64,000 nucleotides of DNA from contig LNIY01000071.1 of the NCBI GenBank assembly GCA_001449105.1, positions 1 through 64,000 of the forward strand. Reading direction: 5' to 3'. Shown here piece after piece: positions 1 through 64,000 of this stretch. The notes under the pieces were generated by a model that saw only the letters and a list, made by a program, of their open reading frames with translations, did no database searches and had not been told where the DNA came from. Every line of letters begins with the position of its first letter. Within the stretch, counting starts at the first letter, position 1. Source of the stretch: Caulobacter vibrioides. Its GTDB lineage: Bacteria > Pseudomonadota > Alphaproteobacteria > Caulobacterales > Caulobacteraceae. The position numbers and the translations under genes were made by a program.

Positions 1-98
1 CCTCCGGCCCTTCGGGCCACCTCCCCCAAAGGGGGAGGATCTTGGCGCTTCAGATGCTCCCCCTCTGGGGGAGCTGTCGCGGAGCGACTGAGGGGGCG
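1..98. repeat. Intergenic palindromic repeat, family A, copy 1
   Basis: Two adjacent hairpins. One has the core CCACCTCCCCC/GGGGGAGG and ends in GGATC. The other has the core GCTCCCCC/GGGGGAGC followed by CTGTCGCGGAGCGACTGAG. Related copies lie at about 2313-2414, 15540-15634, 27665-27800 and 30690-30822. All are intergenic, which fits a REP-type dispersed element. The start may lie outside the window. Confidence 0.8.
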
Positions 99-111
99 CC
101 GCGAAGCGGCC

Positions 112-2184
112 TCAGAACGTCTTGCGCACCCGCAGGCTGACGAAGGTGCGCGGATCGATGTCGCGGACTTCCTGGTAGCGCACCGGACGCGTCACGCGGT
201 CGGCATAGACCGTGCGGGTGACGACGAAGTCGTCCCAGACGTTCAGCTGGGCGCGGATGGCCAGGGTGTTGGTCGGCTTGTACTCGGCGAAGGCCTCGTA
301 ATAGTTCGCCCCGCGCCAGCCGTTGGTCTGGTCCGGATCGTAGGTGCGCTGGCCCAGCAGGGGCAGCCAGTTGATGCCCCACTGCACCTGGCCGCGCAGC
401 AGGTCCTGCGAGAAGCCGATATTGGCCTGGGTCGGGCGCACCTGGGTGATCGGCCGGTCCTCGCCCGAGGTCGGGTCGGTGACGTGGGTCTCGTTCCAGT
501 CGTTCTTGAAGGTCAGGCGGCCGCCCTTCACGCCCAGCCTGTCGGTGGGCACGACAATGTTGAGCGACAGCTTGTCGAGCGTGCCGTCGCCGATGTTGCC
601 GGTCGCCGACAGGCCGCCGGGCAGGGGCAGGCGGTCGATGACGCCGATGATCTCGTCGTGGCGCCAGCCGATCGACACCACGCCCTCGCCCCAGAACCGG
701 CGCTCGTAGGTCAGTTCCGAGATCCAGCGCTGCTCGGGCTCCAGGTCGACATTGCCGCCATAGACCGTGCCGTCGCCGAACTCGGCCGAGGCGGCGAAGT
801 CGCCGAAGTCCAGCTGGCCCAGCTCCCGCTCAAAGCGGAAGCGAAGCTGGTGGTCGGCCTTGGGCGTCCAGGTCGCCTGGAAGCGGGGCTTGGCGTAGAA
901 GAAGCTCTTCTCCTGGTCGGCGTCGCCCGACTGGCTGATCGTCGAGGTCTCCAGGCGCACGCCGCCTTCGAGGGTCAGCTTGGGGTTCACCCGCCAGGTG
1001 GTCTTGAGGAAGGCCTCGCCGCGCGTCTCCTCGACCTTCACCGAGGCCGACGGCAGCGGAACGGCCGCGCCGCCCACCGAATAGGCCTGGGTCACGTCGA
1101 GCATGTTGTAGGCGACCTCGCCGCCGAACTCGAAGGTCAGGCCGGGCTTGCGCTCGTGGCGGATGGTGGCGCGCAGGATGGATTCCGAGGAGTCGCCCTC
1201 GGCCCCGAAGCGCTCCTGCGGGCTGACCGCGCCGCTCACCGTGGCGTCGTTCAGGGCCTCGCTGTCGAACTTTTCGAACTCGTGCATCACCCGGGTCTCC
1301 AGCGTCCAGCGCGGGGCCAGGGGGCGGGTGTAGGTCAGGCCCAGCTCGCCCGAGCGGCTGTCCTCCTCGTAGGCGGTGCGGCGCTTGGAGGTGGGCGAGG
1401 TCAGTTCCTGCCAGTCCTGCCAGTCGTTGACGCCGTAGCGGGCGGTGGCGTCGATCTTGCCGCCGGCCAGGGGACCGGCGTAGTTGCCGCGGATCGAGCG
1501 ACCGCCGCCGTAGCCGTCGTTGACGAAGGCCTCGTCGCGCAACACCACGCCGTTTCCATCGCGGCGCACCGAGCGGCCCGCGCCGTTGGAGTCGCTGCTG
1601 CTGGTGCCGTCCGACAGGGTGACGCCCCAGCTCTTGTCGCCGTCGCGGGCGGTGAACTGGTAGGAGCCGCCCCAGACGTCGTGGCCGCCGTCGAACAGCT
1701 GGCTGTTCACGGTCAGGATCGACTGGCGGACCGCGCCTTTCTTCAGGATCACGTTGGCGACCACGCCATAGCCCTGCATGTCGATGCCCGGCGCGCCGCC
1801 GCGGATCAGTTCGATGCGCTCGACCTGGCTGGCGGGGGTGCGCTGCAGGACGTTGGAGCCGGTCTCGGCCTTGGAGGCGGGGCGGTTGTTGTTGACCAGC
1901 ACGTTGCCGACCGCGCCTTCGAAGCCGCGTGTGCCGGCGCCGTCGTTGAGCACGAAGCCGGGCAGGCGGTTGACCATGTCCAGCGCGGTGTTGGGGCGCA
2001 GGCTGGTGAAGAAGTCCGGCACGAAGATCAGCACGCCCTTCTGGGTCGCGTCGTCCAGCGGCGCCTCGCTGACCGGGCCGGTCGGAACCGGCGCCTGGGC
2101 GGCCTGCGGGGCCTCTGCGGCCTGGGCCGCGCCGGCGGCGAACAGCGCGAAGGCGGCGGTGGCGAACAGCACTGACTTGGACAT
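112..2184 (-). CDS. TonB-dependent outer-membrane receptor
   Basis: A 690-residue outer-membrane receptor expected to import a ligand with TonB/ExbBD energy. Residues 1-22 form a signal peptide ending in AAQA. A plug domain follows at about 50-150, with the typical stretches NRLPGFVLND, VLVNNNRP, VERIELIRGG and GVVANVILKKG. The remainder is a beta-barrel ending in the terminal aromatic KTF. The ATG at 2184 is chosen because GAGGGGA lies just upstream; a start five codons earlier has no such site. It lies downstream of the GH2 gene on the same strand, separated by a repeat, so it may have its own promoter. The substrate is not evident; a glycan released by the GH2 enzyme is inference only. The family assignment is firm. 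Confidence 0.88.
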   Translation of the reverse strand: MSKSVLFATAAFALFAAGAAQAAEAPQAAQAPVPTGPVSEAPLDDATQKGVLIFVPDFFTSLRPNTALDMVNRLPGFVLNDGAGTRGFEGAVGNVLVNNNRPASKAETGSNVLQRTPASQVERIELIRGGAPGIDMQGYGVVANVILKKGAVRQSILTVNSQLFDGGHDVWGGSYQFTARDGDKSWGVTLSDGTSSSDSNGAGRSVRRDGNGVVLRDEAFVNDGYGGGRSIRGNYAGPLAGGKIDATARYGVNDWQDWQELTSPTSKRRTAYEEDSRSGELGLTYTRPLAPRWTLETRVMHEFEKFDSEALNDATVSGAVSPQERFGAEGDSSESILRATIRHERKPGLTFEFGGEVAYNMLDVTQAYSVGGAAVPLPSASVKVEETRGEAFLKTTWRVNPKLTLEGGVRLETSTISQSGDADQEKSFFYAKPRFQATWTPKADHQLRFRFERELGQLDFGDFAASAEFGDGTVYGGNVDLEPEQRWISELTYERRFWGEGVVSIGWRHDEIIGVIDRLPLPGGLSATGNIGDGTLDKLSLNIVVPTDRLGVKGGRLTFKNDWNETHVTDPTSGEDRPITQVRPTQANIGFSQDLLRGQVQWGINWLPLLGQRTYDPDQTNGWRGANYYEAFAEYKPTNTLAIRAQLNVWDDFVVTRTVYADRVTRPVRYQEVRDIDPRTFVSLRVRKTF

Positions 2185-2312
2185 GAACTTTCCCCTCAAT
2201 CCCGGGGAAGGTCTTGCCGCGCTCGAACCGCGTTCTCAAATTAAACGCAGGAAATGTGGATTAAATATCCGAAATCATTACGGGAAGTTCAGGGAAGGTT
2301 GTCGGCCGCTGG

Positions 2313-2414
2313 ATCCTCCCCTCTGGGGGAGGTGGCCCGGAGGGCCGGAGGGGGATAGCGCGGCGCCGACCCCCTCAGTCGCTTTGCGACAGCTCCCCCA
2401 GAGGGGGAGCATCT
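2313..2414. repeat. Intergenic palindromic repeat, family A, copy 2
   Basis: The same two hairpin modules as at 1-98, but permuted. Here the GGAGGGGG and CCCCCTCAG ends face each other and the GGATC and GCATC ends point outward. It sits between the GH2 stop and the TBDR promoter region and could stabilise or terminate the GH2 transcript. Confidence 0.8.
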
Positions 2415-2427
2415 TTCCGCCGAGGTC

Positions 2428-5400
2428 CTAGTTGGAGCGCTTCTTGTAGAACTCCGCCTCGATGATGCTGAGCGACCCGCCGGGCTTGACCTTCTCGGCG
2501 CCGGTGTCGAAGCCGCCTTTGGCGCCGGTGACCTCGACGATCTTGCCGAAGCCGTCGCGGTCGGCGGTGGCCCCGGTCAGGGCGATGCGCAGGCGCGAAC
2601 CCTTGGCGGCCTTCAGCGGCAGGGTCACGTAACCCAGGCTCTTGGGGGCCTCGCCCTCGTAGACCACCTTGCCGTCCATGGTGATGCGCAGCGGGTAGGA
2701 GCGGATGCGCCAGCCGATCAGCTTCAGCGAGATCTCGTCGACCTGCTGGGATTTCGGCAGGCGGTACTCGATCCAGGCGTTCTCCAGCTTGCCGTCGCTG
2801 GCCCAGTGAGTGGCCTCGTCGTCGTCGACGCTGGCCTGCACCGCGCCCGCGTTCGAGCCGGCGGTGATCTCGACCGCCTTGATCGTGTCGCGGCGGATCC
2901 TGAAGGCCGGGGTCGAGGGCGTGGGGCCGCGCGCCAGGCTGACGGGAAGCAGCGGGGCGTCGGCCGAGGGCGCCACGGCGTCCAGGGTCAGGGTCGCGGG
3001 CTTCAGGCCCTCGGCCTTGGCGACGATGCTCACCTGGCCGGCCGCCAGGGTCGAGCGCAGGGCCACGCGGTTGACGCCGCCTTCCACCGGCAGGGTCCTG
3101 GCGAGGATGTAGTTGTCGTCGGTGCGGTTGGAGCCTGCGTACTGGGTCACCGCGTCGACGCCGGCCGGGCCCTTGGTCACCGGCTCGCCCGAGGCCGAGA
3201 CCGGAGTGTCGGTCGGCTTGGCCGCGCCCTTGGAGTCGCCCTGGGCGATGCCGCCGCGCCACTCGGCCGGACCGGCCACGTCGAAGCTGACCAGATCCAG
3301 CGCCGTCGGCACGCGGCGGCCTTGCGCATCCACAGCCTCGACGTCCACCAGGGCGATATCGGCCGCGTCGGCCTTCCAGCCGCCCGGGCCGGTGCGCGGA
3401 GTGAGCTTCAGGGCTACGGCGGGGCCGGTGGTGACCCGCTCGTCGCGCGAAACCTCCTTGCCCTTGGCGTCGCGGGCGATCGCCGTCAGGGTTCCGGGCG
3501 CATAAGGCACGCCCTTGAAGGTGAAGAGGAAGCCGTCCGACTTCTCGCCCTTGCCCAGCGACTTGCCGTTCAGGACGAGCTCGACGCTGCCGGCGCTGGA
3601 GACCACCAGCACGTCCTTCACCACGCCCGGGGCGTAGTTCCAGTGGCCGACGATGTGCGAGCGCGGCTTTTCGACGTCGACCCAGCCGTCCCACATCACC
3701 TGGTGGGCGAAGAAGCCCTCCTTCGGGATGCGCATGGCGTCCACCTCGCCGCTGCGGCGGTAGTTGTTGTCGCCGCGGAAGTGGGTGTTGCTGTCGGAGA
3801 AGATGATGTTGACGCCGCCCGAGCTGACCCGTTCGCCGCCGCCCGGGCGCTCGGTCCAGTAGTCGAACCAGCGCTGCACGGTCTCGACGACCATGCTGTC
3901 CTGGTTGCGGTTGTAGCTGGGGCCGTCCTTGTGGAACGGGGCGGTGAACTCGTCCTGGAACTTCCGCGCGGACTCGTCGCGGGAATATTCCATCGCCCAC
4001 ATCGGCTTGCCGGCGCTCTTGTTGATGTAGAGCATCTCGCCGCCGTACTCGGCGACCTTGCTGTCGAGCATCTCGCGCGAGCCGATGGCCCGGCCGCCGT
4101 GCGGGTCGAACTGGTCGCGCACCGCCTTCAGCTGGGCCATGTGGTCCTCGCTGATGTTCTCGTTGCCGCCCTCGTAGAAGATGATCGACGGGTTGTTGCG
4201 GAAGGCGACGATGGCGTCTCGCATCGCCTCGACCCGCTGGTCCCAGCGACGGCCGGAGACGTCGCTCTCGGCGTCGCCGGCGGGCATGGCCTGCATCAGG
4301 CCCACGCGGTCGGCGCTCTCCACGTCCTGGCGGGCGGGCGCGATGTGCATCCAGCGCACCAGGTTGCCGCCGCTTTCCACCATCAGGCCGTTGGAGAAGT
4401 CGCTGATCCACGGCGGGATGTTGGTCCCCAGGGCCGGCCATTCGTTGCTGGTGCGCTGGGCGTAGCCGTGCACCTGGATGGCGCGGTCGTTGAGGAAGAT
4501 CGTGCCGTTGCGAAACTCGGTCTTGCGGAAGCCGGTGCGGGTCAGGGCGCTGTCGACGACCTTGCCGTCCTCCACCAGTTCGGTGGTCACCGCGTAGAGG
4601 TAGCCGTAGCCCCAGCTCCAGAAGTGCAGGTCCGACAGCCGCCGGCTGGCCGATACTGTCTTCGTCTCGCCCGGCGCGATGGTGACGGCCGGCGCGGTGA
4701 ACTGGCCGGCCGGCTTGCCGTCGACGTCCTTCAGCGTGACCCGGTAGGCGAAGGTGCGGGGCCTGGTCCCGTCATTGCGCACCTGGCTCTCGGCGTGGAC
4801 GGTGGCGGCGCGGCCCTTGATGTCGAACTGGTCGGCCCAGACATAGACGCCCGTGGTGCCCAGGCTGGAATAGAGCGGCAGGGTCTGGTGCAGGTCGCCG
4901 GTCAGGTGCAGCCGCACCGCGCGGTGGACGCCGCCGTAGTTCACATTGAAGTTGTTGTTGTTCCACTGGAAGCCGCTGCCGGTGGCGCGCTCCTTGTACT
5001 TCCAGTCGTTGTCGACCCGCACGGCGATGACGTTCACGAACGGGGCGGGCTTGAGCAGCTTGGTGGCGTCCACCCCGAAGGCGGTGGCGCCGTTCTCGTG
5101 GCCGCCGGCCCACACGCCGTTGACGTAGACCTCGCCGGCCTGGCGCACGCCCTCGAAGTCGATGATCGCGCGGCCGCCCACCGCCGGACCCTGATCGGCG
5201 GGCAGCACGAAGCGCTTGCGGTACCAGGTGATGCCCGTCGAGTGCTCGTGGATGTCGCGCGAGAAGGCCTCGTCTTCGTTGAAGGCGCGGGGCAGGGTGA
5301 CCGGCTTCCAGCCGGCGTCGTCGAACGCCGGGGCTTCGGCGCTCTTCAGGTCGCCGGTGGTCATCTTCCAGCCGTCGTTGAACGGGGCGTCCAGGCGCTG

Positions 5401-5493
5401 GGCCTGGGCCTGGCCGGCGCCCAGCGCCAGCAGGCTGGCGGCGCCCAGCAGGGTCAGCGAACGGGACACCGATTGGGTCAGCAGGCGACGCAT
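2428..5493 (-). CDS. Secreted glycoside hydrolase family 2 (beta-galactosidase-like)
   Basis: A 1021-residue exported glycosidase. The signal peptide covers residues 1-32 and ends in GQAQAQ. The GH2 sugar-binding jelly roll follows (WYRKRFVLP near 95), then the immunoglobulin-like domain and the TIM barrel. The acid/base glutamate is in GGNEN, about residue 445, and the nucleophile in WAMEYSR, about residue 502. After the barrel come beta-sandwich domains resembling DUF4982. A discoidin (F5/8 type C) carbohydrate-binding-like module covers about 870-990, with EATHWASDG and AWIEYRLP. The ATG at 5493 follows GGAGAGG. The reaction is hydrolysis of a beta-glycoside in the periplasm or outside the cell; beta-galactosidase, mannosidase and glucuronidase cannot be told apart by eye. 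An operator-like palindrome lies 16 bp upstream. Confidence 0.87.
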   Translation of the reverse strand: MRRLLTQSVSRSLTLLGAASLLALGAGQAQAQRLDAPFNDGWKMTTGDLKSAEAPAFDDAGWKPVTLPRAFNEDEAFSRDIHEHSTGITWYRKRFVLPADQGPAVGGRAIIDFEGVRQAGEVYVNGVWAGGHENGATAFGVDATKLLKPAPFVNVIAVRVDNDWKYKERATGSGFQWNNNNFNVNYGGVHRAVRLHLTGDLHQTLPLYSSLGTTGVYVWADQFDIKGRAATVHAESQVRNDGTRPRTFAYRVTLKDVDGKPAGQFTAPAVTIAPGETKTVSASRRLSDLHFWSWGYGYLYAVTTELVEDGKVVDSALTRTGFRKTEFRNGTIFLNDRAIQVHGYAQRTSNEWPALGTNIPPWISDFSNGLMVESGGNLVRWMHIAPARQDVESADRVGLMQAMPAGDAESDVSGRRWDQRVEAMRDAIVAFRNNPSIIFYEGGNENISEDHMAQLKAVRDQFDPHGGRAIGSREMLDSKVAEYGGEMLYINKSAGKPMWAMEYSRDESARKFQDEFTAPFHKDGPSYNRNQDSMVVETVQRWFDYWTERPGGGERVSSGGVNIIFSDSNTHFRGDNNYRRSGEVDAMRIPKEGFFAHQVMWDGWVDVEKPRSHIVGHWNYAPGVVKDVLVVSSAGSVELVLNGKSLGKGEKSDGFLFTFKGVPYAPGTLTAIARDAKGKEVSRDERVTTGPAVALKLTPRTGPGGWKADAADIALVDVEAVDAQGRRVPTALDLVSFDVAGPAEWRGGIAQGDSKGAAKPTDTPVSASGEPVTKGPAGVDAVTQYAGSNRTDDNYILARTLPVEGGVNRVALRSTLAAGQVSIVAKAEGLKPATLTLDAVAPSADAPLLPVSLARGPTPSTPAFRIRRDTIKAVEITAGSNAGAVQASVDDDEATHWASDGKLENAWIEYRLPKSQQVDEISLKLIGWRIRSYPLRITMDGKVVYEGEAPKSLGYVTLPLKAAKGSRLRIALTGATADRDGFGKIVEVTGAKGGFDTGAEKVKPGGSLSIIEAEFYKKRSN

Positions 5494-5508
5494 GGACCTC
5501 TCCCTCAT

Positions 5509-5523
5509 ATTGGTCAGGCCAAT
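5509..5523. promoter_or_regulatory. Operator-like palindrome upstream of the GH2 gene
   Basis: ATTGGTCAGGCCAAT is a 15-bp palindrome with one mismatched pair around a central A. It lies 16 bp before the GH2 start, where a repressor would block initiation. TTGGTC-N-GACCAA-type palindromes are typical of GntR-family (FadR-like) operators. No regulator gene is adjacent, so assignment to a protein is inference. Confidence 0.5.
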
Positions 5524-5720
5524 TTCTCGTTGGGCGGAGATGTGGCTTGACCGCTGCCGACTGTCAAGCCGCTGCGCGTTGTGGGTGGCGTCGTGGCTGC
5601 GCCTGCGCTATACGCCGCCGCGATGACCCGCACGCCGCACCACCATGGCTGCCACCACCATCCGACCTCGCCTCGCGGGATCGGCCGGGTCCGCACGCTC
5701 TAGAAGCCGAGCGACCCTGC

Positions 5721-5747
5721 CAAGCCCCGCCTAGCGGATGGGGCTTG
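5721..5747 (+). other. Stem-loop in the hisS leader
   Basis: CAAGCCCC and GGGGCTTG form a perfect 8-bp stem around an 11-base loop, ending 46 bp before the hisS start. No T-run follows, so it is not a simple terminator. The rest of 5524-5793 shows no gene. The hairpin could be a leader structure of the his transcript or the terminal hairpin of something upstream; its function is unknown. Confidence 0.35.
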
Positions 5748-5793
5748 CGACAAGCGCCATCCGTCGAGCCTGAAAGACCAAGGACCGACGACG

Positions 5794-7287
5794 ATGACCG
5801 ACGAAACCGCCAAGACCCCCCTCACGACCGAAGAGTTCCGCCCCGAAGCCCGCGCCCCGCGCGGCTTCGCCGACAAGCGCGCCCGCGACCTGCGCGCCGA
5901 AAAGTCGATCCTTGAGGCCGTCTCGGCCGTGTACGAGCGCTACGGCTTTGAGGCGCTCGACACCGGGGCCTTCGAATATGCCGACGCGCTGGGCAAGTTC
6001 CTGCCCGACAGCGACCGTCCCAACGAAGGCGTCTTCGCCTTGCAGGACGACGACGACCAGTGGATGGCCCTGCGCTACGACCTGACCGCGCCGCTGGCCC
6101 GCTTCGCCGCCCAGAACTGGGAAACCCTGCCCAAGCCGTTCCGCCGCTACGCCTTCGGGCCGGTGTGGCGTAACGAAAAGCCCGGCCCCGGCCGCTTCCG
6201 CCAGTTCATCCAGTGCGACGCCGACACCGTCGGCTCGGCCCGTCCGGAGGCCGACGCCGAGATCATCGCCATGGCCGTCGAGGGCCTGGAGGCCGCCGGC
6301 CTGCCGCGCGGCGCCTCGGTGCTGAAGATCAACAACCGCAAGCTTCTCAACGGCCTGCTGACCGGCGCCGGCGCGACCAGCGAAGGCCAGAAGCTGGCCG
6401 TGCTGCGCGCGGTCGACAAGCTGGACCGCCTGGGCGTCGACGGCGTGCGCCTGCTGCTGGGCGAAGGGCGGCTGGACGACAGCGGCGACTTCACCAAGGG
6501 CGCGGGCCTGGCCGGCAAGGCCATCGACTCGGTGCTGGACTTCGTTCAGGCGGGTGTCGGCGGTCGTTCGGCTACGCTGAACAACATCGCCAAGGTCGTC
6601 GCCGGCTCGGCCGAGGGCGACGAGGGCCTGGAAGAGCTGGCCAAGATCGACGCGGCTCTGACCAGCCTGGGCGTCGCCGACGACCAGGCGATCATCGACC
6701 CGTCGATCGTGCGCGGGCTGGAATACTACACCGGCGCCGTGTTCGAGGCCGAGCTGCTGCTCAGCACCACCGACGAGAAGGGTAACAAGGTCACCTTCGG
6801 CTCGATCGGCGGCGGTGGTCGCTATGACGACCTGGTGGCCCGCTTCACCGGCCAGCCGGTGCCGGCCACGGGCTTCTCGTTCGGCGTCTCGCGCCTGGCG
6901 GCGGCCCTGCGGGCGGCCGGCCGCGAGCCGGCGAGCGCCGCGCGCGGCCCGGTCGTGATCATCAACTTCGACCAGGCGCACATGGGCGAGTATTTCGCCG
7001 TCGCTAGCGAGCTCCGCGCGGCGGGGATCCCGGCCGAGGTCTATCTGGGGACCTCGGGCATGCGTCCGCAGATGAAGTACGCCGACCGCCGCCTGTCGCC
7101 GGCCGCCATCATGCTGGGCGGCGACGAGATCGCCGCCGGCACCGTGACGATCAAGGACCTGGACCTGGGCCGCGAGCTGGCCTCGGGCGTCGCCGACAAC
7201 GCCGCCTGGAAGGCCGAGCGGCCCGGCCAGCAGACCATTCCGCGGGGCGACCTGATCGCCGCCGTCAAGAAAATCATCGGGGGCTGA
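5794..7287 (+). CDS. hisS: Histidyl-tRNA synthetase
   Basis: A class II aminoacyl-tRNA synthetase that charges tRNA-His in the cytoplasm. It has 497 residues, usual for the alphaproteobacterial type. Motif 2 is RNEKPGPGRFRQF near residue 126. The histidine-specific segment GLEYYTGAVFE is near 308. GGGRYDDLV (near 340) and GFSFGVSRL belong to the active site and motif 3. The C-terminal anticodon-binding domain covers about 385-497. The ATG at 5794 is preceded by AAGGA at slightly long spacing. hisZ begins 4 bp after the stop, so hisS, hisZ and hisG are probably one operon linking histidine charging and synthesis. Confidence 0.97.
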   Translation: MTDETAKTPLTTEEFRPEARAPRGFADKRARDLRAEKSILEAVSAVYERYGFEALDTGAFEYADALGKFLPDSDRPNEGVFALQDDDDQWMALRYDLTAPLARFAAQNWETLPKPFRRYAFGPVWRNEKPGPGRFRQFIQCDADTVGSARPEADAEIIAMAVEGLEAAGLPRGASVLKINNRKLLNGLLTGAGATSEGQKLAVLRAVDKLDRLGVDGVRLLLGEGRLDDSGDFTKGAGLAGKAIDSVLDFVQAGVGGRSATLNNIAKVVAGSAEGDEGLEELAKIDAALTSLGVADDQAIIDPSIVRGLEYYTGAVFEAELLLSTTDEKGNKVTFGSIGGGGRYDDLVARFTGQPVPATGFSFGVSRLAAALRAAGREPASAARGPVVIINFDQAHMGEYFAVASELRAAGIPAEVYLGTSGMRPQMKYADRRLSPAAIMLGGDEIAAGTVTIKDLDLGRELASGVADNAAWKAERPGQQTIPRGDLIAAVKKIIGG

Positions 7288-7291
7288 TCCG

Positions 7292-8425
7292 TTGAGGCTA
7301 GAGCGTTCCATCCCGGCGGAGGCGCTCGACGCCATCCGCGCTCCGTTCCTTCTCGCCGGCGCCGCGCCGGTCGACGCCCCGGTGCTGCAACCGCTGGGCC
7401 TGCTGCTGGACCTGGCCGGCGAGGCCATGCGCTCGCGGCTGTTCGTCGTCTCCGGCGACGGCGGCGACGAGGCCTGCCTGCGCCCGGACTTCACCGTCGC
7501 CGTCGCCCGCCAGCATCTGGCGTCCAGCGTCGAGGCGGGCCGCTATCTCTATGAAGGCAAGGCCTTCCGGGTGGCCCCGCGCGGCAGCGACCGGGCCGAA
7601 GAGTTCCTGCAGATCGGCGTCGAGGCGTTCGAGGCCGCCGATCCCGTGGCCGCCGACGCCGAGATCGCGGCTCTCGCCTGGGCCGGCGCCGCGGCCGGCG
7701 GTCGCGACGACCTGACCCTGCTGCTGGGCGATGTTGGTTTGTTCGCCGCCTTCGTCGACAGCCTGGATCTCACCCCGCCGCTGGGCGCGCGGCTCAAGCG
7801 CACCTTCTCGCGTCCGCGCCAGCTGAAGGCCGAGCTGGAGGGCGAGGCCGTCCCGGTCGTTTCCAGCGAGCGCAGCCGTATCGCCGCCCTGCTGGCCGGC
7901 CTGCCGGAAGCCGAGGCCGCCGCCGTGCTGCAAGAGCTGTGGTCCCTGGCCGGCATCGAGCCGGTCGGCGGCCGCCGACCCGCCGAGATCGCCCATCGCC
8001 TGGTCGAGAAGGCCGAGGTGGTGAAGGCCGGCCGCCTGTCGCAGGCCCAGGCCGACAAGGTCCGCGCCTTCCTGGCCGTCAGCGACGCGCCGCAGGCCGC
8101 GCTCGACGCCATCGCCGCCCTGGCTGGTCCCAACCGCGCGCCGCTCGACGCGGCCATCGAAGGCTGGCGCAAGCGCCTGGCCGGCATGGTCGCGCGCGGC
8201 GTGCCGGCCGAGCGCATCCAGCTGAACGCCGCTTTCGGACGGGCCTTCGGCTACTACGACGGCTACCTGTTCGAGGTGCGCAGCGCCGCCCTCGGCGAGG
8301 AACGCCCGGTCGCCGCGGGCGGCCGCTATGACGGTCTCCCGGCCCGCTTGGGCGCCGAGACGAAAACCGGGGCTGTCGGCTGCATGGTGCGCCCGGCCCG
8401 CGCCTATGCCGGAGGCGGCGAATGA
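7292..8425 (+). CDS. hisZ: ATP phosphoribosyltransferase regulatory subunit
   Basis: A 377-residue HisS-like protein that partners HisG in the first step of histidine biosynthesis. It keeps the class II synthetase fold (RPDFTVAVARQHL near 65, GYYDGYLFEV near 318, GGRYDGLPARLG) but lacks the C-terminal anticodon-binding domain, which separates HisZ from HisS. Translation starts at TTG 7292, eight bases after the GGGGG at the end of hisS. The stop overlaps the hisG start as ATGA, so the subunits are translationally coupled. Confidence 0.93.
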   Translation: MRLERSIPAEALDAIRAPFLLAGAAPVDAPVLQPLGLLLDLAGEAMRSRLFVVSGDGGDEACLRPDFTVAVARQHLASSVEAGRYLYEGKAFRVAPRGSDRAEEFLQIGVEAFEAADPVAADAEIAALAWAGAAAGGRDDLTLLLGDVGLFAAFVDSLDLTPPLGARLKRTFSRPRQLKAELEGEAVPVVSSERSRIAALLAGLPEAEAAAVLQELWSLAGIEPVGGRRPAEIAHRLVEKAEVVKAGRLSQAQADKVRAFLAVSDAPQAALDAIAALAGPNRAPLDAAIEGWRKRLAGMVARGVPAERIQLNAAFGRAFGYYDGYLFEVRSAALGEERPVAAGGRYDGLPARLGAETKTGAVGCMVRPARAYAGGGE

Positions 8426-9384
8426 CCACCGACACCCCGATGATCTTCGCCATCCCCTCCAAGGGCCGCCTGAAGGAACAGGTCGAGGCCTGGCTGGCCG
8501 AATGCGGCTTCCGGGTCGAGATGACCGGCGGCGCGCGCGGCTATTCGGCCGAGCTGTCGGGCCTGCCCGGCGTCTCGGTGCGCCTGCTGTCAGCGGGCGA
8601 CATCGCCGCCGGCCTCGACAGCGGCGACCTGCACCTGGGGGTCACCGGCGAAGATTTGCTGCGCGAGCGCGGCGACGACATGGACAGCCGGGTGATGCTG
8701 CTGCGGGCCCTGGGCTTTGGCCGCGCCGACCTGGTGGTGACCGCGCCCAAGAGCTGGCTCGACGTCGACACCATGGCCGACATCGACGAGGTCGGGCACC
8801 TGCACCTGGCCAAGACCGGCCGCCGCCTGCGGGTGGCCACCAAGTACGTCACCCAGACCCGGGCCTTCTTCGCTCGCCACGGCGTGGCCGACTACCGCAT
8901 CGTCGAGAGCAGCGGCGCCACCGAGGGGGCCCCGGCCGCCGGGGCGGCCGAGCTGGTGGTCGACATCACCACCACGGGCGCCACCCTGGCCGCCAACGGC
9001 CTGAAGGTGCTGTCGGACGGCGTCATCCTCAAGAGCCAGGCCCAGCTGACCGCCTCGCTGGTCACGCCGTGGACGGAAGGCCAGCTCGACAGCCTGGCCC
9101 GACTGCTGTCGGTGGTCGAGGCCAAGGGCCGGGCCCGCACCCTGGCCACCCTGGTCTGGCCGGCCGAGCAGGACGCGGCCGGACAGGCCGCCGTCGCCCC
9201 GTTCGTCGAGGCCGGCGGCTCCCGTCGGGCCAACGGCGTCCTGCTGGCGACCGGCGACCTGTTCGCCGCCGCCACGGCCCTGGCGCAAGCGGGAGTCGAG
9301 CCGGTCACCGTCTCGCGTCCCGACTATGTGTTCGAATCCCGCTCGGCGGTGCTGGAGGCTCTGAAAGGTCGCCTCAAAGGCTGA
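8422..9384 (+). CDS. hisG: ATP phosphoribosyltransferase, catalytic subunit
   Basis: Catalyses condensation of ATP with PRPP, the committed step of histidine synthesis. The N-terminal catalytic part shows IPSKGRLKEQ near 11, DLHLGVTGEDLL near 69, VATKYVTQTRAFF near 137 and the PRPP-loop-like stretch ELVVDITTTGATLAANGL near 175-192. At 320 residues it is much longer than the short-form HisG (roughly 200-230) that normally needs HisZ. The extra C-terminal 110 residues end in VEPVTVSRPDYVFES, where long forms carry the regulatory domain. The ATG overlaps the hisZ stop by four bases. Confidence 0.93.
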   Translation: MTTDTPMIFAIPSKGRLKEQVEAWLAECGFRVEMTGGARGYSAELSGLPGVSVRLLSAGDIAAGLDSGDLHLGVTGEDLLRERGDDMDSRVMLLRALGFGRADLVVTAPKSWLDVDTMADIDEVGHLHLAKTGRRLRVATKYVTQTRAFFARHGVADYRIVESSGATEGAPAAGAAELVVDITTTGATLAANGLKVLSDGVILKSQAQLTASLVTPWTEGQLDSLARLLSVVEAKGRARTLATLVWPAEQDAAGQAAVAPFVEAGGSRRANGVLLATGDLFAAATALAQAGVEPVTVSRPDYVFESRSAVLEALKGRLKG

Positions 9385-9386
9385 TA

Positions 9387-9404
9387 TTTGACGAGCGCGT
9401 CAAA
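9387..9404. other. Short inverted repeat directly after hisG
   Basis: TTTGACG and CGTCAAA form a perfect 7-bp stem with a 4-base loop, starting 3 bp after the hisG stop. There is no T-run on the plus strand, so it is a poor intrinsic terminator. A diverged copy (TTTGACC..GCGTCCAAA) lies at about 9430-9448. It belongs to the repeat cluster that continues to 9719. Confidence 0.4.
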
Positions 9405-9719
9405 AATCAGCGAACCGAACGGTGCTTAGTTTGACCAAAGCGTCCAAACTACGGGGCTGATGTCAAAAAAACGTCGAACCCCTTATGGAATCTAGATCGT
9501 TGCCGTTGACACGATCTCGGTTTTGCCGTTTTCTGACTGGGCAAGAGAGAAACGGGTCCACAGAGAACCCCCTCTCTTCGGCGTTTCGGGGAGGAAACGC
9601 CCGCCTAGATCGAATGATCGAGAAATAGCCAGACCCGCTGCGTTTATCCCCCGCAGCGGGTCTTGGTGTATCTGGGCCCTAGTTTCCATTTTCGACAAAA
9701 GAGTCAAAAACGACGAACG
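9399..9719. repeat. Three degenerate direct repeats around a hairpin region
   Basis: The motif GTCAAAAA-n(2-5)-CGAAC occurs at 9399-9416, 9462-9480 and 9703-9719. The first and third copies are similar over about 29 bp and enclose the stem-loop block at 9495-9663. The arrangement could be the remains of an inserted element; that is inference. Confidence 0.4.
9495..9663. ncRNA. Possible structured RNA: run of stem-loops
   Basis: No convincing gene is seen between hisG and 9874, but this stretch folds repeatedly. GATCGT/ACGATC lies at 9495-9516. TTGCC/GGCAA at 9523-9544 may be an alternative fold. AAGAGAG/CTCTCTT with an inner GGGT/ACCC lies at 9543-9579. GGCGTTTC/GAAACGCC lies at 9580-9601 and AGACCCGCTGCG/CGCAGCGGGTCT at 9631-9663. 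On the minus strand the 9580-9601 loop reads CTCCCC, resembling the anti-ribosome-binding loops of alphaproteobacterial sRNAs. Strand, ends and expression are unknown. It matches no RNA family I recognise. Confidence 0.35.
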
Positions 9720-9873
9720 CGCGTTTGAGCGCGGCCTTGGGTGCGGCGTGGCCCTTCAGGCCAGGCGATCCATATCAAGCCGCGCGCAGATCCAGATCAA
9801 TTAAAGATTGAGCTATGGCCTGCCGGCTCGCTTCGACCTACCTTCGCCACAGGGATGTCGATGGGGGACGAGC

Positions 9874-10602
9874 ATGCCATTTCCGCTGATCATATTGGCC
9901 TTGGGCGCCTTGGTTTCCGGGGCCGTGGTGAGCAAGGGCGCCGAAATGTACGGCGACAATGCGATCAAGGAGGCGGAAGCTGAACTGAAGAGCACCGAGC
10001 TCTACGTGGAGGAGAAACGAGCCGTCTTCGCCAACACGCGCAAATCGTATCTTGAGCGCATCGTCTCCTACACGACCATGATCAATGCGATCGCCGGTGA
10101 CGCGATGCCGAGCCAGAGCCAGGACTTCGATCGGATCCCGGACGAGATACGAGCGGCCTGGGATCTGGTTGCGGATCAGGTCCGGTCAATGTCCAGGCTG
10201 GGGGCGCCTCGTCCGTCCGCGTGGACCACGCGCGACAGGGACATTCAAAGGACCCTGCTCGGTGCGTCCCGTGTCTTTCCCAACCTGGGTCCGGTCATTG
10301 CCTTCGCGAGCATGGCCTATGCCGTCCACGGCGGCGTCAGCCATGCCTTGAAGGGGGCGGAGTTCAGGGAGAAGGCGCTGGCCCAGGCGACTGAGGCCCG
10401 CAACGGAGCTGACAGTCAGGTCCGGACGATACAGGCCGCCTTCGAGGAGATGGGGGCCAAGTTCGATCTATTGATCGTACCGTGGCTGCGCACGGCGCTG
10501 GGGCCTCCCCGCGATGAGGGAGCGCTGGTTTTTCTGCGCATGGCGTCGTCTGAACTGGCCGAAGAGGCCAGGAGGTTGATGCGGGATTTCGCCGATGAAT
10601 GA
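9874..10602 (+). CDS. Hypothetical membrane-anchored helical protein (first gene of a pair)
   Basis: Not recognised. The ATG at 9874 is chosen for the GGGGGAC ribosome-binding site just upstream; an upstream TTG at 9808 is less likely. Of 242 residues, 1-22 (MPFPLIILALGALVSGAVVS) form one hydrophobic segment, a membrane anchor or uncleaved signal. A charged helical, coiled-coil-like part follows at about 30-65. A Gly/Ala-rich weakly hydrophobic stretch (NLGPVIAFASMAYAVHGG) lies near 150, then more amphipathic helix to the end. No catalytic motif is visible. The stop overlaps the next start by 8 bp. Rare-looking codons (ATA, CTA, CGA) are commoner than in neighbouring genes, suggesting transfer. 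Function unknown. Confidence 0.65.
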   Translation: MPFPLIILALGALVSGAVVSKGAEMYGDNAIKEAEAELKSTELYVEEKRAVFANTRKSYLERIVSYTTMINAIAGDAMPSQSQDFDRIPDEIRAAWDLVADQVRSMSRLGAPRPSAWTTRDRDIQRTLLGASRVFPNLGPVIAFASMAYAVHGGVSHALKGAEFREKALAQATEARNGADSQVRTIQAAFEEMGAKFDLLIVPWLRTALGPPRDEGALVFLRMASSELAEEARRLMRDFADE

Positions 10603-10948
10603 GATCCTGAACATACTTCCCGTCGGCGCCGAGGCCGCGACCATCGAGAAGCTGGCCGACGTAACGGTGAAGTATCTCGAGTATCGAGGGGAGTGCGAGA
10701 AATGGCGGGGGCGGATCGAGGCGCTCAATCTGGCCTTTGCACAGCACGGCCGGTCCGAACGGGTGGCGCTTGAGGAAAGGCGGCTCTTTATCGAGCTGAC
10801 CAAGTTCACGATCGAGCTCTACATCGCGACAGGCGAGCCGGATAAGGCGCTCGAAGTGTTTCGGGAATGCAGCGCCAGAACGCCCGATTTCCTCGGAACC
10901 GTGCTTACCTTGATCAAGGGCAGGAGCGAGGCGGCGGTCGAGGCGTAG
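10595..10948 (+). CDS. Hypothetical small helical protein (second gene of a pair)
   Basis: Not recognised. A 117-residue soluble protein predicted to be almost all alpha-helix, with no signal peptide or membrane segment. It is rich in charged residues, and the segment LYIATGEPDKALEVFREC resembles a single TPR-like helical pair. It overlaps the previous gene by 8 bp in another frame, so the two are translationally coupled and probably work together: a membrane-anchored component and a cytoplasmic partner, by inference. Convergent with the MarR-GNAT gene 40 bp downstream. Confidence 0.6.
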   Translation: MNEILNILPVGAEAATIEKLADVTVKYLEYRGECEKWRGRIEALNLAFAQHGRSERVALEERRLFIELTKFTIELYIATGEPDKALEVFRECSARTPDFLGTVLTLIKGRSEAAVEA

Positions 10949-10988
10949 AGCCCTATCTGGGCCTGCGTTTTCGGGCGTGCCTTGGGGC

Positions 10989-11930
10989 CTAACTCGTCTT
11001 GCAGAACCCCAGATCCAGGGACCAGATCTGGTCGACCAGATCCTGGCCGAACCGTCGGCAGGGCGTCTCCTCGATCACCTCGAACCCGGCGCGTTGATAG
11101 AGCTTCCGCGCGGCGTTCAGGGCGGTGACGGTCCACAGGTCCAGTCGCTGGTAGCCCAGCGCCCGGGCGCGGGCGACGCAGGCCTCGACCAGCAGTCCGC
11201 CGACCCCCATGCCGCGCGCGTCGGGCTCCACATAGAGCAGGCGCAGCTTGGCGGCGCCGGGCGTCTCGCCGCGCACCAGGAAGATCGAGCCGACCATCCG
11301 GCCGTCGGCCTGGGCGATCCAGGCGTCGTCCCTGGCCGGATCGAAGGTCTGGTGAAACCGGGCGACGATCTCGGCGATCAGGGCCTCGTGGTCGCGGCCC
11401 CAGCCGTATTCGTTCGCGTAGAGCAGTCCCTGGCGCGCGACGACCATGCCCAGGTCGCCGGGCTCCAGGCCGCGCAGCGTCGCCTCTGGCGGGGCGTCGT
11501 CCTCGAACACCGCGGTGATGTCGCGCGCCGCCGCCAGCAGGCGGGCGCGGCGCAGCGGGTGCAGGCCGTCGATCAGGCCGCCGACGCTGGCCTTGGTGTT
11601 GGTCTCCAGGGTCGCGAAGGCGGAGCGGCCCTCGCTGGTCAGCGACAGCAGCTGGTGGCGCCCGTGGCTGGGGCTTTCGCGCGCCGTGACCAAGCCGCGC
11701 TCGGTGAAGCGCTTGAGGGTGCGGCTGACCTGGGCCGGATCCAGGCCCAGGGCCCGGACGATCTCGGCGGCCACGGGATCGGTCCGTGTCGCCAGTTCGT
11801 ACAACACGCGAGCTTCGCTCAGCGTGAACGGGCTGCCGTCATAGCTGGCGTCCAGCAGGCCCAGCCGGCGGGTGGAGGTGCGGTTGAAGGCCCGCAGGGC
11901 TGCGACGTCGTGATCGTGCGGCGTGGTCAT
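10989..11930 (-). CDS. MarR-family regulator fused to a GNAT acetyltransferase
   Basis: A 313-residue two-domain protein. Residues 1-145 form a MarR winged helix (FTLSEARVLYELATRT, DPAQVSRTLKRFTERGLV). Residues about 155-313 form a GNAT domain with the acetyl-CoA loop LRLLYVEPDARGMGVGGLLVEACVARA split over two strands and a helix, ending in ARKLYQRAGFEV. MarR-GNAT fusions are a known bacterial family; the acyl acceptor is usually unknown. The ATG at 11930 follows GGAG at short spacing. The 63-bp upstream gap is strikingly AT-rich and contains repeats, suggesting autoregulation. Confidence 0.88.
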   Translation of the reverse strand: MTTPHDHDVAALRAFNRTSTRRLGLLDASYDGSPFTLSEARVLYELATRTDPVAAEIVRALGLDPAQVSRTLKRFTERGLVTARESPSHGRHQLLSLTSEGRSAFATLETNTKASVGGLIDGLHPLRRARLLAAARDITAVFEDDAPPEATLRGLEPGDLGMVVARQGLLYANEYGWGRDHEALIAEIVARFHQTFDPARDDAWIAQADGRMVGSIFLVRGETPGAAKLRLLYVEPDARGMGVGGLLVEACVARARALGYQRLDLWTVTALNAARKLYQRAGFEVIEETPCRRFGQDLVDQIWSLDLGFCKTS

Positions 11931-11949
11931 GGCGACTCCGATGTTGATG

Positions 11950-11983
11950 GAGTCAATATTTCTATATATTGATCGAGTCAATA
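11950..11983. promoter_or_regulatory. AT-rich operator/promoter of the MarR-GNAT gene
   Basis: TCAATAT and ATATTGA form a perfect inverted repeat with a 6-bp centre (11953-11972). GAGTCAATA occurs twice as a direct repeat (11950 and 11975). Each copy contains GAGTC, a GANTC site of the kind methylated by CcrM in Caulobacter. The position just before the gene fits a MarR autoregulatory operator. Confidence 0.5.
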
Positions 11984-11993
11984 ACCTGCGCGG

Positions 11994-12941
11994 CTACAGC
12001 CCCAGCCCGTCCACCGATCGCTCGGCCAGTCGCGCCGCCGCCGCCGGGCTGATCGCCACGGCCTTGCGGGCGTCGAGGTCGAAGGTGATGGCGCTGACGG
12101 TCGAGGTCCCCCACGCCTGGCCGGTGTCGGGGTTCAGCAGCCAGTGAGCGCAGCGCATGACGCGGCCCTCGCTGCCGATCAGGCCCGAGCGCACCTCCAG
12201 CCGATCGCCCAGGCGAGGCCAGGCCAGGTAGACGATCCGGTACTCCAGCACGGCCCCGCCCACGCGCCCCGGGGGCGGATCGGCCACCTCGGCGACGATG
12301 TCGCGCAACGGGGCGATGAAGGCGCCGATGCCGTCGGAGACCCGGCCGATGAACTGCTCGGCCCGCATCCGTCCGAAGGCGTCGCACTCGCCGGTCGACA
12401 GCGCCCCCAGGCTGATCCGGGTCAGGCCCAGGTCGTCGGCGCGGGCCAGCGAGGCCTCGGGGACGGCGGGCGAGAGGTCGACGCTGCGGGCCTGGGCGCG
12501 CTCGGGAACCTCGACCGCCAGCGTCCTGGCCCGTTCACGGACGATCGACGGCCACGGGAAGGCCTCGCCTTCGCGGGGCGTCACATGGGCCACCGTGGTC
12601 TGGAAGGTGGCCGCCAGCTCGCCGGTGGACGAGTGGACCAGAAGCTGCAGGAGCCTGGCCTCGGTCTCGCCGATCTCGATCACCCCGCCCAGCATGTGCA
12701 GCGGCGCGCCGGCGTGGGCTTCCTTCAGGAAGCGGATGTGGTGCTCGCGGACCACCAGGGTGGCGTTGGCGTGCGGGGCGAAGGCGTGCGGCAGGCCCAT
12801 CTCGGCCGCCAGCCCCACCAGGCCCTCCATCGCCCGGACGACGTAGAAGCGCACGTTCATGTGCCCCATCTCGTCGCAGTCCCAGGTGTTGACGCCGCCG
12901 CGCCAGATTTCGACGCCGGGAAGCGGCTGCGCGGTCGTCAT
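11994..12941 (-). CDS. Double-hotdog acyl-CoA thioesterase-like protein
   Basis: A 315-residue cytoplasmic protein with two hotdog-fold halves. The first begins WDCDEMGHMNVRFYVVRAMEG split as CDEMGHMNV then helix, the usual 4-hydroxybenzoyl-CoA thioesterase-like signature with Asp and His-Met-Asn. The second half (about 165-300) repeats the pattern as ECDAFGRMRAEQFIGRVSDG. It probably hydrolyses an acyl-CoA; the substrate cannot be read from sequence. The ATG at 12941 follows GAGAGA; an in-frame TTG four codons upstream is less likely. It lies upstream of and on the same strand as the MarR-GNAT gene, separated by the AT-rich gap. Confidence 0.78.
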   Translation of the reverse strand: MTTAQPLPGVEIWRGGVNTWDCDEMGHMNVRFYVVRAMEGLVGLAAEMGLPHAFAPHANATLVVREHHIRFLKEAHAGAPLHMLGGVIEIGETEARLLQLLVHSSTGELAATFQTTVAHVTPREGEAFPWPSIVRERARTLAVEVPERAQARSVDLSPAVPEASLARADDLGLTRISLGALSTGECDAFGRMRAEQFIGRVSDGIGAFIAPLRDIVAEVADPPPGRVGGAVLEYRIVYLAWPRLGDRLEVRSGLIGSEGRVMRCAHWLLNPDTGQAWGTSTVSAITFDLDARKAVAISPAAAARLAERSVDGLGL

Positions 12942-13035
12942 GGCGTCTCTCAAGCGGCTGGAACGGTCGTTCGAGACTAGCGAGGTTCAGGCGAGCTTGG
13001 CTAGCGCCCGCCTGCGGTCGACCGGAGAGGCGCCG

Positions 13036-13521
13036 CTACTCGCCCTTGCAGTCGGCGCACTTGCCGTGCGCCTCGATCGTCACGCCGGTCAGGGCGTAGC
13101 CGGCCGCCTGGCCCGCGGCGATGATGTCGGCGGTCGCTTCGGGTTCGAATTCGCGGGTCGCGCCGCAGCAGTCGCAGATCAGGAACGCGGCGGCGTGGCC
13201 GTCGGCCTCGCGCCGGCAGGCGACATAGGCGTTCAGGCTCTCGATCCGGTGGGCGAAACCCTGCTTCTCCAGGAACTCCAGCGCGCGATAGACGGTCGGC
13301 GGCTTGGCCGGCGGCCCGTCGACCGCGAAGGTCGAGATCAGGTCGTAGGCCTTCACCGGCTGGCCGGCTTCCAGCAGCAGTTCCAGCACCCGGCGGCGCG
13401 GGGCGGTCAGGCGCTGTTCGGCCGCCGCGCAGCGGGCTTCGGCCGCCGCCAGTTCGGAGGCGAGCGCGTCCCCGGCGACGCCGTGGTGGTGGTGGTCGTG
13501 ATCGCACGCGGTGTGGGCCAT
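13036..13521 (-). CDS. zur: Fur-family regulator, probably zinc-responsive Zur
   Basis: A 161-residue repressor. The N-terminus is His-rich (HDHHHH at residues 8-13), a metal-binding tail. The winged helix at about 35-95 contains PPTVYRALEFLEKQGFAHRIES. The dimerisation domain holds CDCC (near 119) and CADC at the end, a CxxC pair for structural zinc. The Cys pattern and the His tail favour Zur over Fur. It would repress zinc-uptake genes when zinc is sufficient; none lie nearby. Confidence 0.82.
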   Translation of the reverse strand: MAHTACDHDHHHHGVAGDALASELAAAEARCAAAEQRLTAPRRRVLELLLEAGQPVKAYDLISTFAVDGPPAKPPTVYRALEFLEKQGFAHRIESLNAYVACRREADGHAAAFLICDCCGATREFEPEATADIIAAGQAAGYALTGVTIEAHGKCADCKGE

Positions 13522-13557
13522 GGGCCACAGGTAGAGGTCGGGAAGGCCCGGCGCAAG

Positions 13558-14328
13558 CTACAGCAGAGGCCGGGCCACCAGGGCGCTCTCGGCTTCGCAG
13601 CGCAGCTTGTCCGGCGCCGGGGCGGTCTTGCGCACGGCGGTCATCTCGGCCCGCACCGCCGCCAGGTCGGCCTTGAAGGCGCGCGAGCCGCGCAGGGCCT
13701 TGTGCAGGTTGCGGGCGTTGCGCCGGCCGGCCTCGACCGAGCTCATGTTATGCACCCCGCAGACCACCCGGCTTTCGCCGAACCCCTGGGCGCGCGCCAG
13801 GATCGCCGGCGCGCGGTCGGGCGCGGCCTCGGCCAGCAGCAGGCCGACGGTCCAGCCCCAGGTCGAGTGGCCGGAGGGATAGTCGGGCGAGACGGCCAGG
13901 CCCACGGTCTTGGGCAGGCAGATCGGGGCGTCCTCGAACAGGTAGGGACGGGGGCGCAGGTGCTTCCACTTGGGGCCGGCCACCGCGGCGCGCACGTCGC
14001 CGCGCATGCGCTCCATCATCGCCGCCAGCTTGGGATTGGTCTGGGGCGTGATGTCGGCCCCGAGGGCGCAGGCGTAGCCGTCGAGGATGCGGCTCTTGTC
14101 GGCGTCGGCCTGGGCCAGCGACCAGCGCGGGGTGTCCTTCAGCGGGCGGGTCGCGCGGAATATCTCGCGGTCGCGCCGCTCGGCGGGCGTGCCCTCCCTG
14201 GGCGGCGGGGGCAGGTGGTCGCGGGCGTCGAAGGCGCGCGGGTGCAGGTAGCGGTCGTCGTCGTCGCCGGGCAGGGCGGCGCAGCTGGCCAGGGCGAGCG
14301 CGGCGGCGACGACGGTGGGCAGGCGCAT
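13558..14328 (-). CDS. PAP2-type (class A) acid phosphatase lipoprotein
   Basis: A 256-residue exported phosphatase. The lipobox LALASC gives a lipidated Cys at residue 16. The catalytic signature is complete: KWKHLRPRP (K-x6-RP) near 132, YPSGHSTWGW near 157 and SRVVCGVHN near 190 with the nucleophilic His. It removes phosphate from non-specific monoesters in the periplasm. The ATG at 14328 directly precedes the signal peptide, so the start is firm. An intrinsic terminator for the upstream gene ends only 2 bp before it, leaving no normal leader. Confidence 0.87.
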   Translation of the reverse strand: MRLPTVVAAALALASCAALPGDDDDRYLHPRAFDARDHLPPPPREGTPAERRDREIFRATRPLKDTPRWSLAQADADKSRILDGYACALGADITPQTNPKLAAMMERMRGDVRAAVAGPKWKHLRPRPYLFEDAPICLPKTVGLAVSPDYPSGHSTWGWTVGLLLAEAAPDRAPAILARAQGFGESRVVCGVHNMSSVEAGRRNARNLHKALRGSRAFKADLAAVRAEMTAVRKTAPAPDKLRCEAESALVARPLL

Positions 14329-14330
14329 AG

Positions 14331-14362
14331 AAAAGGGTCCCGGAAACTGCTTTCCGGGACCC
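14331..14362 (-). terminator. Intrinsic terminator of the deoxyhypusine-synthase-like gene
   Basis: A perfect 12-bp stem, GGGTCCCGGAAA/TTTCCGGGACCC, with a 4-base loop is followed on the minus strand by TTTTC. It starts 28 bp after the upstream gene's stop and runs into the start region of the phosphatase gene. Confidence 0.85.
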
Positions 14363-14389
14363 TGCAATCTCAGCCTTGGCCGATCAAGC

Positions 14390-15439
14390 TTACTTACCGA
14401 ACAGCTTGTTCCAGCGCGGCTTCTCGCGGCCCTTCCAGGCTTCGCGGTGGTAGGCGTCCGAGGCGATCAGCGGAACGACCGTGGTGGCTTCGGCGAAGAC
14501 CATCTGTTCGTAGGTGGTCGAGACCTTGCCCCACGAAGCGGCTTCCTTGAGGGTCGAGGACGAGCAGGCGCCGTCGCGCACGTCGGCCACCGTGATCTGG
14601 ATGGCGTACTTGTGCATGTCGGCCTCGACGCCGAGGATCTCGGCGCAGACGACGGTGTCCTGGGCGAAGTTCTTGGGAACGCCGCCGCCGACCATGAACA
14701 GGCCCGTGGTGCCGGCCGCGATCTTGACGTCGGTCAGTTCACGGAAGTCGGCCACGGCGTCGATCATCAGGTAGGGCGCCTTCTCGGCGATCTTTTCCTT
14801 CTGGTGCTTGACCAGGCCAAAGCCCGCCGAGCTGTCGACGAAGGCCGGGCAGAAGATCGGCACGCCTTCTTCGTAGGCGGTCTGGATCAGGCTGCCTTCC
14901 TTCTTGGCGTTGCCTTCCGACAGCCACTTGCCCATCTCCCAGATGAACTCGCGCGAGGAATAGCCGCGCGGCTCCAGGCGGTTGCAGATCTCGAGGATCG
15001 TGTGGTCGCAGGCCTGCAGTTCTTCTTCGTCGATATAGGTGTCGTAGATGCGGTCGATGTAGTTGTCGCGCAGGACGTTGTCGTCGACCGGGCCGGCGGC
15101 CTGGTAGTGCTTGAAGCCGAGGGCTTCGAAGAAGTCCATGTCGACGATCGAGGCGCCGGTGGCGACCACGGCGTCGATCATGCCGTTCTTCACCATGTCG
15201 CGGTAGACGTGCATGCAGCCGCCGGCCGAGGTCGAACCGGCCAGGATCAGCCAGGTCGAGCAGCCCTTGTCGGCCAGGGCCATGTTGAAGATGTCGGCGG
15301 CGCGGGCGGTGTCGCGCGAGCTGAACGACATCTTGCGCATGGAGTCGATGATCGGGCGGGCGTCGAACGAGCTGATGTCGACGTGCTCGACCACGTTCTG
15401 GAGGAGCTCGGCCTTGGTATTCGGAACGGGAGCGTTCAT
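14390..15439 (-). CDS. Deoxyhypusine synthase-like protein (polyamine metabolism)
   Basis: A 349-residue NAD-dependent aminobutyl transferase homologue. Visible are LAGSTSAGG near 66, GASIVDMDFFEALG, the NAD-binding stretch TTGLFMVGGGVPKNF, and EAASWGKV near 317 with the catalytic lysine equivalent to that of eukaryotic deoxyhypusine synthase. Bacteria lack hypusinated eIF5A, so bacterial members are thought to make or use polyamines such as homospermidine. The ornithine decarboxylase gene just upstream supports this: putrescine would be the substrate. An intrinsic terminator follows. The exact product is not decided by sequence. Confidence 0.85.
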   Translation of the reverse strand: MNAPVPNTKAELLQNVVEHVDISSFDARPIIDSMRKMSFSSRDTARAADIFNMALADKGCSTWLILAGSTSAGGCMHVYRDMVKNGMIDAVVATGASIVDMDFFEALGFKHYQAAGPVDDNVLRDNYIDRIYDTYIDEEELQACDHTILEICNRLEPRGYSSREFIWEMGKWLSEGNAKKEGSLIQTAYEEGVPIFCPAFVDSSAGFGLVKHQKEKIAEKAPYLMIDAVADFRELTDVKIAAGTTGLFMVGGGVPKNFAQDTVVCAEILGVEADMHKYAIQITVADVRDGACSSSTLKEAASWGKVSTTYEQMVFAEATTVVPLIASDAYHREAWKGREKPRWNKLFGK

Positions 15440-15539
15440 CGCTTCGGTTTCCCTGACTTTGGACGCCCGTCGTTGATAGGAACCCTGCGCCGGGACGGAG
15501 CGACCGACGCAGGAAAACAGGTTTTACGCCGTGGACGGC

Positions 15540-15634
15540 CCCCTCCGGCCCTCCGGGCCACCTCCCCCAGAGGGGGAGGATCCATCGCTCCTGATGCTCC
15601 CCTCCGGGGGAGCTGTCGCGGAGCGACTGAGGGG
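15540..15634. repeat. Intergenic palindromic repeat, family A, copy 3
   Basis: The same module order as at 1-98: CTCCGGCCC..GGGGGAGGATC, then GATGCTCCCC..GGAGCTGTCGCGGAGCGACTGAGGGGG. It lies between the ornithine decarboxylase stop and the downstream synthase start. Confidence 0.8.
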
Positions 15635-15676
15635 GTCTTCCACGGCGTTGAAGAACTAAACGCCTAAGACGTCAAA

Positions 15677-16936
15677 TCAGCGACGGCGCTTGCGCTTGCC
15701 GGCCGCGCCTTTCGGGCGCGAGAAGCGAACGACCTTGCGTTCCTCGGTCTCGGTGCGGACCATCGGGATCGAGCGCTTGGCCAGGCCGTACATCGAGGCC
15801 ATCGGCGCGTCCTGCACCTCGACGGTGTCGGTCTCGCCAAAGCCGTTGAAGCGGGTCGACATCGCGACGCCATAGGCGCCCAGCATGCCGATCTCGATGT
15901 AGTCGCCTTCGTCGACGCTTTCCGGCAGCCAGAAGGGACCTGGCATGTGGTCGACGCTGTCGCAGGTCGGGCCGTAGAAGCGGAAGGGCTTGAGGCCGTC
16001 TTCCACGACTTCGCCGTTCTTGCGGTACAGCTTCACCGGGAAGGGCCACTTCATGTGCGCCGCATCGAACAGCGAGCCGTACGACCCGTCGTTCAGATAC
16101 AGCGCGTCGCCCTTCTTCAGCTCGACCTTGACCAGCAGCGACGAGGCCTCGGCGCACAGCGCGCGGCCCGGCTCGCACCACAGCTGCGTCGTCTCGTGGA
16201 CCATCATCTCGGCGAAGCCGCGGTCGATGGCCGCCAGGTATTCCGACAGGTCCGGCGGGACCATGCCCGGATAGATCGACGGGAAGCCGCCGCCTACGTC
16301 GACGACGTCGGCCAGCACGCCGGCGCGCACCAGCGCGCGGCTGGCCTGGGCCATCGCCGCTTGATAGGCCGTAGGCCGCATGCACTGGCTGCCGACGTGG
16401 AATGAAACGCCCATCAGGTCCTGCGTCGAGCGGCGGGCCGCCAGCAGCAGGGGCGGGGCGTTGTGCAGATCGACGCCGAACTTGCCCGACAGCGAATAGG
16501 CCGCGCCTTCGGCCTGCACGCCCATGCGGACGATCAGGTTCAGGTCCTTGGCCTGGCCGGTGCTGTCGATGATCTTGGCCAGCTCCTCGTGCGTGTCGAA
16601 CGAGAAGGTGCGCACCCCGTGGTCGAAATAGGCGGCCGAAATGGCGCGCCGGCTCTTGACCGGGTGCATGAAGGCCATGCGCGAGCCGGGAGCGTGCTCG
16701 GCCACGAGCTCGATCTCGGCCACGGACGCGACGTCGAACGATCGCACGCCGGCGGTCGCCAGCTCGCGGATCACCCACGGCGAAGGATTGGCCTTCACCG
16801 CGTAGAAAACGTCGCCTTTGAATTCAGACTGGAACCAGCGCGCCGCTACCGACACCGCGTCCGGTCGCACGAGTGCGACAGGACGTTCCGGTGACCGCTC
16901 GCGGACCAGGTCCAGGGGCGTGTGGTACGTGGACAA
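15677..16936 (-). CDS. Ornithine/diamino acid decarboxylase (PLP fold III)
   Basis: A 419-residue group IV decarboxylase converting ornithine to putrescine (some members also use lysine). The PLP lysine is in FYAVKANPS near 47. HVGSQ near 183, GGGFPSIYPG, CEPGRALCAE near 253 and the catalytic Cys in GPTCDSVD near 328 are all present. The C-terminus is an unusual basic tail, KGAAGKRKRRR. The likely start is TTG 16936, nine bases after AGGGGG. A repeat of family A separates it from the synthase-like gene downstream, with which it probably forms a polyamine pathway. Confidence 0.9.
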   Translation of the reverse strand: MSTYHTPLDLVRERSPERPVALVRPDAVSVAARWFQSEFKGDVFYAVKANPSPWVIRELATAGVRSFDVASVAEIELVAEHAPGSRMAFMHPVKSRRAISAAYFDHGVRTFSFDTHEELAKIIDSTGQAKDLNLIVRMGVQAEGAAYSLSGKFGVDLHNAPPLLLAARRSTQDLMGVSFHVGSQCMRPTAYQAAMAQASRALVRAGVLADVVDVGGGFPSIYPGMVPPDLSEYLAAIDRGFAEMMVHETTQLWCEPGRALCAEASSLLVKVELKKGDALYLNDGSYGSLFDAAHMKWPFPVKLYRKNGEVVEDGLKPFRFYGPTCDSVDHMPGPFWLPESVDEGDYIEIGMLGAYGVAMSTRFNGFGETDTVEVQDAPMASMYGLAKRSIPMVRTETEERKVVRFSRPKGAAGKRKRRR

Positions 16937-17089
16937 TGCACGTAACCCCCTGTTGGAAGTTAAACCCAGGCCGGCGTTAGCAGCGCTTTAGAGGACTTCG
17001 GGTCCGCCGGAGCCGTGCGAGATAGGGGCATAGGCCGGGGATGTAAAGTCCCTTTTGATCGTGGCGGGCGAGGCGAATTGATCCACCGG

Positions 17090-17107
17090 CCGTCACAAAT
17101 CCGTTGC
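17090..17107 (+). promoter_or_regulatory. PHO-box-like site upstream of phnC
   Basis: CCGTCAC-AAAT-CCGTTGC has the 7-4-7 layout of a PhoB box (CTGTCAT-AWAW-CTGTCAY). It lies 68 bp before the phnC start. The second half-site is weak. Confidence 0.45.
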
Positions 17108-17174
17108 GCGGGCGCCGCAAAGCAGGGAACGGATTTGCCCGCGCTGGAAACCACGTTAAGGATTCGACCCGACC

Positions 17175-17969
17175 ATGACGTCGGACCCAGTTCTCTCGAT
17201 CCGCGCCGTATCCAAGACCTTCGGGTCGCGGAAGGCCCTGAACGCCGTATCGCTCGACGTGGCGCGGGGCGAGATGATCGCGCTCATCGGTCCTTCGGGC
17301 TCGGGCAAGTCGACCCTGCTGCGCTCGATCGACGGCCTGCAGACCATCGACGACGGCAATGGCGCGATCAGCGCCTTCGGCGGTCCGGTCCAGGCCCGGG
17401 GCAAGGTGTCCGACCAGGTGCGCAAGGCGCGCATCCGCATCGGCTTCATCGCCCAGCAGTTCAATCTCGTCGGCCGCCTGTCGCTGTTCAGCAACGTCGC
17501 GCTCGGCTCGCTCGGCCGCATTCCCCTGCTGCGCGGCCTCTTCGGCGCCTGGCCCAAGGAGACGCGCGAGGCGGCCATGGCCGCCCTGCACCGCGTGGGC
17601 ATCTCCGACTACGCCGGCCAGCGGGCCAACACGCTTTCGGGCGGCCAGCAGCAGCGCGGCGCCATCGCGCGGGCCCTGGTGCAGAAGGCCAAGATCATCC
17701 TCGCCGACGAACCGGTCGCCTCGCTCGATCCGGTCTCGGCCCGCAAGGTCATGGAGATCCTGCGCGATCTCAACGCCAGCGACGGCCTGACCGTCATCGT
17801 CACCCTGCACCAGGTGGACTACGCCCTGCGCTATTGCGACCGGGTCGTGGCCCTGAAGGCCGGGAACAAGGTCTATGACGGTCCGGCCGACGCGCTGGAC
17901 CGCGACAAGCTCATCGAAATCTACGGCCCGGAATTCGAGGACGTGTTCTGGGAAGGAGCCCCGCAATGA
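17175..17969 (+). CDS. phnC: Phosphonate/phosphite ABC transporter, ATP-binding protein
   Basis: A 264-residue ABC ATPase. The Walker A is GPSGSGKST near 39, the signature LSGGQQQRGAIARAL near 155, the Walker B IILADEP near 175, and the switch His in VTLHQVDYALRYCDRV. The family powers uptake of phosphonates, phosphite or organophosphates. The stop overlaps phnD as ATGA. A PHO-box-like site upstream suggests induction by phosphate limitation. Confidence 0.93.
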   Translation: MTSDPVLSIRAVSKTFGSRKALNAVSLDVARGEMIALIGPSGSGKSTLLRSIDGLQTIDDGNGAISAFGGPVQARGKVSDQVRKARIRIGFIAQQFNLVGRLSLFSNVALGSLGRIPLLRGLFGAWPKETREAAMAALHRVGISDYAGQRANTLSGGQQQRGAIARALVQKAKIILADEPVASLDPVSARKVMEILRDLNASDGLTVIVTLHQVDYALRYCDRVVALKAGNKVYDGPADALDRDKLIEIYGPEFEDVFWEGAPQ

Positions 17970-18973
17970 TCCGCCGCAGCCTGATCGCCGGCCTGGCGCT
18001 GTCCGCCCTGGCGCTCGTCGCCTGCTCGGGCCCGTCCGAGGCTCCGGCGTCGAAGGACACCGTCACCTTCTCGATCCTGTCGACCGAGTCCGCCCAGAAC
18101 ATGGAGAGCTACTGGAAGCCCATCCTGGTCGACATGGAAAAGCAGACCGGCCTCAAGGTGAAGCCGTTCTTCTCGTCCAACTACTCGTCGCTGATCGTGG
18201 CCATGGGCGCCAAGCAGACGGACCTCGGCTGGTTCTCCAACCAGTCGGGCCTGGAGGCCGTGCGCCGCTCGAACGGCGAGGTCTTCGCCCGCACCTTCGA
18301 CCCCTCGGGCGTCGACGGCTACAAGTCGGTGGTCATCGTCCCCAAGGACAGCAAGCTGACGGTCGAGCAGCTCCTGAAGTGCGACAAGTCGCTGAACTTC
18401 GGCATCGGCGACAAGAAGTCGACCTCCGGCACCCTGGCCCCGATGACCTACCTGTTCATCCCGGCCGGCAAGAAGCCCGAGACCTGCTTCAAGACCGTGC
18501 TGACCGGCAACCACCAGGCCAACCTGTTCGCCGTGGCCAACGGCAAGCTGGACGCGGCCACCAACAACTCCACCAGCCTGCGCCTCAACGCCGAGCGCAA
18601 GGACGGCCAGGCCGCCAAGGTCAAGGTGATCTGGGAGTCGCCGACCCTGCCGGAAGACCCGATCATCTGGCGCAAGGACCTCGACCCGGTCGTGAAGGAA
18701 AAGCTGCGCCAGTTCTTCCTGACCTATGCGCAGGGCGACAGCCCCGAGGCCGCCAGGCAGCGCGCCAATCTGGAGCGCCTGTCGATCGGCGGCTTCAAGC
18801 CGGCCGATGACAGCCACCTGCTGACCGTGCGCGAGATGGAGGCGCTGGAGACCTTCGGCCTGGCCAAGGAGGGCGGCGACGCGGCCAAGATCGCCGACGC
18901 CCAGAAGAAGCTCGACGGCATCCGCGCCGAACGCCTGGCCGCCGAGGCCAAGGCCGGCCTGCCGGCCAACTGA
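17966..18973 (+). CDS. phnD: Phosphonate ABC transporter, substrate-binding lipoprotein
   Basis: A 335-residue periplasmic binding protein. The signal ends in the lipobox ALVAC (Cys at 20). PhnD-type features are FFSSNYSSLIVAMGAKQTDLGW split across the first lobe, YKSVVIVPKDS and GDKKSTSGTLAP near 154-165, which lines the phosph(on)ate pocket. It delivers ligand to PhnE/PhnC. The start overlaps phnC by four bases and phnE follows 7 bp later. Ligand preference (phosphonate, phosphite or phosphate ester) cannot be read directly. Confidence 0.92.
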   Translation: MIRRSLIAGLALSALALVACSGPSEAPASKDTVTFSILSTESAQNMESYWKPILVDMEKQTGLKVKPFFSSNYSSLIVAMGAKQTDLGWFSNQSGLEAVRRSNGEVFARTFDPSGVDGYKSVVIVPKDSKLTVEQLLKCDKSLNFGIGDKKSTSGTLAPMTYLFIPAGKKPETCFKTVLTGNHQANLFAVANGKLDAATNNSTSLRLNAERKDGQAAKVKVIWESPTLPEDPIIWRKDLDPVVKEKLRQFFLTYAQGDSPEAARQRANLERLSIGGFKPADDSHLLTVREMEALETFGLAKEGGDAAKIADAQKKLDGIRAERLAAEAKAGLPAN

Positions 18974-18980
18974 CCCAGCG

Positions 18981-19799
18981 ATGAGCGACGCCCAGATCCC
19001 GGCCCCGCCGAAGCGCTCCGCCTCGGCCATCGGCTTCGACCTGCTGCTGTGGGGCGGCGTCGCCGTCCTGCTGGTGGTCAGCTTCGGGCCGGCCGAGATC
19101 GACAAGTTCCCCGAGCTGTTCGGCGGTTCGGAGCGGATGCGCGACTTCGCGCGCGGCTTCTTCTCGGCCTTCACCGATCTCGACGCCTTCCTGGCGATGG
19201 ACTGGCCGCTGTTCATCGCCAAGATGTGGGAGACGATCCAGATGGCGCTGTGGGGCACGGCGCTGGCCGTGCTCGTCGCCGTGCCGCTGGGTATTCTCGG
19301 CGCCCGCAACATCACGCCGTGGTGGATCCAGCAGCCGGTGCGCCGCCTGCTCGACCTGATCCGCTCGATCCCCGACCTGGTCGTGGCGCTGATCTTCATC
19401 ACCGCCGTGGGCCTGGGGCCCTTCGCCGGGGTGATGGCCATCATGTTCAACACCGGCGGCGTGCTGGCCAAGCTGTTCGCCGAGGCCGTGGAGTCGATCG
19501 ACAGGGGGCCGGTCGAGGGCGTGCGCGCCACGGGCGCCGTCAAGCTGCAGGAGATCGTCTGGGGCGTGATCCCGCAGGTCGCGCCCCTGTGGACCAGCTA
19601 CGCCCTCTACCGCTTCGAGAGCAGCGCCCGAGCGGCCACCGTGCTCGGCCTGATCGGCGCCGGCGGCATCGGCCAGATCCTGATCGACTCCATCAACGCC
19701 TTCCAGTTCGACCAGACCGGCTGCATCGTCCTGATCATAGTCGTGGCGGTGTCGTTGATCGATCTTCTGTCGCAGATCATCCGCACGCGACTGTTGTAG
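18981..19799 (+). CDS. phnE: Phosphonate ABC transporter, permease
   Basis: A 272-residue inner-membrane permease with about six hydrophobic segments, the first at 18-37. The family loop RSIPDLVVALIFI and the EAA-type coupling region (EGVRATGAVKLQEIVWGVIPQ read as EGVRATGAVKLQ then helix) are present. Last gene of phnCDE. No C-P lyase or phosphonatase gene is in the window, so how the ligand is used is open. Confidence 0.92.
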   Translation: MSDAQIPAPPKRSASAIGFDLLLWGGVAVLLVVSFGPAEIDKFPELFGGSERMRDFARGFFSAFTDLDAFLAMDWPLFIAKMWETIQMALWGTALAVLVAVPLGILGARNITPWWIQQPVRRLLDLIRSIPDLVVALIFITAVGLGPFAGVMAIMFNTGGVLAKLFAEAVESIDRGPVEGVRATGAVKLQEIVWGVIPQVAPLWTSYALYRFESSARAATVLGLIGAGGIGQILIDSINAFQFDQTGCIVLIIVVAVSLIDLLSQIIRTRLL

Positions 19800-20248
19800 T
19801 CGCGGCCCGCCCTTGGCCCCTTCTGGCCCGGGGGCGGCCCCGATCGCCGCGGGGCGCGCGTTTCGAAACCGGCGTGTGGACGATCAGGCCGGTCCGCGCG
19901 GCCGCGACATCTCTAATATTTCCGCAAAATCCGTAGTTCGCCTCCACCAGAATATAAGGCATGGGCGAGTGCGGAGAGATGCTCGTCCTTTGGTGTCGAG
20001 GCCGGTCGCCTCTAAATTAAAAATCTCGAATTTCCGGCAAAGCGAACGCTGTTCGCTGGGAAAGTAGTTTCAAATTGCATTGAGCATCGACTCTGCAACG
20101 TAGGATTTTGCAGCGTATACACAAAAGCGTCGTATTGCTTCTGGTGTGTGGCGCAAATTTATCACGTCGTGAAACATACATATTGCTGTCGCCGAAGCGT
20201 CATCGCTGGCGTTTTATCCCCCGCCCCACCAAAAAGGGGTACACATTC
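19800..20248. promoter_or_regulatory. Long AT-richer region upstream of the TBDR, with a PHO-box-like site
   Basis: No gene is seen in these 449 bp. AGCGAAC-GCT-GTTCGCT at 20041-20057 is a perfect palindrome and possible operator. CTGTCGC-CGAA-GCGTCAT at 20186-20203 has 7-4-7 PHO-box spacing, with GTC(A/G) in both half-sites. The composition is more AT-rich than surrounding coding DNA, as in a long promoter or leader region. Confidence 0.4.
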
Positions 20249-22660
20249 ATGCGTAAGTATTTCGAAGGTGCGGCCGTCGCCGCCCTCCTGCTCGCCACGG
20301 CGCAAGTTGCGTACGCCGCCGATGTCGCGCCCGCCGACGACTCCACCGCGCTGGACAACGTCGTCGTCACCGCCACCAAGCGTGAAACCAATCTGCAAAC
20401 GACGCCGATCGCGATCTCGGTGCTGAGCGCCACGGCCATGGCCGACCGCCACGCCGAAAGCCTGATCAGCCTGCAGGACGGCGCCATCCCGTCGCTGCGC
20501 GTCGCCACCTTCGAAGCCCGCCAGTCGGCCCTGACCATCGGCATCCGCGGCATCGTGCCGTTCGACGCCAACCAGACCGCCCGCGACCAGGGCGTCGGCG
20601 TCTACATCGACGGCGTGTACCTGGGCCGCCAGCAGGGCCTGAACGCCGCCCTGCTCGACCTGGAGCGCATCGAGGTCCTGCGCGGCCCGCAAGGCACCCT
20701 GTTCGGCCGCAACACCGAGGGCGGCGCCCTGAGCATCGTCACCAAGGCCCCGACGGGCGAGTTCGGCGGCCGCATCACCGCCGGCGTCGGCAACTACGGC
20801 GCCTACACCGGTGAACTGCACCAGGACTTCCAGGAATTCGCCAACGTGTCGATCAAGGTCGACGCCCTGCTGCAACACCAGGATCCGACCACCAAGAACC
20901 CGCTGGAAGGCCAGGCCGGCTGGAACCAGTACGACCGCAAGGGCGGCCGCATCAGCGCGCTGTACAAGCCGAACGACAAGTTCAGCGCCCTGGTCGCCTT
21001 CGACTACGCCAAGGACGAGAACACCCCGTTCTTCAGCCAGCTGGTCAGCTACAACCCCTACGGCAAGCGCGTGCGCACCCAGGCCGAACTGCTGGCCGCC
21101 GCCAGCGCCCCGGCCGGCACGATCAACCCGCTCTCGCCGCTGATCAAGGTCCACACCGACCGCCAGTCGGTTTCCGACATCGGCACGGTCCAGCAGCCCA
21201 GCGTCGACGAGACCGGCGGCCTGATGGCCAACCTGAAGTACCGCTTCGCGCCGAACCTCGAGCTGCGCTCGATCACCGCCGCCCGCGCCGTCGCCACCAA
21301 CCAGTGGGACAACTCGGGCATCGCGTCGCGCAACGTCTTCGCGCCGAACGCCAACTTCGGCCGCTACAGCCTGTCGGACCTGTATCAGCGCCAGTTCAGC
21401 CAGGAGTTCCAGCTGGTCGGCGACTTCGGTGACAACTTCACCTATGTCGGCGGTCTCTACTACTTCAAGGAACACGTGAAGGAATCGGCCGCCACGCCGT
21501 TCACCAACCAGTGGAACGCCGACGGCACCGCCTACACGATCCGCTCGGCCTACGGCACCTCGAAGGCCGCCGCGGGCACCGCCGGCTGGCAGCGCGGCAC
21601 GCGCTTCATCACGCGCGCCTCGGAAGCCGACGCCGAGAGCTACGCCGTCTACGGCCAGGGCACCTACACCCCGCCGTCGATGGACGCCCTGCACCTGACG
21701 CTGGGCGGCCGCTACACCAAGGACACCCGTGAGGGCACGCTCTACGTCGTCAACGGCAAGGCCACGAACTTCAAGTTCGACTACGACAAGGGCCGCTTCG
21801 ACCCGATGATCAACGTGGCCTATGACGCCGCCGAGAACATCAACCTCTACGCCAAGTTCTCGACCGGCTACCGCGCCGGCGGCGCCAACGCCCGCTCGCA
21901 GAACTTCCAGGCCTTCGACCCGGAAAAGGTCAAGTCCTACGAAGTCGGCGCCAAGATGGACCTGCTGGAGAACCGCCTGCGCGTGAACCTGGCCGCCTAC
22001 GCCATGGACCGCACCGGCACCCAGATCGACTTCGACAGCGTCGACACCACCCCGGGGAGCCCCACCCAGGGCGCTCACACCGAGGAAACCCGCAATGCGC
22101 CGGGCACCTCGAAGATCCGCGGCTTCGAGGCCGACATCACCGCCAAGGTCACCGACGACATCGTGGTCGGCTTCTCCTACGCCTACACCGACGTGAAGGT
22201 GCCGGACGCGCCGTTCCCGTTCACCGGCAACTCGGTGGTTCCGCAGGGCACGCCGTTCCCGGTCAACGTGGTCTACACGCCGCCGAACGCCGCCTCGGCC
22301 TATATCGACTACAAGAAGCCGGTCGGCTCCATGACCTTCCGTGCTCACCTGGACGCCAACTACGCCGACGCCCAGTACTCGTTCCAGACCGAGTTCGCCG
22401 ACACCTCGGCGACCGGTTCGCGCACCGAGTACGTGGCGGCCAAGACCGACAGCAGCTTCATCGTCAACGGCAACCTGACCCTGGCCGACATCAGCATGGC
22501 CGACGGCGCCGCCTCGGCGAGCCTGTCGCTGTGGTCGCGTAACCTGCTGAACGAAGAGCACATCTACCGCATCTCGGCCGCCAACCGCGGCACGATCGGC
22601 GACTACGCCAACTTCAACCCGCCCCGGACCTACGGTCTGGAACTGCGCGTGAAGTACTAG
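20249..22660 (+). CDS. TonB-dependent receptor in a phosphorus-acquisition cluster
   Basis: An 803-residue outer-membrane receptor. The signal peptide covers residues 1-23 (AQVAYA), then the TonB-box-like LDNVVVTATKRETNLQTTPI split as LDNVVVTATKRE. The plug includes VEVLRGPQGTLFGRNTEGGA (written here in its + strand form IEVLRGPQGTLFGRN). The barrel ends in RTYGLELRVKY, the C-terminal TonB-receptor pattern. The ATG at 20249 follows AAGGGG; in-frame codons upstream lie in the leader. The location between phnCDE and an OprO/P porin plus PstS, and an upstream PHO-box-like site, suggest a phosphorus compound as ligand; that is inference. Confidence 0.9.
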   Translation: MRKYFEGAAVAALLLATAQVAYAADVAPADDSTALDNVVVTATKRETNLQTTPIAISVLSATAMADRHAESLISLQDGAIPSLRVATFEARQSALTIGIRGIVPFDANQTARDQGVGVYIDGVYLGRQQGLNAALLDLERIEVLRGPQGTLFGRNTEGGALSIVTKAPTGEFGGRITAGVGNYGAYTGELHQDFQEFANVSIKVDALLQHQDPTTKNPLEGQAGWNQYDRKGGRISALYKPNDKFSALVAFDYAKDENTPFFSQLVSYNPYGKRVRTQAELLAAASAPAGTINPLSPLIKVHTDRQSVSDIGTVQQPSVDETGGLMANLKYRFAPNLELRSITAARAVATNQWDNSGIASRNVFAPNANFGRYSLSDLYQRQFSQEFQLVGDFGDNFTYVGGLYYFKEHVKESAATPFTNQWNADGTAYTIRSAYGTSKAAAGTAGWQRGTRFITRASEADAESYAVYGQGTYTPPSMDALHLTLGGRYTKDTREGTLYVVNGKATNFKFDYDKGRFDPMINVAYDAAENINLYAKFSTGYRAGGANARSQNFQAFDPEKVKSYEVGAKMDLLENRLRVNLAAYAMDRTGTQIDFDSVDTTPGSPTQGAHTEETRNAPGTSKIRGFEADITAKVTDDIVVGFSYAYTDVKVPDAPFPFTGNSVVPQGTPFPVNVVYTPPNAASAYIDYKKPVGSMTFRAHLDANYADAQYSFQTEFADTSATGSRTEYVAAKTDSSFIVNGNLTLADISMADGAASASLSLWSRNLLNEEHIYRISAANRGTIGDYANFNPPRTYGLELRVKY

Positions 22661-22670
22661 GATCGGTTTC

Positions 22671-22750
22671 CTCCGGTCCGGGCTGTCCCGGACCGGAGAC
22701 GATCCAGGCAAGACGAAGGGCGGCCCGGCGACGGGCCGCCCTTTCTCGTT
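22671..22750 (+). terminator. Tandem hairpins ending the TBDR transcript
   Basis: CTCCGGTCCGGG/CCCGGACCGGAG (22671-22698) is a perfect 12-bp stem. AGGGCGGCCC/GGGCCGCCCT (22717-22742) follows, with TTCTCGTTT after it. The second has intrinsic-terminator form. Confidence 0.75.
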
Positions 22751-22867
22751 TGGGCGCTTCGCCCAGGTCGGCCCTTGCGCGGCAATCCGTCAGTGAGCGG
22801 ATCTCTTCAACGGCCCGCGACGGCCTCCCGTGATCGAAATATCGCAGTTCATCGAACGAAAGAACGA

Positions 22868-22885
22868 TTGTCATCGGCTTGTCGC
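22868..22885 (+). promoter_or_regulatory. PHO-box-like site upstream of the porin
   Basis: TTGTCAT-CGGC-TTGTCGC is a clear direct repeat with 11-bp periodicity, matching the PhoB box. It lies 109 bp before the porin start, in a 333-bp intergenic region that otherwise holds only the TBDR terminators. It is the best of the three candidate sites in the window. Confidence 0.6.
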
Positions 22886-22993
22886 GAAACGGTGCCTGAA
22901 CCGTCACGCCCGCTCTTTAAAGCCCGAAATCGCCTCACCCGGCCCCTCATGGACCGGGAAAAACGGAGAGGCGCTGCAAGAGGGGGGTCTCGT

Positions 22994-24250
22994 ATGAGTA
23001 TCAGTGCCTCGTTGTGTGCGCGTTCGGCCCTCGGTGCGTTTCTCGCCCTGGGTCTCGGTGTGGCGGCCCAGGCCCAGGACATGGGCGTGAAATGGAGCGG
23101 CGCGCCCCAGTTTTCCAATGACGACGTGGCCTTCAAGGTCCGTGGTCGGATCTTGTTGGACGCCGTGTTCCAGGACGTCGAGCGCGACGGTCCGGGCGGC
23201 GACTTCGACACCCGCAACGTTCGCGGCCGCCAGGTCTTCCTCGGCATCGAGGGCAAGCTGAACAACTACTTCGCCTACAAGGCCGAGGGCGGCGCCGTGA
23301 ACGGCGGCGCCTGGACCTGGGACGACGTGGTCATCGAGTACAAGCCCAACGAACCGGTCTCGCTGCTGTTCGGCAACATCAAGGCCGCCGGCCTCGAGAA
23401 CCTGACCTCGACCCGCTTCATCACCTTCATGGACCGCGGTCCCTACGGCGACTTCGGCGTCGACTCCTACCTCGTGGGCGTCGTGGCCAAGTACCAGGGC
23501 CTGAACTACAGCCTGACCGGGGCGGTCCAGGGCGCGCCGATCAACACCGTCGACCTAGCCAACGCCAACGCCGACTCCAAGGAGCGGATCACGATCACGA
23601 CCCGCGGCCATTGGGCGCCGATCAACACCGACACCGACAAGCTGCACGTGGCGCTGTCCTACCGCTACCGCAACCGGGGCGACGAGGGCGCCTTCGTCTA
23701 CAGCGGCCGCACCAACACCGCCTACAGCAACGCCACCTTCTACACCTCGGGCGGCATCGGCAATCGCGACAAGACCCTGGCCTTCGAGGGCGCCTATGTG
23801 CACGGGCCGTTCTCGGTGCAGGGCGAGTACGCCTCGATCGACGTAACCCGCCTGGGCGGCGCGGCCGTCGGCGGCGATCCGAAGATCAAGGTCGGCTACG
23901 CCTACGTGACCTTCTGGCCCACGGGCGAGATGCGCAACTACGACCCGGTCGCCGGCGAGTTCAAGCGGCCCAAGATCCTCAACCCGGTCACCGCCGGCGG
24001 CTGGGGCGGGGTCGAGCTGGCCCTGCGCTACGACATCGCCGACACCACCGAGGCCTACGAGACCCTGAAGACCAAGCCGGCCACCTCGCAGGCCGGCGAG
24101 TACAAGGGCGTGACGCTGGGCCTGAACTACTACCCGACCTCGTACGTGCGCTTCCAGGCCAACTACACCGACGGCGACGTCGACAACTTCGGCGCCAACC
24201 AGGACTACAGCATCAAGCAGTTCCAGCTGCGCGCTCAGCTGGACTTCTAG
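22994..24250 (+). CDS. OprO/OprP-family phosphate-selective porin
   Basis: A 418-residue outer-membrane porin. The signal peptide covers residues 1-22 (AAQAQ). The family start is visible: FKVRGRILLDAVFQD, then VRGRQVFLGIEGKL and YKAEGG. VSLLFGNIKAAGLENLTSTR is the usual OprO/P pattern 'GNxKxPxGLExLTSS' in modified form. The barrel ends in FQLRAQLDF. It should admit phosphate or polyphosphate anions. pstS follows 70 bp later, probably in the same transcript. The start follows GGGGGG and a PHO-box-like site lies upstream. Confidence 0.88.
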   Translation: MSISASLCARSALGAFLALGLGVAAQAQDMGVKWSGAPQFSNDDVAFKVRGRILLDAVFQDVERDGPGGDFDTRNVRGRQVFLGIEGKLNNYFAYKAEGGAVNGGAWTWDDVVIEYKPNEPVSLLFGNIKAAGLENLTSTRFITFMDRGPYGDFGVDSYLVGVVAKYQGLNYSLTGAVQGAPINTVDLANANADSKERITITTRGHWAPINTDTDKLHVALSYRYRNRGDEGAFVYSGRTNTAYSNATFYTSGGIGNRDKTLAFEGAYVHGPFSVQGEYASIDVTRLGGAAVGGDPKIKVGYAYVTFWPTGEMRNYDPVAGEFKRPKILNPVTAGGWGGVELALRYDIADTTEAYETLKTKPATSQAGEYKGVTLGLNYYPTSYVRFQANYTDGDVDNFGANQDYSIKQFQLRAQLDF

Positions 24251-24320
24251 GACCGCGTCTCGCCGGGCGAGCCAGACGCGCGCGCCCGCGCTCCTTCCTT
24301 TCCCTGTCAGGAAATCCAAG

Positions 24321-25364
24321 ATGAAGAAGCTCCTGTCCTGCGCGGCCGCCGCGTTCGCCCTGTCGGGCCTGGCCGCCGTTCCCGCCCACGCCGCCCGCGA
24401 CTATGTCTGGGCCGCGGGCTCCTCGACCGTGTTCCCGTTCGCCACCCGCACCGCCGAGAACTACGCCAAGAAGTCCGGCAAGAAGGCCCCGAAGATCGAG
24501 AGCCTGGGCACCGGCGGCGGCATCAAGCTGTTCTGCGGCGGCATGGGCGAGGGCTTCCCGGACATCGCCAACGCCTCGCGCCCGATGAAGAAGGCCGAGT
24601 TCGACCAGTGCGCCGCCAAGGGCGTCAAGGACATCATCCAGATCAAGATCGGCTTCGACGGCATCGTGGTCGCCACCGACAAGGACGGCGCCGACTACAA
24701 CTTCAAGACCGAGCAGCTGTTCCTGGGCCTGTCGGCCAGCGTCTACAAGGGCGGCCAGTGGGTGAAGAACACCACCAACAGCTGGGACGACGTCGGCGGC
24801 GGCCTGCCGGGCAACAAGATCCTGGTCTACGGTCCGCCCCCGACCTCGGGCACCCGCGACGCCTTCGTCGAACTGGCCATCGAGGCCGGGGCCCGCAAGT
24901 TCCCGTCGATCGACGCCATCCGTTCCGACAACGAGAAGCTGTTCAAGGCCAAGGTCGACCCGCTGCGCAACGACGGCTGGATCGACGCCGGCGAGAACGA
25001 CAACGCCATCGTCGGCACCCTGACCAAGACCCCCGGCTCGCTGGGCGTCTTCGGCTGGTCGTACCTCGAAGAGAACATGGACAGGATCAAGGGCTCGTCG
25101 ATCAACGGCGTGCGGCCCTCGGCCCAGACCATCGCCGACGGCTCCTACCCGCTGTCGCGCTCGCTGTTCATCTACGTCAAGAAGGCCAATATCGGCGTGA
25201 CGCCGGGCCTGGAGGACTTCCTGAAGGAGTTCACCTCCGACGCCGCCACCGGTCGCGGCGGCTATCTGCAGGGCCGGGGCCTGATCCCGCTGCCGCCCGG
25301 CCAGCACCAGGCCCAGAAGGACGCGGTGGCCAAGAAGACCACCATGGCCCGGCCGGCTTCGTAA
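24321..25364 (+). CDS. pstS: Phosphate-binding periplasmic protein, PstS family
   Basis: A 347-residue periplasmic protein. The signal peptide covers residues 1-25 (VPAHA). Ligand-site features are AAGSSTVFPFA near 31-41, GTGGGIKLFCGG near 63-74, and PPPTSGTRDAF near 173. These match the phosphate-contact loops of PstS proteins. It binds phosphate for a Pst ABC transporter whose other subunits are not adjacent. It follows the OprO/P porin, and a terminator-like hairpin lies 46 bp after the stop. Confidence 0.92.
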   Translation: MKKLLSCAAAAFALSGLAAVPAHAARDYVWAAGSSTVFPFATRTAENYAKKSGKKAPKIESLGTGGGIKLFCGGMGEGFPDIANASRPMKKAEFDQCAAKGVKDIIQIKIGFDGIVVATDKDGADYNFKTEQLFLGLSASVYKGGQWVKNTTNSWDDVGGGLPGNKILVYGPPPTSGTRDAFVELAIEAGARKFPSIDAIRSDNEKLFKAKVDPLRNDGWIDAGENDNAIVGTLTKTPGSLGVFGWSYLEENMDRIKGSSINGVRPSAQTIADGSYPLSRSLFIYVKKANIGVTPGLEDFLKEFTSDAATGRGGYLQGRGLIPLPPGQHQAQKDAVAKKTTMARPAS

Positions 25365-25410
25365 AAAAGAGCCCTTTTCGCGGCGGTTTTCGTCGCGCGA
25401 CCGAAGATTG

Positions 25411-25445
25411 CGTCGCGGTCCTATGGGCCGCGGCGTTTTCTTTTG
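25411..25445 (+). terminator. Intrinsic terminator after pstS
   Basis: CGTCGCGG/CCGCGGCG forms an 8-bp stem with one G-T wobble and a 9-base loop, followed by TTTTCTTTTG. Confidence 0.7.
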
Positions 25446-25533
25446 TATAGTGTCCCCCGGTCCGCCCGCACCGCGTCATGAAAGTCTGGGCCGTGGCCGC
25501 CGTCCGGCGCCGCGTCACTTGCCCCTAGGGACA

Positions 25534-26841
25534 ATGATACTCCTCGCGCTCGCCGTCGTTCTGTTCCTCGTTCTGCTGAACGGGGTCTTCGCCATGTCCG
25601 AACTCGCGATCGTTTCCGCGCGGCGGGCCAGGCTTCAGTCCCTGGCCGATCGCGGCGACCGCGGCGCGAAGATCGCCCTTTCCCTCGCCGAGCACCCGAC
25701 CCGCTTCCTGTCGGCCGTCCAGGTCGGCATCACCCTGATCGGCATCCTGGCCGGCGCCTACGGCCAGGCCACCATCGCCGGCGCGCTCGACGCCTGGCTC
25801 GAAGGCTTCCCGGTCATCGGTCCCCATTCGGAGATCATCGCCACCACCATCGTCGTCATCGGCCTGACCTATGTGTCGGTGATCCTGGGCGAGCTGGTGC
25901 CCAAGCGCCTGGCCCTGATCTTCCCCGACACCGTGGCCCGCGCCATGGCGCCGTTCCTGGCCTTCGTGGCCACGGTGCTGCGCCCGTTCGTCACGCTGCT
26001 GACCGCCTCGACGGCGGGCATCCTCAAGCTGATGGGCGTGCGCGACGAGCGCAACAGCGGCATCACCTCGGAGGAGGTCGAGACCGTGCTGGCCGAGGGC
26101 GCCGACGCTGGTTTGATCGAGCCGGAAGAGCGCTCGATGATCCAGGAAGTGCTGCGCCTGGGCGACCGCCCTGTGCGCGTGGCCATGACCCCGCGCCGCG
26201 ACCTCTACTGGATCTCGCTGTCCGACGAGCCGCAGGCCGTGCTGGCCGAGGTCCGCGAGTGCCCCTATTCGCGCATCGTCGTGGCCCTGGAAGGCGATCT
26301 CGACGGCGAGATCGGCGTGATCCTCAAGAAGGACCTGCTGGACGCCTGCCTGGGCGGCGAGCAGCTGGACCTGCGCGCCCACATCCAGCAGCCGATCGCC
26401 ATCCCCGAGACCATGTCGCTGCTGCGCGCCATGGCCGTCTTCAAGCAGACCTCGCTGCACGTGGCCCTGGTGGTCGACGAGTTCGGCTCGGTGCAGGGCG
26501 TGATCACCCCGATCGACCTGCTGGAAATGATCGCCGGCGACTTTCCGGAAGATCATGACGAGGGCGAGCGCCGCATCCTGCGCCGCGAAGACGGCAGCTG
26601 GCTGGTCGACGCCCGCCTCGACATCCAGGAGCTCAACGACGCCCTGGGCGAGAACTTCGAGGCCGAGGGCGGCTACCACACCGTGGCCGGCCTGATCCTC
26701 GACCGCCTGGGCCGCATCCCGGCCGAGGGCGAGATCCTGCACCTGGGCGCCTTCGACGTCGAGATCGTCGACATGGACGGCTCGCGCATCGACAAGGTCA
26801 TCCTCAAGGCCGGCAAGCGCCGCGAGGACGACCAGGGCTGA
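25534..26841 (+). CDS. CNNM/CorC-type transporter-associated membrane protein (hemolysin family)
   Basis: A 435-residue inner-membrane protein. Residues 1-185 form a DUF21/CNNM domain with about four hydrophobic segments (ILLALAVVLFLVLLNGVFA first) and VILGELVPKRLAL, characteristic of the family. Two CBS repeats follow at about 210-330 (VAMTPRRDLYWI; LHVALVVDEFGSVQGVIT). The C-terminal CorC/HlyC domain is at about 350-430 (GGYHTVAGLILDRLGRIP). Homologues are linked to Mg2+/Co2+ export or resistance; direct transport is not settled. The ATG at 25534 follows TAGGGA. Confidence 0.9.
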   Translation: MILLALAVVLFLVLLNGVFAMSELAIVSARRARLQSLADRGDRGAKIALSLAEHPTRFLSAVQVGITLIGILAGAYGQATIAGALDAWLEGFPVIGPHSEIIATTIVVIGLTYVSVILGELVPKRLALIFPDTVARAMAPFLAFVATVLRPFVTLLTASTAGILKLMGVRDERNSGITSEEVETVLAEGADAGLIEPEERSMIQEVLRLGDRPVRVAMTPRRDLYWISLSDEPQAVLAEVRECPYSRIVVALEGDLDGEIGVILKKDLLDACLGGEQLDLRAHIQQPIAIPETMSLLRAMAVFKQTSLHVALVVDEFGSVQGVITPIDLLEMIAGDFPEDHDEGERRILRREDGSWLVDARLDIQELNDALGENFEAEGGYHTVAGLILDRLGRIPAEGEILHLGAFDVEIVDMDGSRIDKVILKAGKRREDDQG

Positions 26842-26860
26842 CGGCGGGTCGGGAGGCGGC

Positions 26861-27655
26861 ATGAGCCATCCAGGCCCCTGGGGCGGCGACGAGCCGCCGC
26901 CCGGTCCGCGCAAAGGGCGACGCAACGGGCCGCGTAACGCGTCGCCGTCGTGCGCCTCCTGGCGGCGCTGGCTGGTCTGGTTCGTCGTGGTCTCCGCGGG
27001 CCTGGCCGTGCTGGGCCTGCTGTTGCGCGCCTCGCCCTGGGCGGTGCGGCGGACCGACGATTGGTTCTATCTCGTCTGGGGCGGCCTGCTGGCCGCGGCC
27101 CTGTCGACCGGCCTGCTGCGGGCGACCCGCCGCCAGGCGCTGCACGGCCTGGGCTATGCGGCGATCTGGGCGGGGATCGTGCTGGTCCTGGCCGTCGGCT
27201 ATCTTTATCGCGCCGAGCTGGCCGAGGCGCCCCAGCGCCTGCGCATGGCCCTGAACATCGGCGAGCCTGTGACCACGGGCGAACGCGAGCTGCGCGTGGC
27301 CCAGGACGCCAGCGGCGCCTTCGTCATCGTGGGGCAGGTCAACGGCCAGCGGGTATTGTTCCTGGTCGACACCGGCGCCACCAACACCGTGCTCAGCCCC
27401 GCCGACGCCCAACGGATCGGCGTCGACATGGCCTCGCTGCGCTTTGACCAGACCAGCGAGACCGCCAACGGCCTGGGCTACGGCGCCCAGTGGACCGCCG
27501 AGCGCCTGGACATCGGCCCGATCCGCCGCGACCGCTTCCCGATGGACGTCAACCAGGCTCCGATGAGCGCCTCGCTGCTGGGCATGAGCTTCCTGAACAC
27601 CCTGGACTCCTACGAGGTCCGCGGCGGCCAGCTCATCCTGCGGTGGCGGGAGTAG
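26861..27655 (+). CDS. Membrane-anchored retropepsin-like aspartic protease (TIGR02281 type)
   Basis: A 264-residue protein. The Pro/Arg-rich start is followed by three hydrophobic segments at about 36-56, 69-86 and 94-114. The periplasm-facing protease domain is at about 130-264. The catalytic motif is LVDTGATNTVLS near 168. GYGAQWTAERLDIG and SLLGMSFLNTLDSYEV complete the retropepsin pattern; the enzyme would act as a dimer. It starts 19 bp after the CorC-type gene and is probably co-transcribed. No substrate is known for most members. Confidence 0.87.
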   Translation: MSHPGPWGGDEPPPGPRKGRRNGPRNASPSCASWRRWLVWFVVVSAGLAVLGLLLRASPWAVRRTDDWFYLVWGGLLAAALSTGLLRATRRQALHGLGYAAIWAGIVLVLAVGYLYRAELAEAPQRLRMALNIGEPVTTGERELRVAQDASGAFVIVGQVNGQRVLFLVDTGATNTVLSPADAQRIGVDMASLRFDQTSETANGLGYGAQWTAERLDIGPIRRDRFPMDVNQAPMSASLLGMSFLNTLDSYEVRGGQLILRWRE

Positions 27656-27664
27656 GGGGGCGAA

Positions 27665-27800
27665 CACCCTCTCCCTGAAGGGGGAGGTGGCCCAGAGGGC
27701 CGGAGGGGGTAGTTCTTGCTGACGGTCGAGATGGCGGCCGGCTCGCAGGCCACGTCCCCCTCCGTCGGCTTCGCCGACACCTCCCCCTTCAGGGGGAGGG
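27665..27800. repeat. Intergenic palindromic repeat, family A, copy 4
   Basis: The module order is as at 2313-2414, but the two halves are separated by about 50 bp of unrelated sequence. The first is CCTGAAGGGGGAGGTGGCCC..GGGCCGGAGGGGG; the second is CCCCCTCCGTCGGCTTCGCCGAC..CTTCAGGGGGAGGGTC, both slightly diverged. It lies between two convergent genes. Confidence 0.75.
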
Positions 27801-27810
27801 TCTCAAGGCG

Positions 27811-28902
27811 TCAGGCCGCCGTCTTGCGGCGGATCCGCGCCAGGCGGCGCAGGCGGCGCCAGAAGCGGGTCTTTTCCGGTTCGGGATAGGGCTGCAGGTT
27901 CTTGAAGAACTCCTCGGCGCAGGCGCGCCACGAGAAGCCCTCGGCGAACTTGCGCACCGTGGCGTGGTCGATGTCGAGGCAGGCCAGGCACGCCTCGCGC
28001 AGGCCGTCGGTCTGGCCCGGCGCCAGCACGCCGGCGCCCGAGCCGGGGATGATGTCGATGGGGCCGGGGGCCGAGAACGCCGCCACCGGCACGCCGGCGG
28101 CCATCGCCTCCAGGATCACCAGGCCGAAGGTGTCGGTCAGCGACGGGAAGCAGAAGACGTCGGCGCAGGCGAAGTGACGGGCCAGTTCGTCGCCGAACTT
28201 GGCGCCCAGGAACTTCACCTCGGGATACTTCTCGGCCAGCTCCTCGCGCTGGGGACCGTCGCCGATGACGACCTTGGTGCCCGGCAGGTCGAGGCTGGCG
28301 AAGGCCTCGATGTTCTTCTCGACGGCCACGCGGCCGACATTAAGGAAGATCGGACGGGCCAGGCCCTCGAACAGGTCCGGCTCGTCCGGCTGGCGCGGCT
28401 TGAAGACGTCGGTGTCGACGCCGCGCGACCAGGGCGAGATGTTGCGGAAGCCGTGGCGCACCAGCTCGTCGCGCATGGTGGGCGTGGCCACCATCAGGCG
28501 GCCCGACGGCTTGTGGAACCAGCGCATGTAGGTGTAGCCGGCCGCCAGCGGCAGCGGCAGGCGGGCCGAGACGTACTCGGGGAAGCGCGTGTGGTAGCTC
28601 GTGGTGAACGGCAGCTTCCACTCCAGGCAGATGCGGCGCGCGGCCAGGCCGATCGGACCCTCGGTGGCGATGTGGATCGCCTCGGGCTCGAACGACTTGA
28701 AGCGCTCCTGCACCGGCTCGTAGGCGCCGATCGCGAGCTTGATCTCGGGATAGGTGGGCAGCGGGAAGGTGGGGAACTGGTCAGGGCTGACCACGTCCAC
28801 TTCATGGCCCATGGCGCGAAGCTCGGCCATCACCTTGGTGAGGGTCCGAACCACGCCGTTGACCTGCGGTTCCCATGCGTCGGTGGCGAGAAGTATCCGC
28901 AT
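27811..28902 (-). CDS. GT4-type glycosyltransferase
   Basis: A 363-residue cytoplasmic or membrane-associated glycosyltransferase of GT-B fold. The N-terminal acceptor domain has ATDAWEPQVNGVVRTL near 6 and YHTRFPEYV near 103. The C-terminal donor domain has FLNVGRVAVEKNIEAF near 195, VIGDGPQREEL and the GT4 signature FCFPSLTDTFGLVILEAMAAG split near 262-281. The start overlaps the stop of the phosphoesterase gene (TGATG), so the two are coupled. A lipid acceptor is plausible from the LpxH-like partner, but unproved. Confidence 0.9.
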   Translation of the reverse strand: MRILLATDAWEPQVNGVVRTLTKVMAELRAMGHEVDVVSPDQFPTFPLPTYPEIKLAIGAYEPVQERFKSFEPEAIHIATEGPIGLAARRICLEWKLPFTTSYHTRFPEYVSARLPLPLAAGYTYMRWFHKPSGRLMVATPTMRDELVRHGFRNISPWSRGVDTDVFKPRQPDEPDLFEGLARPIFLNVGRVAVEKNIEAFASLDLPGTKVVIGDGPQREELAEKYPEVKFLGAKFGDELARHFACADVFCFPSLTDTFGLVILEAMAAGVPVAAFSAPGPIDIIPGSGAGVLAPGQTDGLREACLACLDIDHATVRKFAEGFSWRACAEEFFKNLQPYPEPEKTRFWRRLRRLARIRRKTAA

Positions 28903-29726
28903 CAGGCGGCGGCAGGCTCCGGCAACGGGGGCTCGACGGCGAGCGCCCGGGCCCGGTCGATCACCGACCAGGACCTCATCTTGGACCATTCGAGGATTTC
29001 GAGCTGGCCGTCCATATGCTCCACCAGAGCGGTGCAGCTTTCAACCCAGTCACCATCGTTGACGTAAAGAATACCGTCGATCTCCCGCATCTCGGCCTTG
29101 TGGATATGGCCGCAGATGACGCCGTCGACGCCGCGCCGACGGGCTTCGTCGGCGACCGCGGCTTCGAAGTTCTCGATGAACTGCAACGCGTTCTTCACCT
29201 TGACCTTCAGATAGGCCGAGAGACTCCAGTAACCGAACCCCATCCTCCGCCGCGCGCGGTTGAGCAAGGTGTTCAGCATGAGGATGGTTCTATAGGACCA
29301 ATCCCCGAGGAAGGCGAGCCACTTGGCGTGCTGCACGACGCCGTCGAACTCGTCGCCGTGGACGACCAGATAGCGCTTGCCGTCGGCCGCCTCGTGGATC
29401 ACGTCGCGGGCCACGACCACGCCGCCGAAGTGGGTGCCGCAGAAGTCGCGCACGCGGTCGTCGTGGTTGCCGGGCACATAGATGACCTCGACGCCCTTGC
29501 GGGCCAGGCGCAGGATCTTCTGCACCACGTCGTTGTGGCTCTGGGGCCAGTACCAGCCGCTGCGCAGCTTCCAGCCGTCGATGATGTCGCCGACCAGGTA
29601 AAGCTTGTCGCACTCGACGTGGCGGATGAAGTCGAGCAGCAGTTCGGCCTGGCAGCCGCGCGTGCCCAGGTGGACGTCGCTGATGAAGATGCTGCGATAG
29701 CGGCGGATCTCGGTTTCGGCGGCCAT
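28902..29726 (-). CDS. LpxH-like calcineurin-type metallophosphoesterase
   Basis: A 274-residue metallophosphoesterase with all motifs: DVHLGTRG near 17, GDIIDGW near 47, GNHDD near 83, HGDEFD near 122 and GHIHKAE near 203. The family includes UDP-2,3-diacylglucosamine hydrolases. The coupling to a GT4 glycosyltransferase suggests a glycolipid or envelope pathway rather than canonical lipid A synthesis, whose lpx genes are absent here. The ATG at 29726 follows GGGGAG; longer in-frame starts lack support. Confidence 0.85.
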   Translation of the reverse strand: MAAETEIRRYRSIFISDVHLGTRGCQAELLLDFIRHVECDKLYLVGDIIDGWKLRSGWYWPQSHNDVVQKILRLARKGVEVIYVPGNHDDRVRDFCGTHFGGVVVARDVIHEAADGKRYLVVHGDEFDGVVQHAKWLAFLGDWSYRTILMLNTLLNRARRRMGFGYWSLSAYLKVKVKNALQFIENFEAAVADEARRRGVDGVICGHIHKAEMREIDGILYVNDGDWVESCTALVEHMDGQLEILEWSKMRSWSVIDRARALAVEPPLPEPAAA

Positions 29727-30037
29727 GACGGCTCCCCAGCGCTGCGCGGCTCCCGCCCCCGCGGCGGCCGCTCCCCAAGCGAGAACTAGGTTGGCGGATA
29801 AGCTGATTGCATGTCGCTTTGATGAAACCGTCCGGGTTCGGCGTGGGGCGCGGTGGTCTGTCGCGGGGGTTGTTGCGCGGCCGGGGCGGGGCATAGTCGG
29901 CGGGCGCCGTTACGTAAGCCCTCGTTTCGATCAGACGGCGCCGTTGTGGCGGGCGCTCACGCGACGACTTGAAACGGCCGCGATCCCTTGCATTGATTGG
30001 GAAAACGACTGTTGCAGCGCAGCATCGTCCGCACTAG
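29727..30037. promoter_or_regulatory. Divergent intergenic region with a TTACGTAA palindrome
   Basis: 311 bp between the phosphoesterase and TetR genes, with no gene seen. TTACGTAA at 29910-29917 is a short perfect palindrome that could be part of a TetR operator. Nothing else stands out. Confidence 0.25.
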
Positions 30038-30676
30038 ATGACCCCGATGGACGCCGCCCGCCTCGCCAAGGACACACCGAAGTCGCTGAAGACGCGCGCG
30101 CGCATCCTCGACTGCGCCATGCGTTTGTTCGCCGAGATCGGCTATCACGCGGCCACCAACCCGGTGATCGCCGACGCCGCGGGCCTGACCCGCGGGGCGA
30201 TGCTCTACCATTTCCCGACCCGCGAGGCCCTGGTCGAGGCCGGGGTGGCCCACGTCCAGGCCGCCCGCTCGGCCCTGTTCCGCGCCGCCGCCGACAGCAT
30301 CCCGGCCGGGGCCGACGTCACCGAGCACGCCATCGACAGCTACTGGGACCTGCTGCACAGCGAGCCCTTCCTGGCCTTCGCCGAGCTGGAGGCGGCCGGC
30401 CGCACCGACCCGGCCATCCAGGCCCTGCTGGCCCCCGCCCAGGCCGAGTTCGACCGCGCCCAGGCCGGCGACCACTTCCTGAAGATCCTGCACGCCGGCG
30501 CCGGCCCCCGCTTCCAGGCCAGCCGCGACCTCGCGCGCTTCATGCTCGAAGGCCTGGCCCGCACGACGCTCACCTACGACGGCGAAGGCCGCCGCGAGCG
30601 CCTGCTGATGCTCATCAAGCGCGCCACCCACATGCTCAACCGCAAGGGCGACGTCCAGGATCTCTGGCCGGACTGA
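30038..30676 (+). CDS. TetR-family transcriptional regulator
   Basis: A 212-residue regulator. The TetR helix-turn-helix is at about 18-64: ARILDCAMRLFAEIGYHAAT (residues 20-39) then ADAAGLTRGAMLYHFPTREALVE. The ligand-binding part is Ala-rich and gives no hint of the effector. The start could also be the ATG three codons later; no strong ribosome-binding site is seen. It is divergent from the phosphoesterase-glycosyltransferase pair and may control it. Confidence 0.88.
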   Translation: MTPMDAARLAKDTPKSLKTRARILDCAMRLFAEIGYHAATNPVIADAAGLTRGAMLYHFPTREALVEAGVAHVQAARSALFRAAADSIPAGADVTEHAIDSYWDLLHSEPFLAFAELEAAGRTDPAIQALLAPAQAEFDRAQAGDHFLKILHAGAGPRFQASRDLARFMLEGLARTTLTYDGEGRRERLLMLIKRATHMLNRKGDVQDLWPD

Positions 30677-30689
30677 GGGACGCCTTAAG

Positions 30690-30822
30690 ACCCTCCCCCT
30701 GTGGGGGAGGTGGCCCGGAGGGCCGGAGGGGGAGGTGTCCGGTGAGGTCAGCACGCCCCCAAAGCCAGCAGTCCCTTCCCCCTCAGTCGGCTCCGCCGAC
30801 AGCTCCCCCTTCAGGGGGAGCG
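30690..30822. repeat. Intergenic palindromic repeat, family A, copy 5
   Basis: CCTCCCCCTGTGGGGGAGG..GGGCCGGAGGGGG, then about 45 bp, then CCCCCTCAGTCGGCTCCGCCGACAGCTCCCCCTTCAGGGGGAGC. The order is as at 2313-2414. It lies between convergent genes. Confidence 0.78.
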
Positions 30823-30857
30823 TCTCAAAGCCGGCGCCTCCAGATCCTTCGCCCACG

Positions 30858-30888
30858 AAAAAGGGGCGCCGGCTTTCGCCGACGCCCC
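30858..30888 (-). terminator. Intrinsic terminator of the downstream-strand TBDR
   Basis: An 11-bp stem GGGGCGTCGGC/GCCGGCGCCCC (one wobble) with GAAA loop is followed on the minus strand by TTTTTC. It starts 45 bp after the TBDR stop. Confidence 0.8.
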
Positions 30889-30932
30889 CTTCCGCCGCCT
30901 CCCCCCGAAGGCGGGGCGCTTCTAAGTCCGGA

Positions 30933-33794
30933 TCAGAACTTGTAGCGCAGGCCCAGCAGGATCTCGCGACCCGTATGGTGATAGACCACCGGCATGTTCT
31001 GGGTCCCGGTGAACTGGTCCTGGTACTCGTCGGTCAGGTTCACGCCTTCCAGCGTGATCTTGAACTGGTCGTTCAGGGTGTACTGCACCGAGGCGTCGAC
31101 GTTGAAGGTCTCGTTGGTGCCGTCATAGAGCACTGGCGCGGCGGCGGTGTTCTCCTGGCCCAGCACGCGGGTCAGGTAGCGGTCGCGGTACGAGGCCGAG
31201 ACGCGGGCGCTCCACTTGGTGTCTTCGTAGTAGAGCGTGGCGTTGTAGCCGTTGCGCGACAGGCCGGTGAGGTCGGTCGAGGCCACGACGGCGCCGGTCG
31301 AGTTCACGTACTTCACGTCCGACTTCACGTAGGTGTAGTTCAGCAGCACGCCGGTGTTGGCCAGGATGCCCGGCAGGAACTTGAACGGCTGCTGGTAATT
31401 GACCTCGAAGCCCTTGACCTTGCCGCCGTCGGTGTTGACCGGGGTCGAGAAGTTCCACTGCGCCGAGGGGCTGCAGCCGACCGTCGTGCCGCAGGCGGCG
31501 ACGGCGACGCTGTCGGGGATGCCGAACGGGTTGCCGGTGAAGGTCGTCGAGGTGGTGACCGTCTGCACCAGGCTGTCGATGTTCTTCTGGAACAGGGCCA
31601 GCGACAGCAGCGCCTGGCTCTGGAAGTACCATTCGAACGCCAGGTCGAAGGTCTTGGCGCGGAACGGATCCAGGTTCGGGTTGCCGGCGGTGACGCTGCG
31701 GGCGGTGCCCGAGACGCTGACCGTCGAGCCCGGGGTCAGGCTGCCGAGGTCCGGACGCGACATCACCTTGGCCGCGCCGAAGCGGATCAGGAAGTTGTCG
31801 GTCGGCTCCAGCACCAGGTTCATCGACGGCAGGGTGTCGTCGTACTCGCGGCCGGCCGAGATGGCGACCGGCGCGCCGCCGACATAGGTGTAGCCGGTGG
31901 CGTACTGCTTGGTCTTCACGTAGCGGACGCCGAAGTTGCCGCGCAGGCCCCAGTCGCCCACTTCCGTGCGGAAGTCGGCCTGGGCGTAGCCGCCGCGGTT
32001 CTCTTCGGTGACGCTGCGGTTGTTGCCCAGCGACGGCTCGGCGCCGAGGCGGAAGGCGCCGCCGTAGGCGGTCGGGTCGTAGAGGCTGAGCGCCGAGACG
32101 GCCTTGGCGATGCTCGGGATGATGGTCTGCGTGCCGCCCAGGGTGGCCAGGGTGGAGAAGTTGGCCAGCGACATGCCCGCGATGGCCGTCGGGATGACCG
32201 TTTCCTGGTTGGTCGTGGTGCCGACCGTGCGGCGCATCTCGGTGGTTTCGAAGTCGTACTGCTTGAAGTTCAGGCCGGCGTTGATCGACCAGGTGTCGTT
32301 CAGCTTGTAGACGCCCCAGGCCTGGGCGGCGTCATAGGTGTTCAGCGCCGTCTGCGGGCGCAGGCGGATCTGGGTCAGGCGCCACTTGGTCGGGTCGGTC
32401 AGCGCGGCGTTGCCATAGCTGAACTTCGGATTGCGGCTGTCGGTGTAGTCGTAGCTGTAGCCATCGACGTTGAAGTAGTCGAAGCGCAGCGTCGTCTGGA
32501 TCGGGTTGGTGTGGTCCGACTCCGAGTGGCCGACGAAGCCGTGGATGGTGAAGTTGTCGTTGATCTGGTGATCGCCGGTCAGCGAGAACTGGGTGAACTT
32601 GGTGCGCAGCTTGTCGAAGCGGTTCTCGACGGCCAGGTCGACGTCGTCGAACACGCCCTTGACCATCACGCCGTCCTGGATGGTCGAGGAGACGACGTTG
32701 GTGTCGGCGATGCCGCAGCTTGTGGCGGCGTTGGCCGCGGTGCAGGCGCCGCCGGTGCTGAAGGACGGGGCCTCCAGGTACGACTCCTCGCGCGTGCCCT
32801 TCAGGTCGGCGTAGAGGGCGTCGAACGAGATCGTGGTGCCTTCGAACGGCTGGAACTGCAGGGCCAGGGTCGCGCCCAGGCGTTCCTGGTCGCTGTTGAA
32901 GCGGTCGACGCGCGGGAAGCGCGGGTGCAGGGCGGCGTTGTTGGCCACGGCCGTGGGCGAGGTGTTGACCAGGCCGGGCGTGCCGGCGTTGGCGCCGGTG
33001 GTCTGGGGCAGGGCGTCGAAGCCCGGCGAGAAGGCGTTGCCGGTGGCCCAGCGCACGGTGCTGTGGCCTTCCTCGACGATCTTGCGCTTGGTGTAGGCGA
33101 TCGAGAACAGGGCGCCGAACTTGCCGTCGGCCCAGGTGTTCGAGATCATGAAGGCGCCGCGCGGGGTGGCCTTCTCAGACAGGTCGTTGAAGCTGGCCTG
33201 GGTCGAGGCCGACATCGCAAAGCCGTTGTAGTCGAACGGACGCGCGGTGCGCAGGTCGACCGTGGCGCCCAGCGAGCCCTCTTCCGTCGTCGCCTCGGCG
33301 GTCTTGCGCACCGTGATGGCGTTGAACAGGTCCGAGGCGAAGATGTTGAAGTCGAACGAGCGGCCGCGGTTGGTGCCGCCCGACGGGTCGGCGCCGCCGG
33401 CGGTGGTCAGGGCCTCCATGCCGTTGATGCGCACGCGGGTGAACTGGGGACCAAGGCCCCGCACCGAGATCTGCCGGCCTTCGCCGCCGTCGCGGGCCAG
33501 GGCCACGCCCGGGATGCGCTGGATGGATTCCGACAGGTTGAGGTCGGGGAACTTGCCGATGTCCTCGGCCAGGATCGAGTCGGTGGCCGCGGCTTCCTCG
33601 CGCTTGACGTTGAGGGCCTTGGCCAGGCTGTTGCGGAAGCCGGTGACCACGACCGCCTCGACGGCGTCGTCCTCGGTGGTCGGCTGGGCTTGTTGAGCCA
33701 TGGCCGACCCGGCGGCCGCCAGGGCCACGGCGACGGCGCCGGCCGAGACGCTGATCTTGAGCGCGCGCAGGCGCGCAGCATGTCCGTAAGACAT
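30933..33794 (-). CDS. TonB-dependent receptor (Xanthomonas/Caulobacter TIGR01782 type)
   Basis: A 953-residue outer-membrane receptor. The signal peptide covers residues 1-33 (GSAMAQQ). A TonB-box-like VEAVVVTGFRNSL follows at about 45. The plug has AEDIGKFPDLNLSESIQRIPG (read as two parts) and ISVRGLGPQFTRVRINGMEA. The barrel ends in GREILLGLRYKF. The ATG at 33794 follows GGAGGAGG. This TBDR type is typically used for plant or algal carbohydrates. A cluster of LacI-type half-sites upstream supports sugar control, but no sugar-catabolic gene is adjacent and the substrate is unknown. Confidence 0.92.
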   Translation of the reverse strand: MSYGHAARLRALKISVSAGAVAVALAAAGSAMAQQAQPTTEDDAVEAVVVTGFRNSLAKALNVKREEAAATDSILAEDIGKFPDLNLSESIQRIPGVALARDGGEGRQISVRGLGPQFTRVRINGMEALTTAGGADPSGGTNRGRSFDFNIFASDLFNAITVRKTAEATTEEGSLGATVDLRTARPFDYNGFAMSASTQASFNDLSEKATPRGAFMISNTWADGKFGALFSIAYTKRKIVEEGHSTVRWATGNAFSPGFDALPQTTGANAGTPGLVNTSPTAVANNAALHPRFPRVDRFNSDQERLGATLALQFQPFEGTTISFDALYADLKGTREESYLEAPSFSTGGACTAANAATSCGIADTNVVSSTIQDGVMVKGVFDDVDLAVENRFDKLRTKFTQFSLTGDHQINDNFTIHGFVGHSESDHTNPIQTTLRFDYFNVDGYSYDYTDSRNPKFSYGNAALTDPTKWRLTQIRLRPQTALNTYDAAQAWGVYKLNDTWSINAGLNFKQYDFETTEMRRTVGTTTNQETVIPTAIAGMSLANFSTLATLGGTQTIIPSIAKAVSALSLYDPTAYGGAFRLGAEPSLGNNRSVTEENRGGYAQADFRTEVGDWGLRGNFGVRYVKTKQYATGYTYVGGAPVAISAGREYDDTLPSMNLVLEPTDNFLIRFGAAKVMSRPDLGSLTPGSTVSVSGTARSVTAGNPNLDPFRAKTFDLAFEWYFQSQALLSLALFQKNIDSLVQTVTTSTTFTGNPFGIPDSVAVAACGTTVGCSPSAQWNFSTPVNTDGGKVKGFEVNYQQPFKFLPGILANTGVLLNYTYVKSDVKYVNSTGAVVASTDLTGLSRNGYNATLYYEDTKWSARVSASYRDRYLTRVLGQENTAAAPVLYDGTNETFNVDASVQYTLNDQFKITLEGVNLTDEYQDQFTGTQNMPVVYHHTGREILLGLRYKF

Positions 33795-33906
33795 TTGTCC
33801 TCCTCCCGTTCGTTTCGTTGCGACGTAGTCTTGGAGAGACCTCGCCGTGGCTCCGAAACAGTCCCGCGTCCTTCCCGCGCGACCGTTCTCGGCCGTCATT
33901 CTGGAA

Positions 33907-34000
33907 ACCGGTGTCAATCCTTGCTGGATCTTTCTGACACCGGTAGCAACGAAGGCGTAACAAACACCGGAGGACGCATCAAGTGATGGGACCGGTAACA
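33907..34000. promoter_or_regulatory. Clustered LacI-type half-sites upstream of the TBDR
   Basis: ACCGGTGTCA (33907-33916) and TGACACCGGT (33935-33944) are perfect inverted copies 28 bp apart. ACCGGTAACA lies at 33991-34000. CACCGGTG-centred palindromes are typical of LacI-family operators controlling sugar genes. No LacI-type gene is in the window. Confidence 0.55.
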
Positions 34001-34050
34001 GTTGTAACGACCGGCGCGAACGTGGCGCCGGCGCTACGAAAGCGGGGATT

Positions 34051-34506
34051 TCAGCGCTGAACGACCTTGTGCAGGCCGTCGAGCATGCCCCGGCGATGCT
34101 CCGCCGGCAGGCTGGCGCCGACGTTGCGCAGCAGGCGCAGGGCCGACAGGTGGACGTCGACCGCGTCCCATCGCCAGGCCTGCGCCTCGGCGCAGGCGTC
34201 GACCAGGGCGCACAGCGACACCGCCGCCTCGTCGACCCCGGCGTCGGCCGCGAAGCCGGACACGTCCACGACCTTCAGGGTCATGGTGTAGAGGGTCTCG
34301 AAGTCCTCGCTCGCGCGGTCGGGCGCGGTCGGGCCGAAGCGGGCCTCGATGGCGTCGAGCGCCGCGTCCAGGGCCGCCAGCGAGCTTTCGCGCAGGGTCT
34401 CGATATTGGCTTCGGCCGCGGCCACCGCATCCTTGGCCAGGATGCCGCCGCGGTCCTTGATCATCGAGGCCAGGCGGTTGGGCGGACGGAACTTGCGAAC
34501 GGTCAT
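34051..34506 (-). CDS. cheE: Chemotaxis operon protein CheE
   Basis: A 151-residue mostly helical cytoplasmic protein, last gene of the che operon, where Caulobacter carries cheE. N-terminal MTVRKFRPPNRLASMIKDRG precedes a helical bundle with DALDAIEARFG near 45. No enzyme motif is visible. The start overlaps the cheY3 stop as ATGA. The identification rests on position and length; the biochemical role is not established to my knowledge. Confidence 0.78.
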   Translation of the reverse strand: MTVRKFRPPNRLASMIKDRGGILAKDAVAAAEANIETLRESSLAALDAALDAIEARFGPTAPDRASEDFETLYTMTLKVVDVSGFAADAGVDEAAVSLCALVDACAEAQAWRWDAVDVHLSALRLLRNVGASLPAEHRRGMLDGLHKVVQR

Positions 34507-35105
34507 ATCTGCACCTTCGCGATCTTCATCAGATTGTTGATTTCCTCTTGGGACATGTTGGGCTCCTGGGCATCCCCAACCTCCCCCTGAAGGTCGTCCT
34601 TGCGTCGGCCGTCCGTCCCCGGCGGCGGCCCCTCGTGTTTGAACCGTCGATCGGGCCCGATGTACGTATCGCACTCGATGAAGGCTCGCTCCTCGCGCGC
34701 CACCCAGAAGATCCGCTCCAGCAACACCTTGGGCGTGATCGGCTTGGCGACGGTGAAGTTCGCGCCCGCGTCGCGGTTCTTGTAGATCTGCGAGATGCGG
34801 GTGTGGCCGGTGACCAGGATCACCGGGACATAGCGGTTCTGCTCGGACGCCTCGCGCCGCAGCCACTGGATGAACTCGTAGCCGTCGACCTCGGGCATCT
34901 GCACGTCGCTGATGATCAGGTCGAAGGTGTGGATCTTGACCAGCGCCTGGGCGTCCTTGACGGATTCCGCGCGGTGCAGGCTGCGCACGCCGAAGCCGGA
35001 GACGACGCCCGACAGGATGTCGAGCGACGCGCCGTTGTCGTCGAGCACCAGAACGGTGGCCCGTTCGAGGTTTATCCGCGTCGATGGATTGAGCGGCTCG
35101 GGCAT
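34503..35105 (-). CDS. cheY3: CheY-like protein with C-terminal extension (CheYIII/CleA type)
   Basis: A 200-residue receiver protein. Acidic residues LDDN near 20, phospho-acceptor Asp in LIISDVQMP near 67, VTGHT and the Lys in VAKPITPK near 122. About 60 residues follow the receiver. They include GPDRRF near 152, an arginine-rich stretch like those of the Caulobacter CheY-like proteins reported to bind cyclic-di-GMP (Cle family, to which I believe the C. crescentus orthologue belongs). The last residues, MSQEEINNLMKIAKV, resemble the CheY-binding N-terminus of FliM (LSQAEIDALL). It probably acts at the flagellar motor. Stop overlaps cheE. Confidence 0.88.
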   Translation of the reverse strand: MPEPLNPSTRINLERATVLVLDDNGASLDILSGVVSGFGVRSLHRAESVKDAQALVKIHTFDLIISDVQMPEVDGYEFIQWLRREASEQNRYVPVILVTGHTRISQIYKNRDAGANFTVAKPITPKVLLERIFWVAREERAFIECDTYIGPDRRFKHEGPPPGTDGRRKDDLQGEVGDAQEPNMSQEEINNLMKIAKVQI

Positions 35106-35112
35106 CGAAGCC

Positions 35113-35502
35113 TCAGAAGAAGTCGAGTTCGCCGGCCTCGGCGCCCCAACCCGAATGCTCCTGGTCCGAACGCAGGCGCACGACGAGATCGGCCAGGCCC
35201 AGGCCTTCGAGCAGCGGGTCGACCGACAGGCTCCATTCGCCGGAGGCGTGCTGGCTGATACGGGCCAGGACGTCCGACAGTCCGTGCAGGCGCTGGCTCA
35301 GCTCGTCCAGGGCCTGCAGGCGGGTGATGTTCTCGAGCGCGGCGCCGCCGGGGGCCAGTTCGCCCGCCACGTGCTCGCACTCGCGGCAGATCGTCGCCGC
35401 GGCCGCCAGTTCGGCCGCCAGCCGGCGCGACAGCTCGCCCACCGGAAGCTGGTGATCCGGTGAGACGATGACTTCGGCGGCGGCGGTCGACGGGGCGGTC
35501 AT
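35113..35502 (-). CDS. cheU: Chemotaxis operon protein CheU
   Basis: A 129-residue Ala-rich helical protein in the cheU position of the Caulobacter che operon, between cheD and the third cheY. The segment AAATICRECEHVAGEL near 36-51 contains two Cys. It ends in DQEHSGWGAEAGELDFF, and CheD upstream ends in the similar acidic-hydrophobic DLELF. The ATG at 35502 lies 5 bp after the cheD stop. No enzymatic motif is visible and the function is not established. Confidence 0.72.
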   Translation of the reverse strand: MTAPSTAAAEVIVSPDHQLPVGELSRRLAAELAAAATICRECEHVAGELAPGGAALENITRLQALDELSQRLHGLSDVLARISQHASGEWSLSVDPLLEGLGLADLVVRLRSDQEHSGWGAEAGELDFF

Positions 35503-35507
35503 GAGGA

Positions 35508-36083
35508 CTAGAACAGCTCCAGGTCGCCGGCGTTGGACGCGGGCTGGGGAATGGGGGCGGGACGACGCACTTCCTGCGGCGCGTTGTCGACGGCCACGAG
35601 GCGCTGGCGCACCCGGCCGGTGACCGGCCAGAACTCGACCCGGCGGGCCGAGACGCCGCCGACGCTGGACGAGACGATCGGGATGCCTTCGTCGCGCAGG
35701 AAACGCTCGGCGAAGGCCGCGTTGCTGGCGCCGACGTCCGACAGGCTGTCGAACAGCTTGCCGCCGCCGAAGATCTTGGCCTCCAGTCGCTCGCGGCGGG
35801 CGCCCTTCTTCAGCAGGCCGTTGATCAGCAGTTCCATCGCGTAGGCGCCGTAGCGCACGGCGTCGCCGCCGCTGCCGCCCCGGCCGTCGCCGGCGTCGGG
35901 CAGCAGGAAGTGGTTCATGCCGCCGACCCCGGCCTGGGGATCGCGGATGCAGGCGGCGATGCACGAGCCCAGCACCGTGGTCATCACCACGTTGGGATCG
36001 GTCGAGACATGGCTTTCGCCCTGGGTCACGTGGACCTTGGTCGCGCGCAGCTCGTCGTCGTGAGAATAATCCCTGCCGATCAT
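35508..36083 (-). CDS. cheD: Chemoreceptor glutamine deamidase CheD
   Basis: A 191-residue CheD that deamidates receptor glutamines before methylation. The catalytic Cys is in [12 protein letters not shown] near 39 and the His in [10 protein letters not shown] near 55, with IFGGGK near 104. The start overlaps the cheY2 stop (ATGA). It ends in a Pro-rich stretch and GDLELF. CheR and CheB are in the same operon. Confidence 0.93.
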
Positions 36084-36469
36084 GTCAGCTGTCCGAACAC
36101 TTGCTCGATCTTGTCGCGCAGGCCCTGCACGGTGAACGGCTTGACGCAGTAGTTGTTGACCCCGAACTGCACGGCGCGCTGCACCAGCTCGCGGTCGGCG
36201 CGGCCGGTCAGCATGACGAAGGCGGTCTGGCGGATCGGCGGATGCGAGCGCACGGCGCGCAGCAGGGCCAGGCCGTCCATCTTCGGCATGTTGAAGTCCG
36301 AGATCACCAGGTTGGCCGGCTTGGCCAGGAGGTTCTTCAGGGCCTCTTCGCCGTCGGGGGCCTCGCGGATGTCCTTGAAGCCGATCTGCTGCAGCGCGTT
36401 GCGGATCAGCGCGCGCATGGTCAGCTGATCATCGACGACGAGAACGGAAATGGAGCTTGCTTGGGGCAT
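36080..36469 (-). CDS. cheY2: Chemotaxis response regulator CheYII
   Basis: A 129-residue single-domain receiver. Acidic pocket VVDDQ near 11, phospho-acceptor Asp in [13 protein letters not shown] near 58, Thr in VMLTGRA near 87, Lys in YCVKPFTVQ near 110. CheA is the expected donor and the flagellar switch or another partner the target. It lies 4 bp after cheB and overlaps cheD by four bases. Confidence 0.93.
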
Positions 36470-36473
36470 GGGA

Positions 36474-37502
36474 CTATCGCCTCGCGGAGGCCAGATCGAG
36501 GATGGATTGGCCGATGGAGGACAGGGAAACCTGCTTCTCCACGGCCCCGATTTCTTGGGCGGCGCGCGGCATGCCGTAGACGACGCAGCTGGCTTCGTCC
36601 TGGCCCACCGTGCGGGCGCCGGTCTGGCGCATCTGCAGCAGGCCCTGGGCGCCGTCGCGGCCCATGCCGGTCAGGATCGCGCCGACGGCCTTTTCGCCGA
36701 CGGCCTGGGCCACCGAGCGGAACAGCACGTCGACCGAGGGCCGGTGGCCGCTGACCGGGTCGCCGGCGACCAGGCGGCAGCGCAGGCCGGCCGAGCGGAC
36801 GACTTCAAGGTGCGTGGCGCCGCCGGGTGCGACATAGACCTTACCGACTTCCAGCAGCGCGCCGTCGGTGGCTTCCTGCACCTTGGCCCCGCTGGCGCGG
36901 TCGAGGCGCGCGGCGAAGCTGGCGGTGAAGGTCGCCGGCATGTGCTGGGTGATGACCGTCGGCGGGCAGGTCTCGGGGAACTGCGACAGAATGGTCAGCA
37001 GCGCCTCGACGCCGCCGGTCGACGAGCCGATGGCCACGACGTCGCCCGAGGGCAGGTAGTTGCCGCGGCGGGCGGCGACCGGAGCGGCGTCGGCCTTGGT
37101 GCGGACCGAGGCGCGGGCCGCGGCCTTCACCTTCTCGGCGACTTCCACGAGGGCCTCGGCGGTGCCGGTGGCGGTGGTGGGCTTGCCCACGCAGTCGACG
37201 GCGCCCAACTCCAGCGCGCGCAGGGTCATCTCGGCCCCGGCCTGGGTCAGGCTGGAGACCATGACGACCGGCATCGGCCGCAGGCGCATGATCTTCTCGA
37301 GGAACTCGATGCCGTTCATGTTCGGCATCTCGATGTCGAGGGTCACGACGTCGGGGTTCAGGGCCTTGATCATGCCGCGGGCCTCGAACGGGTCGCCGGC
37401 GGCGCCGACCACCTCGATTTCGGGATCGCGGTTGAGGGCGGCCGTGATCAGGCCGCGCATGGTCGCCGAGTCGTCGACGACGAGGGTGCGGATCTTGGCC
37501 AT
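36474..37502 (-). CDS. cheB: Chemoreceptor methylesterase/deamidase CheB
   Basis: A 342-residue enzyme removing methyl groups from receptors. An N-terminal receiver (DDSATMRGL near 9; phospho-acceptor in [13 protein letters not shown] near 57) is followed by a short linker and the esterase domain. The catalytic triad is Ser in [10 protein letters not shown], His in [10 protein letters not shown] and Asp in GMGRDGAQG. Two bp separate it from cheR. Confidence 0.96.
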
Positions 37503-37504
37503 GC

Positions 37505-38383
37505 TCAGACCCCCGTCTTGCGATAGGCGGTCAGGCCGCAGCTCTCGAAGCCGCGCACGTTGGCGCCGACGCGTTCGGAGTGGCCGACATAGAGCTTGCC
37601 GCCCGGCGCCAGCAGCGGCGCGAAACGGCTCCAGACCCGCTCCTGGGTCGGTTCATCGAAATAGATCACGACATTCCGGCAGAAAATGGCGTCGAACGGA
37701 CCCTTCATCGGCCACGACGTACCGTTGAGGTTCAGCTCGCGGAAGGCGACGAGGCTGCGCGCGGCCTCGCAGACCCGCCAGGCGCGGCGGTCGCTCGGAT
37801 CACGCTCGAAAAACTGGCCGCGCATCGATTGCGACACGCCTTCCAGCAGGTGTTCGTCATAGACGGCGGTCCGGCCGGTGGCCAGGACGTTGGTGTCGAT
37901 GTCGGTGCCCAGGATGCGGATGTCCAGTTCGGCGGCGTTGGGCCACACCGACAGCACCGTGAAGGCCATCGAATAGGGTTCCTGGCCCGACGAACTGGCG
38001 GCCGACCACAGGCGCAGGCGGCGACCGGCGCGCACCTGATCGGCGATCGGCTCCAGGATGTTGGCGCGCAGGTCGTCGAAGTGGTGCGGCTCGCGGAAGA
38101 AGCGGGTGACGTTGGTCGTCAGGGCCCGCAGCATTTCCTGGCTTTCGTCGCGACCCTGCTCGCTGGTCACGAAGACGCAGTATTCCTTGAACGAGCGCAT
38201 GCCCAGCGCGCGCAGGCGCTTGGCCAGGCGCGAATAGACTAGCGTCGCCTTGGTGTCGGGCAGGCTGATGCCGGCCATGCCGTAGAGGATCTCGGCGATG
38301 CGCTTGAAGTCCTGGGTCGTGAACGCGAACTCGCCATCGACGATGGCTTCGCGGCGATCCGTGGGGGCGGAAGCGAAGGTCAT
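37505..38383 (-). CDS. cheR: Chemoreceptor methyltransferase CheR
   Basis: A 292-residue S-adenosylmethionine-dependent methyltransferase acting on receptor glutamates. An N-terminal helical domain precedes [10 protein letters not shown] near 87, the SAM-binding [15 protein letters not shown] near 119 and [14 protein letters not shown] near 218. The usual SAG-C-S-TGEEPYS is slightly altered. The start overlaps the cheW stop as TGATG. Both chemoreceptors nearby end in W-E-E-F/Y tails that could tether CheR. Confidence 0.95.
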
Positions 38384-38850
38384 CAGGCGGCCAGGGCCTC
38401 ACGTTCGGGCAGCAGGCGATCGAGCGAGATTTCGCTGATCATTCGGCCGTCGATGGAAATGATGCCGCGGATGAAGCTGCGAACGGTGTCGCAGGCCAGG
38501 TCCGGGGTCGGCTGCACGAGGTCGTCGGTGATCGACAGGATGTCCGACACCGCGTCGACCAGCATGCCGATCATGCGGTCGCCCGCCTTGACCACGATGA
38601 ACACGCTGCGGACGGTCGGCTCGATCACCGGCATGCCCAGGCGGCAGGCCAGGTCCATGATCGGCAGCACCGCGCCGCGCAGGTTGATGACGCCGCGCAT
38701 GTAGCCGGGCGACTGCGGAAGCGTCGTGGCCGGGCTCCAGCCGCGGATCTCGCGGACCGCCATGATGTCCACGCAGTATTCCTGCTCGCCCACGCGGAAC
38801 GAGATCAGCTCCCGACGCTCGGCGGTCGTGGTGATGATTTCTTCGGTCAT
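38383..38850 (-). CDS. cheW: Chemotaxis coupling protein CheW
   Basis: A 155-residue SH3-like scaffold linking receptors to CheA. Typical motifs are [21 protein letters not shown] (read in two parts), [20 protein letters not shown] split around 47-66, and [11 protein letters not shown] near 97. It lies 4 bp after cheA and overlaps cheR. Confidence 0.95.
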
Positions 38851-38854
38851 CGGC

Positions 38855-41158
38855 TTATTCCGCGGCGATCAGGGTGGGTTCGACGGGACGGGGCGGTTCG
38901 CGGCGGCGCAGGCTGATCACCGCGTCGACGTCGAGGATCAGGGCCACGCGGCCGTCGCCCAGGATCGTCGCGGCGGCCACGCCGTCGACCTGCTGGTAGT
39001 TCTGCTCCAGCGACTTGATGACCACCTGGCGCTGGCCGTGGATGGCGTCGGCCACCAGGGCGGCGCGCGAGCCGTCCTCGCCCTCGACCAGCAGCACGAC
39101 GCCTTCGGTCGGCGGCGGCGAGGCCTCGCGGTAGCCCAGCGTCAGGCCGACGTCGATCAGCGGCACGAAGCTGTCGCGGACGGCCAGCACCGAGCCGACC
39201 GGGCCCAGCGGGCGAACTTCTTCGGGCTTGGGACGCAGGCTCTCGACGATGGCGGCCAGCGGCACCACCAGGGTCTCGCCGGCGACGTCGACCACCATGC
39301 CGTCGAGGACGGCCAGGGTCAGCGGCAGGCTGAGGGTGAAGGTCGAGCCCTGGCCCGGACGCGAGGTGATCGAGATGCGGCCGCCCAGGGCCTGCACCGA
39401 GCGCTTGACCACGTCCATGCCGACGCCGCGGCCCGAGACGTCCGAAATCTTGTCGGCGGTCGAGAAGCCCGGGAGGAAGATCAGGTTGTCGATCTCCTCG
39501 TCGGTCAGCTGCAGTTCCGGCGAGATCAGGCCCTTCTTGATCGCGATCGAGTGGACGCGCTCGCGGTTGATGCCCTTGCCGTCGTCGGAGACCTCGATGA
39601 CGATCCGGCCGCTGCGGTGCAGGGCGGCCAGGCGCACGACGCCTTCCGGGTTCTTGCCGGCCGCCTTGCGCTCCTCGGGGCTTTCCAGCCCGTGGTCGAT
39701 GGCGTTGCGCAGCATGTGGGTGATCGGGTCGGACAGACGCTCGATGACCGTCTTGTCGACCTCGGTGTTCTCGCCGTCCATCACCAGGCGGGCCTGCTTG
39801 CCCGTCATGCTGGCGACTTCGCGGACCAGGCGCGGCATGCGCTGGAACACCGACTTCACCGGCTGGGCGCGGATGGCCATGACGCTGTCCTGGATCTCGC
39901 GCGTCAGCTGTTCCAGCTCGTCGAGGCCCATGGCCAGGTTGGAGGAGGGGGCGATGCCGTATTCGCCGACGCGCTGCGCCAGCATGGCCTGGTTGATGAC
40001 CAGCTCGCCGACCAGGTCGATCAGGCGGTCGATGCGCTCGGGATCGACGCGGATCACCGACTGACCCGGACCCGGGACGTCGATCTGCTGGGTCTTGGCC
40101 GCGGCGGCCGGAGCGGCGGCGACGGGGGCCGGAGCGGGCGCCGGGGCGGCGACCGGCGCAGGAGCGGTCTCGACGACCGGCGCTGCGGCGACGGGGGCGG
40201 TCTCGACCACGACCGGGGCCTCAGCGAGGACCACCGGTTCGGGCGCGGCTTCGACCACGGCGGGCGCCGGGGCGTCGCCGGCCAGCAGCGCGGCCAGGGC
40301 GGCGTCGGGGGCCAGGCCCTCGCCGCGGGTGATTTCCAGGTCGCAGTCGCCGTCGACGAATTCGAAGACTTCGCGGATGGCGGTCTCGTCTTCCTCGGTC
40401 TCCAGGCGCACCGTCCAGGTGGCGTAGGCGGCCTCGGCGTCGAGCTGGTCCAGCGGCGGGATGGCGCTGGCGTCCAGGGTGGCCTCGATCGGACCCAGGC
40501 GCGCCAGTTCGCGCAGCAGCAGGGCGGTCTCGTTGGCCTTGCGGTAGAGGTCCGACTTCGGACGGATCGACACCGTCCAGACGTTGCCCACGGCGGCGGC
40601 GACGTCGGCCGCCTGCTCGTCGATGGTGATCGTCATCGGCTGGAAGTCGAAGCCGAGGTCGTCGTCGTCCAGGGCGTCGTCGGCCCCGATCAGGGCGTCG
40701 GCCGGCGCGGCGACCGGCGCGGCTTCGAAGGCCTCGACCACGGGCGCGGCGGCGACGGGCGCCGGAGCCGCGTTCGGGTCGGTGCAGGCCTTCAGCTCGG
40801 CGGCCATGGCGGCCGAGACGGCTTCGTCCACGACGCCCAGCCCGCGGGCCGAGCTGACATGGTCGGCCAGCACGTCCGAGGCGCGCAGCAGGGTCACGAC
40901 CAGGTCCGGGGTCGCAGGCACCTCGTTGGAACGCACGGCGTCGAGCAGGGTCTCGAACACGTGGGCGAAACGGACCAGCGGCTCAAGGCCGAAGGCGCCG
41001 GCGCCGCCCTTGATCGAGTGGACGGCGCGGAACACGGCGTTGACGGTGTCGCCGTCGTCGTTGCCGTCCTGCATGGCCAGGAGCCCGCCTTCGAGGTCGG
41101 CGAGCAGTTCCTCGCACTCCTGGAAGAAGGTGACCTTGATGGCCTCTAACTCGTCCAT
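38855..41158 (-). CDS. cheA: Chemotaxis histidine kinase CheA
   Basis: A 767-residue kinase that phosphorylates CheY and CheB. The P1 Hpt domain carries the phosphorylated His47 in [14 protein letters not shown] region at about 110-300 replaces P2 and is very Ala/Pro/Val-rich near 285-350. The dimerisation domain begins at [20 protein letters not shown]. The ATPase has the N box ([15 protein letters not shown]), G1 (SDDGKGI), F box (FLPGFST) and G2 ([10 protein letters not shown]). The C-terminal P5 CheW-like domain ends the protein. It lies 55 bp after cheY1. Confidence 0.97.
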
Positions 41159-41213
41159 TCCAACGTTCCTAAAACGAGAGAGTCTTCAGTGCCCCGGGGA
41201 GGGGAAAGCGACG

Positions 41214-41579
41214 TCAGGCCGCGACGCGGCGGATGGCGTCGACCAGCTTTTCCGGGTTGAACGGCTTGACGATCCAGCCCGTGGCGCCGGCGCGGCGCGC
41301 GCGGTCCTTCTTGGCCGGGTCGCTTTCCGTGGTCAGCACCAGGATCGGGATGGCGCGATAGTCGTCGTCGACCCGCACCGCCTCGATGAAGCCGAAGCCG
41401 TCCAGCTTGGGCATGTTGATGTCGGTGATAATCACGTCGGGGCGATGGGCCGAAAGAACTTCCAGCCCGTGCTCGCCGTCGACCGCTTCGACGACGTTGA
41501 ACCCGGCGCCGGCGAGGGCCATGCGCAGCATGTCCCGCATCGTTCGGGAATCATCGACCGTGAGGACCGTCCGCGTCAC
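41214..41579 (-). CDS. cheY1: Chemotaxis response regulator CheYI
   Basis: A 121-residue receiver with a GTG start at 41579 that overlaps the cheX stop (GTGA). Acidic pocket VDDSRTMRDML near 8, phospho-acceptor in VIITDINMPKLDG near 53, Thr in VLTTESD near 83, Lys in WIVKPFNPEKL near 105. The most CheY-like of the three receivers in the operon. Confidence 0.92.
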   Translation of the reverse strand: MTRTVLTVDDSRTMRDMLRMALAGAGFNVVEAVDGEHGLEVLSAHRPDVIITDINMPKLDGFGFIEAVRVDDDYRAIPILVLTTESDPAKKDRARRAGATGWIVKPFNPEKLVDAIRRVAA

Positions 41580-41860
41580 GATTGAACTCCATGAATATCC
41601 GCCGAAAGAAGCGCCCCTTCGGCGCCGAACAGACGGGTGGTTTCGACAAAGGCCTCCGAAGGGGCCCGGATAGAGAAGGACTTTCCGTCCGCCGCCCAGG
41701 CGGTCTTGGCCGCCAGGAGCACTTGCAGGCACAGGCCGCCGAGACGGCGGACCTGGCCGGCGTCGACCTCGACGGCGTCGCCGCGGCGTTCCAGGAACGC
41801 GGCCTTGAGGGGACCCGACGCCTTCAGATCAAGCGTTTCGGGCAGCGAAAGGACAGTCAT
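41576..41860 (-). CDS. cheX: STAS-domain chemotaxis protein, named CheX in Caulobacter
   Basis: A 94-residue STAS-like protein (SLPETLDLKASGPLKAAF near the start, VEVDAGQVRRLGGLCLQVLL in the conserved core, split by one loop). This is the second gene of the Caulobacter che operon and is not the CheY-phosphatase also named CheX in other bacteria. The core lacks the usual phosphorylatable Ser of anti-sigma antagonists (AGQVRRLGG). Its ATG overlaps the mcpA stop as TGATG. Role unknown. Confidence 0.82.
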   Translation of the reverse strand: MTVLSLPETLDLKASGPLKAAFLERRGDAVEVDAGQVRRLGGLCLQVLLAAKTAWAADGKSFSIRAPSEAFVETTRLFGAEGALLSADIHGVQS

Positions 41861-43827
41861 CAAAACTCCTCCCAGCCGTCGCTGACCGGGGCGGCCGCTG
41901 CGGCGGCTCCGCCACGGCCGGGCCGGGCGAAGGCGCCGAGCCGGGCGCGTTGCTCGGCGACGGGGTTGCGGGCCGGCGAGTCGACGGCGACGTCGGCCTC
42001 GCGCGGGCGTTCAAAGCGTTGGCTCGAACCCTCACCCACACGGAAGCGACCGATCAGGCGCACCAGCTCCGCGGTCTCGCCCTTCAGCGAGTGCGTCGCG
42101 GCGGTCGACTGCTCGACCATGGCGGCGTTCTGTTGGGTCACCTGATCCATCTGGTTGACGGCGGTGTTGACTTCGTTGAGGCCGGTCGCCTGCTCGGCCG
42201 CCGAGGCGGCGATTTCGGTGACCAGGGCGTCGATTTCGCCGACCTTCACGACGATCCGCTGCAGGGCCTCGCCGGTCTGGCCGACCAGGCTCACCCCCGC
42301 AGAGACCTGCTGGGTCGACGACGAGATCAGGGTCTTGATCTCCTTGGCGGCCTCGGCCGAGCGCTGGGCGAGCGCGCGGACTTCCTGGGCGACCACCGCG
42401 AAACCACGTCCCGCTTCGCCCGCCCGGGCGGCCTCCACCCCGGCGTTGAGCGCCAGGAGGTTGGTCTGGAAGGCGATCTCGTCGATCACGCCGATGATCT
42501 GGCTGATCTGCTTGGAGGAATTTTCGATTTCGCCCATCGCGGACACTGCCTGATGGACGACCTGGCCGGAATGCGTCGCTTCGCCACGGGTGGTCGAAAC
42601 CACGTCCGAGGCCTGGCGGGCGCCCGAGGCCGTGCGGCGCACGGTGGCGGTCAGCTCGTCGAGGGCGGCGGCGGTTTCTTCCAGGCTGGCGGCCTGCTGC
42701 TCGGTGCGGCGCGACAGGTCGTCCGAGGCGTGGGCGATTTCGTCCGCGCCGGTGCTCAGGCCGTCGGTCGAGGCGGCGATGACCTTCACCGTGTCTTGCA
42801 GCTGGGCGATGGCGCCGTTGAAGTCGTCCTTCAGCTTGGCGTACTCGCCCGGGAAGGCGGCGGTGACGCGGAAGGTCAGGTCGCCCTGGGCCAGGCGTTC
42901 CAGGCCCTCGGCCAGCGAGCTCACCACCAGGGCGCTCTCGCGGGCGGCGGCGGCGGCGGCCTGTTCCTTGGCGCGGCGCTCGTCGGCGGTCAGGGCGGCG
43001 GTCTTTTCCTGTTCGGCGCGCAGCTGCTCCAGGTGCAGCTGGTTGTCGCGGAACACCTTCAGCGACCGCACGATGGCGCCCAGCTCGTCCCCACGGGTCA
43101 GGCGCTCGAGATCGATGCCGTTGTCGCCCTTGGAGAGCTTCTCGGTGGCGCCGGCGATGTCGGCGATCGACTTGCGGGTGGTCATCACCGTCAGGAAGGC
43201 CAGGGCGCCGACGGCGGCCAGGGTGATCAGCGACAGGACGATGGTGATGCTGATGGCGGCGGAAGCCTCGGCCTGGCGCTTGGCGGCCTGGCTCTTGGCG
43301 CGGTTGGCGGCGTCGTCGACCACCTTCTGCAGCTGCGCGGCCATCTTGACGTACTGGTCTTCGAAGCTGCCGGCGAAGCTCATGGCCATGCCCGCGTCGA
43401 CGTCGACCATGCCGCTGACGGTGTCGACGGCGCTGCGGCACTCGGCCAGCGCCTTGACCAGGGCGTCGATCTTCGGACGCTCCGAGGCCGGAAGACGGCC
43501 GGAGAGGGCCTTCATTTCCTTGCCCAGGGTGTCGAACTCGGCGAGCAGTTCGGTGATGCGCGGGCCGGCGGGAGCGGCCATCGGGTCGGCCTTGGAGGCC
43601 AGGATCTGGTAGAGCTTGCCGTGAGAGTCGGTGATGCGGCGCGACAGCGACTGGATCTCGCTGTTGGTGCGCATGTCGGTCTCGACGACCTGCTGCAGCG
43701 CCGCCGACTGGCTCTTCTGCACGACGATGGACCCGACGGCCATGGCCGCCAGCATCAGCAGAGCGAAGGCCGGCGCGAAGCCGATTTTTATGATCAACGG
43801 CAGATCGACGAGTCGAAAGCGCTTCAT
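41860..43827 (-). CDS. mcpA: Transmembrane methyl-accepting chemotaxis protein McpA
   Basis: A 655-residue chemoreceptor, first gene of the che operon. Transmembrane helix 1 is at about 13-34, a helical periplasmic sensor at about 35-185, and helix 2 at about 190-213. A HAMP domain ([20 protein letters not shown]) and a second HAMP-like segment precede the long coiled-coil signalling domain. The hairpin tip is [21 protein letters not shown] read near 495-515, with [15 protein letters not shown]. The C-terminus GWEEF resembles the CheR-binding pentapeptide. The ATG at 43827 follows GAGGGGA. The ligand is unknown. Confidence 0.95.
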
Positions 43828-44175
43828 GACAAATCCCCTCCAAGAGACGGCCGTGCCCACGGACCGTCCGCAATGTGGGGCGATCATCACGATAGATTCC
43901 TAATTCTTCCTGACTTTGGTTAAGGATGATGGCCGCACCCTGTCGCACCCCCTGTCGCACCCCGTATCGATGTGTGCGTACGCGCGCATATTTGAGTCTA
44001 GAGTGGGGTGAATGTGGCGGCTTGGCGGCATTCACAAGTCATTATGGTTATCGATAAGTAAATATCGATTATTCTTCGGTGACTCAGACTATCTTAACTT
44101 GCGGCTGCGAAAAGGTGCAGGCGTCCGGTTGGCGCAACGTCCAACGGACGAACAAAAAATACTAGGAGCAGCGGG
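43828..44175. promoter_or_regulatory. Divergent promoter region of mcpA and the small secreted protein
   Basis: 348 bp without a gene. Three GANTC sites occur: GATTC 43895, GAGTC 43994, GACTC 44081. TTATCGATAA (about 44048-44057) is a palindrome followed by ATATCGAT. CGTCCGGTTGG/CCAACGGACG (44122-44150) forms a stem with one bulge just before the small gene's ribosome-binding site AGGAG. In C. crescentus mcpA is cell-cycle controlled; these sites are candidates for that. Confidence 0.4.
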
Positions 44176-44487
44176 ATGAAATATCCGATCGCTATTGCCG
44201 CGGGAATCGCCGGCAGCTTTTTCGTCGCTCAGGCCGCTTCGGCCGCCGGCGGTTTCGAAGATCAAATGGGCCGCTGCCTGCAGCAGTTCGCCAACACCAA
44301 GGACGCCGCCCAGGTGATGCTTGAGTGCACCGCCGACGCCGGCAAGCTCTCGGCCTGCAAGGTCGTGGACAACAGCGCGGCCGGCAAGGGCTTCGACAAG
44401 GCGGCCATGTGCATCGCCGAGAAGCTGCCGATGGGCTCGAAGACCGGCACCGTGAAGGTTCCGTTCCGCTTCCCGGGCGGCGCGTAA
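44176..44487 (+). CDS. Small secreted protein resembling a TonB C-terminal domain
   Basis: A 103-residue exported protein. The signal peptide covers residues 1-23 (ASAAGG). The mature part has ECTADAGKLSACKVVDNSAA and GKGFDKAAMCIAEK, ending VKVPFRFPGG. The pattern (Cys..G.L..C.V....P.GKGF..AA......, final V.(V/I)P.RF) matches Caulobacter TonB C-terminal-like proteins, where the last strand is V.IPIRF. It lacks a membrane anchor, so it is a free periplasmic version. It is divergent from mcpA with AGGAG before the ATG. Role unknown; competition with TonB or a decoy for TBDR boxes is speculation. Confidence 0.72.
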   Translation: MKYPIAIAAGIAGSFFVAQAASAAGGFEDQMGRCLQQFANTKDAAQVMLECTADAGKLSACKVVDNSAAGKGFDKAAMCIAEKLPMGSKTGTVKVPFRFPGGA

Positions 44488-44630
44488 GACTTACGCGCCT
44501 TCCCAGAGGGGGTCCAAGCGCCTCCGCTGGTCCAGGCCGGCGCATCCCGCACGGGACGCGCCACGGCCGGATCGGCGGGGGCGTTTTGCTGTCTGGACTA
44601 TGCCGCGCAAGTAAAGCCTGACCCTTCGCC

Positions 44631-44658
44631 AAGAAAAAGGCCCGCCGAGCGGCGGGCC
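44631..44658 (-). terminator. Intrinsic terminator of the globin-coupled receptor gene
   Basis: GGCCCGCC/GGCGGGCC is a perfect 8-bp stem with a 4-base loop, followed on the minus strand by TTTTTCTT. The gene's stop is 71 bp upstream. Confidence 0.85.
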
Positions 44659-44729
44659 GAGGGTCTAGGAGACGCGCGAAGAAACCAACCGGGATGCGTT
44701 ACGCTACGCCGCGTCCCGGCTTACCAAAA

Positions 44730-46310
44730 TCAGTACTCTTCCCAGTCCTGGTCGATGGCGACGGCGGTCGAGCTGCGCGAGGCGCCGGGACGGGACGCCA
44801 CGCGGGGCGCGGCGGGACGAGGCGCGGGGCGGGATATCTGCGTCGTGACCGCCTGGCGAGAAGTCCTGAAGCCGCCCACCAGGCGGGTCAGTTCGTTGGA
44901 CTGGCCCTTCAGCGAATGGGTCGCGGCGGTGGTCTGCTCGACCATGGCGGCGTTCTGCTGGGTGACCTGGTCCATCTGGTTGACGGCGATGTTGACCTGG
45001 GCGAGGCCGCTCGACTGTTCCTGGGCCGAGGACGATATCTCGCCGACCAGGGCGTCGATCTCGGCCACCTTGACGACGATGCCGCGCAGGGCCTCGCCGG
45101 TCTGGCCGACCAGGGCCACGCCCGCCTCGACCTGCTTGGACGAGGCGCCGATCAGGCTCTTGATCTCCTTGGCCGCCTCGGCCGAGCGCTGGGCCAGGGC
45201 CCGGACCTCGGAAGCCACGACCGCGAAGCCCTTGCCGGCGTCGCCCGCCCGCGCAGCCTCGACCCCGGCGTTCAGCGCCAGAAGGTTGGTCTGGAAGGCG
45301 ATCTCGTCGATCACGCCGATGATGTTGCTGATCTCGCGGGAACTGGTTTCGATCTCGCCCATGGCGGCGACCGCGTCGGTGACCACCACGCCCGAGCGCT
45401 CGGCGTCGGTCTTGGCGCCGGCCACCACGTCGGAGGCCTGGCGGGCGCCGGCGGCGGCGCGCTTGACCGTGGCGGTGATCTCGTCGAGCGCGGCGGCGGT
45501 TTCCTCCAGGCTGGCGGCCTGCTGTTCGGTGCGGCGCGACAGGTCGTCGGCGGCGACGCCGATCTCGTCGGTGCCGGAGCGGATGCCGTCGGTGGCGCCG
45601 GCCACGGCGGCGATGGCTTCCTCGAGGGTCGCCACGGCGGCGTTGAAGTCGCCCTTCAGCTTCTGGAAGTCGGGGGTGACCTCGATGTCGAGACGCGAGG
45701 CCAGGTCGCCTTCGGCCAGGCGCGACAGGGCCTCGCCCAGGGCCTGGACCACGGCGGTCTGGCTGCGCTCGTTGGCCAGGCGCACCTCTTCCAGGCGTCG
45801 GCGTTCGGCCTCGATGGTCTCCAGATAGATCGAGATGGCGAAGTCCATGTCGAGCATGACCGCCTTCATCAGCGCCGAGACCGCGTCGCCCGCCTTCTCG
45901 GCGCCGTCGCCCTTGGCCAGGAAGCCCTTGGGCCACACCTCGCGGATGGCCGCGCGCATCAGGTGCTCGCTGACGAGGGCGTAGCCGCCGATGTACCAGC
46001 GCGGCTCCAGGCCGATGCGGGCGTGGGTTTCGCCGATGGTGCGAACCGCCTTGACGTAGGTGTCGCTGAAGTCGGCCTCGGCGATCACCGACCAGTGCGA
46101 CTTCTGGCGATTGCCGGCCGCGTCCATGTGGCGTTCGTCGCCGAAGAACTTGCGGGTCTCGGGCGTGGCCTTCACGCGGTCGTAGAAGCCCTTCAGGGCC
46201 GGGCCGATTTCCCTTTCGATGAGCGGACGCAGAGCCCGCAGAGCCGCACGAGCTCGAGTGTCGAGACCCATGAACGCAACGCGGTCACTCAGTGCATAGT
46301 CCTGGCTCAT
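44730..46310 (-). CDS. Soluble globin-coupled methyl-accepting chemotaxis protein (HemAT-like)
   Basis: A 526-residue cytoplasmic chemoreceptor with no transmembrane segment. Residues about 10-170 form a protoglobin sensor: FYDRVKATPETRKFFGD near 42, and ETHARIGLEPRWYIGGYAL near 91 with the proximal heme His. A short coiled coil and HAMP-like region lead to the signalling domain ([20 protein letters not shown] read near 360-380, [15 protein letters not shown]). The C-terminus DWEEY is a CheR-tether-like pentapeptide. It should sense oxygen or another gas. ATG 46310 follows GGGGAAG. Confidence 0.92.
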   Translation of the reverse strand: MSQDYALSDRVAFMGLDTRARAALRALRPLIEREIGPALKGFYDRVKATPETRKFFGDERHMDAAGNRQKSHWSVIAEADFSDTYVKAVRTIGETHARIGLEPRWYIGGYALVSEHLMRAAIREVWPKGFLAKGDGAEKAGDAVSALMKAVMLDMDFAISIYLETIEAERRRLEEVRLANERSQTAVVQALGEALSRLAEGDLASRLDIEVTPDFQKLKGDFNAAVATLEEAIAAVAGATDGIRSGTDEIGVAADDLSRRTEQQAASLEETAAALDEITATVKRAAAGARQASDVVAGAKTDAERSGVVVTDAVAAMGEIETSSREISNIIGVIDEIAFQTNLLALNAGVEAARAGDAGKGFAVVASEVRALAQRSAEAAKEIKSLIGASSKQVEAGVALVGQTGEALRGIVVKVAEIDALVGEISSSAQEQSSGLAQVNIAVNQMDQVTQQNAAMVEQTTAATHSLKGQSNELTRLVGGFRTSRQAVTTQISRPAPRPAAPRVASRPGASRSSTAVAIDQDWEEY

Positions 46311-46430
46311 CTGGCCGCTTCCCCGGTTGAGATATCGGGGTTCACTCTCGCGGGTGATGGTTAATGCGCCAACAACTTTTCCCGTTTTGAGCGCGTCAGG
46401 TCGTCGCACTCTACCGAGTTATGCTTGCGG

Positions 46431-47579
46431 CTATCCGCCACGCCGAAGTGTTTCGCGAGCAATGACCAGTTGCTGGATCTGGCTGGTGCCCTCGTAGATC
46501 CGGAAAATACGGACATCCCGGTACAGGCGTTCGATGCCGTAGTCGGCGACATAGCCGGCGCCGCCGAAGACCTGCACGGCGCGGTCGGCGACCCTGCCGA
46601 CCATTTCCGAGGCGAACAGCTTGGCGGCCGCCGCCTCCAGGGTCACGCTCTCGCCGGCGTCGCGCTTGCGGGCGGTCTCCAGCACCAAGGCGCGAGCGGC
46701 CAGGGCCTCGGTCTTGCTGTCGGCGATCATCGCCTGGATCAGCTGGAAGCTGGCGATCGGCTGGCCGAACTGCTTTCGCTCGGAGGCGTAGGCCACGCAG
46801 TCGGCGATCAGCCGCTCGGCCACGCCCACGCAGACGGCCGCGATGTGCAGGCGGCCCCGGTCGAGCACCTGCATGGCCACCTTGAAGCCCTCGCCCTCGG
46901 CGCCCAGGCGGTTCTGCGCCGGCACGCGGACGCCGTCGAAGGTGACGTCGTGGATGTGGGCGCCCTGCTGGCCCATCTTCTTCTCGGCCTTGCCCACGTG
47001 CAGGCCCGGCAGGCCGGCCGGGACCAGGAAGGCCGAGACGCCCGAACCGCCCTTCGTGTCGGGATCGGTGCGGGCCATCACCGTGAACAGCGAGGCCTTG
47101 CCGGCGTTGGTGATGAAGCGCTTGGAGCCGGTCAGGACATAGTCGTCGCCGTCGCGCACCGCGCGGGTCTGCACCGAGGCGCTGTCGGAGCCGGCCTCCG
47201 GCTCGGTCAGGGCGAAGGAGGTTATGGTCTGTCCCGAAGCGATGCCGGGCAGCCACCTGGCCTTCTGCTCGTCGGTGCCGAACATCACGAGGCCCTGGCT
47301 GCCGATGCCGACATTGGTGCCGAACACCGAGCGGAAAGCCGGCGAGGCGCGGCCCAGCTCGATGGCCACCAGCGCCTCGTCCTCCATCGAGAGGCCAAGG
47401 CCGCCGTGCTCCTCGGGGATCGACAGGCCGAAGAGGCCCAGCTCCCGCATCTCGGCGATCACTGATTCGGGAACCGCGTCGTCCTCGGCCACCTGGGCCT
47501 CGATCGGCCGCAGGCGTTCGGCCACGAAGCGGGCGACCATGTCGAGCAGCTGGTCGCGGGTCTCGCGGTCGAGGGCCAT
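46431..47579 (-). CDS. Acyl-CoA dehydrogenase
   Basis: A 382-residue FAD enzyme oxidising acyl-CoA at C2-C3. FAD- and substrate-binding motifs are FALTEPEAGSDSASV near 120 and RFITNAGKASLFTVMA near 152; GLLFxRI-type signatures are replaced by ASERKQFGQPI near 267. The catalytic Glu is in RIYEGTSQIQQLVIAR near 363, the usual position. The likely substrate is a short- or branched-chain acyl-CoA; chain length cannot be read. ATG 47579 follows GGAAACC. A PsrA-like palindrome lies 33 bp upstream. Confidence 0.93.
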   Translation of the reverse strand: MALDRETRDQLLDMVARFVAERLRPIEAQVAEDDAVPESVIAEMRELGLFGLSIPEEHGGLGLSMEDEALVAIELGRASPAFRSVFGTNVGIGSQGLVMFGTDEQKARWLPGIASGQTITSFALTEPEAGSDSASVQTRAVRDGDDYVLTGSKRFITNAGKASLFTVMARTDPDTKGGSGVSAFLVPAGLPGLHVGKAEKKMGQQGAHIHDVTFDGVRVPAQNRLGAEGEGFKVAMQVLDRGRLHIAAVCVGVAERLIADCVAYASERKQFGQPIASFQLIQAMIADSKTEALAARALVLETARKRDAGESVTLEAAAAKLFASEMVGRVADRAVQVFGGAGYVADYGIERLYRDVRIFRIYEGTSQIQQLVIARETLRRGG

Positions 47580-47611
47580 GGCGGGTTTCCTTCCTGTCGT
47601 TCCGTCGCGTC

Positions 47612-47623
47612 AAACGATCGTTT
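47612..47623. promoter_or_regulatory. Perfect palindrome before the acyl-CoA dehydrogenase gene
   Basis: AAACGATCGTTT is a 12-bp perfect palindrome. With the flanking C it reads CAAAC-GATC-GTTTT, close to the (G/C)AAAC-N2-4-GTTT(G/C) operator of PsrA-type TetR regulators of fatty-acid oxidation. No such regulator is adjacent. Confidence 0.5.
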
Positions 47624-47667
47624 TATTCGCTGACTTTAGACGGCGCGCGCCGGAATGGAAGGGCTCT

Positions 47668-49944
47668 TCAGAAGCGGGCGCGGTAGGTGGCCGACAGGTT
47701 CAGTTCCGGATCGGCCGAGGCGTCGTGGCCGGGCTGCAGCGCCACCCCGCCCCGGAAGGTCAGCCGGCGATCGCCGCGCAGGGCCTTCTCCAGGCCGAGC
47801 CGCAGGTCGATCTCGCGTCCGTCCGGCGAGGCGCTGAACCGCCGGGTCGAATAGGTCAGCGGGTCGTCGTAGGACAGCGGGGCGTCGGCCAGGGTGGTGG
47901 TGAAGCGGCCGGCCTCGATGCGCAGGGGCTGGCTGACCTCGAACGTCAGCTGGGCGCAGGACCAGCCGATCAGGCCGCAGTCGGCCGCCGCCGCCAGGCG
48001 CCAGGCGCCGCTGACCGCGCCGTCGAGCGCCAGAAGGCCGCCCTGCGCGTCCATCCGGCCCATCGAGGCCTCGGCCCGCAGGGTCACGCCAGGGCGCGGC
48101 GACAGGTCGAAGGCCGCCGCCGTGAAGCGGGTGGTCGAGGGTAGGGCGAAGGTGGAGCCCGGGGCCAGGAACGAGCCCAGCGGGCCTAGCGGCTCGTCCA
48201 GGGTCCCGGCCGTGATGCTCAGAACCCCGCCGGCCACGACCGTCTGGCCGGTGGCCGACACGTAGCGCGAGGCCTTGATCTCTGTGGTCTGCAAGGGCAG
48301 GCGGCGCTCGGCCTCGCCCTGTTCGGCGCTGAAGGCGAAGCGGCCCAGGCGCACGGCGGCCTGCACGGTCTGGTCGGGGCGGGCGACGATGCGGAAGGCG
48401 TCGCGGCCCTCGGGTCCGGCCGGGGCGGGCGCGCCGCCTTCACCCTTCCAGGCCGAGAAGCTGAAGCGGCCGAAGGCGGCCTGCATCCTCGCCGAACGCA
48501 TGGGCTGCGGCGCCAGCAGCTGGTCGGGGGCGCTGGCGTTGGGAATGTCCTCAAACAGCGGGGCCTCGGCGCTGAACGCCAGTTGGGCGCCGGCCAGGGC
48601 CGGGCCGCCCAGCACGACGGCGCTGGAGGCGGCGGCCGGGGGCAGGTCGCCGACCCCGCGGCGCGAGGCCGAGGGCAGGGTTCCGGCCAGGTCGACCACG
48701 AAGCGGCGGTGGTAGTCGTCGGTCAACACCGTGGTGAGGGCGATGGTGCGGGCCAGGGCGTTGCCGAACGAGCCGGCCAGGTTCGTGCCCGGCGCCGAGC
48801 CGTCGTCCAGGACCACGGCCGCGCCGTCGCCGGTCGCCAGGCTGCTGGTCCCGACCGGCTGGAAGGCCCGCGTCAGGTCCAGCGAGCCGCGGCCGTAGGT
48901 CGAGTCCGTGCCGGTCGTCCCCAGGTCGGCGGCGGTGCGCAGCAGGATCGACACCGCATCGCGGCCCGAGATGTTGGGAAAGGCCTGCAGCAGCAGGGCC
49001 AGGGCGCCGGAGACATGCGGCGCGGCGAACGAGGTGCCGGAGATGCGCCAGCAGCTCGTGCCGTCGCAGTCGGTGACCACCTCCTCGCCGGGGGCGACGA
49101 TGTAGCCGTTGGCGGCGACGCCGGCGCGGTTGGAGAAGCTGGACATGGTCCCGGCGCGCGATACCGAGCCGACCGCCAGCACCGAACCGGCGTAGCGGGG
49201 ATCGACGGCGTAGCGCGCGGGCCAGCTGGGATCGGCCAGGCCTTCGTTGCCCGAGGCGGCGGCGATGACGACGCCGGCGGCGGTGGCGCGGGCCAGGGCC
49301 GCTTCGAAAGTCGCGCCCAGCGGATCCTCGCCGCCGAGCGACAGGTTGATCACCTTGGCTCCGTTGGCGACGGCGTAGTCGATGGCGCGGGCCAGGTTGG
49401 TCGAGCCGAAGATGCAATCTTCGCAGTTGGGGTTGGTCGAGACGGTGTCGGCGCGGATCGACAGGATCGTCGAGCCGTAGGCCACGCCGATCGTGCCCGT
49501 GCCGTTGAAGTTCGAGGCGATGATCCCGGCCGAGCGGGTGCCGTGGCGGCTGGTGTCGAACGGGGTGTTGCGTCCGGCGACGATGTCGGTGGAGGCGGCC
49601 GACAGGCGGCCCGCCAGGTCCGGCTGGGCCGGGTCGACGCCGGTGTCGACGACGGCGACCGTCACCCCGGCGCCCGTATAGCCGGCGTCGTAGGCGACGT
49701 TGGCGTGGATCGCCGCCAGGCCCCAGCTGCGCTGATACTCGGTGCTGCTGACGCTCGGAGGCGGCGGGGGAGGGGGCGGAGGCGGGGGCGGCGGGGGCGG
49801 AGGCGGCGGGGGCGCCGGCGGCGTGGTCACGCCCGTCGACGGACCGCCGCCGCTTCCACCGCCCCCGCACGCCGTCACCAGCAGCGCCGCGCCCAGGACC
49901 AGCGCGGTGGGCCAGGTGCGCAGGACGCGGTCGAGATTGGTCAT
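47668..49944 (-). CDS. Subtilisin-like (S8) serine protease lipoprotein with barrel-like C-terminus
   Basis: A 758-residue exported protease. The lipobox LLVTAC puts the lipidated Cys at residue 26. A Gly-rich stretch and then 19 consecutive prolines act as a stalk to about 63. The S8 domain (about 70-365) has a full triad: Asp in VAVVDTGVD near 98, His in RHGTRSAG near 134, Ser in ISGTSFAAPHVSG near 308. The last 390 residues are beta-rich with alternating pattern and end in SATYRARF, an outer-membrane-barrel-like terminus; it may be a degenerate autotransporter domain. Substrate unknown. Downstream of the permease gene, 32 bp away. Confidence 0.9.
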   Translation of the reverse strand: MTNLDRVLRTWPTALVLGAALLVTACGGGGSGGGPSTGVTTPPAPPPPPPPPPPPPPPPPPPPSVSSTEYQRSWGLAAIHANVAYDAGYTGAGVTVAVVDTGVDPAQPDLAGRLSAASTDIVAGRNTPFDTSRHGTRSAGIIASNFNGTGTIGVAYGSTILSIRADTVSTNPNCEDCIFGSTNLARAIDYAVANGAKVINLSLGGEDPLGATFEAALARATAAGVVIAAASGNEGLADPSWPARYAVDPRYAGSVLAVGSVSRAGTMSSFSNRAGVAANGYIVAPGEEVVTDCDGTSCWRISGTSFAAPHVSGALALLLQAFPNISGRDAVSILLRTAADLGTTGTDSTYGRGSLDLTRAFQPVGTSSLATGDGAAVVLDDGSAPGTNLAGSFGNALARTIALTTVLTDDYHRRFVVDLAGTLPSASRRGVGDLPPAAASSAVVLGGPALAGAQLAFSAEAPLFEDIPNASAPDQLLAPQPMRSARMQAAFGRFSFSAWKGEGGAPAPAGPEGRDAFRIVARPDQTVQAAVRLGRFAFSAEQGEAERRLPLQTTEIKASRYVSATGQTVVAGGVLSITAGTLDEPLGPLGSFLAPGSTFALPSTTRFTAAAFDLSPRPGVTLRAEASMGRMDAQGGLLALDGAVSGAWRLAAAADCGLIGWSCAQLTFEVSQPLRIEAGRFTTTLADAPLSYDDPLTYSTRRFSASPDGREIDLRLGLEKALRGDRRLTFRGGVALQPGHDASADPELNLSATYRARF

Positions 49945-49976
49945 CGAAAACCCCTCCGGCCCGTCCCGCGCTCACT

Positions 49977-51416
49977 CTACTTGGCGGGGGACGCGCCCTT
50001 CGCCAGGACACTGCGATGCACGCCGTAAAGGAAGTATATCGCGAGCCCGATCAACTGCGCGTAGAAGAAATAGTGTTGCGTCTTGGCCGGGAGGCTGGCG
50101 AACAGATAGAGGCAGCCGAGGATCGCGCCGGCGGCCACGACCGGCCAGGCCGGGGTCGAGAACACGCGGGGACGCTCCGGCTCGCGCAGGCGCAGCACGA
50201 TCACCGAGGCGCCGACGGCGATGAAGGCGGCCAGGGTGCCGGCGTTGGCCAGCTCGGCGATCTCCTTCAGCGGCAGCAGGCCCGACAGCACCGCCGCCAG
50301 CAGGCCGGTCAGCAGGGTCATCAGCACCGGCGTGCCGGTCCTGGCGTTCACCCGCGACAGGGCGCGCGGCAGCAGGCCGTCGCGGGCCATGACGAAGAAG
50401 ATCCGGCTCTGGCCGTACATGAAGGCCAGGATCACGGTCGGCAGGGCGATCACGGCGGCCAGGGCCACCAGGCCGGCGATCTTGGGATGCTTCAGGGTCT
50501 CGAGGATGAAGACCAGCGGGGCTTCGCTGGCCGAGAAAACTTCGGTGCGCGAGGCGCCGATCGAGACGGCGGCGACGATCATGTAGATCGCCGTGCAGGC
50601 GGCCATCGAGCCGACGATGCCGATGGTCAGGTCGCGCTTGGGGTTCTTGGTCTCCTCGGCGGCGGTCGACACGGCGTCGAAGCCGTAGAAGGCGAAGAAG
50701 ATCAGGCTGGCGGCGGCCATGACGCCGACCTTGACCCCGTCGGGACCCGGGTTGGCGGCGAAGCCCTTGGGCATGAACGGCGTGAAGTGGGTCGCGTCGA
50801 AGGCCGGCAGGCAGAGGGCGACGAACACGGCCAGGGCGGCGATCTTGATCACCACCAGCACCATGTTGATCGTGGCGCTCTCGCGGGTGCCGAGCGCCAG
50901 CAGGCCTGCGACCGCCATCGAGATGATCACGGCCGGCAGGTTGATCAGGCCGTGGCGTCCGTCGGCCAGGGTCACGTGCGGGCCGGCCAGCAGGTAGTCG
51001 GGGAAGCCCGCGGCCGCGAACAGGCCGGTGGCGTGGGCCGACCAGCCCACCGCCACGGCGGCGCAGACCAGGGTGTATTCGAGGATCAGGCTCCAGCCGA
51101 TCACCCAGGCGATCGGCTCGCCCATGGCCACGTAGCTGTAGGTGTAGGCGCTGCCCGAGGCCGGGATCATCGTCGACAGCTCGGCGTAGCACAGGGCCGC
51201 GCAGGCGCAGACCGCGCCGGCGATCAGGAAGGACAGGATCACGCCGGGACCGGCCAGGCCGGCGCCGACGCCGGTCAGGGTGTAGATGCCGGTGCCGACG
51301 ATGGCGCCGACCCCCAGGGCCACCAGGTGGTACCAGCTCAGGGTCTTCTTCAGCTCGTGGCCTTCATGGCCGCCGCTGGCCCCGTCGATCGCCTTGCGGC
51401 GCATCCAGAAACTCAT
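49977..51416 (-). CDS. APC-family amino acid permease
   Basis: A 479-residue inner-membrane transporter with about 12-13 hydrophobic segments. The APC signature VGAIVGTGIYTLTGVGAG is near 32. CFYGFDAVSTAAEETKNPKRD is represented by FYGFDAVSTAAEETKNPKRD near 234. The profile is of the cationic-amino-acid (CAT/YfnA) branch; substrate specificity is not certain. ATG 51416 follows GGGAGGACG. The C-terminus is short. The S8 protease gene follows 32 bp later and may be co-transcribed. Confidence 0.92.
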   Translation of the reverse strand: MSFWMRRKAIDGASGGHEGHELKKTLSWYHLVALGVGAIVGTGIYTLTGVGAGLAGPGVILSFLIAGAVCACAALCYAELSTMIPASGSAYTYSYVAMGEPIAWVIGWSLILEYTLVCAAVAVGWSAHATGLFAAAGFPDYLLAGPHVTLADGRHGLINLPAVIISMAVAGLLALGTRESATINMVLVVIKIAALAVFVALCLPAFDATHFTPFMPKGFAANPGPDGVKVGVMAAASLIFFAFYGFDAVSTAAEETKNPKRDLTIGIVGSMAACTAIYMIVAAVSIGASRTEVFSASEAPLVFILETLKHPKIAGLVALAAVIALPTVILAFMYGQSRIFFVMARDGLLPRALSRVNARTGTPVLMTLLTGLLAAVLSGLLPLKEIAELANAGTLAAFIAVGASVIVLRLREPERPRVFSTPAWPVVAAGAILGCLYLFASLPAKTQHYFFYAQLIGLAIYFLYGVHRSVLAKGASPAK

Positions 51417-51573
51417 GCTCGTCCTCCCGACTGCCGGGGGACCATGGCTGGGGATCGTGGGTCCGCCAAGAGGGCGAGGCGCAAAGACGACGGATATTCG
51501 GCGTGGGCCCGAAAATGCGCCCTTCACGGACGAAACGCCGGTTTGGGCGGCCTTGAACCGAAGGATCGTCGGT

Positions 51574-51822
51574 TCAGATGGCCGCGTCGAAGGCCTGGAA
51601 GCTGACCGGGGCCGGCGTCGGCGCGCCTCGGCCCTTCATGCGGGCGTGCAGCGTCTTCACGCAGTCGCTGCCCGTCCGCTCGAACAGGAACGGCAGGACG
51701 CCGTGGGCCAGGCAGGCCAGGCCCGCGGCCACCATCGGCAGGCCGAAGCTCCAGGCCATGGCGAAATGCTCGCCGTAGGTCTCGCCGACCTGTCGCGGGT
51801 GGCGGGTGAAGAGCTCGAACAT
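51574..51822 (-). CDS. Small DUF6356-family protein
   Basis: An 82-residue protein: FELFTRHPRQVGETYGEHF at the start, one hydrophobic segment (AWSFGLPMVAAGLACLAHGV, about 23-42), and a Cys-containing tail. The start pattern (LF-x-HP-x-x-VGE-x-Y-x-EH) matches DUF6356, a capsule-like name for short alphaproteobacterial proteins of unknown role. Divergent from the Lrp-type regulator 122 bp away. Confidence 0.75.
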   Translation of the reverse strand: MFELFTRHPRQVGETYGEHFAMAWSFGLPMVAAGLACLAHGVLPFLFERTGSDCVKTLHARMKGRGAPTPAPVSFQAFDAAI

Positions 51823-51907
51823 CGCGGGTCCCTCCTCGATCGAGACCTGCGAGGATGCGCCGCGTCGGCGAGAAAGACATTGTCGATCTGCGGCCGGCGC
51901 GACAGGT

Positions 51908-51921
51908 TGGGAGAATTCCCA
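51908..51921. promoter_or_regulatory. Inverted repeat between DUF6356 and Lrp-family genes
   Basis: TGGGA-GAAT-TCCCA is a perfect 5-bp inverted repeat 23 bp before the Lrp-family start. Its position suggests an operator for autoregulation or for the divergent gene. Confidence 0.35.
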
Positions 51922-51944
51922 TCTCCGATATGCGAAGAAGCGAG

Positions 51945-52409
51945 ATGATCGATCTCGATTCCATCGACCGCCGCCTGCTCGCCATCCTCCAGGAGGACGC
52001 CACCGTCTCGATCGCCGAGTTGGCCGAACGGGTGGGCCTGTCGCAGACCCCGTGCTGGAAGCGGCTCAAGCGCCTGCAGGACACCGGCGTCATCACCGCC
52101 CGCGTCGCCCTGCTCGACCGTGACGCCCTGGACCTGCCGCTGACCGTGTTCGTGGCCGTGCGGACCGGCCGTCACGACGAGGATTGGCTGGCGACCTTCG
52201 CCAAGGGGGCCTCGGCCTTGCCCGAGGTGGTCGAGTTCTACCGGATGGCCGGCGAGGTCGACTATCTGCTGAAGGTGGTGGTCAAGGACATCGCCGCCTA
52301 TGACCGCTTCTACAAGCGCCTGATCGCCACCGCGCCGCTGACCGACGTGTCGTCCAGCTTCGCGATGGAGCAGATCAAGTTCACGACGGCCCTGCCGATC
52401 CCGATGTAG
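51945..52409 (+). CDS. Lrp/AsnC-family transcriptional regulator
   Basis: A 154-residue regulator. The N-terminal helix-turn-helix is DSIDRRLLAILQEDATVSIA then ELAERVGLSQTPCWKRLKRL. The C-terminal RAM domain has VVEFYRMAGEVDYLLKVVVKD near 96-116. The ATG at 51945 follows AAGAAGCGAG; an ATG five codons earlier is possible. It probably senses an amino acid. The APC permease 530 bp away on the other strand is a natural target, by inference. Confidence 0.9.
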   Translation: MIDLDSIDRRLLAILQEDATVSIAELAERVGLSQTPCWKRLKRLQDTGVITARVALLDRDALDLPLTVFVAVRTGRHDEDWLATFAKGASALPEVVEFYRMAGEVDYLLKVVVKDIAAYDRFYKRLIATAPLTDVSSSFAMEQIKFTTALPIPM

Positions 52410-52448
52410 GGGCCGGGTTGCGCTCTGGTCCTCCCTCCAACTCCGTCC

Positions 52449-52544
52449 TTCCCCGCGAAGGCGGGGATCCAAGCGGGCTTTCAGGATGGAGCGCGGCCGT
52501 CGATCATCCGCGGACTCGGCTTGGGTCCCCGCCTTCGCGGGGAA
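52449..52544. repeat. Long inverted repeat, intergenic family B
   Basis: Arms at 52449-52474 and 52519-52544 match over 26 bp with one difference (core TTCCCCGCGAAGGCGGGGA), separated by 44 bp. Each arm is itself a small hairpin. It lies between convergent genes and may end both transcripts. Similar TTCCCCGCGAAGGCGGGGA units are widely dispersed in alphaproteobacterial genomes. It is unrelated to family A. Confidence 0.8.
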
Positions 52545-52573
52545 GCTCGGTTGAAGAGTGTCCGAGGCTGAAC

Positions 52574-53719
52574 CTAGCCCCGCCCGTCGATCCAGGTGCG
52601 GACGACGTTCCGGTCCTCGTCCAGGAGCACGAGGTCGGCGGCCTTGCCCGGGGCGATCGTCCCGCGCGCAGCCGAAAGGCCCAGGAACGCCGCCGGGGCG
52701 GCCGAGGCGGTCATCACCGCGTCCTCAAGCGACAGTCCCAGCATCGAGACGGCGTTGCGCACCGCGCCCGCCATGTCGAGGTCGGAGCCGGCCAGGGTGC
52801 CGCCGGGGCCCACGCAGACGCCGTCCTCGACGGTGATCGCCTGGCCCTGCAGGATGAAGCGCTTGTCGACCATGCCCACGGTCGGCATGGCGTCGGTGAC
52901 CAGCATGAAGCGGTCCAGCGGCCGGGTGCGCAGGGCGATGCGCAGGGTGGCCGGATCGACGTGGCGGCCGTCGACGATGACGCCGCACCAGGCCTCCTGG
53001 TTCTCCAGGGCCGCCCCGACCGCGCCGGGCGCGCGGCTGGTCAGCGGCGACATGGCGTTGAAGAGGTGGGTGAAGCCGGTCAGCCCGGCGTCGAGCGCGG
53101 CCTTGACCGTCTCGTAGCGGGCGTTGGTGTGGCCGGCGGCGACCACCACCCCGGCCTCGGCGAGGCGGCGCACCATGTCGGGCGTCGTCATCTCGGGGGC
53201 GAGGGTGACCAGGGTCCTTCCGCGCTTCAGCGACGACAGCAGCTTGATCGCCGCCTCGTCCAGCACGCGGAACTTGTCGGCGTCGTGGATGCCCTTGCGC
53301 TGCTCGTTGAGGAACGGTCCCTCGATGTGCACGCCCAGCACGCCGGGCACGCCCGCCTCGATCGCCTGTTCGGTGGCCCGCATGGCCGCGTCGACCACCT
53401 CGAGGTCGTCGCTGATCAGGGTGGGCAGGAAGCCGGTCGTGCCGAAGGCGCGGTGGGCCGCGCCGATGGCGGCGATGGTCTCCACCGTCGGCGCGTCGTT
53501 GAACAGCACCCCGCCGCCGCCGTTGACCTGGGTGTCGATGAAGCCGGGAACCAGCAGGCCGCCGGCGAGGTCCTCGACGATCGCGCCGGCCGGGATCTCG
53601 GCGCGGTCGACCAGGCCGACGATGGCCCCGCCGTCGATCAGCAGGGCCCGGCCGTCGACGACGCCGTCGGGCGTCAGGACGGCGCCGTTGACCAGGGCGG
53701 TTTGGGAGGCGGTCGGCAT
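52574..53719 (-). CDS. nagA: N-acetylglucosamine-6-phosphate deacetylase
   Basis: A 381-residue amidohydrolase converting GlcNAc-6-P to glucosamine-6-P and acetate. Metal and substrate residues lie in VPGFIDTQVNGGGG near 53, HIEGPFLN near 130, AAGHTNARYE near 191, THLFNAMSP near 214, IVDGRHVDP and the catalytic Asp in LVTDAMPTVG near 280. The start overlaps the nagB-II stop by one base (TGATG). It is the last gene of the minus-strand nag operon. Confidence 0.95.
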   Translation of the reverse strand: MPTASQTALVNGAVLTPDGVVDGRALLIDGGAIVGLVDRAEIPAGAIVEDLAGGLLVPGFIDTQVNGGGGVLFNDAPTVETIAAIGAAHRAFGTTGFLPTLISDDLEVVDAAMRATEQAIEAGVPGVLGVHIEGPFLNEQRKGIHDADKFRVLDEAAIKLLSSLKRGRTLVTLAPEMTTPDMVRRLAEAGVVVAAGHTNARYETVKAALDAGLTGFTHLFNAMSPLTSRAPGAVGAALENQEAWCGVIVDGRHVDPATLRIALRTRPLDRFMLVTDAMPTVGMVDKRFILQGQAITVEDGVCVGPGGTLAGSDLDMAGAVRNAVSMLGLSLEDAVMTASAAPAAFLGLSAARGTIAPGKAADLVLLDEDRNVVRTWIDGRG

Positions 53720-54786
53720 CAGACGGTCTTCGTCACCTTGTTGAGGTGGGGCGGTCGGTCGGGGTCGTAGCCGCGCGCCACCGACAGGCCGGCGGCCATG
53801 CGATAGAAGCTCTGCACGGCCAGGATCGGCTCCAGCACCGGATGGCCCGAGGCGGTCGGCAGCGTGGTCGCCCCGGCGACCTCGCCGCCCGACAGCAGCA
53901 CCGTGGCGCCGCGTTCGGCCAGGCCCTGGGCCATGGCGAGCGTGGAGTCGAAGGTCTCGTCGTGCTGGGCCAGGACGATGGCCGGGAAGCCGTCCTTCAC
54001 CAGGGCCATCGGGCCGTGCAGCACTTCGGCGGCGCTGAAGGCCTCGGCGTGCAGGCCGCAGGTCTCCTTGAACTTCAGGGCCGCCTCCTGGGCGACGCCG
54101 AAGCCGACGCCGCGACCCAGGACATAGAGGTTGGTCGCTGCGCGCAGGGCGTCGATCCCGGCGCTCCAGTCCTTTTCCCAGGCCGCCGACAGGCCGGCGG
54201 GAAGGGTTCCGAGGGCGGTGGTCAGCTCTTCGTCGCCGGTCCAGGCGGCGACCAGCTGCACGATGGCCGACAGGGCGGCGATGTACGACTTGGTGGCCGC
54301 GACGCTGAGCTCGGGGCCGGCGTGCAGCGGCAGCACCGCGTCGGCCAAACTCGCCAGGGGGGAAGCGGTGTCGTTGACCAGGGCGAGCGTGAAGGCCCCG
54401 CCGGCCTTGGCGGCCTCGACGGCGGCCAGCAGGTCGGGGCTCTTACCGGACTGCGAGATGGCGATGTAGAGCACGCCCTCCAGGTCCTGCTGGGCGGCGT
54501 AGACCGACGACACCGACAGCGCCGCCGACGAGGTCAGCACGCCGGTGCGGGTCTCGATCAGGTACTTGGCGAAGGTGGCGGCGTGGTCGCTGCTGCCGCG
54601 GGCGCAGGTGACCACGGCCCGGGGCGGGTTGGCCCGCAGCCGCTCGGCGATCTTGCCGGCCGCCTGCGCGTTGGCCGCGATCTGGCGCGCGACCACGGCG
54701 GAGGCTTCCCCCGCCTCGAGGAACATGCGGGTGGCCTCGGCGGTGAGGGATTGCGCTTCGGGTCGGGTCAAGACGGTCGCCTCCAA
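53719..54786 (-). CDS. nagB-II: Glucosamine-6-phosphate deaminase, SIS type (NagB-II)
   Basis: A 355-residue protein with two SIS domains, resembling the isomerase half of GlmS without the glutaminase part. CARGSSDHAATFAKYL near 62 and ISQSGKSPDLLAAVEAA near 109 form the sugar-phosphate site of the first domain; LGRGVGFGVAQEAALKFKET near 220-239 and SAAEVLHGPMALV belong to the second. It should convert glucosamine-6-P to fructose-6-P and ammonia, taking the place of classical NagB. It lies 22 bp after the regulator gene and overlaps nagA. Confidence 0.9.
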   Translation of the reverse strand: MEATVLTRPEAQSLTAEATRMFLEAGEASAVVARQIAANAQAAGKIAERLRANPPRAVVTCARGSSDHAATFAKYLIETRTGVLTSSAALSVSSVYAAQQDLEGVLYIAISQSGKSPDLLAAVEAAKAGGAFTLALVNDTASPLASLADAVLPLHAGPELSVAATKSYIAALSAIVQLVAAWTGDEELTTALGTLPAGLSAAWEKDWSAGIDALRAATNLYVLGRGVGFGVAQEAALKFKETCGLHAEAFSAAEVLHGPMALVKDGFPAIVLAQHDETFDSTLAMAQGLAERGATVLLSGGEVAGATTLPTASGHPVLEPILAVQSFYRMAAGLSVARGYDPDRPPHLNKVTKTV

Positions 54787-54808
54787 GACGGCTTCCTTTA
54801 CTCAGAGA

Positions 54809-55555
54809 TCAAGACAGGGCGTTCAGCTCGGCCACGAAGTCGTAGGCGTCGCCGCGATAGTAGGATTGGGTCACTTCCACCGGCCGGCCGTCCTTCAGGA
54901 AGCCGCGGCGCTCGATCAGCAGGCCCGCGTCCTTGACCGGCACGCCCAGCAGGTCGGCCTGCTCGCTGGCGAACAGGATGGCGCGCAGCCGCTGCAGGGC
55001 GCGGGCCGGACGGTGGCCGGTCTTCTCCAGCGCCTCGTAGAGCGAGGTGCCGACCACCTCGGTGGAGGGCAGGGCGAAGGCGGCGACGGTGGTGTACTCG
55101 ACGGCCATCGGCGCGCCGTCGGCATAGCGGATGCGGGCGAAGCGGAAGACCGGCGTACCGGGCGACAGGCCCAGCGTCAGCGACTCCTCCGGGGTGACCT
55201 GGCCTTCGCTGCGGCTGATCCACTCGCTGTGCGGAACGCGGCCGCGGGCGATCATGTCCTCGGTGAACGAGGACAGCTTCGAGAAGCTCTTTTCCACCCG
55301 GGCGGCGACGAAGGTGCCCGCGCCCTGGCGGCGCGTCAGCAGGCCTTCGCTGACCAGGCCGTCCAGCGCCTTGCGCACCGTGATGCGCGAGATGCTGAAT
55401 TCTTCGGCAAGGTCGCGCTCGGCCGGCAGGGCGTCGTCGGGCGACAGGATCTTCTTCTGGATCGCCTCGCGCAGGGCGCGCTGCAGCTGCTTGTACAGCG
55501 GGGCGTGGTCCTGCCCGTGGCCGTCCAGGCGTCCGATCTTTTCGGCAAACTGCAT
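54809..55555 (-). CDS. GntR/HutC-family regulator of N-acetylglucosamine genes
   Basis: A 248-residue regulator. The GntR winged helix (about 20-85) has KILSPDDALPAERDLAEEFS then SRITVRKALDGLVSEGLLTR with the conserved RQGAGTFV. The UTRA effector domain (about 105-245) begins LSSFTEDMIARG and contains PVFRFARIRYADG and RRGFLKDGRPVEVTQSYYRG. HutC-type regulators with UTRA domains typically bind a phosphorylated sugar or amino-sugar. Being first in nagR-nagB-nagA order and divergent from the TBDR gene, it probably represses both sides and senses GlcNAc-6-P or GlcN-6-P. ATG 55555. Confidence 0.88.
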   Translation of the reverse strand: MQFAEKIGRLDGHGQDHAPLYKQLQRALREAIQKKILSPDDALPAERDLAEEFSISRITVRKALDGLVSEGLLTRRQGAGTFVAARVEKSFSKLSSFTEDMIARGRVPHSEWISRSEGQVTPEESLTLGLSPGTPVFRFARIRYADGAPMAVEYTTVAAFALPSTEVVGTSLYEALEKTGHRPARALQRLRAILFASEQADLLGVPVKDAGLLIERRGFLKDGRPVEVTQSYYRGDAYDFVAELNALS

Positions 55556-55640
55556 CACGTCCCAACCCCCTGGCCCGAAGCCGACAGGCCAACAATCGCC
55601 CGGATGCGCCTCTCCGGAAGGGCGGCGCAACAGTGCATGA

Positions 55641-55784
55641 CCATTTTCATACCAATTATATCGTGGTCTGCAATTGGTTCTTTTTAGGTCTTGTCAGGTG
55701 CAAAAATTTCGTCACAGTCACACTCCGAGGCCTGAGAAGTACCGCTCGTTGCGGGTTCGCCGCGAGAAATTGGTATCAGATTGG
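55641..55784. promoter_or_regulatory. Divergent nag promoter region with repeated operator-like motif
   Basis: AATTGGTATnAnAwTGG occurs on the minus strand at 55657-55641, next to the regulator gene, and on the plus strand at about 55768-55784, next to the TBDR gene. ACCAATT/AATTGGT form a perfect inverted repeat at 55651-55678. One motif near each transcription start fits a single repressor acting on both operons. Confidence 0.5.
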
Positions 55785-55840
55785 GCTTTGGGGTTCGGCT
55801 CCGGGTCCAATGGCCCGGCACAAAGGGGAGAAGCCGAGTT

Positions 55841-58591
55841 ATGAAGAGCATCCACAAGGCGGTCCTTACCGCTTCCGCCAGCTTGCTGGCCGTATTGGTC
55901 GCCGCGCCCGCGATGGCGCAGGAGACTTCGACCTCCGTCGAGGAGGTGGTCGTCACCGGCATTCGCGCGTCGCTGCAACAATCCATTCAATCCAAGCGTA
56001 ACGCCGACGCCATCGTCGACGTGGTCACCGCCGAGGACGTCGGCAAGTTCCCGAGCTCGAACGTCGCCGAAGCGCTGACGATCGTTCCGGGCGTCACTGT
56101 CGACCGTCAGTTCGGCCAGGGCGAAAAGGTCTCGATCCTGGGGACGGATCCGGCCTTGAACCGCACCTTGCTGAACGGCCAGACCGTGGCCTCGGCCGAC
56201 TGGTTCATCCTTGATCAGCCCGGCCGCACGTTCAACTACGCCCTGCTGGCGCCGCAGATCGTCGGCAAGGTCGAAGTGTACAAGTCGCCGGAGGCCCGTA
56301 TCGACGAGGGCAGCATCGGCGGCACGGTCATCGTCAACACCCGCAAGCCGCTGGACCTGAAGTCGCTGACGCTGCAGGGCTCGCTCAGCTACCTCTATAA
56401 CGACCGCTCCAAGAAGTCCGACCCGCAGGTCGCCTTCCTGGGCAGCTGGAAGAACGCCGACCAGACCTTCGGCATCGCGGTCTCGGCCCAGCACGCCAAG
56501 GACCAGCTGCGTCGCGACGGCATCGAGTCCTACGGCACCATTCCGGCCAGCTACTATAACGGCGGCAACCCGGAAAACCCGGTCAGCTCGATCACCAACG
56601 GCAACTGCACCGGAACCTGCGCCACCACCCTGGCGGCCAATCCGAACGCCCGTGGCGTGAACTCGCTGTCGGTGTCGTACTTCGAGCAGGAACGCGTCCG
56701 CGACAGCTATACCGCGGCCGTCCAATGGCGTCCGACCGACGCCCTCGAACTGAACTTCGACTGGCTGAAGATCAAGGCGACCTACGACAACACCAACCAG
56801 TCGCTGTTCGCCTTCCAGGGCAACACCTGGAACAGCCTGGGCGCGCTGACCGACATCGTCATCACCGACAACGTCATCCGCAAGGCCTCGTTCAAGAACG
56901 CCCTGAGCGTGCTGGACGTGCAGTACCGCGAAGCCGAGCTGAACTCCGACACCTACCACTTCAACGGCAAGTGGACGGGCGACGGCTTCGACGTGGCCGG
57001 CGACCTCGGCTACTCCAAGGCCGACGGCGGCACCAAGCGCCAGCTGTACGGGGAGTTCCTGAACTGGGCCGACTACACGGTCGATTTCACGGGAACGCCG
57101 GGCGCGCCGGGCGTGCTGACCTACACCAACCCCGCCGCCAACGGTAATCCGCTGGCCGACGCCAGCAAGTTCTCGTTCGACGGCGGCTGGGGCGGCGGCA
57201 ATCCCGCGGTCGGCCCGACCGGCTACAACGCCGGCTGGGGCGGCAACATCGTCTCCAAGCCGACCACCGACAAGGAAACCTACGGCCAGCTCGACTTCGG
57301 CAAGGACTTCGAGGGCGTGATCAAGCGCGTCCAGTTCGGCTACAAGTACCGCAAGCACGAGACGACCCAGGCCATGTCGGGCGTGACCGTCTCGGTCTAC
57401 GGCAACCCGGCCAGCGCCTCGCAGTTCAGCCCGTCGATCGTGCCCAGCAACTACCTGAAGGGCTTCGACGGCGTCACCGACCAAATGGGCAGCCGCTTCA
57501 AGATCGATGGCAAGGCTCTCGCCGACTACATCGACCGCGGCGGCTACCTGCGTCCGTGGCAGGCCAAGCCGGTGCCGACGGTGTTCGGCAACGCCGAGTT
57601 CACCGCCCAGAACTGGGGCATCGAAGAGACCATCAACGCCCTCTACGGCCAGGCCAACTTCCAGGCCGACAACGTGCGCGGCAACTTCGGCCTGCGCTAC
57701 GTGAAGACCGAGTCCGACAGCGGCGGCTACGCCTGCGTGAACCAGACCGCCACCGGCTGCGGCACCACCGCCGCCGACTGGGCCTGGAAGGTGAAGTCCA
57801 AGAAGTACGAGGACTTCCTGCCCAGCCTGAACGTCATCGTCGACGTCCAGGAGGACCTGGTGTTCCGCTTCGCCGCGGCCCAGGTGATCTCGCGGCCGAA
57901 CTACGCCGACATGTCGAACTACTTCTGGCTCTCCGACCAGATCCTGACCGGCGGCGGCGGCAATCCGGACCTGAACCCGTACAAGTCCAGCAACGTCAAC
58001 GCCTCGCTGGAATGGTACTTCGCGCCGGAAGCCATCCTGTCGGCTGAAGTCTTCCACAAGGACATCAGCAACTACATCCTGCAGCAGACGGTCGCCGAGC
58101 AGCACTTCAACCAGGCGCGCAACGCGGTCACGACCTACCAGATCAGCCGTCCGACCAACGCCGGTTCGGCCACGGTCAAGGGTCTGGCGGTCGCCTATCA
58201 GCAGACCTTCGGCATGGGCTTCGGCCTGCTGGCCAACTACACCTACGCCGATGGTGAAGCCGACGGCGGCTCGCCGCTGCCCTACAACTCCAAGCACCAG
58301 ATCAACGTCAGCCCCTTCTATGAGAACGGTCCGTTCTCGGCGCGGGTGACCTACAACTGGCGCTCGAAGTACTTCACGGGCCTGGATCGCGGCGACCAGA
58401 TGTTCGTCCGCGCCTTCAAGGGCCTGGACGCCACGGCCGGCTACGCCTTCACCGAGAACGTCAACCTCTCGGTCTCGGCGCAGAACCTGCTGGACAGCGA
58501 GTACTACGCCTACGCCAACACCACCATGCTGCCGCGCGGCGTCTATCGCACCGGCCGCAAGCTGCAGGCGACCCTCAACGTCGCCTTCTAA
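55841..58591 (+). CDS. nagP: TonB-dependent receptor for N-acetylglucosamine / chito-oligosaccharides
   Basis: A 916-residue TBDR of TIGR01782 type. The signal peptide covers residues 1-26 (APAMAQE), then a TonB-box-like EEVVVTGIRASL at about 32. The plug contains TAEDVGKFPSSNVAEALTIV and GVTVDRQFGQGEKVSILG, followed by VYKSPEARIDEGSIGG. The barrel ends in TGRKLQATLNVAF. The substrate is inferred from context: divergent nag operon, GH20 hexosaminidase and GlcNAc PTS downstream, as in the C. crescentus system reported for GlcNAc and chitin oligomers. ATG 55841 follows GGGGAG. Confidence 0.92.
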   Translation: MKSIHKAVLTASASLLAVLVAAPAMAQETSTSVEEVVVTGIRASLQQSIQSKRNADAIVDVVTAEDVGKFPSSNVAEALTIVPGVTVDRQFGQGEKVSILGTDPALNRTLLNGQTVASADWFILDQPGRTFNYALLAPQIVGKVEVYKSPEARIDEGSIGGTVIVNTRKPLDLKSLTLQGSLSYLYNDRSKKSDPQVAFLGSWKNADQTFGIAVSAQHAKDQLRRDGIESYGTIPASYYNGGNPENPVSSITNGNCTGTCATTLAANPNARGVNSLSVSYFEQERVRDSYTAAVQWRPTDALELNFDWLKIKATYDNTNQSLFAFQGNTWNSLGALTDIVITDNVIRKASFKNALSVLDVQYREAELNSDTYHFNGKWTGDGFDVAGDLGYSKADGGTKRQLYGEFLNWADYTVDFTGTPGAPGVLTYTNPAANGNPLADASKFSFDGGWGGGNPAVGPTGYNAGWGGNIVSKPTTDKETYGQLDFGKDFEGVIKRVQFGYKYRKHETTQAMSGVTVSVYGNPASASQFSPSIVPSNYLKGFDGVTDQMGSRFKIDGKALADYIDRGGYLRPWQAKPVPTVFGNAEFTAQNWGIEETINALYGQANFQADNVRGNFGLRYVKTESDSGGYACVNQTATGCGTTAADWAWKVKSKKYEDFLPSLNVIVDVQEDLVFRFAAAQVISRPNYADMSNYFWLSDQILTGGGGNPDLNPYKSSNVNASLEWYFAPEAILSAEVFHKDISNYILQQTVAEQHFNQARNAVTTYQISRPTNAGSATVKGLAVAYQQTFGMGFGLLANYTYADGEADGGSPLPYNSKHQINVSPFYENGPFSARVTYNWRSKYFTGLDRGDQMFVRAFKGLDATAGYAFTENVNLSVSAQNLLDSEYYAYANTTMLPRGVYRTGRKLQATLNVAF

Positions 58592-58742
58592 AGCCCACAA
58601 GTCCCGGGGCGCGCCGTTTCGTGCGGCGCGTCTCGGAGACCGCTGATTTGCATCGCGCGCGGCTTGGTTCAGGATCGCCCTCATGACCCGCCAGGCCGCG
58701 CCGATCGCCCTCATTCCCCTCCTGACTGCAAGCAGCGAGCTG

Positions 58743-58778
58743 GGGCGGGACGGTTTGCGCCGGCCCGCCCGCCTTTTT
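58743..58778 (+). terminator. Possible terminator between the TBDR and hexosaminidase genes
   Basis: GGGCGGG/CCCGCCC (7 bp, 14-base loop) is followed after 3 bases by TTTTT. If functional it would lower hexosaminidase expression relative to the receptor. The other 219 bp of this gap hold a GC-rich hairpin near 58616-58640 and no gene. Confidence 0.4.
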
Positions 58779-58810
58779 GCCGACTGCCTGCCGGTGAGAG
58801 CGTCCCGCAC

Positions 58811-61138
58811 ATGATCCCCAAGACCTCGACACAAGTTCGCCGCGCCGCCCTGTTCCTGGCCTGCGCCGTATCCGTGGTCCTGGCCGCGCCGGCCCTGGCG
58901 GCCGAGCCCCTGACCCTGACCCCCGCGCCGGTGAAGGCGCAGGCGTTCGAGGGCAGTTTCCGCCTGACCGCGGCCACCCGCATCCACGTGGCCAAGGGCG
59001 ACGTCGAGGCCAAGGGCGTGGCCATCCAGCTTTCCGACCTCCTGCATCGCGCCCGCGGCCTGCGCCCGGCGGTGGTGGAGGGCGATCCCGCCGCCGGCGA
59101 GGCGGCCATTTGGCTCGTGCGCGGCGGCCCCGACGGCGAAAGCTATGGCCTGGACACAGCCCCCGGCGGGGTCAAGATCACCGCCCAGAAGCGCGCCGGC
59201 CTGTTCTACGGCGCGATCAGCCTGTGGCAGCTGGCCGTGCAGGACGAGGCCAAGGGCCCCGTCGACGTGCCGGCGGCCAAGGTCGAGGACGCCCCCCGCT
59301 TCGCCTGGCGCGGCTTCATGCTCGACAGCGCCCGCCACTACCAGTCGATCGACACCATCAAGCTGCTGATCGACGGCATGGCCGCCCACAAGCTCAACAC
59401 GCTGCACTGGCACCTGGTCGACGACCAAGCCTGGCGCCTGGAGATCAAGAAGTATCCGAAGCTGACGGAAGTGTCGGCCTGGCGCACGCCGGCCGGCGCG
59501 GCCGCCCGTGATCTCAAGACGGGCAAGCCTGTGCGCTACGGCGGCTTCTACAGTCAGGACCAGGTGCGCGACCTGGTCGCCTACGCGGCGGCCCGCAACG
59601 TCACCATCGTTCCCGAGATCGAGATGCCCGGCCATGCCCTGGCGCCGATCGTGGCCTATCCGAAGCTGGGCCTGACGCCCAATCCGCCGGCCCTGGCCCG
59701 CCACGACTGGGGGATCTTTCCCTATCTCTACAACGTCGACGACGAGACCTTCGGCTTCCTGAACGACGTGCTGGACGAGGTCATGGATCTGTTCCCGTCC
59801 GAGTACATCCACGTCGGCGGCGACGAGGCCGTGAAGGACCAGTGGAAGGAAAGCGCGGCGATCCAGGCCAAGATCAAGGAGCTGGGCGTCAAGGACGAGC
59901 ACGGCCTGCAGAGCTGGTTCATCCAGCGGGTCGAAAAGCACATCAACGGCCGGGGCCGCCGCCTGATCGGCTGGGACGAGATCCTCGAAGGGGGCCTGGC
60001 GCCCAACGCCACGGTGATGTCGTGGCGCGGGATCGAGGGCGCCATCGCCGCCGCCGGCCAGGGCCACGACACCGTGCTGTCGCCCGAGCCGACGCTCTAT
60101 TTCGATCGCCGCCAGAGCACCTCGGTCGACGAGCCGCCCGGCCGCATGACGGTCAGCAGCCTCAAGGACGTCTACCAGTTCGACGCCGCGCCCGACGCCC
60201 TGACGCCCGACCAGCGCAAGCATATCCTGGGCGTCCAGGCCAATCTGTGGGTCGAGCACATCCGCACCGACGAGCGGGTGCAGCTGATGGCCTTCCCGCG
60301 CCTTGTGGCGCTGTCGGAAACCGCCTGGACCCAGGAAGAGCGCCGCGACTGGCAGGGCTTCACCGCCCGCATTCCGGCCCAGATGGCCCGCCTGAAGGTG
60401 CTGGGCGTCAAGGCCAACACCGCGCCGTTCGAGCCGCAGGCCACCTTGCGTCCCGGCCAGGACGGGGCGATCGCCGCCAGCCTGAAGAGCGGGCTGGAAC
60501 TGGGTCAGATCCGCTACACCACCGACGGCGCCGAACCGACCACGGCCTCGCCGGCCTATGGCCAGGCCCTGTCGCTGAAGGCGGGAACGACGCTGAAGGC
60601 CCGCAGCTTCCTGGACGGTCGGCCGCTGGGCCGCACCCGCGCCTGGACCGCCAGCCAATGGGCCGCCGAGACCCGCGTCAGCCGCCAGCTGGAGCTGTGC
60701 GGCAACGCGATCCCGCTGCTGTTCGAGGACGACGCCCCGGAAAACGGCCGCGACGGCGAGCGCGCGATCTTCGCCACCGACGTGATGAAGCCGTGCTGGG
60801 TGTGGAAGGGCGCCGACCTTTCCAAGGGGCTGGAGCTGACCGCCCGTGTCGGCCAGACGCCGTGGAACTTCCAGATCGGCAAGGCCAAGGACCAGATCGT
60901 CGTGCGCAAGCCGGCCACGCCGGACGGCGAGCTGGAGGTTCGCGTCGGCGGCTGCGAGGGCGAGCGCATCGCCGCCATCCCGCTGGGCAAGGCCGGTCGC
61001 GGCCCGGGCCTGGGCGTGGTGAGCGGCGCCCTGCCGGCCCGCGACGGCGTCCACGACCTGTGCTTCAGCTTCACCGCCAAGGGCCTCGACCCGATGCCCG
61101 CCCTCGACCGCGTCACCCTGACGGCGGCCGGCCAGTAA
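58811..61138 (+). CDS. Beta-N-acetylhexosaminidase, glycoside hydrolase family 20
   Basis: A 775-residue exported enzyme. The signal peptide covers residues 1-32 (APALAAEP). The GH20b N-terminal domain is at about 35-160. The barrel begins FAWRGFMLDSARHYQ near 163 and includes NTLHWHLVDDQAWRLEI near 197, VPEIEMPGHALAPI near 265, the catalytic Asp-Glu in HVGGDEAVKD near 334, and the substrate Trp in VMSWRG. A chitobiase C-terminal-like module covers about 550-615 (IRYTTDGAEPTTASPAYG), and a further beta-domain ends the protein. It removes terminal GlcNAc from chito-oligosaccharides in the periplasm. Context: between the TBDR and the PTS genes. Confidence 0.94.
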   Translation: MIPKTSTQVRRAALFLACAVSVVLAAPALAAEPLTLTPAPVKAQAFEGSFRLTAATRIHVAKGDVEAKGVAIQLSDLLHRARGLRPAVVEGDPAAGEAAIWLVRGGPDGESYGLDTAPGGVKITAQKRAGLFYGAISLWQLAVQDEAKGPVDVPAAKVEDAPRFAWRGFMLDSARHYQSIDTIKLLIDGMAAHKLNTLHWHLVDDQAWRLEIKKYPKLTEVSAWRTPAGAAARDLKTGKPVRYGGFYSQDQVRDLVAYAAARNVTIVPEIEMPGHALAPIVAYPKLGLTPNPPALARHDWGIFPYLYNVDDETFGFLNDVLDEVMDLFPSEYIHVGGDEAVKDQWKESAAIQAKIKELGVKDEHGLQSWFIQRVEKHINGRGRRLIGWDEILEGGLAPNATVMSWRGIEGAIAAAGQGHDTVLSPEPTLYFDRRQSTSVDEPPGRMTVSSLKDVYQFDAAPDALTPDQRKHILGVQANLWVEHIRTDERVQLMAFPRLVALSETAWTQEERRDWQGFTARIPAQMARLKVLGVKANTAPFEPQATLRPGQDGAIAASLKSGLELGQIRYTTDGAEPTTASPAYGQALSLKAGTTLKARSFLDGRPLGRTRAWTASQWAAETRVSRQLELCGNAIPLLFEDDAPENGRDGERAIFATDVMKPCWVWKGADLSKGLELTARVGQTPWNFQIGKAKDQIVVRKPATPDGELEVRVGGCEGERIAAIPLGKAGRGPGLGVVSGALPARDGVHDLCFSFTAKGLDPMPALDRVTLTAAGQ

Positions 61139-61161
61139 ATCGCCTGCGAGAGTTCCAAGCC

Positions 61162-63699
61162 GTGTCCACCCTCGTTCTTTCCGCGCCGCTCCAGGGGTGG
61201 GTCGCCCCGCTCGACGAGACGCCGGACGCCGTCTTCGCCGAACGCATGCTGGGCGACGGCCTGGCCATCGATCCCACGGGCTCGACGCTGCACGCGCCGT
61301 GCGACGGGCGGGTGGTGAGCGTCCACCGTTCGCGCCACGCCGTGACGCTGCGGGCCGACAACGGCGCCGAGATCCTGATGCACGTCGGGCTGGAGACCGT
61401 GGCGCTGGACGGCGAAGGCTTCACCGTCCACGTCGCCGAGGGCCAGGCCGTGAAGGCCGGCGACACGCTGATCGGCTTCGACCTCGACCTGCTGGCCCGC
61501 AAGGCCAAGAGCCTGATCACCCCGATCGTGGTGACCAATCCCGACGCCTTCTCCATCGTCCGCCGCGAGCAGGACCGCGAGACCGCCGTCGGCGGCTTCC
61601 TGATGGAGCTGGTTCCGGCCGGCGGGGCCAAGGCCGCCGCCGTGACGGGGCAGGGCGAGGTGACGCGCGAGGTGGTCGTGCCGCTGGTGCACGGCATCCA
61701 CGCCCGTCCGGCCGCCCGCATCGCCGAGACCGCCCGCAAGTTCGCCGCCGAGACGGCGCTGGTCGCCGTCAACCGCCGGGCCAGCGCCAAGAGCCCGGTC
61801 GGCGTGATGGCGCTGGCCATTCGCCTGCACGACCGCATCGTCATCGCGGCTTCGGGCGTCGACGCCGACCTCGCCGTCGCCGCCATCGCCGAACTGATCG
61901 AAGGCGGCATGGGCGAGAGCGCCGCCGAGGCCGGGGCGCCCGCCGCAGAAGAGGCAGCGCCCGTCGTCGCCGCCCCCGCCGAACCGGCCGAGCCGGGCGT
62001 GCTGTGCGGCGTGATGGCCGCCCCAGGCCTGGCCATCGGCCAGGCGGTGCGGCTGGTCTCCGACGAGATCGTCGTGGTCGAGACGGGGGCGGGCGCTAGC
62101 GCCGAACTGACCGCCCTGGACGACGCTCTTTGCCATGTCCGCGACCGCATCGAGGCTTCGGCCGCCAAGGGAGACGCCGCCCGCAAGGCGATCCTCGGCG
62201 CGCACCTGGCCTTCCTCGAAGATCCCGAACTGACCGCCGCCGCCCGCAAGCTGATCGGCGAGGGCAAGAGCGCGGGCTTTGCCTGGCGGCGCGCCGTCGG
62301 CGGCTATGTCGAGGCCCTGCGGGGCCTGGGCGACCGGCGCCTGGCCGAACGCGTCGACGACCTGGTCGATCTTGAGCGCCAGGTGCTGCGCGCCCTCCTC
62401 GTCTTGGAAGGGACCGGCGAGGAGGAGGTGGCCCGCGTGCTGCCGGCCGGCGCCATCCTGCTGGCCGACGAACTGCTGCCCTCGCAGCTGATGGGCGTGG
62501 ATCCCAGCCAGGTCGCCGGCTTCGCCACCGCGCGCGGCGGCCCGACCTCGCACGTGGCCATCCTGGCCGCCGCCATGGGCCTGCCCGCCCTGGTCGCGGT
62601 GGGCGCCGGCGCGCTGGAGATCGCCGACGGCACGGCCCTGATCCTTGACGCCGAAGGGGGCCGCTTGCGCGTGGCTCCCGACGCCGACGCTCTGGCCGCC
62701 GCCCAAAGCGCCATCGCCGCCCGGCACGAGCGCCGCGCCGCCGCCAAGGCCGCCGCCCACCAAGAAAGCCGCACCGCCTGCGGCGAACGTATCGAAGTGT
62801 TCGCCAATGTCGGCTCGGAGAAGGACGCCCTGGCGGCCGTCGAAAGCGGCGCCGAAGGCTCGGGCCTGCTGCGCACCGAGTTCCTGTTCCTCGACCGCGA
62901 CACCCCGCCGGACGAGGACGAGCAGGCCCGCCAGTACCAGGCCGTGGCCTCGGCTCTGGACGGCCGGCCGCTGATCATCCGCACGCTGGACGTCGGCGGC
63001 GACAAGGCTGCGCCCTACCTGCCGATCCCCACCGAGGAGAACCCGGCGCTGGGCCTGCGCGGCGTGCGCGTCAGCCTGTGGCGGCCGCATCTCTTGAAGA
63101 CCCAGATCCGCGCCATCCTGCGGGTGAAACCGCCCCAAGGCCAAAAGGGGGGCCAGTGCAGGATCATGGTGCCGATGGTCGCCAGCCTGTCCGAACTGCG
63201 CGCTGTCCGCGCCGTGCTCGACGAGGCCAAGCGCGAGATGGGCGTCGCCGAGCGTATCGAGCTGGGCGTGATGATCGAGACGCCCGCCGCCGCCGTCACC
63301 GCCGACCTGATCGCCGCCGAGGCCGACTTCCTGTCGGTGGGCACCAACGACCTGACCCAGTACGTGCTGGCCATGGACCGGGGCAATCCGGAGCTGGCCG
63401 CCCGGATCGACGCCCTGCACCCGGCGGTGCTGCGGATGATCGACCAGACCTGCAAGGGCGCGGCCAGGCACGGCCGCTGGGTCGGCGTCTGCGGAGGCCT
63501 CGCCTCCGACCTTGCCGCCGTGCCGGTGCTGCTGGGCCTGGGCGTGACCGAGCTTTCGGCCACCGCCGCCGTCGTGCCCGAGGTCAAGGCCCTGGTGCGC
63601 CGCCTGTCGCTGCCCGCCTGCCGCGACCTCGCGGCCAAGACCCTGGACCAGACCTCGCCCGAGGCGGTCCGCGACCTCGCCAAGTCCTTCGGAGCCTGA
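61162..63699 (+). CDS. nagF: PTS fusion protein EIIA(Glc)-HPr-Enzyme I
   Basis: An 845-residue cytoplasmic phosphotransferase with three PTS domains. EIIA-Glc type at about 1-150, with the phosphorylated His in EILMHVGLETV near 74. HPr at about 165-255, with the active His in PLVHGIHARPAARIAE near 180 and SAKSPVGVMAL near 210. Enzyme I from about 280 to the end, with the active His in ARGGPTSHVAILAAAMG near 463, and the PEP-site stretches EFLFLDRDTPP and GVMIETPAAA and SVGTNDLTQY. It would move phosphate from PEP to the EIIBC partner encoded next. Probable start GTG 61162 after GAGAG. It resembles the nagF of other GlcNAc operons. Confidence 0.94.
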   Translation: MSTLVLSAPLQGWVAPLDETPDAVFAERMLGDGLAIDPTGSTLHAPCDGRVVSVHRSRHAVTLRADNGAEILMHVGLETVALDGEGFTVHVAEGQAVKAGDTLIGFDLDLLARKAKSLITPIVVTNPDAFSIVRREQDRETAVGGFLMELVPAGGAKAAAVTGQGEVTREVVVPLVHGIHARPAARIAETARKFAAETALVAVNRRASAKSPVGVMALAIRLHDRIVIAASGVDADLAVAAIAELIEGGMGESAAEAGAPAAEEAAPVVAAPAEPAEPGVLCGVMAAPGLAIGQAVRLVSDEIVVVETGAGASAELTALDDALCHVRDRIEASAAKGDAARKAILGAHLAFLEDPELTAAARKLIGEGKSAGFAWRRAVGGYVEALRGLGDRRLAERVDDLVDLERQVLRALLVLEGTGEEEVARVLPAGAILLADELLPSQLMGVDPSQVAGFATARGGPTSHVAILAAAMGLPALVAVGAGALEIADGTALILDAEGGRLRVAPDADALAAAQSAIAARHERRAAAKAAAHQESRTACGERIEVFANVGSEKDALAAVESGAEGSGLLRTEFLFLDRDTPPDEDEQARQYQAVASALDGRPLIIRTLDVGGDKAAPYLPIPTEENPALGLRGVRVSLWRPHLLKTQIRAILRVKPPQGQKGGQCRIMVPMVASLSELRAVRAVLDEAKREMGVAERIELGVMIETPAAAVTADLIAAEADFLSVGTNDLTQYVLAMDRGNPELAARIDALHPAVLRMIDQTCKGAARHGRWVGVCGGLASDLAAVPVLLGLGVTELSATAAVVPEVKALVRRLSLPACRDLAAKTLDQTSPEAVRDLAKSFGA

Positions 63700-63703
63700 G
63701 CCG

Positions 63704-64000
63704 ATGAAGTCTCCGCTCGAAATCCTCCAGCCGCTGGGCCGGGCCCTGATGCTGCCGATCGCGGTGCTGCCGGTGGCGGGCCTGCTGCTGCGCTTCGGCC
63801 AGCCCGACCTGCTGGACATCCCCTTCATCGCCGCCGCCGGCGAGGCGATCTTCTCCAACCTCGGCCTGCTGTTCGCCATCGGCGTGGCGGTGGGCCTGGC
63901 CAGGGAGAACAACGGCGCGGCGGGCCTCGCCGGCGTCGTCTGTTTCCTGATCGCCACCGAGGGCGCCAAGGCCCTGCTGCACGTGCCGCCCGAGATCGTG
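63704..64000 (+). CDS. nagE: PTS N-acetylglucosamine transporter, EIIC N-terminus (partial at window end)
   Basis: The first 99 residues of a membrane permease, cut by the window end and open throughout. SPLEILQPLGRALMLPIAVL then PVAGLLLRFG is the start of glucose/GlcNAc-type EIIC proteins. Hydrophobic segments lie at about 14-31 and 54-68, with AIGVAVGLARENNGAAGLAG near 58-77, the family's conserved cytoplasmic turn. Four bases separate it from the fusion gene. An EIIB domain should follow beyond the window. GlcNAc specificity is inferred from the neighbours. Confidence 0.88.
   Translation, partial: MKSPLEILQPLGRALMLPIAVLPVAGLLLRFGQPDLLDIPFIAAAGEAIFSNLGLLFAIGVAVGLARENNGAAGLAGVVCFLIATEGAKALLHVPPEIV

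Follow-up and report, generated by a model that had tools for sequence, protein, structure and literature searches.

The interval that follows hisG in this Caulobacter vibrioides contig is a composite, to which we assign a probability of roughly 0.75: an old part built around the small RNA gene crfA lies beside a newly gained pair of orphan genes. It spans positions 9385-10948 of the window, which is the whole 64,000-nt stretch of DNA analysed (Table 1), and across it GC content falls from about 0.73-0.75 to 0.57-0.64. Judged by sequence comparison, positions 9385 to about 9736, on the left, are native rather than foreign, and the CrfA RNA is outside the acquired cassette. The repeats, hairpins and two overlapping genes that the sequence-only reading had listed are all present in 9385-10948. 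Its proposal of a horizontally acquired cassette holds for the two genes, which have lower GC and occur in one of 75 genus genomes, and fails for the repeats and hairpins, which are crfA and its flanks and are kept genus-wide. Most of the interval is explained by a known sRNA and a gene pair seen in one species, and it would represent a junction of an old element (crfA) with a new one (the gene pair). The CrfA sRNA is known already; what is added here is the surrounding palindrome array and, in this genome alone, the downstream gene pair. The palindrome array around crfA is the part of the interval worth pursuing.

Table 1. Features in and around the interval downstream of hisG (positions in the window)
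Feature	Positions	Strand	Remarks
Palindrome site 1, TTTGAC-N6-GTCAAA	9387-9404		12/12 half-site matches; 3 nt past the hisG stop
Palindrome site 2, TTTGAC-N6-GTCcAA	9430-9447		11/12; additional to the repeats noted earlier
Lone half-site GTCAAAA	9462-9468		Second of the repeats noted earlier; by eye in locus sequences
Possible -35 box of crfA, TTGACA	9506-9511	+	By eye; kept in near relatives
crfA, CrfA sRNA gene	9541-9676	+	The hairpin array noted earlier; Rfam RF01527, 147.2 bits; fold z -4.4
GGGGAGGAAA loop	9588-9597	+	Complementary to the UUUCCUCCCU element of SisA-D sRNAs, by inspection
Downstream palindrome, TTcGAC-N6-GTCAAA	9691-9708		11/12
Stretch absent from the four nearest syntenic relatives	9737-11007		Left edge 9731-9750 and right edge 11007-11014, depending on the relative
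Orphan gene A, 242 aa	9874-10602	+	Hydrophobic segment at the N terminus, remainder helical; ATG preceded by GGGGGA
Orphan gene B, 117 aa	10595-10948	+	Helical; residues 73-100 resemble a TPR below threshold; 8-nt overlap with gene A

The CrfA RNA after hisG

The run of stem-loops picked out earlier at 9495-9663 corresponds to the Rfam family CrfA. The covariance model RF01527 matches with 147.2 bits (E 5.7e-27, cut-off 38) over model positions 1-136 of 136, and both score and full length place the RNA in the family. For 9541-9676 the predicted folding energy is -60.1 kcal/mol (z -4.4), and equal stability was reached in none of 200 shuffles. The family cut-off is exceeded by CrfA in 73 of the 75 genus genomes, among them all 60 good ones; completeness is 61% and 74% in the two genomes without a match. 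A mixed set of 61 relatives contains 37 members of the genus, and exactly these 37 score over the cut-off. That set has 39 CrfA places, and the 30 loci analysed here, one of which is this genome, all have hisG on the upstream side of crfA.

A 20-nt core with a G/A-rich sponge loop is identical in 30/30 loci. By inspection, GGGGAGGAAA forms nine Watson-Crick pairs and one G-U pair with UUUCCUCCCU, so that the G/A-rich loop also has the complementarity to the UUUCCUCCCU element of alphaR8 sRNAs that is expected of a CrfA member. Passages of a 2025 paper describe CrfA as a carbon-starvation RNA sponge that soaks up SisA-D sRNAs; loop pairing with the UUUCCUCCCU element, carbon-starvation induction and SisA-D turnover are there shown in C. 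crescentus (PMC12559287). Hfq binding of CrfA in C. crescentus is covered in passages of PMC11005374. On inspection of its letters, the loop in the window fits the published SisA-D sponge pairing. The full-length match, the sponge loop and the genus-wide location after hisG are as in the CrfA of Caulobacter (RF01527; PMC12559287), and no difference was seen in the RNA itself. crfA is a genus-wide starvation sRNA gene placed after hisG, the product of which soaks up SisA-D sRNAs and steers Caulobacter from feast to famine. The Discussion of the 2025 paper describes transcriptional regulation of crfA as still to be determined (PMC12559287), and passages of PMC3073932, PMC4287350 and PMC11005374 name no regulator of crfA. 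A sigma-70 scan with fixed rules reported no promoter-like site for crfA or for the gene pair within 9380-11000. A second Caulobacter sRNA family, CC3513 (RF01528), occurs elsewhere in the window at 5570-5739 on the minus strand (83.7 bits, cut-off 40), before a hisS-like gene.

A gene pair probably gained downstream of crfA

Synteny across the genus divides the interval in two: the crfA part is conserved and the gene pair is confined to a single genome. Four nearest syntenic relatives, with HisG 98.1-98.8% identical and a shared MarR-GNAT-like neighbour (named by eye), mark the boundary closely. Homology with them stops at 9731-9750 and resumes at 11007-11014; between these edges their sequence is 165-217 bp long and includes palindromic DNA such as GTCATCCCGG...CCGGGATGAC, and the window has about 1.27 kb. 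The suggestion that an acquired cassette included an RNA component is contradicted by this comparison, in which crfA and its flanks can be aligned with all four relatives up to the left edge. Because crfA and its flanks are also kept across the genus, the repeats and hairpins do not belong to the acquired cassette. A dispersed repeat was considered for the relatives' palindromic stretch and set aside, since the window contains no further copy by BLAST with one copy as query.

Two features expected of an acquired island are seen in the pair, namely its occurrence in 1 of 75 genus genomes and its third-position GC (.78 in gene A and.80 in gene B against.90-.96 in 10 neighbour genes). The pair is probably a recent gain: one lineage would have acquired about 1.27 kb with the overlapping orphan genes just past the downstream palindrome, which is the putative downstream operator of crfA. 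It is unlikely that there was no gain and that the pair is an old one lost elsewhere, or is fast-evolving or newly arisen. With no donor or homologue found, the direction of change is judged only by distribution and composition, but relatives that are this close have a short interval at the same place and third-position GC is at least 0.1 below that of the neighbours, both of which favour a gain. No integrase or transposase was found among the ORFs. A 17-nt direct repeat with 82% identity (9669-9685 and 10954-10970) has one copy at the 3' end of crfA and the other at the right border of the orphan pair. It was rejected as an attachment scar and is probably due to chance, because the sequence shared with the relatives runs on from 9686, to the right of the left copy, to about 9736.

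Gene content on the downstream side of crfA differs between species. Junctions were surveyed in 20 genomes with longer flanks, this genome included, with ORFs called by a simple script rather than a gene finder. The gene next after crfA varies by species and includes M13 peptidase, GH95 glycosidase, and LysR and AraC regulators (Pfam, single members); MarR-GNAT and TonB-type genes are further neighbours named by eye. Two other genomes have genes with low third-position GC and no Pfam or PADLOC match right after crfA: three genes with values of 0.72-0.75 in G030 (L077 1131-3481), and one gene with a value of 0.77 in G032 (L078 821-1276). Gains at the crfA junction may therefore recur.

Palindromes around crfA

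The three degenerate repeats reported earlier at 9399, 9462 and 9703 are real and consist of GTCAAA(A) half-sites. They belong to a palindrome, TTTGAC-N6-GTCAAA, that has two copies upstream and one downstream of crfA in addition to one lone half-site; the repeats at 9399 and 9703 are right arms of the first and last copies. Sites 9387, 9430 and 9691 are the sole 18-mers in the 64-kb window with at least 10/12 half-site matches. Among the crfA loci, which are related so that counts are not independent, site 1 has at least 10/12 matches in 29/30 (exact in 23), site 2 in 26/30 and the downstream site in 30/30. Only 43 of 6000 shuffled upstream segments had a site with at least 10/12 matches. The lone half-site is present by eye in loci L002-L025 and is not evident in divergent loci L026-L031. 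Information per position is 1.62-1.96 bits in half-sites, 0.28-0.41 in spacers and 0.54-0.89 in flanks, based on 30 related, non-independent loci. For these values, and for the arm changes and outer-site distances given below, each site was the highest-scoring 18-mer within a narrow range with at least 9/12 matches, a choice that somewhat favours weak sites.

These sites are very probably protein-binding sites, as predicted from half-sites that are conserved, spacers that are free, fixed places beside one gene and rarity elsewhere. Half-site conservation with free spacers and no compensatory change points to recognition of the DNA by protein rather than to an RNA hairpin. The palindromes would otherwise be RNA hairpins that act as terminators or processing signals of the hisG and crfA transcripts, and all three are indeed inverted repeats within or beside transcribed sequence, with one after hisG and one after crfA. 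Such a role is very unlikely: the arms are conserved by sequence, none of 74 changed arm cells is compensatory (32 are at site 2 and mostly represent one fixed deviation, GTCCAA), a mismatched arm is retained at site 2 and a scan reported no palindrome as terminator-like. We read the palindromes as an operator array of a putative transcription factor that is almost dedicated to crfA. Several observations weigh against operators: the fixed GTCCAA arm makes site 2 asymmetric, the exact palindrome is absent from 23 of the 75 genus genomes, and one-mismatch and looser copies occur away from crfA in the numbers given below.

Searches of the 75 genus genomes found the exact palindrome at 80 places in 52 genomes (forward-column sum). 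Among 75 listed of these 80 exact places, 67 are at crfA, as assigned by eye against CrfA coordinates, and 8 are elsewhere, each in a different genome. A backward control gave 15 places. Exact sites away from crfA are therefore at background level. With one mismatch allowed, five close genomes have 32 places, 15 at crfA and 17 elsewhere, compared with 13 in the control; two sites present in every one of the five genomes account for 10 of the 17. A looser form of the palindrome occurs at five places in this genome, three of them away from crfA, and at none in the control. The two conserved one-mismatch sites away from crfA may belong to other factors. One (L072 2532-2549, which is G000:C77:20031-20048; 5/5 close genomes) is 58 bp upstream of where a GH3 glycosidase gene probably starts. 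The other (L073 2523-2540, which is G000:C145:5822-5839; also 5/5) overlaps, in this genome, the start of the longest IclR-type frame and lies 42 bp before a beta-lactamase-fold gene. The written-out palindrome had no match in the literature searched, which did not include the 2010 CrfA paper, and no candidate factor for it was identified there.

One dimeric transcription factor, serving almost only crfA, could bind the palindromes and set the starvation response. The E. coli regulator RutR recognises a palindrome of the TTGACCA type, and DNA looping between operators occurs with Lac, Gal and NagC. The crfA array would resemble multi-site operators of such dimeric regulators in having dyad half-sites, a 6-bp spacer and more than one copy, with the transcription unit lying between copies. 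It differs in that those systems have known regulators, whereas the factor at crfA is putative, as is the looping, and its spacers are free. Between the outer sites, the distance is 302-304 bp in 26/30 loci, 272-273 bp in 3 and 313 bp in 1; the 272-273 and 313 bp spacings occur in divergent loci L028-L031. A DNA loop of about 304 bp round the promoter and gene, opening on carbon exhaustion, is a tentative possibility. Helical phasing of the outer palindromes was tried as a rule for these distances and did not hold: 304 and 273 bp are near whole turns (273 bp is 26 turns of 10.5 bp), but 313 bp does not fit, nor does 292 bp in one genome, and phasing is left as an idea. It is rather improbable that a carbon-sensing factor of crfA's own loops about 304 bp round the whole sRNA gene and that the orphan pair past the downstream operator is under the same starvation switch. 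A conserved palindrome that is almost restricted to crfA provides ready bait with which to fish out the crfA regulator.

The probably acquired part and its two proteins

The whole of 9385-10948 had been viewed as a single horizontally acquired cassette, with an RNA perhaps working with both proteins. GC is depressed across the entire interval (0.57-0.64 against about 0.73) and the RNA and the two genes adjoin, but crfA and its palindromes are kept in 73/75 genus genomes and 30/30 loci, 29 of them without the gene pair, and CrfA already has a separate published role, so that a single cassette is extremely improbable. In the composite reading, the acquired part is the stretch that holds the two overlapping genes, which are present as described earlier, at 9874-10602 and 10595-10948. 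It is hardly credible that they are chance frames in moderately GC-rich DNA: ORFs of at least 242 codons did appear in 136/3000 shuffles when length only was considered, and the two have no family match, but not even one ORF of at least 110 codons with third-position minus second-position GC of at least 0.28 appeared in 3000 dinucleotide shuffles, and here two adjoining ORFs both qualify, the first preceded by a ribosome-binding-like GGGGGA.

GC by codon position is.63/.47/.78 in gene A and.62/.41/.80 in gene B. A score for the codon choice of neighbouring genes ranks the gene A frame best of six. Gene B scores -0.173, tied with a minus-strand frame that has one stop (-0.150), and is not singled out. 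The greater use of rare codons that had been noted is borne out, with ATA, CTA and CGA making up 8 of 359 codons in the pair and 13 of 4067 in the neighbours. The N-terminal hydrophobic segment ascribed to the first protein is likewise clear (Kyte-Doolittle 2.2 over residues 1-19), with weaker segments within residues 127-159.

Neither protein of the orphan pair has a known relative. At E 0.001, gene A was found only in its own genome among 61 relatives, 299 order genomes and 75 genus genomes, and gene B only in its own genome among the 299 order and 75 genus genomes. A class-wide search for gene A (385 genomes, E 0.1) gave matches in 37 other genomes (best E 0.004, 17.8 bits), which are short, fall in different regions of the protein and are taken as chance rather than as homologues. 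Protein searches of plasmids and phages with gene A gave nothing usable (best E 3 and 2), and neither did PDB sequences for the pair. Scans of viral and genome contigs, which depend on an initial exact match to a short peptide and detect only close relatives, found no relative of the pair. No match was found in Pfam (above cut-off), NCBIfam or PHROG, and neither protein hit any PADLOC-DB family at E up to 10. Gene B was considered as a TPR protein and rejected, with one TPR_14 repeat at residues 73-100 scoring 22.7 bits against a cut-off of 23.5 (E 1.4e-4). The gene A model (mean pLDDT 46) is too weak for a structure search. The gene B model (pLDDT 66) matches only generic helical hairpins, with best E 2.1 in Foldseek and best Z 6.3 (rmsd 2.1, 67 aligned) in VIA-align, and no fold is claimed.

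The genes most likely encode a membrane-anchored helical protein and a small helical partner, as a putative acquired accessory pair. Partnership of A with B is inferred from their 8-nt overlap only; protein B could bind or restrain membrane-anchored protein A. An accessory role, for example of defence or toxin-immunity type, is hypothetical and somewhat doubtful. Unlike defence-type islet pairs in variable junctions, the orphan pair has no match in PADLOC, Pfam (above cut-off), NCBIfam or PHROG and no mobility gene was seen among the ORFs; it is similar to them in being sporadic, lower in GC, overlapping and located at a content-variable junction.
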